Source: Natronococcus sp. AD-5 (lineage in GTDB: Archaea; Halobacteriota; Halobacteria; Halobacteriales; Natrialbaceae). Taken from it: a stretch of DNA of 64,000 nucleotides. The DNA lies in contig NZ_CP132294.1 of the NCBI RefSeq assembly GCF_030734285.1, positions 1,674,001 to 1,738,000 of the forward strand. The letters are read 5' to 3'. Under the pieces are notes generated by a model. The model made no database searches, was not told the DNA's origin, and was given only the letters and a program-made list of their open reading frames with translations. Both the position numbers and the translations under genes were made by a program. Below are positions 1-64,000 of the stretch, piece after piece (position 1 is the first letter of the stretch; every line of letters starts with the position of its first letter).

Positions 1-1
1 C

Positions 2-562
2 GGCTACGCGCCCGACGAGGCCCGCGAGATCATGCGAGCCGGGATCGACGTCGCCGCGGAGTACGTCGAGTCGGGCGAGGCGCTGGCGCTGAAGTCGGGT
101 CGTCCGCACTACGAGGTCGACGACGCGGTCTGGGACGCCTCGAACGCCGTTATGCGACGCGCGTTCGAGCGCGGGGCCGACCTGGACTGCGCCGTCCAGC
201 TTCACGCAGAATCGAGCGAGGAGATGACCGAAGTGACCGACCGGGCCGAAGAGGTCGGGCTTCCCGCCCACCGCGTCGTCAAACACTACGCCGGCGGCCG
301 ACTCGAGGGCCCCGTCCCGAGCGTCATCAGCGAGAAGGACGAACTTAAACGCGCCGCCGAGCGCGGCGAGCCGTTCCTGATGGAGACCGACTACATCGAC
401 GACCCGGACCGTCCCGGGGCCGTCCTCGGGCCGAAGACGGTTCCTCGACGGGTCGCGTGGCTGCTCGAGAACGGCCACGACGAGGCCGTCCGGAACGCCC
501 ACGTCGAGACCCCGAAACGGGTTTACGGCATCGATACCGAAACGACGCTCGAGCGGCGCTGA
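2..562 (+). CDS. TatD-family metal-dependent hydrolase, C-terminal part
   Basis: The reading frame is open from the left edge of the window, so only the last 186 residues are visible and the start lies outside. The protein resembles archaeal members of the TatD/amidohydrolase superfamily, which are metal-dependent TIM-barrel hydrolases (often nucleases). Histidines and acids that could bind metal are seen in QLHAES, VKHYA and the late METDYIDDP segment, the usual places for the later metal ligands of this fold. The true substrate cannot be read from the sequence. The DUF2150 gene follows after a 76-base gap on the same strand. Confidence 0.75.
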   Translation, partial: GYAPDEAREIMRAGIDVAAEYVESGEALALKSGRPHYEVDDAVWDASNAVMRRAFERGADLDCAVQLHAESSEEMTEVTDRAEEVGLPAHRVVKHYAGGRLEGPVPSVISEKDELKRAAERGEPFLMETDYIDDPDRPGAVLGPKTVPRRVAWLLENGHDEAVRNAHVETPKRVYGIDTETTLERR

Positions 563-638
563 GACGGATCGGACGAGCACAGTCGCGTCGACGTACAGGT
601 AGAGAAAGGCATTTCAAGCGGCCGGTGTAGGTGTCTGT

Positions 639-1217
639 ATGAGCAATCCCCCCACCGAGTACTACTCGGAGGAACGCTGGCAGAACTGGATCGATCGAAT
701 CAAAGACGAAGACATCGATCCGGAGGACGAGTCCTCGGCGCGCCTCCTGCTCAACCTGCAGGACGACACCGCGATCGCGATCGCGAAGATCGTCGCCGCG
801 TACGACGACGGCGAACTCGAGCAAGAGGAGGCCCTCGAGGAGATTAACGACGTCCGCGAGGTCGTTCTGAGCGAGGTCGACATCGAGGACGAGGAGAAGT
901 TGATCCTCGTCGACGGCGTCCAGACGAGCCTCGTCTGCGTGTTCTTCGCGGCGGAGGAGTACATCGCCAACGGTCCTGCCGAGGAGGGGGATATCGTCGA
1001 TTACCTCGGCGCGGCGGCCAACGCCGAGGCGGAAGAGGACCTCGACGCGGCGCTCGGCTACGCCGCCCAGGCCGGCACGCTCATCATCGACGGCGAGGAA
1101 CTCGACATGAGCGTCGCCGAAGAGCTCGAGTACGGGCTCGTCACCGAGTGGATCAACGGCCTCGACAGCCTCCAGAGCGCGATGAGCGACCCGGAGGTCG
1201 TCGAGGAAGACGAATAG
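639..1217 (+). CDS. DUF2150 family protein
   Basis: A 192-residue, very acidic, soluble protein with no signal peptide or membrane segment. It matches the pattern I associate with the haloarchaeal DUF2150 family: a helical, Glu/Asp-rich protein beginning MSNPPTEYYSEERW. The function of the family is not established. The C-terminus ends in an acidic run (PEVVEEDE). It lies between the TatD-like hydrolase and the HMG-CoA synthase on the same strand, but the 191-base gap to the latter contains a separate promoter. Confidence 0.75.
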   Translation: MSNPPTEYYSEERWQNWIDRIKDEDIDPEDESSARLLLNLQDDTAIAIAKIVAAYDDGELEQEEALEEINDVREVVLSEVDIEDEEKLILVDGVQTSLVCVFFAAEEYIANGPAEEGDIVDYLGAAANAEAEEDLDAALGYAAQAGTLIIDGEELDMSVAEELEYGLVTEWINGLDSLQSAMSDPEVVEEDE

Positions 1218-1375
1218 GTTCGGCCGGTCTCGTTCTCGAATTCGTCCGTCGATCGACGAGCGACGCGGCCGTCGCTCCCCGACTCGAGCGCTCCGGAAGC
1301 GACGAGCGACCGCCGCGCTCGCGGTACCTCGATCGGTCGACGCGCGGTTCGTCGATCGTCGAAACTTCGAACGAC

Positions 1376-1386
1376 AATATCATATA
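1376..1386 (+). promoter_or_regulatory. TATA box of the HMG-CoA synthase gene
   Basis: An A/T-only patch (AATATCATATA) sits in an otherwise GC-rich stretch, 22 to 32 bases ahead of the ATG at 1409. That spacing puts transcription start at or within a few bases of the ATG, the leaderless arrangement common in haloarchaea. No Shine-Dalgarno motif precedes the ATG. Confidence 0.5.
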
Positions 1387-1408
1387 GATCGGACAATATT
1401 CGCATACC

Positions 1409-2791
1409 ATGACCACCGTCGGTATCGACGCCGTCGAGATCTGGACCGGGAATCTCAAACTCGACCTGCCCGGCACGTTCGCGCCCGAGAAGGGCGAGGA
1501 TCCGGAGAAGTATACGAAGGGACTCGGTCTCAACGCCAGTTCGTTCCCCGACAGCTACGAGGACATCGTCACGATGGGGGCGAACGCCGCCTACCGGCTG
1601 ATGGAGCGAAAGGGGCTCGAGCCGGACGATATCGGACGGATCGACGTCGCGACCGAGAGCGCGTTCGACAACTCGAAGCCGGTTTCGACGTACGTCGCGG
1701 GCTGTCTCGAGCAGGTCTACGGCGACGACTTCCACCACGCCAACAAGGGCGAGCGGAAGTTCGCCTGCATCGCGGGGACCCAGAGCCTGGACGACGCCTA
1801 CAACTGGATCCGCGCGGGCCGCAACCGCGGCCGCGGCGCGCTCGTGATCGCGACCGACACGGCGCTGTACGCTCGCGGCGACGCCGGCGAGGCGACCCAG
1901 GGCGCGGGCGCCGTCGCGATGTACATCGCCGAGGATCCCGACCTCGTCGAACTCTCCGCCGAGCAGGGCTACGGCTCGGCCGACGAGACGGACTTCCTCA
2001 AACCCAACCAGCAGTTCCCCTCGGTCGACGGCAAGCGTTCGGTACAGGTGTATCTCGCTCGCATGCGCGAGGCCCTCGAGGACTATGAGAGCGTCGCCGG
2101 CGACGTCCACCCCGACGACGTCGCGTTCGCCCCATTCCACACCCCGTTCCCGGGAATGGTCCGGAAGGCGGCGATGCTCGCGTACCGACACATCACGCGC
2201 GACACCGCGATCGAGGACGAACTCGCCGAGGAAATCGGCCGCCAGCCGCGGGCCGAGGCGTTCGGCGTGTCCGGGCCGCGCCCGGACGCTCGTGGGACGT
2301 CGTCCCACGCTGACGACGAAGCGTTCCGCGACGCCGTTCGGGAGTACATGGACGCGCTCAAGGAGACGGACCGCTACCAGGAGTGGTACGCCGAGACGAT
2401 CGATCCGACCCTCACGATCTCCCGCGAGGTCGGCAACTGGTACACCGGATCCGTTCACATCGCCCGCATCAGCGCGATGAAACACGCGCTCGAGAACGGC
2501 CGCGACCTCACCGGCGAGACGCTGCTCGTCGGCTCCTACGGCAGCGGCGCCCAGGCCGAGATCCACGCGGAAACCGTCCGGGACACCTGGGCCGAGGAGA
2601 TCGATGCGCTGAACGTCGACGGTCAACTCGAGGCGCGCTACGACCTCAGCTGGGAGGACTACGAGAAGGTTCACGACGCCCACAACCACGAGATGGACGT
2701 CGACGTCGAGGAGTTCACGACTCCCAGCAAGGAGTTCGTCTTCGACGGCTGGGGACGGATGGGCGAGCGGAAGTACCGGTACGTCGAGTAG
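1409..2791 (+). CDS. mvaS: hydroxymethylglutaryl-CoA synthase
   Basis: Condenses acetyl-CoA with acetoacetyl-CoA to HMG-CoA, the entry step of the mevalonate route to archaeal isoprenoid lipids. The 460-residue protein has the thiolase-fold signature: general acid/base Glu83 in VATESAFDNS, nucleophile Cys120 in KFACIAGTQS, and the catalytic His in APFHTPFPGM. The ending GWGRMGERKY is typical of haloarchaeal forms. Residues about 286-300 (GVSGPRPDARGTSSH) look like an extra segment: as I recall, the Haloferax enzyme runs directly from GRQPREEDF to the following acidic helix and is about 445 residues long. The bases coding for the extra segment form two back-to-back perfect hairpins. The gene appears leaderless and monocistronic. 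Confidence 0.93.
   Translation: MTTVGIDAVEIWTGNLKLDLPGTFAPEKGEDPEKYTKGLGLNASSFPDSYEDIVTMGANAAYRLMERKGLEPDDIGRIDVATESAFDNSKPVSTYVAGCLEQVYGDDFHHANKGERKFACIAGTQSLDDAYNWIRAGRNRGRGALVIATDTALYARGDAGEATQGAGAVAMYIAEDPDLVELSAEQGYGSADETDFLKPNQQFPSVDGKRSVQVYLARMREALEDYESVAGDVHPDDVAFAPFHTPFPGMVRKAAMLAYRHITRDTAIEDELAEEIGRQPRAEAFGVSGPRPDARGTSSHADDEAFRDAVREYMDALKETDRYQEWYAETIDPTLTISREVGNWYTGSVHIARISAMKHALENGRDLTGETLLVGSYGSGAQAEIHAETVRDTWAEEIDALNVDGQLEARYDLSWEDYEKVHDAHNHEMDVDVEEFTTPSKEFVFDGWGRMGERKYRYVE
2271..2309. repeat. twin palindromes inside the HMG-CoA synthase gene
   Basis: CCGGGC-CGC-GCCCGG at 2271-2285 is followed five bases later by CGTGGGAC-GTC-GTCCCACG at 2291-2309. Both are perfect inverted repeats with 3-base loops. 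They fall exactly in the segment that looks inserted relative to related enzymes, and the reading frame is kept through them. Confidence 0.85.
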
Positions 2792-2926
2792 CGGTTTTTA
2801 ACCGTAGAGTTTTGCGAGCGAGTGCCGGTGAGCTCGAGCGGGAAAACCGATCCGTCGGGGGACGAGCGAAAGGACCGGTGCGTCGACTGTCGCCGTTTCG
2901 TCCCGCAAACGAGACCGGTTCTGCGG

Positions 2927-3553
2927 TCACGTCGAATTCTCCATGAATTCCGTCACGATCGCGCTCTCCGCTCGGTGCAGGATCCCGCTCGCCGTCGCCT
3001 TGTTCACGTCGAACTCGCCTGCGAGGTCGGTGAGCGAACAGCGACGCGGCGAGTCGTAGTAGCCCCGTTCGATCGCCGCCGCGACGAATTCGCGCTGTCG
3101 GGCCGTGAGTAACTCGTCCAGATCGGTCGTCCGTTTGAGCGAGACGAGTTCGTAATCGACGCCGGCGGCCTCGAGTTCGTCCGTGAAGCGCGCCAGTCGG
3201 GCGCGGGTCGTCGTCGCCTCGGTCACGATCCATCCGTCCCGGAGGAGCATCGGAAACGGCGGCGGATTCCCCGATTCGCGCCCTGCACGCCCGGGTGCGG
3301 GTTCCGACCGCTGGAGGAACTGGACGAGCAACCGCTCGTCGCCCGCGTGTATCACGTCGTACGATCGCACGTCCGGGTCGGTGTCGAGACGGCGACGGAC
3401 GACGTCGACATCCAATCCGACGATCTCGACGAGCGTCACGTGGCCGTCCGCCGTCGAACACGACGTCAGCAGCGTAAACTCGGCGTCCGGATAGTCGGTC
3501 GACAGCGCCGCGAGACCGCCGAACGCTTCGACCTTCAGTCGAACCTTGGGCAT
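2927..3553 (-). CDS. HTH_10 (Bat-type) transcriptional regulator
   Basis: A 208-residue haloarchaeal regulator. The C-terminal 60 residues are the HTH_10 domain in the usual form: LTARQREFVAAAIERGYYD, then the helix-turn-helix SLTDLAGEFDVNKATASGILHR written here in two parts, SLTDLAGEFDV and NKATASGILHR. The N-terminal 140 residues are the sensor-like half typical of this family, starting MPKVRLKVEAFGG. Ligand and targets are unknown. It is convergent with the HMG-CoA synthase gene and divergent from the small membrane protein at 3696. Confidence 0.85.
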   Translation of the reverse strand: MPKVRLKVEAFGGLAALSTDYPDAEFTLLTSCSTADGHVTLVEIVGLDVDVVRRRLDTDPDVRSYDVIHAGDERLLVQFLQRSEPAPGRAGRESGNPPPFPMLLRDGWIVTEATTTRARLARFTDELEAAGVDYELVSLKRTTDLDELLTARQREFVAAAIERGYYDSPRRCSLTDLAGEFDVNKATASGILHRAESAIVTEFMENST

Positions 3554-3695
3554 ACGTCTATTACGGCGGGCGAGGGCTTCAGCGTGGATGCGAACACGTT
3601 GCCGCGTGGACGACGTTCGCGGGACGGTCGCCGCAGGGCAACATGTATGCGAGAACGGGGAAGGGCCGCGAGAGCGTTCTTCCGAACGGAGGACG

Positions 3696-3917
3696 ATGAC
3701 AATCGACTACGCGGTGAACTGGACTCGACTTGAGGGAATCGTCGCCGTGGGCGTGCTGCTCACGTCGTTCGTGTGGTTCCTCGGAATGCCGACGGGGATG
3801 GCGATCGGCGTCGGATTCGGGATCGTACTACTCCTGGACTTCGTCCGGAGCCTCCTCTTCGATACGGGACGAAAGGAAAGCGCGGAGGTCCGTACGCGGG
3901 AGTCTCCGTCGAACTAA
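3696..3917 (+). CDS. small two-helix membrane protein
   Basis: A 73-residue protein (MTIDYAVNW...) with two hydrophobic segments, about residues 14-30 and 33-50, and a short polar tail. This ATG is preferred over upstream in-frame starts because a good Shine-Dalgarno sequence (GGAGGA) lies just before it and the upstream residues are Arg-rich, unlike a haloarchaeal protein. No recognised family. It is divergent from the HTH_10 regulator. Confidence 0.6.
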   Translation: MTIDYAVNWTRLEGIVAVGVLLTSFVWFLGMPTGMAIGVGFGIVLLLDFVRSLLFDTGRKESAEVRTRESPSN

Positions 3918-4076
3918 CGCCGAACGGAGCGCATCGAATCCGTTCCTCGATCGCGACCGTTTCGAAACCCGCCGTCGGCGCGCGAGCGCTGGTAGTCCGG
4001 CGACGCTAACGAGAGCTACGGACCGGGCGTTCACGGGAGCGATTCCGCTCGACCGCGCACCCGGATCCGAGGACAC

Positions 4077-4649
4077 ATGACCACTTCACCGAATCAGGAG
4101 AACGAATCGACGGATCGACACGCAAAGACCGCGCAGGACGCCGCCGTCGAAGCCGACGAGGCCGCCGTTCGCGAACTGTATCAGCGGTTGATGGACGGCT
4201 GGAATCGAGGCAGCGGCGACGCCTTCGCCAGCGTCTTCGCGGAGGACGGCGACCTCGTCGGGTTCGACGGGACGCGCCTCCGAGGACGCGCGGAGATCGC
4301 CTCGTTTCACCAGGCGCTCTTCGATAAGTGGCTAACGGGAACGCGACTGATCGGGACGGTCGAATCCGTGACGTTTCCGGCTCCCGACGTGGCCGTGGTG
4401 CACGCCGTCGGCGGAACGATACTGCCCGGTAAGTCGACCCCTGCACCAGAGCGAGACTCCATCCAGACGCTCGTTGCGACGAACCGCGAGGGAGAGTGGC
4501 TGTTCACGGCGTTCCAAAACACTCGAGTGCGGCCCGTAGACCGGAGCCTCGGCTCGGTCGTCGCGTGGAAACTCTCGGACGTTCTGTGGAAGCTGTCTCG
4601 ACTGCGCACGGATTCGACGTCGAGATTCTCGACCGCGACGTCGGAGTGA
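4077..4649 (+). CDS. SnoaL/NTF2-like domain protein (SgcJ/EcaC type)
   Basis: A 190-residue soluble protein. Residues about 25-155 match the SgcJ/EcaC branch of the NTF2-like fold: an N-terminal helix with AAVRELYQRLMDGWNRGSGDAFASVFAEDGDLVGFDG, here read as AAVRELYQRLMDGWNRGSG then DAFASVFAEDGDLVGFDG, followed by the curved sheet ending in GEWLFTAFQNTR. These domains bind small ligands or act as isomerase-like enzymes; the substrate here is unknown. The tail (residues 158-190) is basic and Ser/Thr-rich and probably disordered. Confidence 0.75.
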   Translation: MTTSPNQENESTDRHAKTAQDAAVEADEAAVRELYQRLMDGWNRGSGDAFASVFAEDGDLVGFDGTRLRGRAEIASFHQALFDKWLTGTRLIGTVESVTFPAPDVAVVHAVGGTILPGKSTPAPERDSIQTLVATNREGEWLFTAFQNTRVRPVDRSLGSVVAWKLSDVLWKLSRLRTDSTSRFSTATSE

Positions 4650-4891
4650 CGCGTTCGTCGGCTCGCGGGCGGGGGCGGAGAGCCAACGAACGAGGCGAAT
4701 CCGAAGCGCCCCCGTTTCCTCCGAGGAATGCGTCGGTAGCACCCGAACAGGTGCGGGAATCACACCGACGGCGCCGACGGCGAGGGACGGGAGACGAGCG
4801 AACACGCCTCGAGGCGAAACCGATTACCTTGTCCGGCCGATAGCTCCAGCAACGACCGCCGGTCGCCGACCGCGCTCGACACTGATCACGC

Positions 4892-5692
4892 ATGGACCCG
4901 CTCACGCTCCTCGGCATCGACGTGGCCCTCTTTCTCCTCATCGGTCTACTGGCCGGTGCCCACTGTATCGGGATGTGCGGGCCGCTCGTCACCGTCTACG
5001 CGAGCCGGATGGACGGCGGGTCGGCGACCGGGAAACGCGACGCCCACCTGACGACCTACGAGGTTCGCCAGCACGCGCTGTTCAACCTCGGGCGAACCGC
5101 GAGTTACACCCTCCTGGGTGCGATCTTCGGCGCGCTCGGCGGACTGCTGTTCGTGACCGCCGAATCGCTGACGCCGCTCGTCGAGTCGATCCGCGGCGGA
5201 GTCGGGCTCCTCGTCGGCGGCTTCGTCATCGCCACCGGCGTCTACTACCTGCTGGGGCGGACGACCGGCGGCGTTCACCTGCCCGGCCTCGAGCGGCTCA
5301 CGAGCTGGCTCATGACTCACGTCGATCGGCTCGCGAACGGCCCCGGCATCGTCGGGCTCGGTGCCGTTCACGGCCTGCTCCCCTGTCCGGTCCTCTATCC
5401 GGCGTTCCTGTACGCGTTCGCGACCGGGTCGCCGACGGGCGGCGCCCTCGCGCTGGCCGCGCTAGGTATCGGGACGGTGCCCGCCGTCTTCGTCTACGGA
5501 ACCGTGATCGACGCGATCGACGTCGTCCACCGGCGTCGCGTCCACCGACTGCTCGGGGTCGCGTTCGTCGTCCTGGGGTACGTCCTCTTTGCGCACGGAC
5601 TGATGAGTATCGGCATCCACCTGCCGCATCCGGAGCTCCCGTTCTACGACGGGATCGACGCGGCAGGTGCGGGCGGCCACGATAACCACTGA
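4892..5692 (+). CDS. TauE/SafE-family (UreH/DsbD-like) membrane protein
   Basis: A 266-residue polytopic membrane protein of the sulfite exporter TauE/SafE superfamily, specifically the DsbD/UreH-like branch. It contains the hallmark GAHCIGMCGPLV near residues 22-33 (Cys25 and Cys29) and a second matching half with AVHGLLPCPVLYPAF. About six or seven membrane helices are visible. In bacteria this type sits beside the CcoI copper ATPase in cytochrome oxidase assembly clusters. Here its stop is five bases from the start of a CcoI/CopA-like ATPase, so the two are almost certainly cotranscribed and likely handle copper at the membrane. Confidence 0.85.
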   Translation: MDPLTLLGIDVALFLLIGLLAGAHCIGMCGPLVTVYASRMDGGSATGKRDAHLTTYEVRQHALFNLGRTASYTLLGAIFGALGGLLFVTAESLTPLVESIRGGVGLLVGGFVIATGVYYLLGRTTGGVHLPGLERLTSWLMTHVDRLANGPGIVGLGAVHGLLPCPVLYPAFLYAFATGSPTGGALALAALGIGTVPAVFVYGTVIDAIDVVHRRRVHRLLGVAFVVLGYVLFAHGLMSIGIHLPHPELPFYDGIDAAGAGGHDNH

Positions 5693-5697
5693 GTACG

Positions 5698-8175
5698 ATG
5701 ACCGGAGATCAACCGACCGACGCCGGCTGCACGCTGTGCGAGCTCCCCGTCGCGGGCAGCGACGTCACCGACGGTGACGGAAACCGCTTCTGCTGCGTCG
5801 GCTGTCGCGACGTCCACGACGCGCTCGGCGACGTCGACGACCTCGAGCCCGCGGACGTCCGCCGCGAGCGGACCGAGGACGCCGAGCGGGAGGTTCCCGA
5901 CCACCACGAGGCGACCTACCTCGAGGTCGACGGCATGCACTGTGCGACCTGCGAGGCGTTCATCGAGTCGGCCGCGATCCGGACGGAGGGCGTAAGCGAC
6001 GCGAGCTCGAGCTACGTTACCGACACGGTGCGGATCGACCACGACCCGGACGTCGTCTCGCAGGCCGACCTCCAGGAGGCCATCAGCGGGCTCGGCTACA
6101 GCGCCTACGACCGGGACGACGCGTTCATGCGGCGGAAAGCCGACAACTGGATGATGGGACGGGTCATCGTCGGCGTGCTCATGGGAATGATGGTGATGAT
6201 GCAGTACCTGCTCATCATCTACCCCACGTACTTCGGCGGGCTGTTCTACGACGAGCGGACGACCGAGTTCTTCACGCAGGCGCTGGCGAGCGACCTCGCG
6301 ACGCCGTTCTACCTCGCGATCGGCGCGCTCACGACGATCGTCCTCGGCGTGACCGGCAAGCCGATCCTGCAGGGGGCGTACGTCGCCGCGAAGACGCGGT
6401 CGCCGAACATGGACCTGCTCGTCGCGATCGCGGCCGTCAGCGCGTACCTCTACAGCACGCTGTCGATCGCCGTCGGCGGCGACCACATCTACTACGACGT
6501 CACCGTCGCCATCATCGTCATCGTCTCCGTCGGGAACTACTACGAGTCCTCGATCAAGGACGAAGCGACCGAACGGCTCTCGGATCTCACCTCCGTCCAG
6601 ATCGACGAGGCTCGCCGCGTCCGCGAGGACGGCCGCCACGAGGAGGTCGCCGTCGACGATCTCGAGTCCGACGATCGCGTCTTAGTGCGGGCCGGCGAGC
6701 GCGTTCCCGTCGACGGCGAGGTCGTCGACGGGGAAGTCGCCGTCGACGAGGCGGTCATCACCGGCGAATCCCTGCCGGTCAGTAAGGCGGCCGGAGACGC
6801 CGTCGTCGGCGGCTCGATGGTCGCCGACGGGGCCGTCACCGTCCGCGTCGGCGAGGACGCGACGAGCAGTCTCGATCGCGTCACCGAACTCGTCTGGGAC
6901 CTCCAGAGCGGCAGTCACGGCATCCAGAAGCTCGCGGACAAGCTGGCGACGATCTTCGTCCCGCTCGTGCTCGCGCTCGCGGTGGTCGTCGCGGCCGTCT
7001 ACCTCGCGCTCGGTTCCGGCCTCGCCGCCGCCCTCCTCGTCGGCCTGACCGTCCTGATCGTCTCCTGTCCGTGCGCGCTCGGACTGGCGACGCCGCTCGC
7101 GGTCGCCGCGGGGATCCGCGACGCCCTGGAACGCTCGATCGTCGTCTTCGACGACAGCGTCTTCGAGCGCATCCGCGACGCGGACACCGTCGTCTTCGAC
7201 AAGACCGGGACGCTGACGACCGGCGAGATGACCGTCGTCGGCGCCGACTGCTCCGACGAGTTGCTCGAGCGGGCGGCGCGCCTCGAGCACCGCTCCGCTC
7301 ACCCGGTCGGCCGGGCCATCGCGGCCGAGCGGGCGGTCGCCGACGGCGGTGCGGTAGAGCCCGCGTCGGAAGCGGAGCCGGCGGCGATCGACGACGCGGA
7401 CGGCGCGGACGAAGCGGTCGATACCGTCGCGGACGACGGGATCGAGTCGTTCGAGAGCCACCGCAACGGCGTCACCGGCGTCGTCGACGGCGAGGAGATC
7501 GTCGTCGGCCACCCGGACCTGTTCCGCGACCGCGGCTGGACGGTCCCCGACGGGATCACCGAGAAAATCGCCGAGAGCCGCGAGACGGGTCGGGTACCGG
7601 TCGCCGTCGGACGCGGCGGGACCGCCGAGGGCGTCGTCGTCGTCGGCGACGACCTCCGCGAGGGGTGGGCGGAGACGCTGTCGGCGATCGCGGCGACCGA
7701 CACCGACGTCGTCGTCCTCACCGGCGACGACCCCCGGTCGGCCAACCGGTTCCGGGACGAGCCGGCGGTCGATCGGGTGTTCGCGGGCGTCCCGCCGGAG
7801 GGGAAGGCCGAGACCGTCGAACGGCTCAAGCGGACGGGCCGCACGGTCATGGTCGGCGACGGGACCAACGACGCGCCGGCGCTCGCCGCCGCCGATCTCG
7901 GCATCGCGCTGGGCGGCGGGACCGCGATGGCCGCGGACGCGGCCGACGTCGCGCTCGTAGACGACGACCTCTCCTCGGTCGACACCGTCTTCGAACTCGC
8001 GAGAGCGACCGACCGCCGCGTCAAGGGCAACATCGGCTGGGCGTTCTGCTACAACGGCATCGCGATCCCGCTGGCCGTGACCGGACTGCTCAACCCGCTG
8101 TTCGCCGCGCTCGCGATGGGCGCGAGCAGCCTGCTGGTCGTCACGAACTCGTCCCGACCGCTGCTCGAGGACTGA
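5698..8175 (+). CDS. heavy-metal (copper) translocating P-type ATPase
   Basis: An 825-residue P1B-type ATPase that moves a soft metal ion, most likely Cu(I), across the membrane at the cost of ATP. In order: a Cys-rich N-terminal motif (C11-x2-C14 and FCCVGC at 32-37) as in CcoI/FixI-type proteins, a heavy-metal-associated domain with GMHCATC (Cys82, Cys85), eight membrane helices, the intramembrane CPC (457-459), the phosphorylated Asp501 in DKTGT, and the hinge GDGTNDAPAL. A Glu/Asp-rich insertion lies in the nucleotide-binding domain between the SAHPVGRAI region and FESHRNGVTG. The neighbouring TauE/SafE-like gene supports a role in copper delivery to, or removal from, respiratory enzymes. 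Confidence 0.93.
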   Translation: MTGDQPTDAGCTLCELPVAGSDVTDGDGNRFCCVGCRDVHDALGDVDDLEPADVRRERTEDAEREVPDHHEATYLEVDGMHCATCEAFIESAAIRTEGVSDASSSYVTDTVRIDHDPDVVSQADLQEAISGLGYSAYDRDDAFMRRKADNWMMGRVIVGVLMGMMVMMQYLLIIYPTYFGGLFYDERTTEFFTQALASDLATPFYLAIGALTTIVLGVTGKPILQGAYVAAKTRSPNMDLLVAIAAVSAYLYSTLSIAVGGDHIYYDVTVAIIVIVSVGNYYESSIKDEATERLSDLTSVQIDEARRVREDGRHEEVAVDDLESDDRVLVRAGERVPVDGEVVDGEVAVDEAVITGESLPVSKAAGDAVVGGSMVADGAVTVRVGEDATSSLDRVTELVWDLQSGSHGIQKLADKLATIFVPLVLALAVVVAAVYLALGSGLAAALLVGLTVLIVSCPCALGLATPLAVAAGIRDALERSIVVFDDSVFERIRDADTVVFDKTGTLTTGEMTVVGADCSDELLERAARLEHRSAHPVGRAIAAERAVADGGAVEPASEAEPAAIDDADGADEAVDTVADDGIESFESHRNGVTGVVDGEEIVVGHPDLFRDRGWTVPDGITEKIAESRETGRVPVAVGRGGTAEGVVVVGDDLREGWAETLSAIAATDTDVVVLTGDDPRSANRFRDEPAVDRVFAGVPPEGKAETVERLKRTGRTVMVGDGTNDAPALAAADLGIALGGGTAMAADAADVALVDDDLSSVDTVFELARATDRRVKGNIGWAFCYNGIAIPLAVTGLLNPLFAALAMGASSLLVVTNSSRPLLED

Positions 8176-8292
8176 GCCGTCGACCGCGTCCGGCCGGTCC
8201 GACGCACCGATAACAGGCGCGGACGCCGTACCGGTCACCAAAATCATGTTTGTATCGCGAAATAATTAGTTCTGGAGCCCCTACGGTGAACT

Positions 8293-9561
8293 ATGTCTGC
8301 CGATCCTCCGCTGTCGGAGCGGCTCTCCGACCGGCTCGGGTTGACCGTGCTCACGGCGGTGAGCGTCCTCCTCGCGATGCTCATCATCATGCCGTATCTC
8401 CAGTACGTGCTGCTCGGCGTCATTCTCGCGTACATCCTCATGCCGGCTCAGCGACGCCTCGAGAATTACGTACGGTCGATGACCGCCGCGCTCGTGCTCG
8501 TCGTCGTCGCGGTCCTGGCGATCTTGCTGCCGGTGATGTACGTCCTCGCCGTCGCGTTCGGACAGGCGCTCGAGGTCGCCATGTCCGTCCAGGATGGGAG
8601 TCTCAACGTCGAGGACATCGAGCAGCGGATCGCGGAGACGGGGTACACCGTCGACCTCCAGGATACGTACAGCACCTACCAGGAACCGATCGCGACCGGA
8701 CTGCAGGGGGTCGCGACCGGCGCGATCGAGTTCGTCGGCGGGGTCCCGGCGATCCTCATCGGTATAACGGTGACGGTGTTCGTTCTCTTCGCGCTCCTGC
8801 GGGACGGCGATCGGCTCGTGAACTGGGTTCGGTACGTCGTCCCGATCGAGGACCGCGTCCAGCGCGAACTGCTCGAGGAACTCGACCAGCTCATGTGGGC
8901 GTCGGTCGTCGGCAACGTCGCGGTCGCGATCATCCAGGCGATACTGCTCGGCGTCGGGCTGGCGGCGCTCGGCGTACCGGCCGTCGTCCTCCTGACGGTC
9001 GGAGCGTTCGTCGCCGCGTTGCTCCCGCTGATCGGCGTCTTCGCCGTCTGGATGCCGATCTCGATCTACCTGCTGGCGGTCGGACAGCCCGTTACGGGGG
9101 CGATCCTCGTCGTCTACGGCCTGCTCGTCAGCGCCTCGGATACGTACCTCCGGCCCGCCCTCATCGGCCGGACGAGCGCGTTCAACTCCGCGATTATCGT
9201 CGTCGGAATCTTCGGCGGGCTCGTCGTCTTCGGCGCGGTCGGGCTGTTCATCGGCCCCGTCGTCCTCGGCGGCGCGAAGATCACCCTCGACCTGTTCGCT
9301 CGAGAGTGGTCGACGAGCCGGGGCGAACCCCCCGCCGAACCCGAACCGGCCGCGGATCCCGCCGCCGAGACGGCGGACGACACGGGGATCACCGACGAGT
9401 CGCCGACGCCCGATTCACCGGCGGAGCAGCGGACGGAGGCGGACGCGGAACTCGACGGCGAGGACGCGGCCGATACCGGCGGGAGCGCCCCCGTCGACGG
9501 GGTCGATACGTCCGAATCCGGTACCACTGGATCCGACACCGGCGCCGACCCGAACCGGTGA
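8293..9561 (+). CDS. AI-2E family transporter
   Basis: A 422-residue membrane protein with the AI-2E/PerM family layout: two or three N-terminal helices, a soluble amphipathic middle (about residues 95-150), then five helices with the conserved PxxxxxLLP-like region around GAFVAALLPLIGVFAVWMP. The C-terminal 80 residues are a disordered, acidic, Pro/Ala-rich tail common in haloarchaeal membrane proteins. Members act as exporters or sodium/proton antiporters; the substrate here is not evident. The ATG is preceded by an AT-rich patch (AAATAATTAG) at about -30. Confidence 0.88.
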   Translation: MSADPPLSERLSDRLGLTVLTAVSVLLAMLIIMPYLQYVLLGVILAYILMPAQRRLENYVRSMTAALVLVVVAVLAILLPVMYVLAVAFGQALEVAMSVQDGSLNVEDIEQRIAETGYTVDLQDTYSTYQEPIATGLQGVATGAIEFVGGVPAILIGITVTVFVLFALLRDGDRLVNWVRYVVPIEDRVQRELLEELDQLMWASVVGNVAVAIIQAILLGVGLAALGVPAVVLLTVGAFVAALLPLIGVFAVWMPISIYLLAVGQPVTGAILVVYGLLVSASDTYLRPALIGRTSAFNSAIIVVGIFGGLVVFGAVGLFIGPVVLGGAKITLDLFAREWSTSRGEPPAEPEPAADPAAETADDTGITDESPTPDSPAEQRTEADAELDGEDAADTGGSAPVDGVDTSESGTTGSDTGADPNR

Positions 9562-9736
9562 TCGCGACGCCGGTGTGAACTGTTCCCTGTGACCGCGTTC
9601 CGCGCGCCCCTCGCGATCGAAGAGGTGCGTTCATTACCCCCTGTCTGCAACTACCACGTATCGTGTCTCGGAACGTAACCCGTGCTCGGCGCGAGTACGA
9701 CCGGCGAGCACCGGTCGACCGAGACCCCCTCTAGCC

Positions 9737-11074
9737 ATGAACGGATCACACGCCACGGGGAGTCCGTACGCTCCCCACACGGACGACGAACGCGCGGCGA
9801 TGCTCGAGGCGGTCGACGTCGACACGGTCGAGGACCTCTTCGACATCCCCGCCGACGTTCGGTTCGACGACGAGTTCGGGATCGACGCGCGAACGGAACA
9901 GGAGACGAGACGGCTCGTACGCTCGATACTGGGGCGCAACGACGACCTGACGGAGTTTCTCGGGCGCGGCCACTACGGCTACTACGTGCCGTCGCTGGTC
10001 GATCACCTGGCCGATCGCTCCGAGTTTCTCACCTCCTACACGCAGTACCAGCCGGAGGTCTCCCAGGGCTTCCTCCAGGCGCTGTTCGAGTACCAGTCGC
10101 TGCTGGTCGAACTGACGGGTCTCGAGGTCGCCAACTGCTCGATGTACGACGCCGCCACGGCGCTGGGCGAGGCCGCGACGCTGGCCGAGCGCGTTCGCTC
10201 GACGAGCGGCCACCGCGTGCTCGTTCCCGATCTCCTGCTCGAGGGCCGCCGCAGCACCCTCGAGAACTACGTGGCCGGCACCGACCTCGAGGTCGAGGAG
10301 TACCCGACCGACGACGCGAACGCCGACCTCGACGCGCTCGCGGACGCCGTCGACGACGACGTGGTGATGGTTTACGCCGAGAACCCGACCGTCCGCGGGA
10401 CGATCGAGGAAGGGCTCGAGCGCGTCGGCGACCTCGCTCACGGGGTCGACGCGCTGTTCGTGCTCGGCTCCGACCCGGTCGCGCTCTCCTTGCTCCAGCG
10501 ACCCGCCGACGTCGGCGCCGACGCGGTCGTCGGCGACGCCAGCGTCCTCGGACTGCCGACGAGCTACGGGATGGGGCTCGGACTCTTCGCCTGCCGCGAG
10601 GACTACCTGCGACAGGTGCCCGGTCGACTCGTCGGCGTAAGCGAGGACGATACCGACCGACGGGCGTACACGCTGACGCTGCAGACCCGCGAGCAGCACA
10701 TTCGACGCGAACGAGCGACGAGCAACATCTGCACGAACCAGGCCTGGGTCGCGCTGCGAACCGCGATGCACGCCGCGTCCCTCGGTCCGGACGGCATGGT
10801 CGACCTCGCGAAACGCGGGGTGACGCGCGCGGAAGCCCTCGCCGAGCGCCTGGACGAAATCGTCGGCGTAAAAGCGCCGGTCCACGACCGACGCCACTTC
10901 CGGGAGTTCGTCGCCCACGTCGACCAGCCCGCGCGAGCGGTCGCCGACGACCTCGAGAAACTCGGCTTCGCGGTCCACGTCCTCGGCGAACACGAGATCC
11001 AGGCGTGCGTCGCGGGCGTCCCCGACGAGCGGATCGACCCGTTCGTCGACGCGTTCGCGGAGGTGGCACGATGA
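9737..11074 (+). CDS. gcvPA: glycine dehydrogenase (decarboxylating) subunit 1
   Basis: The N-terminal half of the split P-protein of the glycine cleavage system, 445 residues. With GcvPB and PLP it decarboxylates glycine and transfers the aminomethyl group to lipoyl-GcvH. Recognisable blocks are the [18 protein letters not shown] segment near residue 75, [15 protein letters not shown], and [20 protein letters not shown]. Its stop overlaps the gcvPB start by four bases (ATGA), so the pair is translationally coupled. gcvT and gcvH, often adjacent in archaea, are not found in this window. Confidence 0.95.
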
Positions 11075-12558
11075 CTGACGATCGAACGGACGTCGACGCC
11101 GCGGAGGACGGGCGAGTGCGTTACGACCAGGCCCGCTACGTCGAGGACGGCCAGTACGAGCCGCTGCTCTCGGAGAAAGACCAGACCACGATCGAGATCA
11201 GTGACGACGACGAGTCGCCCCTTCCCGACGACCTCACCCGGGACTCGCTCGAGCTGCCGGGGCTCTCCGAACCCGAGCTGGCCCGTCACTACACGCGGCT
11301 CTCCCAGATGGTCTACGGGATCGACAGCGGTCCCTACCCGCTGGGGTCGTGTACGATGAAGTACAACCCGAAGTTCACCGAGGACGTCGCGGCGCTGCCG
11401 AAGGCGGCCGTCCACCCCGACCGCTCGGAGGCGTCGGTTCAGGGCACCCTCGAGCTCGTGTACCGGCTGCAGGACTACCTCGGCCGGATCGGCGGGATGG
11501 ACGCGGTGACGCTCCAGCCGCCCGCGGGCGCGGCCGGCGAGTTCGTCGGCATCCGCGTCGCGGCGGCCTACCACGAGCACAACGGCGAGGGCCACCGCGA
11601 CGAGGTGATCGTCCCCGAGAGCGCCCACGGGACGAACTTCGCGACCGCGGCGCTGGGCGGCTACGACGTCGTCTCCCTGCCCAGCGACGACGGCGGCCGG
11701 GTCGACCTCGAGGCGCTCGAGGCCGCCCTGAGCGAGAACACGGCGGCGCTCATGCTGACGAATCCGAACACGCTCGGGCTGTTCGAGCGCGACATCGGCG
11801 AGATCGCCGAGATGGTCCACGACGTCGGCGGGCTGCTCTACTACGACGGGGCCAACCTCAACGCGCTGCTCGGCCGCGCCCGACCGGGCGACATGGGGTT
11901 CGACGTGATGCACTACAACGTTCACAAGACGTTCGCGACGCCCCACGGCGGCGGCGGTCCCGGAGCCGGCCCCGTCGGCGTCGTCGACGACCTCGCGCCG
12001 TTCCTGCCGGCCCCTCGCGTCCGCGAGCGAGACGATGGCGCCGGCGAGACGACGTACGAACTGTTCGACCCCGAACGCACCATCGGCAAGGTTCACGGCT
12101 ACCAGGGCAACTGGCTCGTGCTCGTGAAGGCCTTCGCCTACATCGCCCGACTGGGCGACGAGGGGCTGCTCGACGCCAGCGCGAAGGCCGTGCTCAACGC
12201 CAACTACCTCGCGAGCCAGATCGGCTACGACGTCCCCTACGAGCCGTTCCACCACGAGTTCGTCGCCAGCGCGGGCGACCAGGACGCGGCCGACGTCGCC
12301 AAGCGAATGCTCGATTACGGCGTCCATCCGCCGACGACGAAGTGGCCCGAGATCGTCCCCGAGGCGCTGATGACCGAACCGACGGAAGTCGAGAGCAAGG
12401 AGACGCTCGACCGGCTCGCCGCCGCCTTCAACGCCGTCGCGGCGGAGGACGACGAGACGCTCGAGGCCGCGCCGGAACGGACGACCGCCCGCCGGATCGA
12501 CCAGACCAGCGCGGCCCGGAACCCGCGGCTGTCCTGGCACGCGCTCGACGAGTCGTAG
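11071..12558 (+). CDS. gcvPB: glycine dehydrogenase (decarboxylating) subunit 2
   Basis: The C-terminal, PLP-binding half of the split P-protein, 495 residues. The PLP lysine lies in [19 protein letters not shown], the classic P-protein motif; [10 protein letters not shown] and [12 protein letters not shown] are other family blocks. The first 40 residues are an acidic extension. The start at 11071 is chosen because it overlaps the gcvPA stop as ATGA. The same frame is also open far upstream, antisense in character to gcvPA, and that extension is not coding. Confidence 0.95.
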
Positions 12559-12621
12559 AAGCTGCGGTCTTTCTCGCCTCTCGGAACCCGCGGCGAGCGG
12601 CCGTTGACCGCCCGGATCGCC

Positions 12622-13115
12622 TCAGTCGCGGTTCCGCTCCCACTCCTCGCTCGCGATGCCGTCCCTGACGGAGTCGCGCGGCTCGCCGTCGATGAGGATG
12701 TCGTTGCGGATCCGACCCTTCCTGCGACCGCCGAACCGATCGACGCACTTTTTCGATGGCGCGCCGGGAGTTCTCGTTCTCCGGATCGTGCGCGACCGCG
12801 ACGACCTCGAGATCGGGCCTGTCGAACGCGAGCTCGAGCATCCGGGCGGCGCGCCTCCTCGCGGCTCTCCGAAGTAGCCGCGTCCCCAGAACGGCTTCCG
12901 GAGCCACGCGCCGAAGATCGCCAGCCGGCGGTCCCAGTCGGGATGAATATCCGCGAGTCCGGCCAGTTCGGCCGCGCGATTACCCCCGTGATTTCGTCGA
13001 CGTCGGGCGCTCCGGATCGAGCGTGTTCGTACGACTCGAACGGGTCGGCGTCGTCCGGATGGAGCCGCCCGTACCGGAGTCGCTCGCTTTCCATCTCCGT
13101 CGGGAATAGCGACAT
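12622..13115 (-). pseudogene. GNAT N-acetyltransferase, broken
   Basis: Pieces of one RimJ/RimL-type acetyltransferase lie in order but in different frames. MSLFPTEMESERLRYGRLHP begins at 13115 and runs to DEITG. The sequence then resumes out of frame at AELAGLADIHPDWDRR and continues through LRKPFWGRGYFGE, the acetyl-CoA loop. It shifts again to RAARMLELAFDRPDL...RRAIEK, and again to CVDRFGGRRKGRIRNDILIDGEPRDSV, ending EEWERNRD-stop. Roughly 50 residues expected between DEIT and AELAG are absent. A deletion and at least three frame changes make this a decayed gene, not a sequencing slip. Confidence 0.8.
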
Positions 13116-13531
13116 ACGATACACGGGTAGCGTCGGGCGGCGGTGATAAACACGCGCGACGTTTGAAAGCAAAGCACGCGGTTTTGAGTCCGGTTCACCG
13201 GCCACGGTACAACCGGAGAGGAGTTGTCATTCCGATCGAAATGTAGACGGTCGTCACAGAAGTGTTCGAGAACAGAACCGGTGACGGACCCGCTCGAGCC
13301 TCCTCGATTCGCGGTGTGCGCTTCCGCGCGATTCGCTGCGGACTGGCGACGGTCGTCCTCGCACCGCCGACGATTTCTGCTGTGCTCGTCCTCAACCGGC
13401 AAGGGGTAGCGACCTCTTCGACGTCGTAGCCCTGCTACCCGTCGCGTACTCGTCGCTCGCGGTGAGGCGGACGAGGGTGTCACCGAGACGGGAGTGAGAC
13501 CAGCAGAACGCGCGTCGTCGACCGAAGACGC
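13116..13531. other. gene-free stretch
   Basis: This 416-base interval lies between the start side of the broken acetyltransferase and the end of the NAD kinase fusion gene. Open frames here are Arg/Ser-rich, unlike the acidic proteins around them, and none has a convincing start or family pattern. I see no tRNA or repeat in it. Confidence 0.5.
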
Positions 13532-15250
13532 TTATCTTCGGCCCGGAAGGCCCGTCTCCAGGTGCTCGAGCAGCGCCGGGTGGAGCGGCCCGTTCGAGCC
13601 GAGCAGCGCCGTCCGCTCGTCGGTCTCGAGGTCGAAGACGAACGGCTCGCCGCGTTCGTCGGTGATCGTCGCCCCGGCGGCCCTGGCGATCACCAGTCCG
13701 GCCGCGACGTCCCACGGGTAAGTGTCGTACTCCCAGGTGGCGTCGGCGCTGCCGCTCGCGAGATAACAGAGGTTGAGCGCGGCCGAACCGAGCCGGCGGA
13801 CGCCGCGGGTCTCCTGGTAGAACTGCGAGAGGAAGGAGCCGTCGGGGTCGTACCCCGAGATGAGCATGCTCTCGTCGAGGCGGTCGCGGTCGGTGGTCCG
13901 GATCGGCTCGCCGTCCCGCCGAGCGCCTCGACCCTCGATCGCGGTGAACAGTTCGTCGGTTTCCGGGACGTAGACCACGCCCATGACGGGCTGCCTGTCC
14001 TCGAGCAGGGCGATCGAGATCGAGTAATTGGGGTTTCCGTGGGCGAAGTTGCCGGTTCCGTCGAGCGGGTCGACGACCCAGGTTAACCCGCCGTCGCACT
14101 TCCGTCGGGGGTGTTCCTCCGAGACGATTCCGTGTTCGGGGAACTCGTTGTCGATGACGGTCGTGATGATCCGGTTCGCCTGGTGATCGGCCTCCGTGAC
14201 GATGTCGGACTTGTCGCTTTTGACCGTGATCGACTCGACCTGGCCGTGCAGTTCCCGAAGGGGCTCGCCGGCTGCTTCGGCGGCCTCCGTCGCGATCGTG
14301 AGCGCGTGCTCGAGGACGTCGGCTTCCCCGTTCTCGGACGCGGACGGATCGGTCACGACCCCGCCGGACGCGCCCGCTGGTAAACGCGGCGGTTCGTCGA
14401 CCCCGCGGATGTTCCAACCGAGCTTTCTCGAGATCGCGGTGAAGAAGTGATCGTCGTAGCTGGTGCGGACCACGTGGGCGAGCTTGTCGGCGCCCGTCAC
14501 CAGGATCTCCTCGCCCTCCTCGAGGATCACGTGGGCCCGTCCCCCGTCGACGAGGAGGCTCGCCGGCCCCTGCGTGACGATCCGGAGCTCCGTCTCGGGC
14601 GAGACGACGATCGGTCGCACGCCGAGCTGGTGCGTGTGCAACGGGACGAGCTGGAGCGTGTGGTTGTTGGCCGGGTAGTGGATCGGACCGTTGGCCGACA
14701 GCGAGACGCCGGTCGAGCCCGTCGGCGTCGAGACCGCGAGGCCGGTCCCTTCGAACTCGCCGACGTACTCGTCGCCGGCGTAGACGTCGAGTCTCGTGAT
14801 CTTGCGGTCGATCGGGTTCTCCGGCGGTACGTGCTCGATCATGACGTCGTTGATCCCCGTCGCGTCGATCCTGGGCCCCGTGACGGCTACCTGCTGGCGA
14901 CTGTCGACCGTCGCCCGCCCGCGGATCACCTCGTCGAGCGCCGCCTCGAGGTCCTCGGGCTCGACGCGGGCGAGAAACGAGAGCGTCCCGGTGTTGACCC
15001 CCAGCTGGGGAACGTTCCGGGGGGCGAACGTCTTGATGCCCTCGAGAAACGTTCCGTCGCCTCCGATGGTGACGCCCAGCGTCGCCCGGTTCTCGTCGTA
15101 GACGTCGTCGACGTCGTCTCCCACGTCGACGGTCGAGAGGCCGACGCCGCGCTCGTCGGTCCAGGCTGCGAGGCGTGCGACGACGTCGTCGCTCTCGGGA
15201 CTGACGATCGCGATGATTTCGTCCGTCGTCGCGAGCCTGCGTCCTTGCAT
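13532..15250 (-). CDS. NAD kinase / inositol-monophosphatase-family fusion
   Basis: A 572-residue two-domain protein. Residues 1-285 are an ATP/polyphosphate NAD kinase: GGDGTFLEG (63-71), GINDVMIEH (132-140) and STPTGSTG (174-181). Residues about 310-572 are a Mg-dependent inositol monophosphatase-like domain: SEEHP (377-381), DPLDGTGNF (394-402) and the late YPWDVAAG. Together they would make NADP from NAD and could dephosphorylate NADP or inositol phosphates. The fusion parallels the bifunctional NADP phosphatase/NAD kinase of Methanocaldococcus jannaschii (MJ0917), though as I recall the domain order there is reversed. It is monocistronic as far as can be seen. Confidence 0.88.
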   Translation of the reverse strand: MQGRRLATTDEIIAIVSPESDDVVARLAAWTDERGVGLSTVDVGDDVDDVYDENRATLGVTIGGDGTFLEGIKTFAPRNVPQLGVNTGTLSFLARVEPEDLEAALDEVIRGRATVDSRQQVAVTGPRIDATGINDVMIEHVPPENPIDRKITRLDVYAGDEYVGEFEGTGLAVSTPTGSTGVSLSANGPIHYPANNHTLQLVPLHTHQLGVRPIVVSPETELRIVTQGPASLLVDGGRAHVILEEGEEILVTGADKLAHVVRTSYDDHFFTAISRKLGWNIRGVDEPPRLPAGASGGVVTDPSASENGEADVLEHALTIATEAAEAAGEPLRELHGQVESITVKSDKSDIVTEADHQANRIITTVIDNEFPEHGIVSEEHPRRKCDGGLTWVVDPLDGTGNFAHGNPNYSISIALLEDRQPVMGVVYVPETDELFTAIEGRGARRDGEPIRTTDRDRLDESMLISGYDPDGSFLSQFYQETRGVRRLGSAALNLCYLASGSADATWEYDTYPWDVAAGLVIARAAGATITDERGEPFVFDLETDERTALLGSNGPLHPALLEHLETGLPGRR

Positions 15251-15391
15251 TGGTCGATTCGTCGAACCGAGCGACTATGGATCTTGGCGTTCGATCGGCG
15301 AAGAGAGGGTCCGCTCGATGCCTCGAGCGGTGGAACGTCGGAGACGGCAAAATCGACGGTGTACTGCGCTTCCTCGGCGTCTCCGGCCGAT

Positions 15392-15562
15392 TCAGGCGCT
15401 CGCTTCGCTCGAGTCGATGCCGTCGATCTGGACGAAGCCGTAGTCGCAGTCCGGGCAGTGCCACTTGATCTTCTCGCCGAGGTGCAGCGTCGTGCTCGCG
15501 GCGCGGTAGAACGTCTTCTCACCGCCGCAGTTCGGACACTCGTGATCGAGTTCCAGGGCCAT
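15392..15562 (-). CDS. small zinc-ribbon protein
   Basis: A 56-residue protein starting MALELDHECPNCGGEKTF. Two CxxC knuckles (CPNCGG and CPDCDY) separated by about 27 residues form a typical zinc ribbon. The start at 15562 is chosen because the longer in-frame start adds a basic, Pro/Arg-rich segment foreign to the rest. Similar tiny ribbons are common in haloarchaea; the role is unknown. It is divergent from the cobalamin adenosyltransferase gene. Confidence 0.75.
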   Translation of the reverse strand: MALELDHECPNCGGEKTFYRAASTTLHLGEKIKWHCPDCDYGFVQIDGIDSSEASA

Positions 15563-15686
15563 ACCGGAGGGTACCGTTCGAGGCGTGTTTAACGTACTGA
15601 TTCGCGCACCGATTCGCGACGCTCGCCGAACTCGTGGCGGCGTCGGCGACACGGAAGTTAAGTGATCGCCCTCCGTCGCTTCCGCT

Positions 15687-16220
15687 ATGACGATCTACAC
15701 CGGACGCGGTGACAACGGGAAGACCGATCTGCGAGACATGACCCGCGTCTCGAAGACGGATCCGCGCATCGAGGCCTACGGGACCGTCGACGAGCTCAAC
15801 GCCCTCGTCGGGACCGTGCGTCCGACGGGTCACGAGGACGTCGACGAGCGGCTGCGGGCCATCCAGAACCACCTCCACGTTGTGCAGGCGGACTTCGCCA
15901 ATCCGGAGCCCGACGAGGACGACCCCGCGATTCGCGCCGACCACGTCGAGACGATCGAGGACTGGATCGACGAGTGCGACGAGGAACTCGAGCCGCTGAC
16001 GTCGTTCATCCTGCCGACGGGTAGCGAACACGGCGCGCGGCTCCACCACGCCCGCGCCGTCTGCCGTCGCGCCGAACGGCGGGCCGTCGCCCTCGCGAGG
16101 AACGAAGAGATCAACGAGCAGGCGGTCCAGTACCTCAACCGGCTCTCCGACGGCCTGTTTACGTTCGCTCGCGTGGTAAACCAGCGCGACGGCGAGCGGG
16201 AAGAAGAACCTCGCTACTAG
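15687..16220 (+). CDS. cob(I)yrinic acid a,c-diamide adenosyltransferase (PduO type)
   Basis: Transfers the 5'-deoxyadenosyl group of ATP to cob(I)alamin, the last activation step for adenosylcobalamin. The 177-residue protein has the PduO-type signature: the ATP-binding N-terminus IYTGRGDNGKTDL, the YGTVDELNALVG helix, FILPTGSEHGARLHHARAVCRRAERR, here given as FILPTGSEHGARLHHARAV then CRRAERRAV, and the closing QYLNRLSDGLFTFARVVN. It stands alone, with no other cobalamin gene beside it. Confidence 0.93.
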   Translation: MTIYTGRGDNGKTDLRDMTRVSKTDPRIEAYGTVDELNALVGTVRPTGHEDVDERLRAIQNHLHVVQADFANPEPDEDDPAIRADHVETIEDWIDECDEELEPLTSFILPTGSEHGARLHHARAVCRRAERRAVALARNEEINEQAVQYLNRLSDGLFTFARVVNQRDGEREEEPRY

Positions 16221-16254
16221 CGGCTACGGAACGCTCCGCCGATACGCTCTGCCC

Positions 16255-18003
16255 TCACTCTCGTTCCGGGTCGAGCCCGACGAGCGACCGATCGAGCACG
16301 TCCGCGTACCCCGACGGCGAGAGTTTCAACGTGGGGACTCCCAGAAACGTCAGCGTCTGGAGCGTCAGCAACGGGCGGTCGACGTCGACGCCCTGCTCGC
16401 GGAGCGCATCCTCGAGCGCCCGGAACTCCTCCGCGACCGTCTCGAGGGGCGCTTCCGCGGCGGTCGCGCCGACGGGCATCGCGAGGTCGGCGACGACCGA
16501 CCCGTCGCGAACGACGGCGAAGCCGCCGCCCAGCGACGCCACGCGCTCGGCGGCGACGACGGCGTCGCTGGTGCTGGCCGCTACGGTGAGCAACCCGGGA
16601 ATCTCCCACGTACCGGTCGTGGCGACGGCGCCCGTCTCGAGACCGAATCCGGCGAGAAAACCCGTGAATCCGCGATCGGCCGTTCCCGGAGCGCGATCGA
16701 TCACGGTCGCCGTGAGCGCGTCGCGTTCGGGTGCCGGAACCAGCCGATCGCTCTCGGCGTCGGTCCCCGGTTCGACGGTCGTCTCGGTCGTCACGAGTCC
16801 CCGGTCGACGGCCATCGCCCGAACGCTCTCGGTCCGCGCGGATTCGCGAGGGGCGGTGAACCGCTCGCGCTCGAGTTCGACCGAGACGGTGTCGTAGACG
16901 TAGTCGGGGTACGGATCCGTTCGCGGTTGAACTGTCGGAGCGCCGCCTTCGACGACGACCGTCCCCTCGGAGACGACGGTATCGACGGCGATCGACTCGA
17001 GATCGTCGGCGACGACGAGATCCGCCACCGCACCCGGTTCGACGACGCCGCGATCCTCGAGGCCGAAGTGCTCGGCGGTGTTGCGGGTCGCCGCGTCGAT
17101 CGCGTCCGCGGCGGGGATGCCGGCGTCGATCGCCCGGCGAACGACCTCGTGCATACCGAACCCGTCATCGAGTTCGGGCGGCCAGATCCCGTCGGTCGAG
17201 AGCGAGACGCTTCCGGGGTCGAGATCGGGGAAAGCCTCGACGACCGCCCCGAGATCGTCCCGGATGGTACCACAGCGGCCGACGACGTGGATGCCGTTTG
17301 CCGCACGCTGACGGACGCCCTCGGCCGAGATCGCCTCGTGGTCGTTGTCCACGACCGTCGCGAACGCCCGCAAGGCCTCCCCGCGACAGCCCGCCCCGTG
17401 GCCGACGATTCGCGCGTCCGCCTCCCGGGCCCGTTCGTACAGTTCTTCGAGCGGAACGTCCCGACCGACGACGTGGATCCAGTCGATTTCGCCGACGCCG
17501 ACGACCCGCTCGCGCTCAAGTAGCGTCGCGAGCGCTTCAAGTTCGTCCGCGTCGCCCCTCGCGGGCTCGAAGGTATCGACGTACCACTGCGGCGGCACCA
17601 TGAGATAGGTGGTGAGCGGGCCGTCCGCGGTGCGCTCGAGCGTCGTCTCGACACCGCGGCTCCCGAACAGGAGTCCGAGGCCGGACGTTTCCGTGACGAT
17701 CGACGTCGTTCCGGACGCGAGCAGGGAGGGAGTAGCACGCTCGGGAGCGAGCTGGATATCGACGTGCGTGTGGGCGTCGATGAAGCCCGGCAGAACGTAC
17801 CGATCGGCCGCCGAGACGACGATCGTCTCCGGGCCGACGACCGAATCTGCGTCCTCGAGCAGCGCTGCGATGCTGTCGCCGACGACGGCGACGTCGCGCT
17901 CGAGGAACTCGCGTCGATTGGAACAGTAGACCCGCCCGTCGACGACGACCAGATCCGCCGTCGCGTCGTCGCGCTCGAGGGCGATCGGCTGTAATTCGTT
18001 CAT
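16255..18003 (-). CDS. ade: adenine deaminase
   Basis: Deaminates adenine to hypoxanthine for purine salvage. The 582-residue length and motifs fit the Ade family of the amidohydrolase superfamily: YVLPGFIDAHTHVDIQ (metal His pair), VGEIDWIHV, IVGHGAGCRG, and SLSTDGIWPP late in the barrel. The C-terminal half contains the domain specific to adenine deaminases (GGGFAVVRDGSVVADLAMPV). It is convergent with the adenosyltransferase gene and probably monocistronic. Confidence 0.9.
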   Translation of the reverse strand: MNELQPIALERDDATADLVVVDGRVYCSNRREFLERDVAVVGDSIAALLEDADSVVGPETIVVSAADRYVLPGFIDAHTHVDIQLAPERATPSLLASGTTSIVTETSGLGLLFGSRGVETTLERTADGPLTTYLMVPPQWYVDTFEPARGDADELEALATLLERERVVGVGEIDWIHVVGRDVPLEELYERAREADARIVGHGAGCRGEALRAFATVVDNDHEAISAEGVRQRAANGIHVVGRCGTIRDDLGAVVEAFPDLDPGSVSLSTDGIWPPELDDGFGMHEVVRRAIDAGIPAADAIDAATRNTAEHFGLEDRGVVEPGAVADLVVADDLESIAVDTVVSEGTVVVEGGAPTVQPRTDPYPDYVYDTVSVELERERFTAPRESARTESVRAMAVDRGLVTTETTVEPGTDAESDRLVPAPERDALTATVIDRAPGTADRGFTGFLAGFGLETGAVATTGTWEIPGLLTVAASTSDAVVAAERVASLGGGFAVVRDGSVVADLAMPVGATAAEAPLETVAEEFRALEDALREQGVDVDRPLLTLQTLTFLGVPTLKLSPSGYADVLDRSLVGLDPERE

Positions 18004-18121
18004 GGATACCCATTCACACGCGAGTTCGTATGCTATTCGGTTAGTACGGTGTTCTCCACGAACTCATTCTGTTGCTTACGAAAGAACTATTATCGATCAC
18101 AGCCATTCGGTAACAAGAACC

Positions 18122-18400
18122 ATGAGAAATCACTTCGAAGATAGCTGGTACCACCTCGTCCGAGCGGTCGAACACGCGAAGTGGGGTCTCGAGGCCGAAC
18201 TCGAACGCGTGGAGGCTCGCGTCCGAACGCTAATGGGCCGTGAACCAGAGCCGGAGCCGAATCGTCTTCAGCGCGTTCGAGCAGCCACCGCTGCTCGAAA
18301 ACGGGTGATCACGGAGCGTGCACGTAGGGGTCTCGAGGACGTGCGAAATGCCGTATTCGGGTATCGGGCGCGCTCGAGGGGACGCGAGCGATCTACCTGA
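18122..18400 (+). CDS. small charged haloarchaeal protein (DUF7553-like)
   Basis: A 92-residue protein beginning MRNHFEDSWYHLVRAVEHAKWG, strongly helical and charged, with the middle REPEPEPNRLQRVRA. I recognise it as resembling a small haloarchaeal family of unknown function (DUF7553), but only from memory. The ATG at 18122 is preferred: the upstream in-frame residues are His/Ser/Thr-rich and look non-coding, and an AT-rich patch lies about 30 bases upstream. Confidence 0.6.
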   Translation: MRNHFEDSWYHLVRAVEHAKWGLEAELERVEARVRTLMGREPEPEPNRLQRVRAATAARKRVITERARRGLEDVRNAVFGYRARSRGRERST

Positions 18401-18446
18401 CGGTGAAAGGAAGTCTTAAGTTGAACGCACGGATAGCACCCAGTGC

Positions 18447-18521
18447 GGGTTGGTGATCTAGTCCGGTTATGATACCTCCTTCACACGGAGGAAGTCGGCA
18501 GTTCAAATCTGCCCCAACCCA
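18447..18521 (+). tRNA. tRNA-Val (CAC)
   Basis: A complete cloverleaf. The acceptor GGGTTGG pairs with CCAACCC, the anticodon stem CCTCC/GGAGG closes the loop TTCACAC with anticodon CAC at 18482-18484, and the T-arm contains GTTCAAATC. The discriminator is A and CCA is not encoded. A TATA-like TCTTAAGT lies about 30 bases upstream. The 3' end is repeated downstream. Confidence 0.95.
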
Positions 18522-18566
18522 CTTTTCAGGGCCACTACGCGACGAGCGTAGCGAGTCGCTGAAAAG
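18522..18566. terminator. nested hairpin immediately after tRNA-Val
   Basis: CTTTTCAG (18522-18529) pairs perfectly with CTGAAAAG (18559-18566), and inside it CTACGC (18535-18540) pairs with GCGTAG (18546-18551). The structure begins one base after the tRNA and could end its transcript, or be part of an integration scar. Confidence 0.6.
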
Positions 18567-18573
18567 TTCGTAC

Positions 18574-18644
18574 GGCAGATCTGAAACAGGAGTGAAGCGA
18601 ACGGAGTGAGCGGAACGACCGTGGTTCAAATCTGCCTCAACCTA
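18574..18644. repeat. inverted and direct copies of the tRNA-Val 3' end
   Basis: The 21 bases at 18624-18644 match the last 21 bases of tRNA-Val (18501-18521) with two changes. The 12 bases at 18574-18585, read on the other strand, match the start of the same segment (TTCAAATCTGCC) with one change. The arrangement resembles an attachment-site remnant, though no integrase is nearby. Confidence 0.75.
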
Positions 18645-18785
18645 CTAACAGCCGATCCGTGAAGAGCGAAGCCGTTCTCTCGAGTAGCGACGAACCAGCG
18701 GCCAACGATGCTGCGATTGAGGTTAAAGCTCTCGACTTCCCACCGGGCAGGGTTTATGTGCGCTGCTAGTGGCGATGGCTGTGTA

Positions 18786-19079
18786 ATGCCAACGTACGTC
18801 ACACTATGGCAACTCACCCAGCAAGGCGCACAGACCGTCAGAGAAAGCCCCGAGCGCGTAGATCGCATCGAAGACATGTTCGCCGAGATGGGCGGCGAGC
18901 TTCGCGAGTTCTACATGCTGATGGGACGGTACGACACGATCACGATCAGCGAGTTTCCCGACGACGAGACGGCCGCACAGGCGATTCTCGCCGTCACCGA
19001 GCAGGGCAACGTCAGTTCGGAGACCCTCAAGGCGTTCTCGAGGGAGGCAACCAGGGAGCTAATCGGGGAAATTCCATAG
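18786..19079 (+). CDS. GYD domain protein
   Basis: A 97-residue protein of the GYD family, small ferredoxin-fold proteins of unknown role: MPTYVTLWQLTQQGAQTVRE, then the central GRYDTITISEFPDDETAAQA and the C-terminal helix around TLKAFSREAT. The start is set at 18786, where the family begins; upstream in-frame residues are not family-like. It has its own AT-rich upstream region and no obvious operon partner. Confidence 0.85.
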   Translation: MPTYVTLWQLTQQGAQTVRESPERVDRIEDMFAEMGGELREFYMLMGRYDTITISEFPDDETAAQAILAVTEQGNVSSETLKAFSREATRELIGEIP

Positions 19080-19273
19080 GCAAACGCGGGTTGGTCCGCC
19101 TCGACGGCGTGACACTGCCGAACGAGTCTCGTCGCGTCGGCCCATCGGGCCGACCGTGGTCGTCCGATTATAAACAGCCGTTCTCAAATTCGGCGGGCAG
19201 CATGTGTCATACACCCGGACTGTCAACTACTATTGCCATCGTTATTTTAAACTTGTACACAGAACTGCCACAG

Positions 19274-19726
19274 ATGGGAACACCAGATGAGAGAGGTAAC
19301 GACCTAATTGATATTTTGCTGGTCGAACCAAACCCTGGTGACAGCCGTCTCTTCACGGAGAATTTTAGCGACGCAAAACTTCTGAATACGATCCACACCG
19401 TCTCCGATGCGGAATCCGCTCTCGATTTTCTGTATCAACGGAACAACCATTCGGATAAACCACGCCCCGATATCGTCCTACTTGAACCCCACTTGCCCGG
19501 ACAAAGCGGGATGGACGTGCTGTCGGAATTGAAAAACGAACCAGCACTGCGTGAGATTCCAGTCGTCGTTCTCACCAGTTCGGACGCAGGAGAAGAGATC
19601 ATGCAATCGCACGGAATCGACGCCGATACTTACATTCGGAAACCGGTTGAGCCCGAAGAGTTCGTCGAGTTCGTACAGTCTATCGAGGACTTCTGGTTTG
19701 CTATCGTTCAAAAGTCGTCGGAGTGA
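19274..19726 (+). CDS. response-regulator receiver protein lacking the phosphoacceptor Asp
   Basis: A 150-residue single receiver domain of the Rcp1-like type found widely in haloarchaea. The fold blocks are clear: IDILLVEPNPGDSRL, PDIVLLEPHLPGQSG, PVVVLTSSDA (Thr101) and YIRKPV (Lys123), then the C-terminal helix with FVQSIEDFWF. At the phosphorylation site the usual Asp is Glu71, and the acidic pair of the first loop is Glu-Pro rather than Glu-Asp. Normal phosphorylation is therefore unlikely; a permanently on-like or protein-binding role is possible. There is no kinase beside it. Confidence 0.85.
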   Translation: MGTPDERGNDLIDILLVEPNPGDSRLFTENFSDAKLLNTIHTVSDAESALDFLYQRNNHSDKPRPDIVLLEPHLPGQSGMDVLSELKNEPALREIPVVVLTSSDAGEEIMQSHGIDADTYIRKPVEPEEFVEFVQSIEDFWFAIVQKSSE

Positions 19727-20083
19727 GCGGCCGTACGATCCTCACGCGACGGGTAGTTGCGCACTGAAAACTCGGCTGGGTAAGAGCGTTTTAACGGTAC
19801 CAGTCGGCTGCCGCTGTGGCCTCTTCGATCGTGGTTCGTTCGTAATCTTCCTTTTCAGCAACACGTGGCGCACTCTCGAAAATTACGCTAGTACTCCGAC
19901 GCATTCAATATTTTGACACACCTTCATCGCGGATGTAAACTGCTGATTTCCACAGCGAGAGAATACTGACCGGTGGATCCGCCGTCAAATCTCTATGTAG
20001 TTGTCGTACGGTATAGTGAAGCGGTAGCGCCGTTCCGGCTGCCGGCGCGACCGCTCGACGAGTATGAAAGTCTGAGTATGAGT
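19727..20083. other. gene-free stretch downstream of the rRNA operon
   Basis: Relatively AT-rich DNA between the receiver gene and the end of 5S rRNA. No protein with haloarchaeal composition is seen. The tRNA-Cys that follows 5S in some haloarchaeal operons was looked for and not found. Confidence 0.5.
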
Positions 20084-20205
20084 GGGGGCGGCGAATCGGA
20101 GTTTCCAGAGGCTCGCGCACTCCAGTACTGACCGACACGCAGGCGGGCTTATCTTCCGTGTTCGGGATGGGTACGGGAGGAACCCCGCCGCTGTGGCCGC
20201 CGTAA
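20084..20205 (-). rRNA. rrf: 5S ribosomal RNA
   Basis: On the minus strand the sequence begins TTACGGCGGCCACAGCGGCG, contains the archaeal 5S core CCCATCCCGAACACGGAAGA and GTACTGGAGTGCGCGAG, and ends CGCCGCCCCCACT, which pairs with the 5' end. Length is about 122 bases. It lies about 115 bases after 23S. Confidence 0.95.
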
Positions 20206-20254
20206 CGCCGATTCACGGAATCGAACCGTGACCATGCCAATATCGGTGGCTCTG

Positions 20255-20301
20255 ACCGTGTGTGCGTGTAGTCCAGTTCGCGCCTGGACCCGTTGCCGGG
20301 T
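20255..20301 (-). other. 23S processing stem, 3' side
   Basis: This 47-base segment is complementary over almost its whole length to 23281-23328 on the other flank of 23S, interrupted by an unpaired patch in the middle. This is the bulge-helix-bulge precursor stem cut by the archaeal splicing endonuclease. Confidence 0.8.
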
Positions 20302-20321
20302 ACCAGATCCGAATGCGGTAT

Positions 20322-23241
<2,920 letters not shown>

Positions 23242-23280
23242 TCGTCGGATCTGTGTTGCACCAGAGGTGCAACTATTAGT

Positions 23281-23328
23281 GACCCGGGAACGGGTCCAGT
23301 GGACGCCTGGACTACACGTACACACGGT
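23281..23328 (-). other. 23S processing stem, 5' side
   Basis: Pairs with 20255-20301 as two blocks of about 20 pairs (for example GTGTAGTCCAG with CTGGACTACAC) around an unpaired seven-base patch. Between it and 23S lies a separate perfect hairpin, TTGCACC-AGA-GGTGCAA, at 23257-23273. Confidence 0.8.
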
Positions 23329-23472
23329 CTCATCTGCACGCCGGTAGACGGCCGGCCTGCATCAACCCTTCCCAGCCACACTTGCGCGGGCTGGTGCATC
23401 GGTTTCGTTCGGATTCAATCCTCGGCATCGGACCCACTTAAGGGGAACGATTCGAGGTTTCCTCCGAGTGAT

Positions 23473-23543
23473 GGACCCACAGGGATTCGAACCCTGGGCA
23501 TCCTCCTTGCAAAGGAGGCACTCTACCACTGAGCTATGGGCCC
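23473..23543 (-). tRNA. tRNA-Ala (TGC)
   Basis: In the 16S-23S spacer. Read on the minus strand it begins GGGCCCATAGCTCAGTGGTA, has the anticodon loop TTTGCAA with anticodon TGC, the T-arm GGTTCGAATCC and the acceptor TGGGTCC plus discriminator A. The acceptor has the G3-U70 wobble pair that marks tRNA-Ala for its synthetase. CCA is not encoded. Confidence 0.97.
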
Positions 23544-23607
23544 ATCCCTTCGAGCCCTCTATGGCTCGAAGAGAGCGAAGTATTAGCCTTGACAGTTCAA
23601 AGGTGCT

Positions 23608-23643
23608 CGATCGGACAGTTGATTCGCCGATCGAACGTGCGAA
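23608..23643 (-). other. 16S processing stem, 3' side
   Basis: ATCGAACGTGCGAA (23630-23643) pairs over 14 positions, with one wobble, with 25218-25231 upstream of 16S. CGATCGG at 23608-23614 pairs with CCGATCG at 25246-25252. Together they form a long stem enclosing 16S, interrupted by unpaired bases as in archaeal bulge-helix-bulge processing sites. Confidence 0.75.
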
Positions 23644-23682
23644 AACGTTGGTGGGCCACCCCGTCGGGGTGGTCCCGGTCAG

Positions 23683-25154
<1,472 letters not shown>

Positions 25155-25217
25155 GCTCTTCCCCCAAAGTGGGGGAGGTTGGCGGAGTATGTACGGATAC
25201 ACACTCACTTGCTATGG

Positions 25218-25252
25218 TTCACACGTTCGATGACGTGATCGACGACCGATCG
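25218..25252 (-). other. 16S processing stem, 5' side
   Basis: Partner of 23608-23643. It lies 64 bases upstream of the 16S 5' end. Between it and 16S is a short C/G hairpin (CCCCC-AAAGT-GGGGG on the plus strand). Confidence 0.75.
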
Positions 25253-25350
25253 GGCGTCACCGAACTGTCAAGGCTAACATCAGATCCCATCTGTACGGCG
25301 GACCGCAGGGGTAGGATCCTCATTTCCTTCGTACTCATCTGTAGTCCCCG

Positions 25351-25373
25351 ACCGATACTTAAGGCCTACGAAG
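25351..25373 (-). promoter_or_regulatory. rRNA operon promoter
   Basis: On the minus strand this reads CTTCGTAGGCCTTAAGTATCGG. TTCG followed by a GCCTTAAGTA-type box is the pattern I associate with haloarchaeal rRNA promoters. A second box-like GCTAAGTAAC lies farther upstream (about 25505-25514), so tandem promoters are likely. Confidence 0.6.
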
Positions 25374-25591
25374 CGTGTACGTCAGAGGTAGGTAGTACCA
25401 TGCGCACCCGAGCGGATTTCTGCCCTTCTTCTCTCAGGTACGCGTCACGAAACCCGCGACCCTCGACCAACGATGTTCGGGGCAATTCCTTCGAGTAACC
25501 CCGTTACTTAGCGCGGTAACTATCTGTTATCGTAGAAGCGGTTCTAGAACAACGCGTTGGGAATAACGTATGCAGTTGAATCGCGGTGTAT

Positions 25592-25613
25592 CTGGATGGA
25601 CTCGTCCATCCAG
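25592..25613. repeat. perfect 9-bp palindrome upstream of the rRNA operon
   Basis: CTGGATGGA-CTCG-TCCATCCAG is a perfect inverted repeat with a 4-base loop, about 220 bases upstream of the rRNA promoter. It could be an operator, a terminator of transcripts entering the operon, or a small mobile-palindrome relic. Confidence 0.7.
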
Positions 25614-26470
25614 GAATAGCTTCTACTGGCGATCCTGTGATCGCGATACCGAGTCCGTGTGCGACGAAAGCGTATCTCGCCAGCGGTGACCGGAGGGGCC
25701 CCAAATTCCCACGAGAGTGGAGTAATAGCTGATTGGCACGGTCGACGATCGATTCGTTCGACCGGAACGAGGAAGGTTTACTTCGAGGGCGACCCGAGGG
25801 TGTAATCCTTCCACTGACGACCGAATTGACACGTCCTGTACGCTGCGATGTTGGCGGTTCCGCGTCTTCGCGTGCGTATAGCACATCTGAGACGAGACAT
25901 ACGATAGCGACGATCGACGGGATCTCGGGCGTTCGCGTTCTCGTCGGATCCGGCGCTTCTCCCTCGAGTATCCTCGAACGTACTTCAACCCGCGAATGTC
26001 AGGAGGAGCGGCCGACTGCTTGAGCGGTAGAACGCGGTAGCTCATGATCTCCTCGAGAGCGTGCTGCCTTCATTACGGCCCCTGAATTCGAGCGCTGATC
26101 GTCGCTCACGCCCGCACGACCAAACTACAATTCGAGTGACCGACGGTGCAGATCGTGATCGACGAGACGAGAGATGCGGCGGTTTTTCCGACGGTCGAAC
26201 CTTTTTGTTACGTTGACGATCCACTGAATCGTACTGGTTTCGAAAATCGCAACTCGAATGGGGGTCCAAATAAGCGTTCTCGAAATCGAACGGGGCCGCG
26301 GCCTTGCGGTTTTGGACGGACGGAACGTCGAATTTGATTCGAAGTCGAACAGTCCGGTAAGCAGTTGCACTGCCGATACGATCTGGAATCGGTAGAAGTC
26401 TCGTAAAGTCGCGATAATAGAAAATAACGGCTGAGCTGATTTATAACACCCCCGTGAGGACGGGCGACCG

Positions 26471-27571
26471 ATGCGACGAAAGCCGCACACGACGCGTCGA
26501 AGCGTACTTACAGCTACAGGGGCCCTTTCGCTGCTCGGTATCGCAGGAATCTCTTCGGGGAGTTCGTCGTCGACGGTCACTAACGCACCCGTTCCCGATG
26601 ATGCGGACGATCGAACGTACCCGGCGATGGGAACCGACACCGATGCGCCGACGGCAACGGTCTACGGAAACTTCAAGTGTCCGTATACGCGGGACTTCGT
26701 CTTCGGTAATCTCGAGCCGATCATCGAGGAGTTCGTCGTTACGGGACGGCTCACTCTCGAGTTCTCCGATCTGGCGTACGAGCCGGGAAGCACTTCGGAG
26801 TACTGGATCTCCGACAGCGATCCGCGCATCGCGTCCGCGGGACTCGCGGTCTGGGACGAGGATCCGGACAGCTACTGGCAGTTCTATCACGACACGTTTG
26901 CGGACGCGCCGACGGGGTACGTCGATTACGACGAACTGGCGTCTCGAGCCCGTTCCGCCGACGTCTCGAACGTCGACGCGCTCATCGATCGGGCCGAGGC
27001 TGGAGCGTACGACGCGGCAATCGAACGGGCCGCCGCGACGGCCGACGAGGACGGGATCTCGTTCACACCGCAACTGGAGCTCGCAGGCGACACGGCCGCG
27101 CCACACCACGATACGCGGTCGATCCTCGACTGGATCGAGGCGCGCCTCGAGGACGCACCCGCGGAGACGGACGAAGACGAGGACGCTGAGGAGGAACCCG
27201 CGGAGCCGGAAGACGAACTCGAGGAGAAAGAACCGAAAGACGAAGAGGACGAGGAGACGGAAGGGGACGCTGAAGACGAGGAAACCGAGGAGCAATCCGA
27301 CGACGAAACCGAAGAGCCGGACGCCGAGACTGGGACGGACCCGGAAGACGAGGGCGACGACGAGAACGAACAGTCCGAAGGCGACGAAACTGGAGTCGAA
27401 GACGAGGATTCAGAATCCGAACTCGAGGCACAGCCTGACGAAACGGACGAGTCAGACGACGAGTCGGCCGACGAAACGACGGGATCGGACGATACCGACG
27501 GTCCGAGCGGCGGCGAGTCGACGGAGCCCGCCGACGAAACGGAGATTGACGACGACTGTCCGTACAGGTAG
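26471..27571 (+). CDS. DsbA-like thioredoxin-fold protein with Tat-type signal and acidic tail
   Basis: A 366-residue exported protein. The N-terminus (TTRRSVLTATGALSLLGIAG) is a Tat-type signal. Residues about 55-228 have the DsbA/DSBA-like thioredoxin fold: TVYGNFKCPYTRDF with Cys70, a helical insert around SYWQFYHDTF, and the cis-Pro loop GISFTPQL (Pro200). The redox motif is CPYT, so the second Cys of CxxC is missing. Residues 229-357 are almost entirely Glu/Asp with Thr/Ser/Pro, and the last residues are DDDCPYR, supplying one more Cys. It may be a peroxiredoxin-like or single-Cys thiol protein at the cell surface; partner and substrate are unknown. Confidence 0.75.
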   Translation: MRRKPHTTRRSVLTATGALSLLGIAGISSGSSSSTVTNAPVPDDADDRTYPAMGTDTDAPTATVYGNFKCPYTRDFVFGNLEPIIEEFVVTGRLTLEFSDLAYEPGSTSEYWISDSDPRIASAGLAVWDEDPDSYWQFYHDTFADAPTGYVDYDELASRARSADVSNVDALIDRAEAGAYDAAIERAAATADEDGISFTPQLELAGDTAAPHHDTRSILDWIEARLEDAPAETDEDEDAEEEPAEPEDELEEKEPKDEEDEETEGDAEDEETEEQSDDETEEPDAETGTDPEDEGDDENEQSEGDETGVEDEDSESELEAQPDETDESDDESADETTGSDDTDGPSGGESTEPADETEIDDDCPYR

Positions 27572-27667
27572 CTCGGAATTGAATCCGCGAAGACCCGTCG
27601 CGTCATCTGACGGGTGGTAGTTCGACGGGAGGCGGTTCGAAACGAATCGGTCGTCGGGTGGATAGAC

Positions 27668-28039
27668 TCAGTTCGCCGGCAGACGATCGCTCTCGAGCGC
27701 AGTCGTCACGCGCTCGAGCAGGCGTTCGATACGAGACCGCTCGAGTTCCCACCAGTCGGTCGAGCGCTGATACTCGGCGAGCACGTCCTGGATCGCCTCG
27801 AGCTGAGCGTCGGTAAAGCGAAGCTCGCCGTCGTCGATCGCGTCGAACGCCTGAAAGAGCTCCAGCGGTGGCGACTCGACGTCGGTTGCGTTCGTAGCGG
27901 TTTCTTCCTGCTCGATTCGGTGGAGCACCACGTGGTGGAGCGTCCAGCGTTCTTCGAGCGATAGCGAGAGAGCGGATGATCGGAACGATCGGGACCTGGA
28001 TGACATATCGGAGTGTACATTCGAGTCGTATGGTCGCAC
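27668..28039 (-). CDS. conserved haloarchaeal protein of unknown function (DUF7853-like)
   Basis: A 123-residue soluble protein. The core from LSLEERWTLHHVVLHRIEQE through TDAQLEAIQDVLAEYQRSTDWWELER is helical and looks like a conserved haloarchaeal family of unknown role. The start could instead be the ATG at 28006 (MSSRSRSFRSS); the core is the same either way. It is convergent with the DsbA-like gene. Confidence 0.65.
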   Translation of the reverse strand: MRPYDSNVHSDMSSRSRSFRSSALSLSLEERWTLHHVVLHRIEQEETATNATDVESPPLELFQAFDAIDDGELRFTDAQLEAIQDVLAEYQRSTDWWELERSRIERLLERVTTALESDRLPAN

Positions 28040-28172
28040 ACATCATAAGGCTTGCTAGCATTTCACAATGGTAACGGTAGCACGTTCGTGACGATTCGGT
28101 TTCGAAACTCGAGTCCGGCGGCCGCGTCACGGAAACGCGCGATTGCCGGACGGGTTGGAATCTTCGTGCGCG

Positions 28173-28478
28173 TCAGCGCCGCGGTTCGTCGTTCGAGGCG
28201 GTCAGGAACCGCTCGCGCAGTAGTTCGTACCCGTAGCCGACGACGACGGCAACGCCGTAGCACCCGGCGAAAAACGGTATCCAGTAGACCCAGAAGGCGA
28301 GCCGGGAGGCGAACACGTTCCCGATCGCCGTTCCGATCACGTAGATCAGGTATCCCGGAAGAGCGAGCGGCGACAGCAGCGACGTCTTCAACCAGCCGAG
28401 CGCCAGCGGAACGACCAGCAGGAGGTACGTGGCGATCGTCGCGGGCGCCGTGAGCGCGCGGCGCAGCGAGACGGTCAT
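28173..28478 (-). CDS. small membrane protein
   Basis: A 101-residue protein with three or four hydrophobic segments (ATYLLLVVPLALGWL, GYLIYVIGTAIGNV, FWVYWIPFFAGCYGVAVVVGY). The ATG at 28478 overlaps the stop of the upstream gene as ATGA, which fixes the start and implies cotranscription. No recognised family. Its partner is an exported desuccinylase-like protein, so a role in its membrane anchoring or export is possible but is inference only. Confidence 0.75.
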   Translation of the reverse strand: MTVSLRRALTAPATIATYLLLVVPLALGWLKTSLLSPLALPGYLIYVIGTAIGNVFASRLAFWVYWIPFFAGCYGVAVVVGYGYELLRERFLTASNDEPRR

Positions 28479-29284
28479 CGCTTCCCCTCCGCCTCGAGCA
28501 GCCCGTGACGCTCGAGCAGGGCCGCGGTCATCACGCGCGTCATCTCGTTTTTGGTCTCGCGGTCGAAAAGAAAGCTGGTCGTCTCGAAGAGATACGCCAC
28601 CGCGTCGAGTTCGCGTGCAGCTTTGTGAAAGAGCAGCGGGCCCGAAAGGTGGCTCTCGCGCGCGACGAACCGGTGCATCGGAAGATACCACGGGACGGCG
28701 TCGTTGAGCGCGGCTGCGAGTTCGTCGCCGCGGGCGTCCGACGAGTGGAAGATCGCCTGGCCGACGTACTGCCGGTGGACGCCGTAGATGCCCAGCGAGC
28801 GGTGGAGATCGAGGACGACGTCCGGATCGTGTCGTTCGACGGCCTCCCAGACGCCCCGCGCGAGTTCGCTTTCCGGGTCGCCGTCGACCGGAAAGTGGCG
28901 GTTCAGATCACCGTCGATGCCCTCCCGTTCGTCGTTTTCGACGGCGACGCGGTCGGTCTCGGGGACGACGGCGAGCGTTCCGGCGTCGGGATACCATCCT
29001 TCGGCGATCTCGTGCCCGACGTCGATACCGTTGTACTCGTCGCCGTGGACGCCGCCGAAGATCATCGCGGTGGGACCGTCCCGCGGCGCATCGATTTCGT
29101 ACAACGTCGTCTCGTGGTCCGTGTTCGGCAGAATCGACTCAGTATTCGTCTCGGGTTCGTCCCCGCTGCCGGGGTGGCGGGCCGCCGATACCAGGTCGTG
29201 CTCGTCTGGCGAGCGACTCGCCACGCTAGTGACGACCGTTCCGGCGAGAACCCCGCCGGCGGCCAGGATACGACGTCGCCTCAT
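28475..29284 (-). CDS. succinylglutamate desuccinylase/aspartoacylase-family exported protein
   Basis: A 269-residue zinc hydrolase of the AstE/AspA branch of the M14 family. Visible zinc ligands are His and Glu in GGVHGDEYNG and a His in VLDLHRSLG; DLNRHFP is the family Asn-Arg motif and FETTSF holds the likely catalytic Glu. The N-terminus RRRRILAAGGVLAGTVVTSV looks like a Tat signal, so the enzyme probably works outside the membrane, unusual for the intracellular AstE and aspartoacylase. Substrate is uncertain; it may trim an N-acyl amino acid or peptide. It is coupled by ATGA to the small membrane protein downstream. Confidence 0.82.
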   Translation of the reverse strand: MRRRRILAAGGVLAGTVVTSVASRSPDEHDLVSAARHPGSGDEPETNTESILPNTDHETTLYEIDAPRDGPTAMIFGGVHGDEYNGIDVGHEIAEGWYPDAGTLAVVPETDRVAVENDEREGIDGDLNRHFPVDGDPESELARGVWEAVERHDPDVVLDLHRSLGIYGVHRQYVGQAIFHSSDARGDELAAALNDAVPWYLPMHRFVARESHLSGPLLFHKAARELDAVAYLFETTSFLFDRETKNEMTRVMTAALLERHGLLEAEGKR

Positions 29285-29444
29285 TGTTCGTGGAGAGTAC
29301 GTACTCCCTAAAGCGCCTTCCCATCCCGGAAGGGAGTTCGTACGCGGTGACAGATCGTCCGCGGAGGTCGTTCTCGGCGACGACTTACCGTGATTCGAGC
29401 CTTCGCGGCGAATGTTTAAGAGAATCGGTAACGTATGCTAAAAC

Positions 29445-29588
29445 ATGGCATACCAATTACGGTGCGACGGATGCGCTCTCGACCGGGAGTTCACCGACTG
29501 GGCCGACGCCAACTGGTACGCCAGCAGTCACGAGGCTGAACATCCGGATCACTGGGTGAGCATCTACGAACTTCGGGAAGTCCCGTAG
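29445..29588 (+). CDS. small putative zinc-finger protein
   Basis: A 47-residue protein, MAYQLRCDGCALDREFTDWA onward. CxxC at residues 7-10 and a His cluster (SHEAEHPDHW) suggest a C2H2-like zinc site. It is acidic and of typical composition for the organism. An AT-rich box (GTTTAAGAG) lies about 30 bases before the ATG, suiting a leaderless transcript. Role unknown. Confidence 0.7.
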   Translation: MAYQLRCDGCALDREFTDWADANWYASSHEAEHPDHWVSIYELREVP

Positions 29589-29701
29589 TCCGCTGCTGGG
29601 CCCCGGTTGAGAACCGTCGAGCAAATCCTGTTTTCGGCGGCTCGAACGAAGCCGTTCCGGAGTTGTCCCCACCTCGGACCGAGACGAACGGGACCGCCCG
29701 C

Positions 29702-29845
29702 TCACAACTCGTAGTGGGCGATCTCACCGGCGCCGCAGTTGGGACACGCGGCGGGTTCGCGCTCGAGTTTCGTCCCGCAGTGACGACATTCGTACAACCC
29801 CGGTTCGGTCCCGATGACGCGCCGAAGCCTGTTTACTACCCCCAT
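29702..29845 (-). CDS. small zinc-ribbon protein
   Basis: A 47-residue protein beginning MGVVNRLRRVIGTEPGLYEC. Two knuckles, CRHCGT and CPNCGA, make a compact zinc ribbon, and the C-terminus is EIAHYEL. This form (short basic helix, then a two-knuckle ribbon) recurs in haloarchaea with no assigned function. Confidence 0.8.
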   Translation of the reverse strand: MGVVNRLRRVIGTEPGLYECRHCGTKLEREPAACPNCGAGEIAHYEL

Positions 29846-29967
29846 CCCACTCCCTGATTCTGTCCGAAGCCTTATCAATCAAATTGCCGTCATTGTTCGA
29901 GCATTAATACCGCGCCGCGGCGCTCGCCCGGCGACGGCTCGTCGCGGCGGCCGCGCTCGAGTCCCGG

Positions 29968-30147
29968 TTACAGGACGAACCCGCCGACCATCGCGGCGAT
30001 GAACGCCGCGGCGACGATCGTCAGGGCCTCGTATCGGTAGTCGGAACGACCGTCGACGTCGGGCGTTCCGAAGATCACGGCGAGAAGCCCGCCGACGGCC
30101 ACGATCAGGACCGCGATCGCGTACACCGAGTACAGGAGCTCTGCCAT
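29968..30147 (-). CDS. small two-helix membrane protein, end of the formate dehydrogenase operon
   Basis: A 59-residue protein with two hydrophobic segments (SVYAIAVLIVAVGGLLAVIFG and LTIVAAAFIAAMVGGFVL) joined by a short acidic loop. It lies 88 bases after the cytochrome b gene on the same strand and could be a late member of that operon. No recognised family. Confidence 0.65.
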   Translation of the reverse strand: MAELLYSVYAIAVLIVAVGGLLAVIFGTPDVDGRSDYRYEALTIVAAAFIAAMVGGFVL

Positions 30148-30235
30148 GGTCTCACACACGACGCGCGACACCGTAAAACCTCTCACGGTCGGTCGGCGGT
30201 TTAGAGGAACCGGGGTCGTCTCGCGAAAGACGGCG

Positions 30236-31303
30236 TCACCCGTCGGATCGGCCGTCCGATTCTCGAGCGGCGGTTTCACCGCCGTCGGTTCGCCGGCGGC
30301 TGCGCTCCCGTCGGCCGCCGTCGGCGGTCGGCGCCCCGGGAGCGGCCCGTTCGCGGCGCTGGCGCAGGTAGCGCGCCCGCAGGACGTTACCGTACGCCGA
30401 GAGGACGAGTCCGATGAGCAGGACCAGCATCCCGATATTGATGCCGATCGTCCGGAGAACGCTCCCCTCGGCGAATACCAGCGTGTCCGGGACCGGGTAC
30501 CCGCCGTAGTCGAGGCTGGCGAGCAACACGCTGACGATGCCGACGACGACCAGCACACCCATCACGTTCGTCGCCAACCGCCAGGAGGATTTGAGCCGGA
30601 GGCGTTCGATTCCGGTCGTCTCGTACTCGTCGGGATCGCCGTGGAAGTTCGGCGTTTTGTCCTTCGGCAGGAACGCCTTCATCTCCACCGGGTAGAACGC
30701 CGGGTGGAACCCGTGCTCGAAGGTGTGGAACATCACGCCCATCAGCATGATGACCCCGAGCAGCCCGTGGAAGGCGACGAACGCCATCGCGACCGACTGC
30801 GAGGTGAAGAAGTCGATCAGCCACGCCTTCTGCCAGATCAACAGCCCCGAGATCATCAGCAAGACGAGTTCGACCGTGAAGATCCAGATGACGCCCTTCC
30901 CGACGTAAGAGACCAGCGGCACCTCGTCGGCCTTGTAGCCCGCGAACTGGCGGGCGGCCGGGTGGCGCTCGTCGACCCGGCCCAGCGCGAACTCGACGTC
31001 CTGGATGAACGCCGCCAGATCGGTCCGGACGTCGGGCAGGACCTCGCCGAAGTTGGCGCGACTGGTCGAACGCAGGAGCATGTACGGCACCCAGAAGCCG
31101 GTCAGGACGATCAGGGTGAAGCCCGCGATGCGGTGGATCGCGAGCACGCCCTGGTTGCCCCCCATCAGTTCGACCATCCACCACAGCTCCGTGTTGAAGG
31201 CGACGGCGTACCCCGTAAAGAAGAGGACGAACACCGTCAGCGCCAGCAGGGAGTGGAACATCGTCGTCGTCCGCGAGAACTTCCCGTGGTCGAGGTTCGT
31301 CAC
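30236..31303 (-). CDS. cytochrome b subunit, formate dehydrogenase gamma type
   Basis: A 355-residue membrane protein that should pass electrons from the Fe-S subunit to the quinone pool. It has the di-heme cytochrome b561/FdnI-like pattern: four or five helices and His residues at helix ends (TMFHSLLALTVF, IHRIAGFTL, AFHGLLGVIM, MFHTFEHGFHP) that can ligate heme. The last 45 residues are a charged Arg/Ser/Gly tail. Its start overlaps the stop of the preceding gene as ATGA. Confidence 0.85.
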   Translation of the reverse strand: MTNLDHGKFSRTTTMFHSLLALTVFVLFFTGYAVAFNTELWWMVELMGGNQGVLAIHRIAGFTLIVLTGFWVPYMLLRSTSRANFGEVLPDVRTDLAAFIQDVEFALGRVDERHPAARQFAGYKADEVPLVSYVGKGVIWIFTVELVLLMISGLLIWQKAWLIDFFTSQSVAMAFVAFHGLLGVIMLMGVMFHTFEHGFHPAFYPVEMKAFLPKDKTPNFHGDPDEYETTGIERLRLKSSWRLATNVMGVLVVVGIVSVLLASLDYGGYPVPDTLVFAEGSVLRTIGINIGMLVLLIGLVLSAYGNVLRARYLRQRRERAAPGAPTADGGRRERSRRRTDGGETAARESDGRSDG

Positions 31304-31962
31304 GGCGATTCACCTCCGTCAGAGTCGGAGACGCTCCCCCGCGGCTCCCGGGATCCTCCGTCGGTCGCGGCGGTCGTCTCCCGCTCTCGAGCCCTCGTTC
31401 CCGGGGGTTGCATCCGAGCGGCCAGCCGCCGGAACGCCGCCCAGTGGATGAACACCATCAGCAGGATGAAAATCCCCATGACGACGTCGGCGAAGTGAAC
31501 GAGGACGATCAGCCACTCGAGCAGCGGTTCGGTGTTCCCGGCGATCCAGCCGGAGCCGATACCGCCGCCCTCGACGGTGGGACGCACCCGGAGCAGTTGC
31601 TCGGCGAACGGCGCGCGGCCGGAAACGAGCGCGACGGCGCCGATCGCGAGCGCGAAGCCGAACGCGAGGCTGATCCAGAAGACGGCGCGATCCGAGCGAT
31701 CGTCGTCCGGGTCGCGACGGTCCTCGTCGGCGCGTGCGCCACCGTCGGGCGGGTCTTCGGGCGGCGTATCGGCGGGGCCGGCGGCGGTGTCGGCGGTGCG
31801 CTCGCCCGGTGCGTGATTGGCCGATTCGCCGGTCGAAGGGTCTGTACTCGTCGACTCGTCGCGGCCGTGCGCGTCGGCTCGAGGGTCGTCGCTCGAGTCG
31901 CCGTCCGCGGCGCCGTCGCGGCCGCGGTCGGCAGGGTCGTTCGGTGGTCTTTCGTCGCTCAT
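31300..31962 (-). CDS. membrane protein of the formate dehydrogenase operon
   Basis: A 220-residue protein. The first 95 residues are disordered, rich in Asp, Arg, Gly and Thr. Two hydrophobic segments follow (AVFWISLAFGFALAIGAVAL and LIVLVHFADVVMGIFILLMVF), then a charged tail. The His in VLVHFADV and IHWAAF might ligate heme or face the cytochrome, but that is inference. It overlaps the cytochrome b gene by four bases and starts three bases after the Fe-S gene, so it belongs to this operon. I do not recognise a family. Confidence 0.75.
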   Translation of the reverse strand: MSDERPPNDPADRGRDGAADGDSSDDPRADAHGRDESTSTDPSTGESANHAPGERTADTAAGPADTPPEDPPDGGARADEDRRDPDDDRSDRAVFWISLAFGFALAIGAVALVSGRAPFAEQLLRVRPTVEGGGIGSGWIAGNTEPLLEWLIVLVHFADVVMGIFILLMVFIHWAAFRRLAARMQPPGTRARERETTAATDGGSREPRGSVSDSDGGESP

Positions 31963-31965
31963 GAG

Positions 31966-32640
31966 TCACTGGAAGAGCTGGGCGTCTTCCTCGCCGAAGA
32001 TGATTCGCATGGCCTCGTCGTTGAAGAACGGACCGCTGTCGCGTTTCTCGAGCTCGTCGGCGATCTCGCCGGCGCCGCCGACCAGGATCGCGTCCGTCGC
32101 GCACTCCTCCGCGCAGGCGGGTCCCTTCGAGGCTTCCTGGCGCTCGCGACAGCCGGTACACTTGTCCATGATGCCGCCGGTGCCGACGATCTGGGCCGTC
32201 CCCTCCTCGCTGTCGGGGAACTGCGGCGCGCCGAACGGACAGCCGGAGAGGCAGTACTGACAGCCCACGCAGAGGTCGTCCGTCACCGTGACGAAGCCGT
32301 CGTCTTCCTTCTGGAGGGCGTCGGTCGGGCAGACCGAGACGCAAGGCGCGTTCTCGCAGTGGTAACACTGCATCGGCAGGCTCGTCTCGCCGGGGTTCTC
32401 GCCGGCCTCGAGTCGAGCGGTCTTCCTGGCGTTTTCGCCCTGGGGACCCGCGGTTCCCTCGAGCATCGTCGTGATGTCGATGCGCTGGTTGCCGATCTCG
32501 CGGTCCCAGGTCCGTTTGCAGGCGACGACGCAGCCGCCGCAGTCGATGCAGGCCTCGACGTCGGGGAAGATCCGCATCCCCTCGCCGGTGCTCATGACGC
32601 CCTGGCTCAGGACGTCGCCGGATGGTTCTTCCTGTGTCAT
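31966..32640 (-). CDS. 4Fe-4S ferredoxin subunit of the formate dehydrogenase-like complex
   Basis: A 224-residue electron-transfer subunit of the FdnH/DmsB type. Four cysteine groups are visible, enough for four [4Fe-4S] clusters: CIDCGGCVVACK, CYHCENAPCVSVCP, CVGCQYCLSGCP and CTGCRERQ with a later CAEEC. It would carry electrons from the molybdopterin subunit to cytochrome b. No signal peptide, as usual for subunits exported by hitch-hiking on the Tat-borne catalytic subunit. Start and end overlap or abut both neighbours. Confidence 0.92.
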   Translation of the reverse strand: MTQEEPSGDVLSQGVMSTGEGMRIFPDVEACIDCGGCVVACKRTWDREIGNQRIDITTMLEGTAGPQGENARKTARLEAGENPGETSLPMQCYHCENAPCVSVCPTDALQKEDDGFVTVTDDLCVGCQYCLSGCPFGAPQFPDSEEGTAQIVGTGGIMDKCTGCRERQEASKGPACAEECATDAILVGGAGEIADELEKRDSGPFFNDEAMRIIFGEEDAQLFQ

Positions 32641-35600
32641 TGTGTGGCACCCCCCTCGTACATGTCCCAGTCGCGGACGTCGTACTGCTTCTCACGCCCG
32701 AGCCCGATCTCGTCCTGCGGGTAGTCGATGAACTCCATGTCGAGGTCGTCGACGACCTCCTGGGTCGCCTTCTGGACGTGGACGACGCCCGACTTCGTCT
32801 CCTGCATCTGCGTCTCGGCGTCGAACCCGCTCGGGGTGATGATGTTCGCGCTCTCGCCGATCGCCAGCGGTTCGGTACCGCCCGGCCAGTTGGGGCTGCG
32901 ATCCTCGCCGTGGAAGACGCCGCCCCAGTGGTAGGGGAGGAAGATCTCCTCCTCGTTGACCCGGTTCGTCACCTTGGCCTTCACCAGGATCGATCCCTTG
33001 TCGGCCGACGTGATCACGACGTGGTCGTCGCCGCCGACGACGTCGAACTCCTCGGCCAGCGCCGGGCTGATCTCCGCGTACATGTGGGGCTGGCGGTCGG
33101 CGGTGTACTTGTTGTTCCGCGTCTCGGCGCCGCCGCCCTGGTGTTCGACCTGCCGGCCGGACGTCAGGATCACGGTGCGGCCGTTCTCGAAGTCACTGCC
33201 CAGTTCGGTGTGGACGGCTTCCGTCGCTCGCTGCTGGACCGAGGCGTTGTTCTGGTCCAGCCGCCAGAAGTTGGTCTGCTCGCCGTTGGCCGGCCACTCT
33301 TCGACCAGATCCGGACGGGGGCTCTCGACCGGTTCCCGGTGAACCGGAACCGTATCGAGGAAGTTCCAGACCACCGCACGCGCGCGGCCGCGTCCGGTCG
33401 GCGGATCCGGTTGGGTGTAATCGTACTCCGCGTAGGCCTCGGGATCGACCTCGACCTCGTCGCCGTACTCGTCGTCGAGCGCCTGGGCGGCGTCGTAGAT
33501 CGACTGCTCCTCGTCGAGCGCGTACTCGACGGGCAGCGTCTGCGAGGACGCGTCGGACGGGTCGTCGGGCAACAGCGTCGCGTACGACGGGTACGACGGC
33601 ACGCCCTGGATCTCGCCGTCCCACCACTCCGGCTCGAACGAGCCGGCGATCAGGTCGAGGCCGTCCTCGCCGTCCTGCTCGTAGGTTTCCGCGAACGGGT
33701 ACTCCTTGTCGACGTCGAGTTCCTCCCACTCCTCTCGCGTGGGGCCCCTGACGCCCCAGTTCTCCCGGAAGTCGTGGCCGCCCTCGCGCGGATCGGCCTC
33801 CGAGGTCCAGATGATCGGCGAGCCGGGGTGGTCGTCACCCCAGTGGGGCCAGGGGAGCATCCAGTAGTCGCCGTCGACCGGCAGCCCTTCGGTGTCGGCG
33901 CGGAGCGTGTCCGTGTTGAACGCCCAGTCGTACTCCGCGTGCTCCTGGAGGCGCTCGGGCGACTGCTGGTAGCCGATCGAGCGGACGCCGAGGTTGATCT
34001 CCCGGAGGGCGTCCTCGTAGGAGCTCTGCCCGTTGTGGATCTCCGGACCGCTACCCCAGTCGAAGTGGTCGCCGAAGCCCATGTGGTGGGCCAACTCCTG
34101 CATGATCCGGAGGTCCGGCCTCGAGTTGTGCGCCGGCGTCGCGGCGGCCTCGCTCCACTGGACCGAGCGGTGCGAGTTCGTCACGGTGCGGACGTGCTCG
34201 TACTGGCTCGAGGCCGGCAGTAAAATGACGTTCGCGTCGTCCGGCAAGGTGCCGGCGACGGAGGGGAAGACGTCGACGACGACCATCAGGTCGAGTTCCT
34301 CCATCGCCCGCTTCATCTTGTCCATCTCGCTGATGGAGTTCGCCGAGTGACCCCAGAAGAACGCCATCTTCAGCGGCTCCGGCTGGTAGAGGTCCGACTC
34401 GAGGAGTCGATCCTCCTGCTGGAGCGCCGCCTCGTACCAGCGGGCGACGGTCAGCCCCCGTTGGAACATCATCGACTCCGGATCGACGCCGTCGATCGGC
34501 GCCTCTTCGTCCAGCGCTTCGTCTTCACCGTCTTCGTCTTCCCCGCCTCCCTCGTCTTCTTCTCCCTCCTCTTCGACGCCGACGCCGCCCTCGTCCTCCG
34601 CCTCGACTTCGGCCGGCACCTCGAGGCCCTCCCACATATCGCCGGGCATCTGCTCGAACCGGTCGTACAGCTCCTCGAAGTCCGTGCTGCCGCTGGTCCA
34701 GGGACTCTGATCCCACACCTCGGTCCAGTGCTCCCACGAGCCGGGCGAGTCGACGCCGTAATACCCCGGCAGGATGCTGGCGTCGACGCCGAGGTCGGTC
34801 GCACCCTGAACGTTCGCGTGACCGCGCATGACCTGGAGCCCGCCGCCGCTTCGCGCGGCGCTCCCGGTCCCGAGGCTGAACAGCGCGTACGCGCGGATGT
34901 TCTGGGTCCCGTTGTTGTGCTGGGTGCCGCCCATCGCCCACTCGACCTGGATCCGGGGCTTTTTCTCGATGATCATGTCGCCGATCTCCTCGAGATCGGC
35001 CGCGTCGATCCAGGTGATGTCCGACACGGTCTCGAGGTCGTAGCCGTCGATCTCGGCTTCGACGTCCGGCCAGCCCATCGTCCGGTTCTCGATGAATTCG
35101 TCGTCGAGTTCGTCCTGCTCCCGGATGTAGTTGAGCATCCCCATGATCAGCGCCACGTCGGTCCCCGGACGCAGCCGGTAGAAGTAGTCGGCGTGGGCCG
35201 ACGTCTTCGTGTACCGGGGGTCGATCGAGACGATCGTGCCGCCGCGGGCCTGCCCCTCGAGGATGTGTTGCATCGCGATCGGGTGGGACTCGGCGGGGTT
35301 CTGTCCGAGGATGAGGAGCAGGTCGAAGTTCCGGTAGTCGTTGATCGTGTTCGTCATCGCGCCGAACCCCCAGGTGTTCGCCAGCCCCGTCACCGTCGGG
35401 GAGTGACAGATCCGCGCCTGGTGGTCGACGTTGTTCGTGCCCATGAACGCCGCGAGCTTTCGGATGGCGTAGGCTTCCTCGTTCGCGTGGTGGGCGCTCC
35501 CCAGCAGCATGACGCTCTCGCGGCTGTACTCGTCGATCGTCTCCTGCCAGGTGTCCGTGATCGTTCGGTAGGCCTCGTCCCAGGAGACCTTCTGCCACTC

Positions 35601-35957
35601 GCCGTCGACTTTCCGCATCGGGTGCTTGAGGCGCTTCTCCGAGTGTTCGGTCTCGAGAATCCCCGCCCCCTTCGAGCAGAGCGAGCCGTTGTTGATCGGG
35701 TTCTCGTGCCACGGCTCCATCGCGGTGAACGAATCGCCGTCCTTGACCGCTTTGAACCCGCAGCCGACGGCGCAGTAGTTACAGATAACCTTCGACGTCT
35801 CGGCGTCGTCGGGGACGCCCTCCGACTCGTCTTCGTCCTCGCCGAGCACGTGACCGGTGATACCGCCGCCGAGGAACAGCCCGCCGGCGAGCGCGCTGGC
35901 TTTCATGAACGAACGCCGATCGAGATCGATCGTGACCGGCTCTGGGTCTGCCGTCAT
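32637..35957 (-). CDS. molybdopterin oxidoreductase, formate dehydrogenase alpha-like, Tat-exported
   Basis: An 1106-residue catalytic subunit of the DMSO-reductase superfamily. A Tat signal is at the N-terminus (DRRSFMKASALAGG). An N-terminal [4Fe-4S] site uses Cys59, 62, 66 and 94 with Lys96. The metal ligand is Cys184 in ARICHSPTVTG, matching the Sec/Cys position of formate dehydrogenases, whose motif continues as HGPTV. Residues about 455-495 are a Glu/Asp/Gly-only insertion unlike bacterial relatives. With the Fe-S and cytochrome b genes it should oxidise formate outside the membrane and feed quinone; another oxyanion substrate cannot be excluded. First gene of its operon, divergent from a TorD-like chaperone. 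Confidence 0.9.
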   Translation of the reverse strand: MTADPEPVTIDLDRRSFMKASALAGGLFLGGGITGHVLGEDEDESEGVPDDAETSKVICNYCAVGCGFKAVKDGDSFTAMEPWHENPINNGSLCSKGAGILETEHSEKRLKHPMRKVDGEWQKVSWDEAYRTITDTWQETIDEYSRESVMLLGSAHHANEEAYAIRKLAAFMGTNNVDHQARICHSPTVTGLANTWGFGAMTNTINDYRNFDLLLILGQNPAESHPIAMQHILEGQARGGTIVSIDPRYTKTSAHADYFYRLRPGTDVALIMGMLNYIREQDELDDEFIENRTMGWPDVEAEIDGYDLETVSDITWIDAADLEEIGDMIIEKKPRIQVEWAMGGTQHNNGTQNIRAYALFSLGTGSAARSGGGLQVMRGHANVQGATDLGVDASILPGYYGVDSPGSWEHWTEVWDQSPWTSGSTDFEELYDRFEQMPGDMWEGLEVPAEVEAEDEGGVGVEEEGEEDEGGGEDEDGEDEALDEEAPIDGVDPESMMFQRGLTVARWYEAALQQEDRLLESDLYQPEPLKMAFFWGHSANSISEMDKMKRAMEELDLMVVVDVFPSVAGTLPDDANVILLPASSQYEHVRTVTNSHRSVQWSEAAATPAHNSRPDLRIMQELAHHMGFGDHFDWGSGPEIHNGQSSYEDALREINLGVRSIGYQQSPERLQEHAEYDWAFNTDTLRADTEGLPVDGDYWMLPWPHWGDDHPGSPIIWTSEADPREGGHDFRENWGVRGPTREEWEELDVDKEYPFAETYEQDGEDGLDLIAGSFEPEWWDGEIQGVPSYPSYATLLPDDPSDASSQTLPVEYALDEEQSIYDAAQALDDEYGDEVEVDPEAYAEYDYTQPDPPTGRGRARAVVWNFLDTVPVHREPVESPRPDLVEEWPANGEQTNFWRLDQNNASVQQRATEAVHTELGSDFENGRTVILTSGRQVEHQGGGAETRNNKYTADRQPHMYAEISPALAEEFDVVGGDDHVVITSADKGSILVKAKVTNRVNEEEIFLPYHWGGVFHGEDRSPNWPGGTEPLAIGESANIITPSGFDAETQMQETKSGVVHVQKATQEVVDDLDMEFIDYPQDEIGLGREKQYDVRDWDMYEGGATQ

Positions 35958-36282
35958 GACGGCCGTACCACCACCTGCACCAGCGGGTGATCGTTCCCTC
36001 GAAACTCTGTGGCACTGTCAATCATACCCACAGAAGGCTTCCCGGCTCACGACTATGAATATTTGCTTTAGCAATATAATTGAAAATTATCTTCAAGCTA
36101 GGTGAGTACCTAGATAGGGAATACAGTAACGATCACCTGTGGTTAACTCCGTCGTCTCGAACGGACGTTCTCGAACGCTAGACATAACGCTATTGTCGTG
36201 GCACGGACTACCACAACGAAATGCCAGTGAGGAGGCTCGTTCGTTCGTTCGTCGAGAGGAGAGACCGAGGTGTCCGGATGCG
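35958..36282. promoter_or_regulatory. divergent control region between formate dehydrogenase and its chaperone
   Basis: A 325-base region, far richer in A/T than its surroundings around 36050-36130. It must hold promoters in both directions. Two perfect inverted repeats are seen: ATAATT-GAA-AATTAT at 36076-36090 and CTAGGT-GAGT-ACCTAG at 36098-36113. They are likely operator sites for a regulator controlling both transcripts. Confidence 0.6.
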
Positions 36283-36912
36283 ATGAGCGTCGACCAGCGC
36301 GCCCTGTACGACGCCCGTCTCGAGCTCGTGAACTTCCTGATCGACGCGCTCGCCGACGTTCCGACCGACGAGTTCGTCGAGACGGTGCTCCGGGATTTCG
36401 TCTTCCCGGAGGAGTCGGTCAGCGATGACCTCGATCGGGGGTTCGGCCAACTCGAGCGGTTCATCGCCGCCAACCGAGATCGTGACCCCGGGGACGTCCA
36501 GCACGACCTCGAGCGCGAGTTCACCCGGCTGTTCGTCGGCCCGCGGCCGCGGGTGCTCGCCCACGAGACGTACTACCGCGATGACACGGACTTCAGAGGC
36601 GCCGGGCGCGCGAAGGTGACGGCCAGCTACAGCGCCGCCGGCTGGTCGCCGCCGGAGGAGTACCCCGAGGAGGACGACTACGTCGCCGTCGAACTCGCCT
36701 TCCTCCGGTATCTCATCCGCCGACAGCGCTCCGGCGCCGAGGAGGCGTTCGGCTACCAGCGGGTCTTCCACGAGGAGCACCTCTCCGAGTGGATCGACGA
36801 CCTCGTCGAGGACGTCCGCGAGCAATCGCAGGACCCCTTCTACGAGGCGGTCGCGACGCTTCTCGAGGGGTATCTGACGTTCGAGGAGGAGATCGCGATG
36901 CAGATGGCGTGA
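36283..36912 (+). CDS. TorD/DmsD-family chaperone
   Basis: A 209-residue all-helical protein of the TorD family, which binds molybdoenzymes and their Tat signals before export. It carries the family pattern HDLEREFTRLFVGPRPRVLAHE, here HDLEREFTRLFVGP then RPRVLAHETYY, and a following FLRYLI helix with a late FHEEHLSEWIDDL. The ATG at 36283 is chosen because residues ahead of it are not family-like. It faces the molybdopterin gene across a shared control region and almost certainly matures that subunit. Confidence 0.88.
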   Translation: MSVDQRALYDARLELVNFLIDALADVPTDEFVETVLRDFVFPEESVSDDLDRGFGQLERFIAANRDRDPGDVQHDLEREFTRLFVGPRPRVLAHETYYRDDTDFRGAGRAKVTASYSAAGWSPPEEYPEEDDYVAVELAFLRYLIRRQRSGAEEAFGYQRVFHEEHLSEWIDDLVEDVREQSQDPFYEAVATLLEGYLTFEEEIAMQMA

Positions 36913-36930
36913 TCGTCGCCCGGTCGAGCG

Positions 36931-37110
36931 TTACTCGTCGTCTTCCTCGCCGTCTTCGTCGTCGACGAACGGCGCTAACACCTCTTCGCTGAACTCCACC
37001 TCGCCGTCGACCTCGCCGTCGTTGATGTCGTGCGGCGCCTTGTGGTCCCACACCTCCCGACCGCGCTTCGACTCGAGGTCCGGATCCGGTCGCCAGTTCG
37101 TGTGTGTCAT
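36931..37110 (-). CDS. small acidic protein
   Basis: A 59-residue protein beginning MTHTNWRPDPDLESKRGREV and ending in a run of Asp/Glu. No Cys, no membrane segment. Composition fits a real haloarchaeal gene, and the promoter side (37111-37150) is AT-richer. Convergent with the chaperone, 18 bases from its stop. Function unknown. Confidence 0.6.
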   Translation of the reverse strand: MTHTNWRPDPDLESKRGREVWDHKAPHDINDGEVDGEVEFSEEVLAPFVDDEDGEEDDE

Positions 37111-37254
37111 ACGCAAACGTGCGTGACTGACGGTCATATATGTTTGTGGCGATTCGCGAACACGACGGGCGCCGCGGACGAGTCGCGGCTGCTCGAGCGA
37201 CGCGGTCGGTGTTCGGGTCCGAATCCGCGAACGCGCCCGTCGATTACCGGGTCA

Positions 37255-37512
37255 TTACTCGGGCGGCCACTCCTCCGGAGCCGGATCCGGTTCCCCGAGC
37301 GCGCCGAAGGCGGCGATTATCAGCCCGAGAAAGACCGTCATGACGATGATTCCCATCAGTCCGCCCAGACCGTGCCGTCCGACCCAGTCGATGCTCGTGG
37401 GACTCCCCATCTGGGACGATATCTGCAACCCGATCAGCACGACCCAGCCGATCGCGAACAGCAGGAGGAACGCGACCAGCGCGTTGTGTTCGATCGCGGT
37501 TCGAATGCCCAT
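37255..37512 (-). CDS. small two-helix membrane protein
   Basis: An 85-residue protein with two hydrophobic stretches (ALVAFLLLFAIGWVVLIGLQI and LGGLMGIIVMTVFLGLIIAAF) and a Pro/Glu tail. The ATG at 37512 (MGIRTAIEHN) is preferred over an in-frame GTG seven codons upstream. No assigned family. Confidence 0.65.
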   Translation of the reverse strand: MGIRTAIEHNALVAFLLLFAIGWVVLIGLQISSQMGSPTSIDWVGRHGLGGLMGIIVMTVFLGLIIAAFGALGEPDPAPEEWPPE

Positions 37513-37676
37513 GCGGGTGCGAACGGCTCCCACGGTAAAAATCTACACGGAACCGGTTCTCACAGTGATCTGTCTCGACGAGTGATGTGGTAGCGGACGG
37601 AAAGCGATCGAACGGTGACTGCGGGCGGACACCGAAACCGCACGCCGCGACCTCGCCGTTCACGACGGAGCGCCCG

Positions 37677-38777
37677 TCACGGCTGCTGTGCGTCCAGCGC
37701 CGGCAGCGTAAACGCAAACGTCGATCCCTTGCCGAGTTCCGACTCGACCCAGATGCGGCCGTTGTGGCGCTCGACGATCCGCTTACAGAGTGCGAGTCCG
37801 ATACCGCTGCCGGCGTGTTCGTCGTGGCTGTGGAGTCGCTGGAACAGTTCGAAGATACGGTCCTGGTCCTGCGATTCGATGCCGACGCCGTCGTCGGCGA
37901 CCGAAATCTGCCACTTCACGCCGCGCCGCTCGGCGGTAATGTGTACCCGGGGTCGCTCGTCGCCGCTATACTCGATCGCGTTCTTCAGGAGGTTCTGGAA
38001 GACCTGCCGCAGCTGGTCGTCGTCACCGCGGACGCGGGGCAGCGACTCCCGGCGGATCTCGGCGTCGTGCTCCTCGATTTTCATCCGCAGATCCGCGAGC
38101 GCCTCGTCGAGGACGACGTCCAGATCGGTCGGCTCCAGCGGGCTCCCCTGGGTATCGACGCGCGAATACTCGAGCAGTCCGTCGACCATGTCTCGCATCC
38201 GGTTCGCGCCGTCGATGGCGAACCCGAGGAACTCCTCGCCCTCCTCGTCGAGATCGCCCCCGTACCGCTGCTCGATGAGTTGCAGGTAGCTCGAGACCAT
38301 CCGCAGCGGCTCCTGGAGGTCGTGGGAGGCCGCGTAGGCGAACTGCTCGAGGGATCTGTTCGACTCCTCGAGCTTCGAGATGTAGTGCATCAGCTCCTGG
38401 GACTGACTGCGCCGAACGAGGAGGGTGTTCAGCCGGCGAAAGAGGAGATTGCGATCGAGCGGCGCGTCCACGATGTCGTCGACGAGGAGCGGTGGGTCTC
38501 GCTCGTCCGGCCCCGGCAGCGTGATCTCCCGGCGCCTGTCGTCGCGTCGGATGAGCACGACGGGGCAGAACACGGGATCACACGCTTCGACGCGCTCGAT
38601 GAGGGCGTCGCGGTACCGGGGAAACGACTGGTCGTCGACGAGATACAGGTCGACCTCGTTGACCGACTGATCCGTATCGACGACGTAGTGATCGTCGAGC
38701 AACTCCCGGACGGCGTCCCGGTTCCCTTCCTCGTTGACGAGCAACTGAATCGTGCTTACCTGATCGTTCGTACCCAT
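37677..38777 (-). CDS. sensor histidine kinase with receiver-like N-terminus
   Basis: A 366-residue soluble kinase. Residues 1-125 look like a divergent receiver domain with no clear phosphoacceptor. The kinase core follows: H-box [20 protein letters not shown]-box [15 protein letters not shown], the G1 box VADDGVGI and the G2 box [18 protein letters not shown]. The H-box style is that of the bacteriophytochrome/Cph1 group. It begins 40 bases after a KaiC-like ATPase on the same strand, so the two are likely cotranscribed and act in one signalling path. The output regulator is not in the window. Confidence 0.88.
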
Positions 38778-38817
38778 ACTGGAATATACGTAGCCGCGAT
38801 AGTGCGGGATGATGTGG

Positions 38818-40290
38818 TCATTCGTTTCGCACGGTGTTCGACGGCTCTCCCATCCGCGGAGAGCCCTGGAGGATACCGTGGAGACCGGTCAGCGGCTCGC
38901 CGACGCGGATTCCGTCCGACGTGATCTCGAACTCGCGAAGCGTCTGTTCGAAGCCGCCGGTCCGCTTCTTGAGCACGCCGATGACCTTCCGGAGGCTCCC
39001 GTCCATCTCGACGTAACTGACGAACGCGATGTTGTCGGCGATGTAGCTGATCTGGTTGTTCGTCGCCGCGGAGATGCCGGTAATTTCCGTGATTTCGTTC
39101 GTAACCAGTACCGTTACGCCCTGGTTTTTCAGGTACCGCGTCAGGGCGTGGAGCTTTCGGATGAGGACGCGCTCCTGACCCTGGATGGAGATCGTGTAGC
39201 CGTCGATCCCGTCGATCATCACGATATCCGTGTCCTGCTCCTCGACCTGCTGTTTGACCATGTGGGCGAACTCCTCGCTGGAGAGGGTGAGGGGCTCGAC
39301 CTCCGTCACCGAAAGCGTGCCCTCTTCGCACATCCGTGAGACGGGAATGCCGATCGACTCGGAGCGGTGCGTGAACGTCTCCATATTTTCTTCGAACAGG
39401 TATATCGACGAGTTCAGCCCCTCCTTGGCGGCCTGCGTCAGCAGCTGCGTTCCGGTCGTCGTCTTGCCGGCCCCCGTCGGACCGCTGATGAACGTCACGG
39501 TGCGGTGGTCGAAGCCGCCGCCGAGCAGTTCGTCGAGCTTATCGATGCCGGAGTGAACGCGCTGGGGATCGAACGAGTTCTTTTGTTGTTCGGGGATGAG
39601 ACTCGGGAAGATCTCGAGCCCGTTGCTGCGGATCTCCATCCCGTGATCTCCACTCATCTGCCCGAGCGCGCGGTGTTTCGTCGCCTTGATCCGACGACCG
39701 CCCTCGCCGCGAGCCAGTTCGATGATGCCGTCGCTGAGCGATCGAAGCTCCGTGTCGTACTCCGGATCGGAGTTGAGCGTCGCCGTCACGGCGACGGTGA
39801 TCTCGTGCTGTTTGAGAAACCGCATGAACGCCAGGATCCGTTTCCGGAACTGGTACTCGTTCGCCTCGACGTACCGGAGTTGCGAGATGGGATCGACGAC
39901 GACGCGCGACGGATCGATCTCCTCGATCGCCTCGTGAATCTTCTGCGTGTAGCGGTCGCGCTCGAGGTCGCTGGGCTCGACCAGATCGTAGGAATCGTCT
40001 TCGGTAAAGAAGTCGGACTCGGGACCGAGGTCGAGAAACTCGGCGTCGCTGATATCGATATTGACTGCGAACCCGTTCGCGAGTATCTCTCTCCGAGATT
40101 CCTCCCCGTGGATAAACAGAACGGTCTCGTCGTTCTTCAGCCCCTCTTCGAGAAAGTGCATCCCTAGCAGCGTTTTCCCGGTACCCGGCTGTCCGTGGAC
40201 GAGATACATTCGACCCTCGACGAACCCTCCGTGAAGGATCTCGTCCAGGCCGTTGATCCCGCTGTTTATCGGAGTAATGTTGGATGCCAC
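38818..40290 (-). CDS. KaiC-domain ATPase with two KaiC modules
   Basis: A 490-residue RecA-like protein with two KaiC domains. The first has the P-loop [11 protein letters not shown] (about residues 34-44) and catalytic Glu-Glu in GEESRRE. The second has [11 protein letters not shown] (about 270-280) and the matching acidic segment in FEENME. The layout is that of KaiC/CirA-type proteins, though neither KaiA nor KaiB is nearby. Such archaeal proteins act in signalling and in switching cell states. The histidine kinase directly downstream suggests a KaiC-kinase signalling pair. Confidence 0.9.
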
Positions 40291-40549
40291 ATTCGTCTCA
40301 CACGAAATAGGAAGTTATTAATCAATTGATTCCCCGACAGCAATTCGTTGCCGTTAGGGTCGAACCCGACGAATGTCACTCGTACTGACCCGGTTGCTGT
40401 GGCCGCCTGTCAGTCGCGGACGCGCCCGGCGATCACGGTCCGTTCGAGAGCGGCGGACGGTTCGCCGCCTCCGCTCGTCTCGCCGCGGTCACCACGGCCT
40501 GACGTCACGTTACGTACACTTTTGTGCGTACCGTGTGTACCGTTGACGC

Positions 40550-41617
40550 ATGCGAGCTGCAGTCTTGAAAGATCACGGCGAACCGCTCGAGATCGAGGCC
40601 GTCGACTATCCGGAACCCGGTCCGGACCAGGTCGTCGTCGAGACGGAAGCCTGCGGGGTCTGCCGGAGCGACTGGCACGCCTGGCAGGGCGACTGGGGAT
40701 GGGTCGGCGCGCAGGCGCCGCCGGGTCAGATCCTCGGCCACGAATCGGCGGGAATCGTCGCCGCGGTCGGCGACGGCGTCGAGACGCTCGAGGAGGGCGA
40801 CCGCGTTACCGTCCCGTTCCACCTCGCCGACGGGAGCTGTCCGCACTGTCGCGCCGGTCGAGCGAACGTCTGCGAGACGGTGATCCCCCTTGGCTTCACG
40901 AGCGCCTCCCCCGGCGCGTTCGCCGAGGCGTTTCCCGTCAGGGAAGCCGACTTCAACTGCGTCGAACTCCCCGACGACGTCGAGTTCGCGGAGATGGCCG
41001 GTCTCGGCTGTCGGTTCATGACGGCGTATCACGCGCTCGCCGACCGGGCGAATCTCCGACCCGGAGACTGGGTCGCCGTCCACGGCTGCGGCGGGGTCGG
41101 GCTCTCGGCAGTTCACATCGCTGACGCGCTCGGCGCCCACCCGATCGCCGTCGACGTCCGGGAGGACAAACTCGAACGCGCGCGCGAACTCGGCGCGGTC
41201 GAAACCGTCAACGCCGCCGACGCCGAGAACCCGGCCAGCGAGGTGAAAGCGCTCGCCGACGGCGGCGCGGACGTCTCGATCGACGCGCTCGGAATCGCCG
41301 AGACCTGTCGGAACTCGATCGGCAGCCTCGGCAAGCGGGGCAGCCACGTCCAGGTAGGGTTGACCACCGGCGAGGAGGGCGGCGAGATCTCCCTCCCGGT
41401 CGACGCGATGACGATGCAGGAGATCGACTTCCACGGCTCGTTCGGAATGCCGCTCGTTCGCTACGAAGAACTGTTTACGCTGATCGCACAGGGGACGCTC
41501 GAGCCGAGCGAGATCGTCGGCGAGACGCTGTCGCTCGAGGAACTCCCGGAAACGCTGGCCTCGATGGACGACTACGAGACGATCGGCATTCCGGTGGTGA
41601 CGGAGTTCGGGAACTGA
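40550..41617 (+). CDS. zinc-dependent alcohol dehydrogenase family protein
   Basis: A 355-residue medium-chain dehydrogenase. It has the catalytic zinc Cys in CGVCRSDWHAW, GHESAGIV, a structural-zinc-like lobe and the nucleotide-binding GCGGVGLSAVHIA. In the structural zinc lobe the first of four usual Cys is Asp (DGSCPHCRAGRANVC), as in some relatives. The loss of a clear NADP-specific residue pattern leaves the cofactor open. Substrate is uncertain. It has its own promoter region; the ATG is preceded by GTACACTTTTGTGCGTACC. Confidence 0.88.
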   Translation: MRAAVLKDHGEPLEIEAVDYPEPGPDQVVVETEACGVCRSDWHAWQGDWGWVGAQAPPGQILGHESAGIVAAVGDGVETLEEGDRVTVPFHLADGSCPHCRAGRANVCETVIPLGFTSASPGAFAEAFPVREADFNCVELPDDVEFAEMAGLGCRFMTAYHALADRANLRPGDWVAVHGCGGVGLSAVHIADALGAHPIAVDVREDKLERARELGAVETVNAADAENPASEVKALADGGADVSIDALGIAETCRNSIGSLGKRGSHVQVGLTTGEEGGEISLPVDAMTMQEIDFHGSFGMPLVRYEELFTLIAQGTLEPSEIVGETLSLEELPETLASMDDYETIGIPVVTEFGN

Positions 41618-42553
41618 ACGACGGACGAACGACCGCCGGTCCCTTAGCTGAAAGTCGGTGAGTTGAATCGGTGGACGGTTTCAGCGGACGTGACGAACAC
41701 GAACAAGTACAGCCGTCGGGAGCGGTTCGGAAACCCGGGTGGGGGCGGGAGCCCACCCTGGCGTGAGAGACATGAGCGTACTCGAAGCGGGGGCGAGTCC
41801 ACTTCCGAGCGATCCGGGCACGAACGCACGCAATCGGCCGGTCAGCACGTTGGTGTCTGGGCCGAACGCGTACCCGGCGGGGTTTCATCCCCGCAGGTGA
41901 GCAATCGAGCGAGTGCTCCATTGTTATGCGCTAACTTGACGCCGAATAGTACCAGCAAACTATCGACAGGGGGCGTGTAACGACGCCGTAGCACCCGGCT
42001 ACGATCCGGTTTTGGCCCCGAACGGTCCCGCTAAAAGCACGCTCGTGTGCGACGTTCGATCCGCCGGTCGGCACGCCGGATCGAGGAGCGGAAGAACGGC
42101 GCGATCGGATCGTTTTCGCGGTTCGACGATCAGCGCGCCCCGATGACGTCTTCCGGGAGGGAGCGACTACACGACTCTCGACCCCGTTGCAGAGTCGCTT
42201 GTCGCCCCCTGATCGACGGTGATAGTACGCTCGCGATCGCCTCGGAACCGGGGCGATCACGAACCGGCGGACGGCCGTCCGGAAGCCTGTCACTATCGGG
42301 TCGTTCCTCTGTGGTGGAGTGTCGGTTGTTCGGTAACTAATCCGATCGCTTCGGAACGGAACGATATCGCCGTCGTCACGCGGTTATGACGTATTTACTC
42401 GACGTTCGTGAGGAGACATCGATGCACGATCGGTCGCCCCAACCGATTCGATCGTCCGCGTTCAACTGACTGACAAGTAAGACCATCATAGATCAGTTCT
42501 CCCCCGAGATTACAAGCCGGATAACTACAACCGGTCGTCGCCACCTCACCGAT
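41618..42553. other. gene-free stretch rich in hairpins
   Basis: No protein gene of native composition is seen in 936 bases. Its first half (about 41710-42005) holds a series of perfect or nearly perfect hairpins: GGGTGGG/CCCACCC, CGGCC/GGCCG, GCGGGG-TTTCAT-CCCCGC and CGTAGC-ACCCG-GCTACG. The second half is unstructured to the eye. This may be a small RNA gene or a degraded insertion-sequence end. Confidence 0.5.
41720..42003 (+). ncRNA. candidate structured RNA
   Basis: At least four separate hairpins occur in order within about 280 bases with no coding content. It does not match the features I know of haloarchaeal RNase P or 7S (SRP) RNA, so no known class is assigned. The strand is a guess: the hairpins are symmetric and could be read from either side. 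Confidence 0.25.
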
Positions 42554-42769
42554 ATGATCACCTGCGCCAACTGCGAGACACCCCAGTTCCTGCAGATCGT
42601 CCAGAGCCGCGTCTACTTCGAGGACGGAGAGATGATCAACGAAATCTCCGAGACCTACGAGTGCACGCTCTGCGGCGGAACCGGCCAGTACGCCTACGAC
42701 GAGGATCACGACGAGGAGAACGTCTCGGGAGAAGTCGAACTCACGACGGAACGGCCGAAGTTCGCCTGA
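42554..42769 (+). CDS. small zinc-ribbon protein
   Basis: A 71-residue protein, MITCANCETPQFLQIVQSRV onward, with CANC and CTLCGG knuckles 37 residues apart. The acidic tail and central beta-rich part fit a small zinc-ribbon domain. No assigned role. It sits directly before the gas vesicle cluster and is convergent with gvpM. Confidence 0.75.
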   Translation: MITCANCETPQFLQIVQSRVYFEDGEMINEISETYECTLCGGTGQYAYDEDHDEENVSGEVELTTERPKFA

Positions 42770-42841
42770 CCGCTGCCCTCGGACGAGGGCATCAGCGACA
42801 CCTCCGGCGGCGGTACCGACTCCAGATGAGCGAATGGTGAC

Positions 42842-43204
42842 TCACTCCGACGCCGTCTCGTCGTCTCCGTCCGACCTGTCGGCACGCTTCCGTCCCTCCG
42901 GGCGATCGACCGCGAACTCCTCCAGTTGCGCGATATCTTCGAGATCCTCGTCCGGATCGACCCGCTTCTTCCTCCTGCCGTACCGCCGCCGCTCGACCGC
43001 GCGGACTCGCCGGTCGGTGTCCCACTCCTCGAAGAGACCGTATTCGGTCATCGTCTCCATGCCGGCGATCGCGGCCGTGAGTTTGATGCCGACGAGCGGG
43101 ATCTCCGCGACGGAGACGATCACGTCAGCGCGGACGATGGCCCCGTCTCGGAGTAACACGTCCAGGACGTCGACGAACGTGTCCTCGTTCTTTTCCGGTT
43201 TCAT
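42842..43204 (-). CDS. gvpM: gas vesicle protein GvpM
   Basis: A 120-residue member of the GvpA/GvpJ/GvpM family: the conserved VDVLDVLLRDGAIVRADVIVSVAEIPLVGIKL then a variable, charged C-terminus. The family core is given here as VLDVLLRDGAIVRADVIVSV and EIPLVGIKL. Last gene of the gvpF-M operon and overlapping gvpL by four bases. GvpM is an accessory protein in gas vesicle nucleation. Identification as M rather than J rests on position and the short core. Confidence 0.85.
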   Translation of the reverse strand: MKPEKNEDTFVDVLDVLLRDGAIVRADVIVSVAEIPLVGIKLTAAIAGMETMTEYGLFEEWDTDRRVRAVERRRYGRRKKRVDPDEDLEDIAQLEEFAVDRPEGRKRADRSDGDDETASE

Positions 43205-44085
43205 GTGTCTTCGTTACCGCCCAGTTCGGGCGCGAACGTGTACGGCGGCCACGGTCCGCTGAACCGGACCTCGAGCCCGGGCGCCGCCGCGACGTCGTCG
43301 AGGACCGAGCCGATGGCCCCCTCGTCTTCTTCGTGGGCGAGCAGAGTGAGGCGGCAGAGCGTCTCGCCGTCGGTCGCCTCCGAGCCGGCGACGGTGCCGA
43401 CGGCCGCGTTCGGCGACCGCTCGAGCGCGTGAACCTCGCGGCTGACGTCCGCGAGCCGCCCCTGGAGGTCGTCGGACAGCGACTCCCGGCGCGCTCGCTG
43501 GAGTTCCGTGAGGCGCTGCTCGTACTGCTTCTCGAGGAGGAATCCTTCGCCCTCTCCGGCGTCGTCGATCTTCGCGTCCAGTTCGCGCAGCCGCTCGTCG
43601 CGCTCGAGCAGCGCCTCGTCGCCGATCGGCTCGGTTTCGACGACCTCGACGCGATACTCCCAGTGGGCCGCGAGTTCCGTCAACGCCCGCTCGAGCGTCG
43701 CCGACTCCTCGCGGAGCCACTCGCGAACGTCGTCGTCGTCGCCGCGCAGGATCGTGTCGAACTGGAACGGGATCGGCGTGCCGAAGGTCTCCCCGGCCTC
43801 GTCGACGACGGTCTGGTGTCGGACGAGCCACCGCTTGACCTGGGTGAGGTCCGCGGAGTCGTAGATCTCGTCGCAGGCGTGAACGACCGCGCCGATGCCG
43901 TCGACGGCGACGATCGAGACGGGTTCGCCGTCGACGCCGTCGGTCTCGAAGTCGGCGCCCTCGTCGGCCCGGACGATACAGTAGAGGTACCGCCCCTCGT
44001 CGATGTCCGGCGCCCCCGCGTCCAGTTCGTCGATCTCCTCGAGGTCCTCGAGGTCGGTTTCGGGATCGCCGGCGTCGGCCGTCAC
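43201..44085 (-). CDS. gvpL: gas vesicle protein GvpL
   Basis: A 294-residue GvpL/GvpF-family protein. It starts with an acidic leader, then GRYLYCIVRADEG, the family opening, and ends near PWPPYTFAPEL, matching the GPFAPYSFV block of GvpF. A long helical middle with charged heptads lies between. GvpL acts at gas vesicle nucleation with other accessory proteins. It overlaps gvpK and gvpM by four bases each. Confidence 0.92.
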   Translation of the reverse strand: MTADAGDPETDLEDLEEIDELDAGAPDIDEGRYLYCIVRADEGADFETDGVDGEPVSIVAVDGIGAVVHACDEIYDSADLTQVKRWLVRHQTVVDEAGETFGTPIPFQFDTILRGDDDDVREWLREESATLERALTELAAHWEYRVEVVETEPIGDEALLERDERLRELDAKIDDAGEGEGFLLEKQYEQRLTELQRARRESLSDDLQGRLADVSREVHALERSPNAAVGTVAGSEATDGETLCRLTLLAHEEDEGAIGSVLDDVAAAPGLEVRFSGPWPPYTFAPELGGNEDT

Positions 44086-44426
44086 TCCTCGTCACCTCCG
44101 AACACGGAATAGCCGGGTTTTCGGTACGCGGCCGGATCCGCATCGAGCCGTTCGATCGCGTCCGTGACCAGACCGTCCAGGTCTCCCCGGAGGTCATCGA
44201 CGCCGTCCTCGATCCCCTCGTCGCGCTTGAGCTGGTCGATCTCCGCTTCGATGGTCGACAGCTGGCGACCGAGGCGTTCGATCTCCTCGTCCGTGAGGTT
44301 ACCCGATTCCATGCGACGGACGGCCTCGCGCTCGAGCGTCTCGATGAGGATTTCGACGACGCTGATGACGAGGGTCATGAGCCCGTCGCGCGCGTCCTCG
44401 CCGTCGCCGACGTCGATCGCCGTCAT
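44082..44426 (-). CDS. gvpK: gas vesicle protein GvpK
   Basis: A 114-residue helical protein with the GvpK pattern GLMTLVISVVEILIETLERE AVRRM, here GLMTLVISVVEILIETLERE then AVRRMESGNL, followed by TDEEIERLGRQL. Minor gas vesicle component. Its start and end each overlap the neighbouring genes by four bases. Confidence 0.93.
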   Translation of the reverse strand: MTAIDVGDGEDARDGLMTLVISVVEILIETLEREAVRRMESGNLTDEEIERLGRQLSTIEAEIDQLKRDEGIEDGVDDLRGDLDGLVTDAIERLDADPAAYRKPGYSVFGGDEE

Positions 44427-44839
44427 CCGCCGGTCTCCTCCGCTTCGGGTGCGGTCGCTTCGTCCTCGTTCTCACCCTCGTTCGACTCGCTCTCCGCCTC
44501 GTCTTCGCGGTCGCCGTCTTCCTCTTCCTCGGGGTTGGGCGTGACGTTGACGCCGCGCGTCGGATCGATCGCCGGCTTGGGCCGCTCCATCTCCGCGAGT
44601 TCGGGTTCGTCGACGGCCTTGGCGAGCCGTCGCATATCCGTCCCTTCGGGGAATTCGAGGCCGTACTTCGCCGCGGTCTCGAACGAGGCGATGGCGGCCC
44701 GAACCTGAATGCCGAGCAGTTGCGTGTCGCCGATCGAGACGGCGATGTCCGCGTTGATGACGATCCCCTTGTCGAGCAGCATCTCGACGACCTCCGCGAG
44801 GTCGGCCTTCTGTCGGCTGGGCTGGAACTCGTCAACCAC
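44423..44839 (-). CDS. gvpJ: gas vesicle protein GvpJ
   Basis: A GvpA-like minor structural protein, about 138 residues from the chosen start. The core is ADLAEVVEMLLDKGIVINAD, then IAVSIGDTQLLGIQVRAAIASFETAA, given here in pieces: IAVSIGDTQLLG and IQVRAAIASFETAA. The C-terminus is a long Glu/Asp/Asn tail. The GTG at 44839 (MVDEFQPSRQ) is chosen because GAGGTGA, a good Shine-Dalgarno, lies just ahead; a TTG at 44974 would add a basic 45-residue segment foreign to the family. Overlaps gvpK by four bases. Confidence 0.88.
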   Translation of the reverse strand: MVDEFQPSRQKADLAEVVEMLLDKGIVINADIAVSIGDTQLLGIQVRAAIASFETAAKYGLEFPEGTDMRRLAKAVDEPELAEMERPKPAIDPTRGVNVTPNPEEEEDGDREDEAESESNEGENEDEATAPEAEETGG

Positions 44840-44976
44840 GGCACTCACCTCGCCCGGGCCCGCGGGGATCGCGGATCGGCCGTCGATCCGCCCGCGTCGG
44901 GTTCGATCCGCGGGCGGCGCCGCTCGCGGGTCTCGAGGCGGTCGTCGCCCGCTCTTCTCGTCGGCTGGATGCAAAG

Positions 44977-45897
44977 TTACTCATTGTTCTGTTTTCGTTT
45001 TTCTCGCTCGATTTCGAACCGCCGGCCGTAGATGCGCTCGAGAGCCGGCGCCGTCGAGAGCTTTACCTGCTGCGGGACGGTCGAGTGGCGCGCCCCGCCG
45101 CCGAGATCGCGCCTGTTCGTCGCCATCGTCGACACCGCCGTCGGGTTCCGGGAGGACGGACTCGTGTCCTGGCGGCGCATCTTCTCGCGGTTCGTCTCGT
45201 ACAGCTTCTCGAACTTCTCGTGGGTCACGAGTAGCGCGTCCCGGAAAGCGTCGATCCCTTCCATCGCCTGCTGCTGGATGAACGTCTGGTAGGCTTCGGG
45301 ATCGTTCTCGATGTCGGGTTTGCCCAACGCCTCTTTGGCGGCGTCCGCCGCGTCCATACCCGTCTCGATCAGCTCGTCGCCATCGTCGCCGCCGAGCAGC
45401 TCGCCGCCCTCGTCGGCGACCGCTGAAGCGGTCTTCTCGACCACGCTGGCGTCCTCGCTCTCGTCCGCGAGGTCGTCGACCGCGTCCTCGAGTTCGCGCT
45501 TCTCCTCCCAGATCTCGCCCAGGTCCGTCGCGTTCCACGCGTTCAGCAGGTCGATCGCCTGGAACACCTGCGTGAAGTCGACGACGTCGCCGGCACCCGT
45601 CTCCTCGTCCGTCAGCGCGTCCGGGACCTCGCCCGTTTCGATCGCCTCGAGCAACTCGCTGCCGTCGACGGCCTCGGGAAGTTCGCTCAGGTCCAGCGCC
45701 TCGATCAGTTCTCCGGTCTCCCGAGCGACCCGCGCGAGGGTGTCGACGTCGCCCAGCAGCGACTCGAGTTCGCCGTCTCCGAGTTCCTCGAGGTCGTCGG
45801 CGTCGCCGAGGGAATCCGCGACGTTTTCGAGCGCGGTCTCCGCCTCCGACAGCAGCTCCGCGAACGTCTCGTCGGCGCCGTCGTTCGCGTCGGTCAT
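44977..45897 (-). CDS. acidic protein in the gvpI position, GvpI-like only at its C-terminus
   Basis: A 306-residue protein between gvpH and gvpJ, the place of gvpI. Known GvpI proteins are small and basic. Here residues 1-250 are acidic and helical (for example GELIEALDLSELPEAVDGSE), with repeated Glu/Asp/Leu helices. Only the last 55 residues are basic: RRDLGGGARHSTVPQQVKLS then APALERIYGRRFEIEREKRK. That tail may be the GvpI-equivalent part. It overlaps gvpH by four bases. It could be a fusion of GvpI with an acidic scaffold, or an unrelated protein. Confidence 0.65.
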   Translation of the reverse strand: MTDANDGADETFAELLSEAETALENVADSLGDADDLEELGDGELESLLGDVDTLARVARETGELIEALDLSELPEAVDGSELLEAIETGEVPDALTDEETGAGDVVDFTQVFQAIDLLNAWNATDLGEIWEEKRELEDAVDDLADESEDASVVEKTASAVADEGGELLGGDDGDELIETGMDAADAAKEALGKPDIENDPEAYQTFIQQQAMEGIDAFRDALLVTHEKFEKLYETNREKMRRQDTSPSSRNPTAVSTMATNRRDLGGGARHSTVPQQVKLSTAPALERIYGRRFEIEREKRKQNNE

Positions 45898-46439
45898 CGG
45901 TCATCACCCCCCGAGGTCGCCGAGTCCGGCTCGCTTTCGGGTTCGATCGTCACGGTGAGCACGCCGTTCTTGATCGTCGCGTCGACAGTTCTGTCGCGCC
46001 AGGGGACGTCGACCCGGTCGAGCTCGCTCCCTGAGACGGCGACGACGAGCGTCGAGTCGTCGAACCCGACGGTGACATCCTCCGAGTCGGCCCCGGCGAC
46101 GTCGGCCGTGACGACCAGTTCGTCGTCGTAGACGTTCGCGGTCAGGTGATGCGAGTCCGACTGCGTCCGGCGACGGCGTCGCTTTCGCGGTCGTTCGGCG
46201 ACGCCGTCGGTCTCGTCGCCGGACCGGATCGAATCGAACGAGCCGCCGCTCGAGCGATCGAGCCCGGTGTCGACGGAGATGTTGTAGTCGAGCGTCGTGC
46301 GATCACCGCGCCGGCGCCCCGATACCGATCCCTCGTTGCGCTCGAGTCGCTCGAGCGCCGAGAGCAGGGTCGTGAGCCAGTGCGTCTCGTCGCGGTCGTC
46401 GCCCGATTCGTTCGGATTGTCGGCTGGATTGTCACTCAT
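45894..46439 (-). CDS. gvpH: gas vesicle protein GvpH (Hsp20-like)
   Basis: A 181-residue protein starting MSDNPADNPNESGDD. The N-terminal half is acidic and Ser/Arg-rich; the C-terminal 80 residues are a small heat-shock (alpha-crystallin) domain (SHHLTANVYDDELVVTADVAG through NGVLTVTIEPES). GvpH is thought to keep gas vesicle proteins soluble. The start overlaps the stop of gvpG by one base (TAATG), fixing both. Confidence 0.9.
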   Translation of the reverse strand: MSDNPADNPNESGDDRDETHWLTTLLSALERLERNEGSVSGRRRGDRTTLDYNISVDTGLDRSSGGSFDSIRSGDETDGVAERPRKRRRRRTQSDSHHLTANVYDDELVVTADVAGADSEDVTVGFDDSTLVVAVSGSELDRVDVPWRDRTVDATIKNGVLTVTIEPESEPDSATSGGDDR

Positions 46440-46693
46440 TATCGTTTCACCTCCACGCGGCCGCTCGAGAACCGCTCGTGGACCTCGCGAGCGATCTCGA
46501 TCTCTTCCTCGAGTTCTTCTTTGCGGCGCCGGTACTCCTCCTCGGAGCGCTCGCCGAGTTCGTACAGCAGTTGGTTCTCCTTGAGCCGGTCCTCGAGCGC
46601 GTTCAGGTCGTACAGTTCGTCGAGCGCGATCGAGTGGAGCGCGTCGACGATGCCGACGAACGGTCGAAACAGGAGGTCGTCGAGGACGAACAT
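46439..46693 (-). CDS. gvpG: gas vesicle protein GvpG
   Basis: An 84-residue helical protein: MFVLDDLLFRPFVGIVDALH then the coiled-coil segment RSEEEYRRRKEELEEEIEIA. Matches GvpG in length and pattern. It starts 12 bases after gvpF and is coupled to gvpH. Confidence 0.93.
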   Translation of the reverse strand: MFVLDDLLFRPFVGIVDALHSIALDELYDLNALEDRLKENQLLYELGERSEEEYRRRKEELEEEIEIAREVHERFSSGRVEVKR

Positions 46694-46705
46694 GGCTCTC
46701 TCGGC

Positions 46706-47335
46706 TCACCCCTGGGCTCCGATCTTGACGTTGACGAAGCTGTACGGCGCGAACGGCCCCGTATACTGGAACATGAGTTCGTCGCCGTACTCCTCTTCGA
46801 GGGCGGCGACCGCGTCGTCGAATTCCTCCTGGTCGTCTTTGTCGACGAGGTACGATCGGTTGAACACGAGTCGATCGCTGAACAGGTCGTCCGGGACCGA
46901 TTGCGCGGCGATCGGCTCGAGTTCGTCCGCGACGGCCTCGGCGATCGCCTCCCGATCGACGTCGGCGTCCTCCTCGCGAACGAGTTTGAGGCCGAGTTCG
47001 ATCTTGCCCTCGATGTCCCGCAGGGCGCGTCTGAACGCCGGCTGCGCGCCGCGCAGGACGTTCTTCAGCTCCCGGTCGCCCTCGAAGGCCATCCCGAACT
47101 GCATCGGGACGATCGTCTGCCCGCCGTCGTACTCCATGATCTCCCTGAGGACGTCGTCGTGGAGTTGGGCGTCCTCGTCGGTCTCTTCCGGTTCGGTCGT
47201 GTCGATGTCGGAGACGACCGCCCCGTACCGTCGATGGGTGACGGTGTAGACGCGGTCGGCACCGGCGACGGCGTCGGTATCGAACTCGACGTCGTCGCTG
47301 GCTTCGATCACGCCGTAGACGTACCTGTGACTCAC
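46706..47335 (-). CDS. gvpF: gas vesicle protein GvpF
   Basis: A 209-residue GvpF/L-family protein, with the opening HRYVYGVIEASDD, IVPMQFGMAFEGD in the middle and YTGPFAPYSFVNVKIG near the end. A structural accessory protein of the vesicle. First gene of the minus-strand operon, divergent from gvpA across a 242-base control region. Confidence 0.94.
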   Translation of the reverse strand: MSHRYVYGVIEASDDVEFDTDAVAGADRVYTVTHRRYGAVVSDIDTTEPEETDEDAQLHDDVLREIMEYDGGQTIVPMQFGMAFEGDRELKNVLRGAQPAFRRALRDIEGKIELGLKLVREEDADVDREAIAEAVADELEPIAAQSVPDDLFSDRLVFNRSYLVDKDDQEEFDDAVAALEEEYGDELMFQYTGPFAPYSFVNVKIGAQG

Positions 47336-47577
47336 GAGCGGATCGCCCTCCGTTCCACTGTTCGTGGGCGTAACCGTACGTCTCGTCTACGTGGGATGCG
47401 TATCAGTGTCATAGGAGTTCGAGATGAGGGCCGGTAAGGCGAACGACTCTTGAGTACAATTCGGCAGCCGCGCGCGTTACCGTGGTGCTTGCAGTAGCAG
47501 CCTCGGTTCCTTATCCGAAAACGTGCATCAGGCTTGCAGTAGCAGCGACAGCCGTGTTACCCATCGGTGCGCAACGT
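47336..47577. promoter_or_regulatory. divergent control region of the gas vesicle operons
   Basis: The only space between the gvpF-M and gvpA-N-O operons, so it holds both promoters. A 14-base direct repeat, GCTTGCAGTAGCAG, occurs at 47487-47500 and 47532-47545, a 45-base period (about four helical turns). No match to the GvpE-responsive element described for other haloarchaea was recognised. Confidence 0.65.
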
Positions 47578-47871
47578 ATGAACGCTATGCCATCTCAACG
47601 AAGACCCGACTCCTCGAGTCTCGCGGAAGTACTGGACCGCGTCCTCGACAAGGGCGTCGTCATCGACGTCTGGGCCCGCATCTCGGTCGTCGGGATCGAA
47701 CTGCTGACGATCGAAGCTCGGGTCGTCGTCGCCTCCGTCGACACCTTCCTCCACTACGCGGAGGAGATCGCAAAAATTGAGCAGGCGACGGCGGAGGGCG
47801 ATATCGAGGATCTCGAGGAACTCGAGATCGAAGAGCGAGCCGAATCCTCGCCACAGTCCGCCTCCGAGTAA
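47578..47871 (+). CDS. gvpA: gas vesicle protein GvpA
   Basis: The main gas vesicle shell protein. The core is nearly identical to the Halobacterium protein: [20 protein letters not shown] then [20 protein letters not shown] and [17 protein letters not shown]. The C-terminus is longer and more acidic than usual ([20 protein letters not shown]). Two starts are possible, ATG at 47578 or at 47587 ([10 protein letters not shown]); the second is closer to known GvpA lengths. First gene of the plus-strand operon. Confidence 0.95.
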
Positions 47872-47876
47872 CCGAC

Positions 47877-48920
47877 ATGGGGGATTCGTCTTCGCGCGAG
47901 CGAAAGGTCCGCGGACGGAAGATCCGCGCGGACCGCAGTCAGAAGAAACGTCGGAAAGCGAAGAAAAAGGCGAAGAATGAATTCGATCGGACGGCGAACG
48001 GGACGAAAAGCGAAGCGAAGAGCGGAGGCGGGGACTCGATCCTCTCGAGCCCCGACGAGGTCGCACCCGACCCGTTCGTCGAGACCGACGCAGTCACGTC
48101 GCTGCGCGATCGGATCGCCGGCTGGCTCGAGGCCGACCAGCCGGTCCACCTGATCGGGCCGACCGGCTGCGGAAAGACGGCGCTCGCGCTCTCGGCGGCG
48201 GCGGCCCGCGACCGACCGGTCGTCTGGCTCAACGGCGACGAGGCCGTCGGCACCGCCGAACTCGTCGGCACCCACGCCGGCGGGGAGCGCTACGAAGAGC
48301 ACGATCAGTTCGTCAGCGGCGTCAACAAGAAGACTCAGGTCGTCCGCGAGCGGTGGGTCGACAACCCGCTCTCGGTCGCGGTCAAGGAAGGCGCGACGCT
48401 GGTCTACAACGAGTTCTCGCGAAGCGACCCCGCAGCGCACAACGTCCTCCTCTCGGTACTCGAGGAGGGCGTTCTCGAGCGACCGGGAAAGCGCGGCGCC
48501 GACCGGACGGTCGACGTCCACCCCGAGTTCAGACTGCTCGTGACCTCGAACGACGTCGAGTACGCGGGCGTCCACGAACAGCAGGACGCGCTGCTCGACC
48601 GGTTCGTCGGCGTCCACGTCGACTACTACGACGAGGAGACGGAACGCGAGATCGCCGCCGCCCACGTCGACGTCCCCGACGAAACCGTCGCGGAGATCGT
48701 CGACGCGACGCGGCGACTCCGCGACGAACTCGACATCGTCGTCGGGACTCGCGCAGCCATCACGGTTGCGGAGGGGCTCACGATCTTCGCCGAGGACGGC
48801 ACCGGCGAGTTCGACGACGAGTTGCTGGCCGACGTGTTTACGGACGTTCTCGCGCCGAAGCTCGCCGGCGAGGACGACGAGATCGGCGACCTCCGAGAAG
48901 CGATCAGAAACGCACTCTAG
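47877..48920 (+). CDS. gvpN: gas vesicle protein GvpN (MoxR-type AAA ATPase)
   Basis: A 347-residue ATPase needed for normal vesicle growth. Walker A is GPTGCGKT (94-101), Walker B is TLVYNEFSR and sensor-1 is LLVTSNDVEYAG. The first 50 residues are Lys/Arg-rich (RGRKIRADRSQKKRRKAKKK), standing out in this acidic proteome. Starts five bases after gvpA and overlaps nothing; gvpO follows after ten bases. Confidence 0.95.
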   Translation: MGDSSSRERKVRGRKIRADRSQKKRRKAKKKAKNEFDRTANGTKSEAKSGGGDSILSSPDEVAPDPFVETDAVTSLRDRIAGWLEADQPVHLIGPTGCGKTALALSAAAARDRPVVWLNGDEAVGTAELVGTHAGGERYEEHDQFVSGVNKKTQVVRERWVDNPLSVAVKEGATLVYNEFSRSDPAAHNVLLSVLEEGVLERPGKRGADRTVDVHPEFRLLVTSNDVEYAGVHEQQDALLDRFVGVHVDYYDEETEREIAAAHVDVPDETVAEIVDATRRLRDELDIVVGTRAAITVAEGLTIFAEDGTGEFDDELLADVFTDVLAPKLAGEDDEIGDLREAIRNAL

Positions 48921-48930
48921 AAGACCGACT

Positions 48931-49470
48931 ATGGCCGAGGCAGATACGAACTCCGCGAACCAGTGCCGGGCGCTCACCGAGGACGGCGAGCGCTGTTCGC
49001 GCCCAGCCCAGGACGACGGGTTCTGTTATCAACACGACAAGGGTGATCCGACCGTGAGTGACAGTCAAACAGCAGAAACCGAACAGGAGGAACAGGAACA
49101 GGAGCAAGAGCAGGAAGCAGACCGGGACGCCCAGTCCGCCGACATGGCCACAGAGGAGACGACCGATCCCGGTGACGTCGATACGAGCGACGTCGACGAG
49201 GACAGCGACATCGCCGGCGTCCTCGCGGTCCGACAGACGGTTCAGTCGACCGCCGGACAGATCGTCGGGCACGAGTTCGACGGTGTCAGCGAAATCTCGC
49301 CCATGGACGACGGCTGGCGGGCGGTCGTCGAAGTCGTCGAGCGGTCGGCGGTTCCCGACACCCAGGACATCATCGGACGATACGAGATCGAACTCGGCGA
49401 AGAGGGCGTCGTCCAGGGATACCGACGGCTCGACCGGTACCGTCGCGGCGATACGACGGCGTTCGAGTAA
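48931..49470 (+). CDS. gvpO: gas vesicle protein GvpO with N-terminal Cys/His motif
   Basis: A 179-residue protein. The C-terminal half is GvpO: VVEVVERSAVPDTQDIIGRYEI then YRRLDRYRRGD. The N-terminus carries QCRALTEDGERCSRPAQDDG then FCYQHDKGD, a C-x8-C-x9-C-x3-H motif of the type thought to bind zinc in several small haloarchaeal proteins. A Glu/Gln-rich linker joins the two. GvpO is required for vesicle formation; the added motif may allow nucleic acid or protein binding. Ends the gvpA-N-O operon. Confidence 0.9.
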   Translation: MAEADTNSANQCRALTEDGERCSRPAQDDGFCYQHDKGDPTVSDSQTAETEQEEQEQEQEQEADRDAQSADMATEETTDPGDVDTSDVDEDSDIAGVLAVRQTVQSTAGQIVGHEFDGVSEISPMDDGWRAVVEVVERSAVPDTQDIIGRYEIELGEEGVVQGYRRLDRYRRGDTTAFE

Positions 49471-49668
49471 CGTCTCCGTCGCCAGACCACCGTCGGATCG
49501 CTCGAGTCACGACTCCGTCTTGCCTCGGCCGTCCATCCCGGTTGCTCCGGCCACCTCCCGGTCACCTCGGTCACTCATCCTGTCGCCGATCGCATTCGTT
49601 CACCGCGTTCGTCCGTTCCACCCGCCGCTCTCGAAATCTCGAAGTGGCCGCGCCCCGTCGACTCGCCC

Positions 49669-50001
49669 GTGCAACTCGTCTCCGGAACGCCCGTCTACGG
49701 CGTCGACGTCGGGCCGTCGACCCGCTGTGCGCACTATCACACGGATCGCGACGTCCTCGCGTTCAAGTTCGACTGCTGCGAGCGATACTATCCCTGTTTT
49801 CGCTGTCACGACGCCGTGACCGACCACGACGCGGAGCCGTGGCCCCGGCATCGGTTCACGGAGCCGTCCGTTCTCTGCGGCGCGTGCGGAACGAAACTCA
49901 CCGCTCCCGACTACCTCGAGTGCGACTATCGGTGTCCCTCCTGTGAAGCGCCGTTCAATCCCGGCTGTGGGGCCCACCTGGACCGGTACGTGGAGCAGTA
50001 G
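49669..50001 (+). CDS. CHY zinc-finger protein
   Basis: A 110-residue protein from a GTG start. It has the CHY-type zinc finger signature: STRCAHYHTDRDVLAFKF, CCERYYPCFRCHD, then VLCGACGTKLT and CPSCEAPFNPGCGAHLDRY, which should bind three zinc ions. Such proteins occur alone in archaea and act in protein degradation or mitochondrial import in eukaryotes; the function here is unknown. Confidence 0.88.
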   Translation: MQLVSGTPVYGVDVGPSTRCAHYHTDRDVLAFKFDCCERYYPCFRCHDAVTDHDAEPWPRHRFTEPSVLCGACGTKLTAPDYLECDYRCPSCEAPFNPGCGAHLDRYVEQ

Positions 50002-50033
50002 CGGAAACCCGGCGCGGAAGGAAAACGGATCGA

Positions 50034-51686
50034 TCAGTCGTCCGCCGGCACCCGTCTCGAGGGCGTCACTTCGGACGCCGTCTCCCCGAGCAGCGCCGCC
50101 TCGACTTTCGGGGCGAGTTCGTTCACCATCGCGCGACCGTCCCGTTCGCGAACGACCAGTCCGTCCTCGGCCAGCGCGGAGAGGTGGTGCGAGACGGTGC
50201 TGGGATCGCGGTCGAGTTCGTCCGCCAGCCGGCCGTTGTGCGCCCGCCCGACCTCCGCGAGGGTCTCGAGTACGTCTCGCTTGGCCGGCTCCTCGAGCGC
50301 CGCGTGGAGTTCGACGTCCGTCGCGTCGAGGTAGTACCGGCGCTTGCCGTTGACTTTGACCGCCGTCACCATCCCCTCCTCTTCGAGTACGCGGACGTGG
50401 TGGCGAACGGTCGACAGCGACACGCCGCTTCGCTCGCTCACCCGCGAGAGGTAGCAGCCGGGTTCGTCCTGGATCGTCGCGTAGACGGCCTGGCGGGCGT
50501 CGTTCTCGAGCGGGTCGGAGTCGTCGTACCGGCTGTATCGAAGGATCGCCAGCAGTTCCCACGGGAGCTCCGAGAGCATCCGCCGGAGGTGGCGAAGCGA
50601 GAACTGGCTCGTCCAGCCGGCGATGGCGCTACCCGCTGATCCGGACGCTCCGGCGGCTCCGGACGCCCCAGCGCTCCCGGCCGTCGCCCCGGACGCCGTG
50701 ACCACGCCGAGCAACCCGACCAGGATCGCGTCCGTAGCGGCTGACGGGCCCTCGCGGCCATCGGACGCGCTGGACCCGGCGGTCCCGTCGTCATCGGCGG
50801 CCGTCTCGTTTGCACCCGTCCCGTCGTCGGCCGTCTCCCCCGACGAAACGGCGGCCGTCGTCTCGAGATCGTCCACCGACTCGCCGGTCTCGGTGCCGTC
50901 GCGGTCGATCGGCTCGCTCGAGTTCGTCGCGTTCTCGACCGTTTCCGACGTCTCGTCGATATCGAACTCGGCCGGTACGAACGTCGATTCCGCCGTTTCC
51001 TCGGTTAGTTCGATCGTCTCCTCGGTCGTGTCGTCGACGAGGTCTGCGGTCTCTTCGGACGTCTCATCGACGAGGTCCGTCGTCTCCTCGGACGTGCTTT
51101 CGACGGCATCCGTCGTTTCCTCCGTCGTCTCGTCGACGGAGTCGGACAGGTCGTCGGCCGGTTCCTCGAGCGAGGTCGATTCGACGGTGTGCTCGTCGAC
51201 CGTCTCCGTCGTCTCCTCGCTTGCGCTTTCGACGGTATCCGTCGTCTCGGCGGTCGTCTCTTCCGCGGTGTCCTCCGTTTCCTCAGCTGTCTCTTCGATC
51301 GTACCTGTCGTTTCCTCGGTCGTTTCCGACGTGTCCAGCGTTTCGTCAGTCGTCTCGCTGGCGGTTTCGTCCGTCTCGTCCGTCTCTTCCGTTTCGTCGG
51401 TCTCGTTAGCCGTCTCTTCGACGGCTTCACCCGTCTCATCTGTCGCGTGGTTCGTCTCGTTCGTCGCGCCGCTCGAGCCCTCGACTTCGGTCACGTTCTC
51501 GTCGTCGTTCGTCGACTCGTTCACCTCGGCGAGCGTCGAGTCGTCCTCGTCGGAGTCCAGCTCCGTCGGACTCGAGTCGATCTCGTCGATCGCTCCGGCG
51601 GCGAGGCCGACGAGCGGAAGACCGAGTATCAGTACCGCGACCAGGCAGACCAGTAGCCGGGCCGCGAACGACGAACGTCGTTCCAT
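50034..51686 (-). CDS. membrane-tethered double winged-helix regulator with acidic Thr/Glu stalk
   Basis: A 550-residue protein of unusual build. Residues 9-31 are a signal or anchor helix (LLVCLVAVLILGLPLVGLAA). Residues 34-315 are almost only Glu, Thr, Asp, Ser and Val; between about 185 and 231 they run as 11-residue repeats (DETTEETTDAV, ESTSEETTDLV, DETSEETADLV, DDTTEETIELT). A second hydrophobic Ala/Gly-rich segment spans about 317-357. Two ArsR-type winged helices follow, about 400-455 (SGVSLSTVRHHVRVLEEEGM) and 466-535 (LDRDPSTVSHHLSALAEDGL). The expected topology is an outside stalk and cytoplasmic DNA-binding domains. Next to the gas vesicle cluster, but direction and target are unknown. 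Confidence 0.8.
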   Translation of the reverse strand: MERRSSFAARLLVCLVAVLILGLPLVGLAAGAIDEIDSSPTELDSDEDDSTLAEVNESTNDDENVTEVEGSSGATNETNHATDETGEAVEETANETDETEETDETDETASETTDETLDTSETTEETTGTIEETAEETEDTAEETTAETTDTVESASEETTETVDEHTVESTSLEEPADDLSDSVDETTEETTDAVESTSEETTDLVDETSEETADLVDDTTEETIELTEETAESTFVPAEFDIDETSETVENATNSSEPIDRDGTETGESVDDLETTAAVSSGETADDGTGANETAADDDGTAGSSASDGREGPSAATDAILVGLLGVVTASGATAGSAGASGAAGASGSAGSAIAGWTSQFSLRHLRRMLSELPWELLAILRYSRYDDSDPLENDARQAVYATIQDEPGCYLSRVSERSGVSLSTVRHHVRVLEEEGMVTAVKVNGKRRYYLDATDVELHAALEEPAKRDVLETLAEVGRAHNGRLADELDRDPSTVSHHLSALAEDGLVVRERDGRAMVNELAPKVEAALLGETASEVTPSRRVPADD

Positions 51687-51831
51687 TCCAATCGCCAGTA
51701 CATTACAGATGCTATGTAATACGCTTTTCCGTGTATTTAAAGGGAGATTATCGGTCGAGCGCCGCGGCTCGTACCGATAACGGAACGTCGATCCAGCAAG
51801 GTATTTCCCCGTCGAGCGGCGGACTCAAGGT

Positions 51832-54567
51832 ATGGATCCGGCGCTTGGCCCGCCCGACGCGATGGCCGAGAAGCGCGACGAGCTAACGCCGATGATGCGG
51901 CAGTACCACGATCTCTGTGCGCGCTACGACGACGCGCTCGTCCTCTTCCAGGTCGGCGACTTCTACGAGACCTTCTGCGGCGCCGCCGAACGCACCGCGC
52001 GGCTGCTCGAAGTGGCGCTGACCAGCCGCGAGGACAGCACCGGCGAGTACCCGATGAGCGGCATCCCGATCGACAACGCCGAGTCGTACATCGAGGAGTT
52101 GCTCGAGGCCGGCTACCGCGTCGCCGTGGCGGACCAGATCGAAGAGCCCGGCGAGTCGCCGGGGGTCGTCGAGCGCGCGGTCACGCGCGTGATCACCCCC
52201 GGGACGCTCACCGAGGACGAACTGCTCGCGAGCGACGACAACAACTTCGTGGCCGCGGTCGCGCGGGACGGCACCGATCTCGCGCTCGCCCTGCTCGACG
52301 TCTCGACCGGCGACTTTCTCGCGACGAGTTCCGCGACGCGGGAGGCGGTCGCCGACGAGGTGAGCCGGTTCGATCCCCCCGAGGCCGTCGTCGGCCCGGA
52401 CGCGCCCGCGGACCTCTTTCCCGAGACCTGCATGGTGACGCCGTTCGAGGCCGACGCGTTCGATCGCGAGCGCGCGGGAGAGACGGTGTCGCGATACTTC
52501 CGCAATCCCGACGCCCTGCTCGCCAGCGACGCCGAGATTCGGGCCTGCGGCGCGCTGCTCTCCTACGCGGAGTACGTTCGCGGCGGCGAACACGAGGGCG
52601 AGCGCGGCGGTACCACCGATGCCGACGCGGACGACACCGAACCCGAGGACGCCGACGACGCTCGCCTCGAGTACATCACGCACCTCACCCGCTACGATCC
52701 CCGAGAGTACCTGCTGCTGGACGCCGTCGCGCTGCGGAGCCTCGAACTGTTCGAACCGCGGGCCGTCCGCGGCCGCGAGGACGCGACGCTCGTCGGCGTG
52801 TTGGACGAGACGGCCTGCGCGCTGGGCGGCCGCAAACTGCGGGACTGGATTCGCCGCCCGCTGCTTCAGCCGGACCGGATCGAGGCGCGACTGGACGCGG
52901 TCGAGGAGCTGACGTCGGGCGTCCGGCGTCGAGAGCGGCTCCACGAACTGCTGCGTGACGTCTACGACTTGGAGCGCCTGATCGGTCGGATCTCCCGCGA
53001 GCGAGCCAACGCGCGGGACCTGCGCTCCCTCCGCGATACGCTGGCCGTCGTTCCCGACGTTCGAGACCAGCTCGCCGACGCCGACTGCGATCGCCTCCGG
53101 CAGCTACACGCCGATCTCGATCCGCTCGCCGACGTTCGCGAACTGATCGACGACGCCATCGTTTCCGATCCGCCGATCGAGATCACCGAGGGCGGCATCG
53201 TCGCCGAGGAGTACGACGCGGACTTAGACGACCTCCGCGGAACCGCGCGGGACGGCAAGCGGTGGATCGACGACCTCGAGGAGCGCGAGCGCGAGCGGAC
53301 CGGCGTCGACTCGCTGAAGGTCGGCTATAACTCGGTCCACGGCTACTACATCGAGGTCACGAACCCGAACCTCGAGGCCGTGCCCGACGACTACCAGCGC
53401 CGCCAGACCCTGAAGAACTCGGAGCGGTTCGTCACGCCGGAGCTCAAGGACCGCGAGGACGAGATCGTCGGCGCGGAGGAGCGCGCGGACGAACTCGAGT
53501 ACGAGCTCTTCTGCGACGTTCGCGGCGACGTCGCCGACGAAGTCGAGCGCGTCCAGGGGCTCGCCGACGCGCTCGCGACGCTCGACGCGCTCGTCTCGCT
53601 CGCGACCGCCGCGGCCCAGTACGACTACTGCCGGCCGGAGATCGCAGCGCGCGACGACGGCGAGGGGCTCGAGATCGACGTCGAGGGCGGCCGCCACCCC
53701 GTCGTCGAGCGCACCCAGGAGTCGTTCGTCCCGAACGGCGCTCGGTTCTCGCCCGGTCGGCGGCTGGCGGTGATCACGGGGCCGAACATGTCGGGCAAAT
53801 CGACCTATATGCGCCAGGTCGCCCAGATCGTCCTGCTGGCGCAGGTCGGCAGCTTCGTCCCCGCCCGGTCGGCCCGGATCACGCCCGTCGACCGGATCTT
53901 CACCCGCGTCGGCGCCAGCGACGATATCGCGGGCGGGCGCTCGACGTTCATGGTCGAGATGGACGAACTCGCGACCATCCTCCGGGAGGCCGACGAGCGC
54001 TCGCTGGTCCTTCTGGACGAGGTCGGCCGCGGCACCTCGACGGCCGACGGCCTCGCCATCGCGCAGGCGATCACCGAGCACATCCACGGCGTGGTCGGCG
54101 CGACGACGCTCTTTGCGACCCACCACCATCCGCTGACCGAACTCGCGGACGACCTCGAGGCCGCGTTCGCGCTCCACTTCGAGGTCGAGCAGGACGACGG
54201 CGAGGTCGTCTTCCACCACGAGATCGCCCCCGGCGCGGCGACGGGCTCCTACGGCGTCGAGGTCGCGACCGCCGCGGGCGTTCCCGAGTCGGTCGTCGAG
54301 CGCTCGCGGGAACTGGCCGCCGAAAACGCCACCGACGAGGCCGCGGGCGGATCCTCGAGCGACGATCCGACTACCGACGAAACTGCGCCCGCCACGGCGA
54401 CGGCCGACGGCGGCGAGCGGGCGACGGCGTCGCGATCCGCGTCGAACCACGATACCGACCCGTCGGCCGACGTCGCCGCCGAACTTCGGTCGCTCGAGGT
54501 GGCCCACCTCACGCCGGTCGAGGCACTGACGGAACTCGATCGGCTACGGCGGCTGCTCGAGGAGTGA
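51832..54567 (+). CDS. mutS: DNA mismatch repair protein MutS
   Basis: A 911-residue MutS1 ortholog. The N-terminal mismatch-binding motif [10 protein letters not shown] is present, as are the clamp and lever domains, the Walker [14 protein letters not shown], Walker [14 protein letters not shown] and the ATPase signature FATHHH. Two acidic inserts, one after the connector domain and one before the C-terminal dimerisation helix, are typical of haloarchaea. MutL, usual partner of MutS in this group, is not next to it. Confidence 0.97.
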
Positions 54568-54573
54568 TCCCCG

Positions 54574-55035
54574 TCAGTCCCGACGCTGCCCGACCTTCAG
54601 GAACGCGAGGGCGGCCCCGAGAAGGGCGGTGTTTTTCAGGAAGTGAATGAGTTGCTGCTGTTTCTGTTCGGGGTCCTCGACGTTCCAGAAGTCGTGCATC
54701 ACCGGGGTGGTGCTGACCAGGAACCCCACGACCGCCGCGGCGGCCGCGGACGGAATTCGCCACAGGGCGATGCCGATCCCGCCGAGCAGGAGACCGCCGC
54801 TCACTGCGGGGACGGTGAGATCCGGAGCCGGCGCGTTCTTGGATTCGGCGTACGCGATTCGCCCGTCGAGATTCCGGAGGTTGTCGATCGCGTTGAACGC
54901 GAGGATGCCGCCGAACAGAACGCGTCCGAGGCGGAACAGCGTCGTTTGAGCGAGCGGCGTCCCGTCCGCACTCGCGTCGGACCGGTCGGTCGCGTCGGTG
55001 CTGCGTCGCTGCCGAATTCGAGACGGGAGTTTCAT
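54574..55035 (-). CDS. DoxX family membrane protein
   Basis: A 153-residue protein with four hydrophobic segments (RVLFGGILAFNAIDNL, VSGGLLLGGIGIALW, AAAAVVGFLVSTTP, IHFLKNTALLGAALAFL) and the DoxX family loop HDFWNVEDPEQKQQQLIHFLKN, given as HDFWNVEDPEQKQQ then QLIHFLKN. The start at 55035 (MKLPSRIRQR) is preferred; the upstream extension is basic and non-coding. DoxX proteins act in quinone or oxidative metabolism. Convergent with mutS. Confidence 0.82.
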   Translation of the reverse strand: MKLPSRIRQRRSTDATDRSDASADGTPLAQTTLFRLGRVLFGGILAFNAIDNLRNLDGRIAYAESKNAPAPDLTVPAVSGGLLLGGIGIALWRIPSAAAAAVVGFLVSTTPVMHDFWNVEDPEQKQQQLIHFLKNTALLGAALAFLKVGQRRD

Positions 55036-55229
55036 CGGACGATGACAGCGTCCCGAACGGAATAGGTGCTGCCGTGGCAGTTGCATGTCTCCCGCGACCG
55101 CACTGCAAGGTTCTTCACGAACGGTGTCGAACGAGCGAGCGAGGCGGACGAAGTCGGCGGCGGATCGGACGATCCGCGCTGAAATCCGGTATCGGCGCCG
55201 AAACCGACGGCAGACCATCGGAGGAGACC

Positions 55230-55688
55230 ATGACAGATCTCACCCTCACGAGCCCCGAATTCGACGACGGCGAACGAATCCCCGACCAGTACGGCCACGA
55301 CGCGGCGAACGTCAACCCGCCGCTCGAGATCGACGGCGTCCCCGACGAGGCGGTGTCGCTCGCGCTGATCGTGGACGATCCCGACGCGGTCGAACCCGCA
55401 GGAACGGTCTGGGATCACTGGATCGTCTGGAATATCCTGCCCGAGACGACGACGATTCCGGAAGACTGGGATCCCGACGACGCGATGGAGGGAACGAACG
55501 ACTTCGGCGAGCCCGGCTACGGCGGGCCGAGTCCGCCGGACCGGGAGCACAAGTATCGGTTCACGCTCTACGCGCTGGACACGACGCTCGACCTCGAGTC
55601 CGATACCGACGCCGCCGACCTCGAGTCGGCGATCGACGGACACGTGATCGCACGGACGCTGCTCGAGGGGACGTACCCGGCGGACTGA
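55230..55688 (+). CDS. YbhB/YbcL family Raf kinase inhibitor-like protein
   Basis: A 152-residue PEBP-fold protein. The ligand-site pattern is present: DDPDAVEPAGTVWDHWIVWNI, here DPDAVEPAGTVWDHWIVWNI, then YGGPSPPDREHKYRF. The start has a strong Shine-Dalgarno (GGAGGAG). Role in archaea unknown. Encoded between the DoxX gene and nucS, with which it converges. Confidence 0.9.
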   Translation: MTDLTLTSPEFDDGERIPDQYGHDAANVNPPLEIDGVPDEAVSLALIVDDPDAVEPAGTVWDHWIVWNILPETTTIPEDWDPDDAMEGTNDFGEPGYGGPSPPDREHKYRFTLYALDTTLDLESDTDAADLESAIDGHVIARTLLEGTYPAD

Positions 55689-55710
55689 CCGCACGGGATA
55701 GCCGTCTCGG

Positions 55711-56454
55711 CTACCCGCCGGTCGGCTCGAGCGAGACGAACTCGAGGTCGTGCTGGACCAACAGTCGGTCGGCCCGGTCGGTCACCGACGGCGCGACGAG
55801 GATCCCGCGGACGGCGGCGTCGGCGTGGAGGTCGCGCTCGAGGGCGTCGACGTACCGACGGAGCTGGCTCACCGCGTCCGGGCCGACGCGGCGGCGCTTG
55901 AGTTCGACGACGACCGAGCGCCCCGTCGAATCCTCGCCGTAGATGTCGACCGCGCCGGCCGGCGTGTCGCGCTCGGTCGCCAGCGGGGTGAAGCCGGATT
56001 CGAGCAGCGACGGCTCCTCGAGGATCCGCTGTTTGAGGTCCTCCTCCGTGCCGACGAGCGCGATCTCGTTCGGGTCCGATCCCGCGAACGTCGAGACCTG
56101 GAGCACGCGCTGGAAGGAGACGAGCAGCCGCTCGTCCGGCGTCGAGCGCAGGCTCTCGATCACGAGCGCGTCGTCCTCGCAGCGGACCGCGTGGTCGCAG
56201 CCCGGCGGCTGCCAGTTGACCGGCTGCTGTCCTTCGGCGGTGTGGACCAGGGCCGCGCCGTCGGGTTTGAGCATGAGGTGGCGGTCGCCGGCCTCGAGGG
56301 TGCTCGAGGCGCGGCCGTCGTAGTCGACGGTACAGCGACCGAAGACGGTGATCATGGCCTCGCGCTCGATCCCGTCGGCGACCGCCTCGCGGGCGGCCTC
56401 GAGGGCGGGTCGCTCGAGCGTGGTCGCCTGCGGGGGCTGGGTACCGACTGTCAC
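55711..56454 (-). CDS. nucS: mismatch-specific endonuclease NucS
   Basis: A 247-residue NucS/EndoMS, which cuts both strands at mismatches in the MutS-independent repair path. The N-terminal domain is followed by the RecB-like nuclease core: VDIYGEDSTGRSVVVELKRR, with the metal-binding Asp and the ExK pair. GTG at 56454 is the start: just after it, MTVGTQPPQATT opens the family sequence. Two genes away from mutS. Convergent with the PEBP gene. Confidence 0.92.
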   Translation of the reverse strand: MTVGTQPPQATTLERPALEAAREAVADGIEREAMITVFGRCTVDYDGRASSTLEAGDRHLMLKPDGAALVHTAEGQQPVNWQPPGCDHAVRCEDDALVIESLRSTPDERLLVSFQRVLQVSTFAGSDPNEIALVGTEEDLKQRILEEPSLLESGFTPLATERDTPAGAVDIYGEDSTGRSVVVELKRRRVGPDAVSQLRRYVDALERDLHADAAVRGILVAPSVTDRADRLLVQHDLEFVSLEPTGG

Positions 56455-56569
56455 TGGGAAGGAATAGCCGGCTGGCGAATAAAAGATCCCCGGACCGGCG
56501 CGGGAACGGTTACGCGAAGTGACGCGATCGAAAACCCTTATTTTCGTCGGCCTGCGCGTTCGAACACGA

Positions 56570-57133
56570 ATGACCACCGAACACGATCGCCGCCGATTCC
56601 TCCGGCTCACCGGAACGGGTACCGCGGCGGCCCTCGCCGGCTGCGCCGACATCAACCCGCTGAGCGACGACGGAGACGTCGCCGACGACGTGTTGACGGC
56701 CGTCGTGGGGCCGGACGCCGAAGAGATCGAAGCGCTCCACGATGCCATCGAGAGCGACGAGATGGACCTGTCGGAAGCCGAGAGGCGCCAGGAGAAACTG
56801 ATCGAGGACGCGGTCGAGGACTTCGAAAGCCGGACCGAGGACGATTCGGACCTGACCGTCGAGGAATCGACCCGGGAGATCGGGCTCTACCGAATCGACG
56901 GGGCGCCGGAAGCGATACTCGGCGCGCTCAGGGAGGGACCGGTGACCTCCCTCTCCGGGGCCGCAGCCTACGACCAGATCCTCGAGGATTACCAGCAACA
57001 GTCCGAAACGGAGCCGGGAGGGGCTCCCGGCGGAGAAGAACCGGGCGAGGAGGATGCCGGCGGCGGCGAAGCGAACGACGGAGAGGACGACGCTCCCGGC
57101 GACGGGAGCGACGGAAACGAGGGCGGCGCGTAA
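56570..57133 (+). CDS. Tat-type lipoprotein of unknown function
   Basis: A 187-residue protein. The signal has the Tat motif RRRFLRLTGTG and ends in the lipobox LAGC with Cys25, so it should be lipid-anchored at the outer face. The middle (residues 30-145) is acidic and helical; the last 40 residues are Gly/Glu/Asp/Pro-rich and disordered. The ATG at 56570 is chosen over one 17 codons earlier, whose residues do not fit a Tat signal. Divergent from nucS; the spacing of 115 bases holds both promoters. Confidence 0.75.
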   Translation: MTTEHDRRRFLRLTGTGTAAALAGCADINPLSDDGDVADDVLTAVVGPDAEEIEALHDAIESDEMDLSEAERRQEKLIEDAVEDFESRTEDDSDLTVEESTREIGLYRIDGAPEAILGALREGPVTSLSGAAAYDQILEDYQQQSETEPGGAPGGEEPGEEDAGGGEANDGEDDAPGDGSDGNEGGA

Positions 57134-57239
57134 GCCGCCGGCGTCAGATTCGACGCTCCTTCTCGGTGGTCGACTCGCTCTCCCGGACGGCTTCGCGACG
57201 GCCGATCGCCGACACGATCGAACGGCTCTCGAGGCGCGA

Positions 57240-57722
57240 TCACTCGACGCCGAACGGACTCTCGCGCTCGGTCCAGTTCCATCCGGGGAGCCGTTCCTGG
57301 AACCCGGCGGCGAGCGCCGCCTCGAGGTCGTCGGCACCCGCGTTTTCGGCGGCGTCGCCGTGGACCTGGAGATCCGCGTAGTGGAAGGTCGCCTCGCCGA
57401 GCGTTCGCAGGGGCTGGGTGCCCGCGATCGTGGCGGCGAGTTCCCGGCCGAGAATTTCGTCGACGACGAATCCGGGATAGTCGTTCGCGACGTCGAGCTC
57501 GCGGAGGATCGCGACCATCGCGGCGACGTTGACCGCCAGATCGCCGTCGGCGAAGACCGCGTCGACCTCCTCGAGGTACGCCTCCTCGGTGACGGAATCG
57601 ACGTCGGTATCGAAGATCGTTCCGAGGTCGTCGCGCACGTCGTTGATGATCGGCACGACGGCGTCGGCCCGCTGTGCAACCCAGTCCCGCTCGTCGACGA
57701 CGCGCTCCGGTGTCAGACGCAT
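57240..57722 (-). CDS. conserved protein of unknown function
   Basis: A 160-residue soluble, acidic, helical protein starting MRLTPERVVDERDWVAQRAD. No Cys, no membrane segment and no motif I know. Composition is native. The start at 57722 is chosen because upstream in-frame residues are basic. Convergent with the lipoprotein gene; divergent from the aCPSF1 leader. Confidence 0.65.
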   Translation of the reverse strand: MRLTPERVVDERDWVAQRADAVVPIINDVRDDLGTIFDTDVDSVTEEAYLEEVDAVFADGDLAVNVAAMVAILRELDVANDYPGFVVDEILGRELAATIAGTQPLRTLGEATFHYADLQVHGDAAENAGADDLEAALAAGFQERLPGWNWTERESPFGVE

Positions 57723-58078
57723 ACGTGCGCTTTCGGGCCGAACTGCCCTGGGTTTTGCGAAGGCTTTTATACCACGCAAAGAATAGCCTCGGGTAAGCGG
57801 GTTCTCCCTGGAATCTTCCCGCACGGACCAGGATAACCGACCTGGGATGCGTCTTCGTCGCGTACGAAGCAGCACACAATGATCCGGGACACCAGACGGA
57901 ACGTGATTCACGTTACCCGATGGCACCGTCGTTCGACGTCGTCGGCAGTACCGCAGATGCAGCGGCCGACGGCCGTCGATCGGTCGACCGCCACTGACGG
58001 TCCCCGCGCTCCTGCTTCCACCTCGACGTCGCGGACGCTCCCTCGTCGGCGAGTTCACGCAATCGACAACTGGCGATT
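57723..58078 (+). promoter_or_regulatory. long leader of the aCPSF1 gene
   Basis: A TATA box (CTTTTATA, 57764-57771) in the plus direction predicts transcription from about 57795, some 280 bases before the aCPSF1 ATG. The leader holds GCGGG/CCCGC and two alternative pairings of CCTGG/CCAGG around 57812-57845, CTTCGT-CGCGT-ACGAAG at about 57854, and the hairpin AACGTG-ATT-CACGTT at 57900-57914. Two short open frames chain through it by ATGA overlaps: 57847-57882 (MRLRRVRSSTQ), then 57879-58082, which itself overlaps the aCPSF1 start. Their composition is basic, so coding is doubtful. Confidence 0.5.
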
Positions 58079-60013
58079 ATGAGCACTGTAGAGCAGCAAC
58101 TCGACGATCTGAAAGCAGAGATCACGAGCGAGTTACCGAGCGATATCTCGGTTTCCTCGGTGAAATACGAAGGCCCGGAACTGGTCGTGTACACGCGCGA
58201 TCCGAAGAAGTTCGCCCAGCAGGGCGACCTCATCCGGAAACTCGCGAGCAAACTCCGCAAGCGGATCACCGTCCGCCCGGACCCGAGCGTCCTCTCCCGA
58301 CCCGACGAGGCTCGCGAGAAGATCATGAACGTCATCCCGGAGGAGGCCGGCGTCACCGACCTCGACTTCCACGCCGACACCGGCGAGGTCGTCATCGAGG
58401 CCGCAAAGCCCGGCATGGTCATCGGCCGCCACGGGTCGACGCTCCGCGACATCACGAAGAACGTCGGCTGGACGCCCGAAGTCGTCCGGACGCCGCCGAT
58501 CGAGTCCTCCACCGTCTCGAACGTCCGGAGCTACCTCAAGCAGGAACGCGACGAGCGCCGGGACATCTTAGAGCGCGTCGGCCGGCAGATCCACCGCGAG
58601 GAGATGTCCGACGACGAGTACGTCCGCATCACGACGCTGGGCTGCTGTCGCGAGGTCGGACGCGCTTCCTTCATCATCTCGACGCCCGAGACGCGCATTC
58701 TCGTCGACTGTGGTGACAAACCCGGCGCCGAGGGCGAGGTTCCGTATCTCCACATTCCCGAGGCGCTCGGCGCGGGCGCCCAGACGATCGACGCGGTCGT
58801 CCTCACGCACGCTCACCTCGACCACTCCGCGCTGATTCCCCTCCTCTTCAAGTACGGCTACGACGGCCCGATCTACTGTACCGAACCGACGCGGGATCTG
58901 ATGGGCCTGCTCACGCTCGACTACCTCGACGTCGCGGCCAAGGAGGGACGAACCCCGCCCTACGAGAGCGAACAGGTCCGCGAGGCGATCAAACACTGCA
59001 TCCCCCTCGAGTACGGCGACGTCACCGACATCGCGCCGGACGTCAAGCTCACGTTCCACAACGCGGGCCACATTCTCGGCTCGGCCGTCTCGCACTTCCA
59101 CATCGGCGACGGCCTCTACAACGTCGCGTTCTCCGGCGACATCCACTACGAGGACACGCGGCTGTTCAACGGCGCGGTCAACGACTTCCCGCGCGTCGAG
59201 ACGCTCGTCCTCGAGTCGACCTACGGCGGTCGCAACGACTACCAGACCGACCAGGAGGACTCCGAGCGCAACCTGAAACAGGTCATCAAGGACACCTACG
59301 AGCGCGACGGCAAGGTCGTCATCCCGGCCTTCGCGGTCGGCCGCTCACAGGAGATCATGCTCGTCCTCGAGGAGGCGATGCGCAAGGGCGAGATCCCCTC
59401 GATGCCGGTCCACCTGGACGGGATGATCTGGGAGGCGACCGCGATCCACACGACCTACCCCGAGTACCTTCGCGACGACCTCCGGGACCGCATCTTCCAC
59501 GAGGACGAGAACCCCTTCCTCGCCGACGAGTTCAACCACATCGACGGCGGCGAGGAGGAGCGCCAGGACGTCGCCGACGGCGGCCCCTGCATCATCCTCT
59601 CGACGTCCGGTATGGTCACCGGCGGCCCGATCATGTCCTGGCTCAGCCACATCGGACCCGATCCGGACTCGACGCTCGTCTTCGTCGGCTACCAGGCGCA
59701 GGGGACTCTCGGTCGACGGATCCAGAACGGCTGGGACGAGATCCCGACCAGCGAAGTCGGCGCCATGGGCAACGGCGGCGGCCGCGGCACCCTCTCGCTG
59801 AACATGGACGTCGAGACCGTCGACGGCTTCTCCGGTCACGCCGACCGCGCCGGCCTCGAGAACTTCGTCAAGACGATGAACCCGCGCCCCGAGAAGGTCC
59901 TCTGCGTCCACGGCGACGAACGCTCCACCCAGGACCTCTCTTCCGCGCTCTACCACGACTACAACATGCGGACGTTCGCGCCGAAGAACCTCGAGACGTT
60001 CCGGTTCCTCTAG
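58079..60013 (+). CDS. aCPSF1/FttA beta-CASP ribonuclease, archaeal transcription termination factor
   Basis: A 644-residue protein of the archaeal CPSF73-like group. Residues 1-150 are the two KH-type RNA-binding domains special to archaea (GMVIGRHGSTLRDITK). A metallo-beta-lactamase domain follows with the zinc motif LTHAHLDHSALI, then the beta-CASP domain with later histidines (GHILGSAVSHFH, GFSGHADRAGLE). In archaea this enzyme cuts nascent RNA and ends transcription. The start at 58079 is marked by family similarity; the gene has an unusually long upstream transcript. Confidence 0.96.
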   Translation: MSTVEQQLDDLKAEITSELPSDISVSSVKYEGPELVVYTRDPKKFAQQGDLIRKLASKLRKRITVRPDPSVLSRPDEAREKIMNVIPEEAGVTDLDFHADTGEVVIEAAKPGMVIGRHGSTLRDITKNVGWTPEVVRTPPIESSTVSNVRSYLKQERDERRDILERVGRQIHREEMSDDEYVRITTLGCCREVGRASFIISTPETRILVDCGDKPGAEGEVPYLHIPEALGAGAQTIDAVVLTHAHLDHSALIPLLFKYGYDGPIYCTEPTRDLMGLLTLDYLDVAAKEGRTPPYESEQVREAIKHCIPLEYGDVTDIAPDVKLTFHNAGHILGSAVSHFHIGDGLYNVAFSGDIHYEDTRLFNGAVNDFPRVETLVLESTYGGRNDYQTDQEDSERNLKQVIKDTYERDGKVVIPAFAVGRSQEIMLVLEEAMRKGEIPSMPVHLDGMIWEATAIHTTYPEYLRDDLRDRIFHEDENPFLADEFNHIDGGEEERQDVADGGPCIILSTSGMVTGGPIMSWLSHIGPDPDSTLVFVGYQAQGTLGRRIQNGWDEIPTSEVGAMGNGGGRGTLSLNMDVETVDGFSGHADRAGLENFVKTMNPRPEKVLCVHGDERSTQDLSSALYHDYNMRTFAPKNLETFRFL

Positions 60014-60467
60014 AGTCGTTCGCGGCGTCCGCCGACGTCGGAATCGCCCGAACCGCTGCGTGAACTCTTTCTCGTACGTTTCCGTCGGTTTCCGCGTCGG
60101 ATTTCGACTCGCTCGAGAGCCCGTCGCCTGCGAAACGAACGTCGTCGGAACGGGGGCAGCCGGGTGGCTGTGGCAAGCACAGCCCTTGTAGATTCGGCGT
60201 CTCCGTTTGTGGTCGAATGGTCGGAGACGAGCACTCGAACGTCGGATACCGGTCGACCGAAATCCGAAGACGCGAGCCGCCGAACGCGACGCCGGCATCT
60301 GCCTCCGAAGTCCCGGCGCCCGTCCGATCCGCCGCGGCGAAGCGACCGGATGGCGTCCCTCGGTTCGCCCGGTCGAAGAACGTGACGCGGAGACGTCGAG
60401 ACCGTCGACCCGGTCGGACCGTCGATCAGTCGGGCGCCCCGAACCGTAACCGCGCGGTGATCGGGCG
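60014..60467. other. gene-free stretch with terminator-like hairpin
   Basis: Arg/Ser-rich frames only; none looks coding. A perfect hairpin GGCTGTG-GCAAG-CACAGCC lies at 60166-60184, followed by CTTGTAG, and may end the aCPSF1 transcript. The rest must hold the promoter of the EamA gene. Confidence 0.5.
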
Positions 60468-61445
60468 GTGATCGCGACCTGGCTCGTCTACGCGCTCCTC
60501 ACGGCGACGATCTACGCCGGCATCGCACTGCTCTCGAAGGTCGTCAGCGGCGCGTCGATCGACGATCCGGCCGCGTTGACTATCTACACCTGCGCGCCGT
60601 TCTACGCGGTCTACGTCGCCGCCGGGCCGCTACTCGAGTGGAGCGCGATCACCGGCGGCGAAGCGCCGCTCCCGACCGGGGCGGTCCTCGCCGCGATCGC
60701 GTTCGGCGTCGTTTCGACGGTCGGGTACGCCATCTACTACTGGGGAGTCGTCGTCGGCGACGTCTCCCGGTTCGTGCCGGTGCTGGCGATCGAGACGATC
60801 TTCGTGCTGGTACTGGGCGTGCTCCTGCTCGGCGAGTCGTTCCCGACCGGCGTCTACGCGGGAATCGCGCTCGTCGTCTCCGGAGCGCTGTTCATCTCGG
60901 TCGAGCGCGACGGCGGATCGGTCGGCTCCCGCGTCGGCCCCCCGTTAGTTGCGGTCGCGCTGCTGGCGGCGGCCGCCTTCGCCGTCCTCAACACGGGGAT
61001 GAAGGCGCTCACGACGGCCTTCGGGACCGTCGAGTTGCTCTTCTGGATCAGCCTCGGGGGGCTCCTCTCGCTGGGCGCTGCGGTTCCGTTCCGAACCGGC
61101 GGGCGGTTCCGACCGCGGTTGGACGCGGACGTGGCGACCGATCTCCCGGTGGGGTCGCCGGGCGAGACGAAACTGCCGCCCGGGACGGCCGTGTTGCTCG
61201 CCGCCGGCTTGCTGAACGCGCTCGCCCTGTTCACGTTCATCCGGGCCCTCGAGCACGGCCCGGTCTCGCTGGCGACCGCGATCACCAAAGTCGACGTCAT
61301 GCTCGTCTTCGTCGGCGCGCTCTCGCTGTCGAAACTGGCACCCGAACTGCTGAACGAGCAGTTCGACCGGTTCACGCTGCTCCAGAAGGGATTCGCGTCG
61401 TCGATCATCCTGGTCGGCTGCGTGCTCATTCAGCTCGGTTACTGA
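60468..61445 (+). CDS. EamA/DMT-family transporter
   Basis: A 325-residue membrane protein with ten hydrophobic helices as two EamA halves: the first half ends near GIALVVSGALFISVER and the second near SIILVGCVLIQLGY. A GTG start is used (MIATWLVYALLTATIYAGIA). Substrate cannot be inferred. It is flanked by a long gene-free leader region on one side and converges with the lipoprotein gene on the other. Confidence 0.85.
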   Translation: MIATWLVYALLTATIYAGIALLSKVVSGASIDDPAALTIYTCAPFYAVYVAAGPLLEWSAITGGEAPLPTGAVLAAIAFGVVSTVGYAIYYWGVVVGDVSRFVPVLAIETIFVLVLGVLLLGESFPTGVYAGIALVVSGALFISVERDGGSVGSRVGPPLVAVALLAAAAFAVLNTGMKALTTAFGTVELLFWISLGGLLSLGAAVPFRTGGRFRPRLDADVATDLPVGSPGETKLPPGTAVLLAAGLLNALALFTFIRALEHGPVSLATAITKVDVMLVFVGALSLSKLAPELLNEQFDRFTLLQKGFASSIILVGCVLIQLGY

Positions 61446-61514
61446 ACCGGCGGTTCGTAGCACGCGAGCGACGCGACCCGAGCTTCGATACCGTAGAAAG
61501 CCCTCCGTTCGTTC

Positions 61515-62777
61515 TCAGTTTCCGTCAATCGTTCCGTCGATCAGATCGGAGGGCGTAATCACGTCGAGGCCCCGGTTCTCGATGTGATCGAGCAGGTGCT
61601 TGAAGTCGTCGAGCGACATGCTGCTTTCGCCCGCGTCCTCGCCCTCGACGATCGGCGGGATCCGGATCACCGTGAGCTTCCGGTACTGATCGCAGAGGTT
61701 GATGTGGCGGCGAACGCCGCTTTGGAGGGCGGGACCCCAGATCACCGGCGTCGTGTGAATTCCAGTCGGTGGTGCGCCGGTCGGACAGGAGCCGAACAGG
61801 AATCCCGACTCGTGATGCTCCCGGATGATCGAGAGCGTGGTCGGCGTCATCTGTCGCCACTCGGGGGCGAAGAAGTGCCGCGAGCCGTCCGAGAACCCCT
61901 GGTCGGCGAGAGAGTCCCGGATACTTTCGACGACCGTCCGCTGTCGGTCCTCCGGCTGTTCGGCGAGGTCGGCGTCAGCCCGCGGGTACGAGCAAACGTC
62001 CCACCCTCGGTCCTGAAGCTGCCGTAACTCGTCGAAATCCATCCGCCCCCCACCGCCGACGCGCCTGGGATCGACCGGGACCGCGCCGGGCCATCCCCGT
62101 TCGTCTAACAGCTTCGCCGCGACGTCGAAGTGCGACCGGTGGCCGTCGTAAAACGCGAGGATCGCCTTTCCGTTGTCGACGGCCTCGGTTCGGCGGAGGT
62201 CGTCGACCAGCAGTCGAGTCGGTCCGTCCTCGGGTCCGGCAGCGACGACGTTCACCCGGGTGACGTTCGAGAGGTCCGGCTCGCCCTCCGGCTTTTGTTC
62301 GTAGCCGCAGTCGAGACGGAACCAGCCGTCGTGGTCGTTCGGCACCGATCGGACGGTGGTGAGCCGTTCGTCCCGACTCGGGGCGAGGAATTCGACGACG
62401 ATCCGACTCGCGGATTCCGGCTTGACCGCCAGCGAGACGTTCCACGCCTCGAGATCGAGGCCGTCGGAGAAGGATAACCCCGCCCCGGCCGTTCCCTCGT
62501 CGCTCTCGATGACCGCCGCCTGCGAGCCGGCCCGCACCTCGTCCGGCGCGGGTTCGATCCGCCCGGTGTGTTCCCTCCACTGTTCGAGGTCCTCGAAATC
62601 GGAAATGACTTCGCCGGCCTCGATAGCGGGCCACGTTCGGTGGTTTCCGCCCCCGTCCGACTCCTTCGCTTTGCTCTCGGAAAATTCGTCGGGAAGCGTC
62701 TCGAGACAACCGGCGACAGTAGTAGAGGCTACGCCGAGGGTAGCCAGCGCGCATCGTCTGGAGATCTCTCGGTCCAT
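61515..62777 (-). CDS. polysaccharide deacetylase-like Tat lipoprotein, probably inactive
   Basis: A 420-residue lipoprotein: the signal SRRCALATLGVASTTVAGC ends in a lipobox with Cys24. Residues 60-195 form a beta-rich, carbohydrate-binding-like domain. The rest is the NodB/polysaccharide deacetylase barrel, but the first motif TFDDG is AFYDG and the HxxxH zinc motif is replaced by GWDVCSYPRAD. Deacetylation is therefore unlikely; it may bind glycans. The ending is DVITPSDLIDGTIDGN. Confidence 0.8.
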   Translation of the reverse strand: MDREISRRCALATLGVASTTVAGCLETLPDEFSESKAKESDGGGNHRTWPAIEAGEVISDFEDLEQWREHTGRIEPAPDEVRAGSQAAVIESDEGTAGAGLSFSDGLDLEAWNVSLAVKPESASRIVVEFLAPSRDERLTTVRSVPNDHDGWFRLDCGYEQKPEGEPDLSNVTRVNVVAAGPEDGPTRLLVDDLRRTEAVDNGKAILAFYDGHRSHFDVAAKLLDERGWPGAVPVDPRRVGGGGRMDFDELRQLQDRGWDVCSYPRADADLAEQPEDRQRTVVESIRDSLADQGFSDGSRHFFAPEWRQMTPTTLSIIREHHESGFLFGSCPTGAPPTGIHTTPVIWGPALQSGVRRHINLCDQYRKLTVIRIPPIVEGEDAGESSMSLDDFKHLLDHIENRGLDVITPSDLIDGTIDGN

Positions 62778-63101
62778 ACTATTCGACTGTCCAGACTCGA
62801 GTCATTTATTGATGAACCCCTTAAGCGAGATTAGACGCGCTGAGTCGCCGACGATTCGGTTCGGCTCGCCGCAAGAGTACGTTATCGATCCCGTAACCGC
62901 GTCCCCGAGGTCGGGGCCCGAATCGGTGCAGCGGTACTCGATCGGTCCCGCTCCGCGACTCGTCGTCCGTTCTCGATTCGGTACGCGTTTATCGGGCGGG
63001 AAACGGTGAGCGATCCGTCGGATCGACGAGATTTCGGAGGCGACCGAAACCGCGCGCCGCGGCGGAGCGATGGCCGCCGGAGCGACGTCGCGGCGCGCCG
63101 G
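62778..63101. other. gene-free stretch
   Basis: Promoter side of the lipoprotein gene, with the AT-rich CAATAAATGA on the minus strand at about 62798-62808. The remaining bases carry no native-type coding frame, tRNA or repeat that I can see. Confidence 0.5.
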
Positions 63102-63905
63102 TCAGGACAGTTGCTTCGAGACCCACTCCAAGTTCGTCGCGAGCGTCGCGAGCGCGATCGCCAGCAGCGAGATGAGGATCAGGAACGTCGAGACGACGCT
63201 CACCATCGGATCCAGCGACTGTCGCAGTTCGCTCCAGGCCAGCACCGGGATCGTCCGGGTGCCGTGACTCGAGAGGAACAGCGCCATCACGAACTCCTGG
63301 AGGCTGACGATGAACGCGAGCAGCGCGCCGACGAAGATCCCGTGTTTCACGTTCGGCAGGACGACGTGGGCGAACGACGAGATCGGTCCGGCGCCCAAGT
63401 CGCGGGCGGCGTCGAACTGCTGCCAGTCGAACCGGCTGAACACCGACCGCATGACGAAGTAGACGAGCGGGGTCGCCCACAGCGTGTGCGCGAGGATGAC
63501 GCTCGTGTAGGTCGCGCGGAGGCCGATCTCGTTGAAGTAAACCAGCAGCGTGATCCCGAGGATGACCGGCGGGATCAGCAGCGGCAGGAGCACGAGCGGC
63601 GCGAGCGCGCTGCCGAGGCGGCCGTCGTCGAGTTCCTGGCCGAACGCGGCCGTGACGCCGAGGGTCGTCGCGAGCGCCGTCGTGCCGAGGCCGACGAGGA
63701 TGCTGTTGTCGAACGCCTGCAGCCAGAGGCCGCTCGCGAAGAACTCGCGGTACCAGACCAACGAGTAGCTCTCGGGCGGGAACGCGAGCTGGCCGGACGC
63801 CGAGAACGACGTCACGACGACGACGACCAGCGGCAGGAGCATGAACGCCAGGATCGACAGGTACCCCGCCCGGAACGCGACGTTCTCTGCGGTTTCTCTA
63901 CGCAT
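63102..63905 (-). CDS. ABC transporter permease (PotC-like)
   Basis: A 267-residue permease of the spermidine/putrescine or iron(III)-type (BPD_transp_1) family. Six helices are seen, along with the EAA-like loop QFDAARDLGAGPISSFAHVV then LPNVKHGIF. The ATG at 63905 (MRRETAENV) is chosen; a GTG four codons upstream is also possible. It overlaps the upstream permease by eight bases, so the two form one operon. Confidence 0.88.
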   Translation of the reverse strand: MRRETAENVAFRAGYLSILAFMLLPLVVVVVTSFSASGQLAFPPESYSLVWYREFFASGLWLQAFDNSILVGLGTTALATTLGVTAAFGQELDDGRLGSALAPLVLLPLLIPPVILGITLLVYFNEIGLRATYTSVILAHTLWATPLVYFVMRSVFSRFDWQQFDAARDLGAGPISSFAHVVLPNVKHGIFVGALLAFIVSLQEFVMALFLSSHGTRTIPVLAWSELRQSLDPMVSVVSTFLILISLLAIALATLATNLEWVSKQLS

Positions 63906-64000
63906 ACTCGAACTCACCTCCGAAGCGGTCGAGCGTGGTGAAGAGGAGAACCACGCTGGCGAGCATCGCCAGGATCATCACGACCGACAGCGCGGTCGCG
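63898..64000 (-). CDS. ABC transporter permease, C-terminal end only
   Basis: The last 33 codons of a minus-strand gene that continues past the window. The visible peptide ends LTTLDRFGGEFEYA-like (LLFTTLDRFGGEFEYA) after a hydrophobic helix. Position and the overlap with the PotC-like gene indicate the partner permease (PotB-like). Confidence 0.65.
   Translation of the reverse strand, partial: ATALSVVMILAMLASVVLLFTTLDRFGGEFEYA

Follow-up and report, generated by a model that had tools for sequence, protein, structure and literature searches.

A window of 64,000 nucleotides from the genome of Natronococcus sp. AD-5, the whole stretch of DNA analyzed here, contains a cluster of gas vesicle (gvp) genes and, alongside it, a gene whose product carries two predicted DNA-binding domains and two hydrophobic segments. 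The locus poses two questions: whether this protein is a membrane-bound transcription regulator, and whether the gas vesicle genes are what it regulates. A first-pass annotation, made from sequence without database searches, had proposed a surface-sensing membrane-bound transcription factor, and had reasoned that since the neighboring cluster has neither gvpD nor gvpE this protein could be its regulator. The gene, which we refer to as the regulator gene, and the parts of its product are as follows.

51686..50034, minus strand: regulator gene, 550 residues from an ATG start (open reading frame and translation)
51600..51656, minus strand: TM1, a signal-like helix, residues 11-29 (mean Kyte-Doolittle hydropathy 2.9)
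50751..51590, minus strand: stalk, predicted to be extracellular, residues 33-312, with seven N-x-S/T sequons (composition)
50985..51155, minus strand: helical portion of the stalk with the 11-residue repeat, residues 178-234 (lag-11 z 7.1; AlphaFold2 helix)
50685..50741, minus strand: TM2, Gly/Ala-rich, residues 316-334 (hydropathy 1.6, weaker than TM1; predicted helix 317-332)
50316..50504, minus strand: winged helix 1 (HTH_HVO_0163_N), residues 395-457 (Pfam, AlphaFold2)
50112..50294, minus strand: winged helix 2 (ArsR/SmtB-like fold), residues 465-525 (Pfam, AlphaFold2, CzrA Z 13.3)

The reading frame is real and lies on the minus strand, which the annotation had not specified, and a 385-residue open reading frame on the opposite strand (50623-51780) is taken to be a by-product of the repetitive codons. 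The sequence predicts the arrangement TM1-stalk-TM2-double winged helix with high confidence, and the signal-like helix, the second hydrophobic segment and the two winged helices that the annotation described are all present. The stalk, too, has the claimed length of about 280 residues, but to call it nearly pure Glu, Thr, Asp and Ser somewhat overstates the case, as these residues make up 70% of it (66 Glu, 62 Thr, 39 Asp and 28 Ser among 280); just two Lys or Arg are found within it in the window protein. Transmembrane segments were assigned by hydropathy in the window protein and its homologs, and TM1 is found in nearly every homolog.

Both winged helices have Pfam matches above the cut-offs and AlphaFold2 pLDDT values above 90. 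Winged helix 1 qualifies as a member of PF24266 (HTH_HVO_0163_N), matched at residues 395-457 with 46.4 bits for the whole protein and a cut-off of 31; no description of the function of HVO_0163 was found in the literature searched, which holds one passing mention of it. Winged helix 2 matches HTH_20/HTH_5 at residues 465-513 and scores above the cut-off of the ArsR/SmtB model NF033788, and it aligns structurally with CzrA over 94 residues (Z 13.3, rmsd 3.4). The invariant residues of the family are concentrated in the winged helices, where the recognition-helix motifs STVRHH and DPSTVSHH are conserved, and a signature upstream of winged helix 1, RYSRYDDSDPLEN / (R)YSRYDDSDPLE, is almost invariant among the homologs.

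The 11-residue repeat that the annotation had noticed in the stalk is well founded. Lag 11 gives the highest self-identity among lags 1-29 in the window stalk (z 7.1 relative to composition shuffles), with the units DETTEETTDAV / ESTSEETTDLV / DETSEETADLV / DDTTEETIELT at residues 185-228; lags 7, 18, 22 and 29 score too, in line with helical periodicity, and a DNA period of 33 is seen at 51014-51138. Within the range 4-30, lag 11 is the top lag in 26 of the 43 stalks of the clade to which the window gene belongs, and in 1 of 18 stalks from other clades. AlphaFold2 models the full-length protein poorly beyond the winged helices (mean pLDDT 50), and the model was used just for the sole moderately confident stretch of the stalk, one helix spanning residues 178-234 (pLDDT about 56-71). 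We infer from the repeat that this part could form a right-handed coiled coil, although the helix has one or two Val/Leu in each 11 residues of a very acidic chain and may require high salt, or may not pair. The stalk ranges from 138 to 502 residues among the homologs and evolves fast, since the window protein and a relative from the same genus are 54% identical in the stalk and 92% identical in the winged helices. We also note that the stalk of one paralog (L101) repeats strongly every 15 residues (z 21) rather than every 11, so that repeat length varies by clade.

The placement of the stalk relative to the membrane can be addressed through its glycosylation sequons. Archaeal N-glycosylation takes place outside the membrane, and sequons should be in excess only where it occurs. 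The 61 stalks together contain 453 N-x-S/T sequons, against an expectation of 170 when each stalk is shuffled separately and 166 occurrences of the mirrored S/T-x-N, and Lys and Arg account for 2.9% of the 30 residues preceding TM2 versus 8.8% of the 45 that follow. From the sequon asymmetry and the basic residues after TM2, the most likely topology has the stalk on the outer side of the membrane and the winged helices on the inner, with the caveat that the hydropathy of TM2 is weak in some clades (about 0.8-1.4), and the stalk is probably N-glycosylated. The evidence thus does not point to winged helices outside the membrane, the topology that would have contradicted the annotation.

These properties place the window protein under the published definition of the transmembrane transcription regulators (TTRs), one-component proteins that combine a DNA-binding domain with one or more transmembrane segments and are reported to be widespread in bacteria and archaea (PMC10269533). 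A DNA-binding domain is predicted by Pfam and AlphaFold2, hydropathy gives at least one transmembrane segment in the window protein and its homologs, and the sequons and the basic residues after TM2 indicate, indirectly, that the DNA-binding domain is cytoplasmic. Control of transcription is the predicted role, and we think it very probable that the protein is a TTR, in keeping with the membrane-bound transcription-factor architecture originally proposed. What distinguishes it from the class at large is the long, low-complexity, sequon-rich stalk with its 11-residue repeat, together with the two C-terminal winged helices; no description of this haloarchaeal subtype was found in the literature searched.

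Comparison with other known systems yields partial likenesses. ArnR and ArnR1 of Sulfolobus, which are membrane-bound HTH regulators of surface-structure and motility genes (PMC6396743), resemble the window protein in being archaeal, membrane-bound HTH regulators with the same working principle, but they have an N-terminal HTH, a HAMP and sensor region, two C-terminal transmembrane segments and no large outer stalk (PMC6396743), and the domain order of the window protein is the reverse. The activator GvpE, which is soluble and bZIP-like, and the P-loop protein GvpD, known from Halobacterium and Haloferax mediterranei (PMC4390858, PMC9501494), are alike in being encoded at a gvp locus, but their domain content is unrelated, and the GvpD P-loop domain PF07088 is not among the Pfam matches of the window protein. 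Winged helix 2 shares its fold with the ArsR/SmtB proteins CzrA and SmtB, as the NF033788 match and the CzrA alignment attest, but unlike these the window protein is membrane-tethered, has a second winged helix in tandem, and has no Cys within residues 465-550 from which a cysteine-based alpha-3 type metal site could be built. CsmR of Haloferax (PMC13286277) was rejected as a relative, being a 13-kDa winged-helix protein of other architecture.

Matches at E<=1e-20 are present in 103 of the 392 genomes of the order, and the TM1-stalk-TM2-double winged helix order is retained in about 60 haloarchaeal homologs, with a few others being short forms without the stalk. We examined 20-kb regions around 60 homologs, plus about 40 more regions containing gvp or a homolog. 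In the window, the gene neighbors are as follows.

42842..47335, minus strand: gvpF, G, H, I-like, J, K, L, M operon (F, G, K and L by Pfam, the others by order and length)
47587-47871, plus strand: gvpA (Pfam)
47877-48920, plus strand: gvpN (AAA domain and position)
48931-49470, plus strand: gvpO (Pfam)
49669..50001, plus strand: CHY zinc-finger gene, between gvpO and the regulator gene (PF05495, E 1e-11)
51832..54567, plus strand: mutS, divergent from the regulator gene (Pfam MutS I-V)

The gvpA-N-O and gvpF-M genes thus adjoin the regulator gene, as the annotation had it, and the proximity of homologs to gvp is non-random. The two lie within about 10 kb of each other in 34 of the 39 Natrialbaceae genomes possessing both, and in a second family (f6) the regulator gene is accompanied by gvp and CHY, without mutS, in 3/3 genomes. 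Among 42 orthologs of the Natrialbaceae clade, the 20-kb regions include gvp in 34, mutS in 31 and CHY in 28. The gvp linkage is kept where mutS is not adjacent, in a Halovivax-like clade and in genome G318, and mutS as the sole conserved partner was rejected, because gvp-CHY linkage outlasts mutS in two lineages.

The phylogeny bears on how this arrangement arose. The f6 genes sit in the tree among unlinked homologs from other families, and approximately unbiased (AU) tests reject both the grouping of f6 with the Natrialbaceae genes (p-AU 0.0008) and a single clade of all gvp-linked genes (p 0.0004). Because the f6 genes are not sister to those of the Natrialbaceae, the gvp neighborhood is, as judged from the tree, not a single recent accident, and either is very ancient with loss elsewhere or had two origins. 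Homologs of other clades have unrelated neighborhoods, and no one neighbor common to all clades of the family was found. One paralogous clade (L084, L086, L088, L091, L100, L101) has its own fixed neighbors, among them a divergent gene with a product of about 575-620 residues, and likely represents a separate regulon.

Several features of the gvp loci merit mention in their own right. Most Natrialbaceae and the f6 genomes retain the CHY gene between gvpO and the regulator gene or mutS, even where the regulator gene is missing, and it is possible that the CHY gene encodes an unrecognized partner of the gvp locus. The 306-residue protein encoded at the gvpI position (44977-45897) has no Pfam match and combines a GvpI-like C-terminal end with a long acidic N-terminal part, and GvpO (48931-49470) has an N-terminal DUF5763 domain (E 2e-17) ahead of its GvpO domain. 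The gvp cluster of genome G318 lies in two parts (L064, L132), with gvpF-M and the regulator gene on one contig and gvpA-N-O on another.

The regulator gene and gvp do not co-occur above chance, since in the Natrialbaceae an ortholog is present in 39 of 86 genomes with gvp and in 3 of 10 without it (Fisher p 0.5); the gene is kept without gvp in G055, G338 and G100. Within the same genus as the window, 4/6 genomes have gvp but no regulator gene, and in the three of these four that were examined the gvp-CHY-mutS arrangement is otherwise intact. In three genomes of the genus that lack the regulator gene, the family profile finds just weak winged-helix matches elsewhere. Many Natrialbaceae hold gvp-CHY-mutS without the regulator gene, and at 20 gvp loci lacking it the profile detects no same-family replacement beyond two weak matches (L124, L125). 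Because so many of these loci lack both the gene and a replacement from its family, gvp can function without the regulator. The majority of haloarchaeal gvp clusters are without gvpD/gvpE, several Natrialbaceae clusters among them being reported to be so (PMC4390858), and Natrinema, Natrialba and Natronobacterium are among the species whose clusters may be silent or conditionally transcribed, although it is not known which (PMC4390858).

The absence of gvpD near the regulator gene is itself confirmed, as the best GvpD-like match in the genome has an E-value of 4e-5, compared with 1e-73 or better for true GvpD, and the gvpF-gvpA gap, where a small bZIP-like GvpE would be encoded, is only about 250 bp long. 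However, the conclusion drawn from this absence does not follow. Among 163 gvp genomes, 8 have true gvpD (E 1e-73 or better) and 155 do not, and because its absence is the norm it does not single out the regulator gene; many gvpD-less clusters lack the regulator gene as well, and replacement of GvpD/E is weakened as a compelling argument. The regulator gene is found in 0/8 of the true-gvpD genomes, which is a small and family-confounded count.

If the protein acted directly on gvp, its binding sites might be sought among the conserved promoter elements, of which those in the window are as follows.

47488-47500 and 47533-47545, plus strand: two same-orientation copies of the 13-bp gvp element CTTGCANNNGCAG in the gvpF-gvpA intergenic region
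47553-47560, plus strand: CGTGTTAC box, downstream of the second CTTGCANNNGCAG copy and upstream of gvpA
51687..51831, no strand assigned: 145-bp intergenic region between the regulator gene and mutS, with the conserved CGGAAAA-GCGTATTAC promoter of the regulator gene

There are four exact copies of CTTGCANNNGCAG in the 5.17-Mb genome, two at gvp and two at unrelated sites of contig 2. In nearly all gvp clusters of the Natrialbaceae there are two copies in the gvpF-gvpA intergenic region, and 58 of the 68 gvp regions, but 0/32 promoters of the regulator gene, contain the core CTTGCANNNGCA. The gvpA-proximal copy lies at a near-constant distance, with the CGTGTTAC box about 7 bp downstream. In nine of ten genomes of other families, those with a known gvp position, the element is not near gvp, and it is absent in f6. 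Its position is similar to that of the GvpE-responsive element, which directly precedes BRE/TATA at each of the two divergent promoters (PMC9501494). Since CTTGCANNNGCAG is retained regardless of the presence of the regulator gene, its reader should be a separate factor that is more widely conserved, and we regard the element as a candidate site for a gvp regulator other than the winged-helix protein. As an operator for the winged-helix protein itself it is unsupported, being kept without the gene and absent in f6 where the gene is linked.

The promoter of the regulator gene, defined by alignment of 32 upstream regions and by motif counts, has in other genera an extra GTGACNGTCAC dyad immediately upstream of the CGGAAAA-GCGTATTAC sequence. 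The half-site pattern of this dyad is present in 16 of the 32 promoters of the gene itself and in 0/68 gvp promoter regions, and we found no dyad common to the two. A simple shared-operator model is disfavored because the promoter motifs do not overlap, although this argument leaves binding elsewhere unaffected.

The best explanation that we can offer for these observations as a whole is of a one-component transducer with an anchored, glycosylated stalk and the gvp/CHY cluster as its target, which we hold tentatively, at somewhat below an even chance; the gvp target taken by itself is a suggestion from the neighborhood and similarly tentative. A substantial probability, though also short of even, attaches to a TTR of another regulon, such as that of the cell surface, S-layer or envelope, with gvp-CHY-(mutS) being old inherited synteny that is meaningless for regulation. 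The lack of phyletic coupling, with the gene and gvp each persisting in the absence of the other, and the lack of a DNA motif common to the two promoters are as this proposal would have it, and the clade-specific neighbors of other clades suggest that stable neighbors are the norm in the family. Against it, the gvp-CHY linkage is seen again in a second family, whose gene does not group as sister to that of the first, and gvp linkage outlasts that of mutS in several lineages.

The same comparisons bear on the possibility that the protein controls the divergent mutS gene through their common 145-bp promoter region. The genes are head-to-head in most Natrialbaceae orthologs, three of which have no gvp nearby, but both the Halovivax-like clade and the second family retain gvp and have no adjacent mutS, mutS stays in place when the regulator gene is absent, and a surface stalk lacks an evident connection to mismatch repair, so that we consider this highly improbable. 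It is also highly improbable that the winged helices are a structural anchor tethering DNA or protein to the membrane with no control of transcription. Such pairs of winged helices can serve as protein-interaction modules, and the high ranks of the Foldseek searches also include scaffold proteins with winged helices, for example ScpB and RPC62, but the conserved recognition-helix motifs speak for DNA recognition, and the best full-domain structural matches of winged helix 2 are ArsR/SmtB repressors.

In the favored explanation, that of a single-protein signal transducer acting on gvp, the N-terminal helix and TM2 would anchor the protein in the membrane, and the acidic, Thr-rich stalk, probably N-glycosylated and in part an 11-residue-repeat helix, would extend into the cell-wall layer. 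A change in the stalk, whether of load, packing, glycan or S-layer state, would be relayed through TM2 to the two winged helices, which, probably in a dimer, would keep DNA bound at the membrane. Any view of what the stalk senses is conjecture, and the signal and the direction of control are likewise presumed. The likeliest single target would be the neighboring gvp (and CHY) cluster, and the regulator would act alongside, and not in place of, the separate factor reading the conserved gvp element. A more specific proposal, that the glycosylated repeat stalk is a mechanical or salt/S-layer probe that sets gas vesicle expression, is unlikely on present evidence, but if it were true a family of probe-stalk proteins would explain the switching of some gvp clusters that lack gvpD/gvpE. 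The stalk would be an unusual sensor design, in which repeat length and glycosylation sites are conserved and the sequence is not, and a conserved surface-to-DNA regulator together with a conserved promoter element may provide two testable handles on gas vesicle clusters without gvpD/gvpE.
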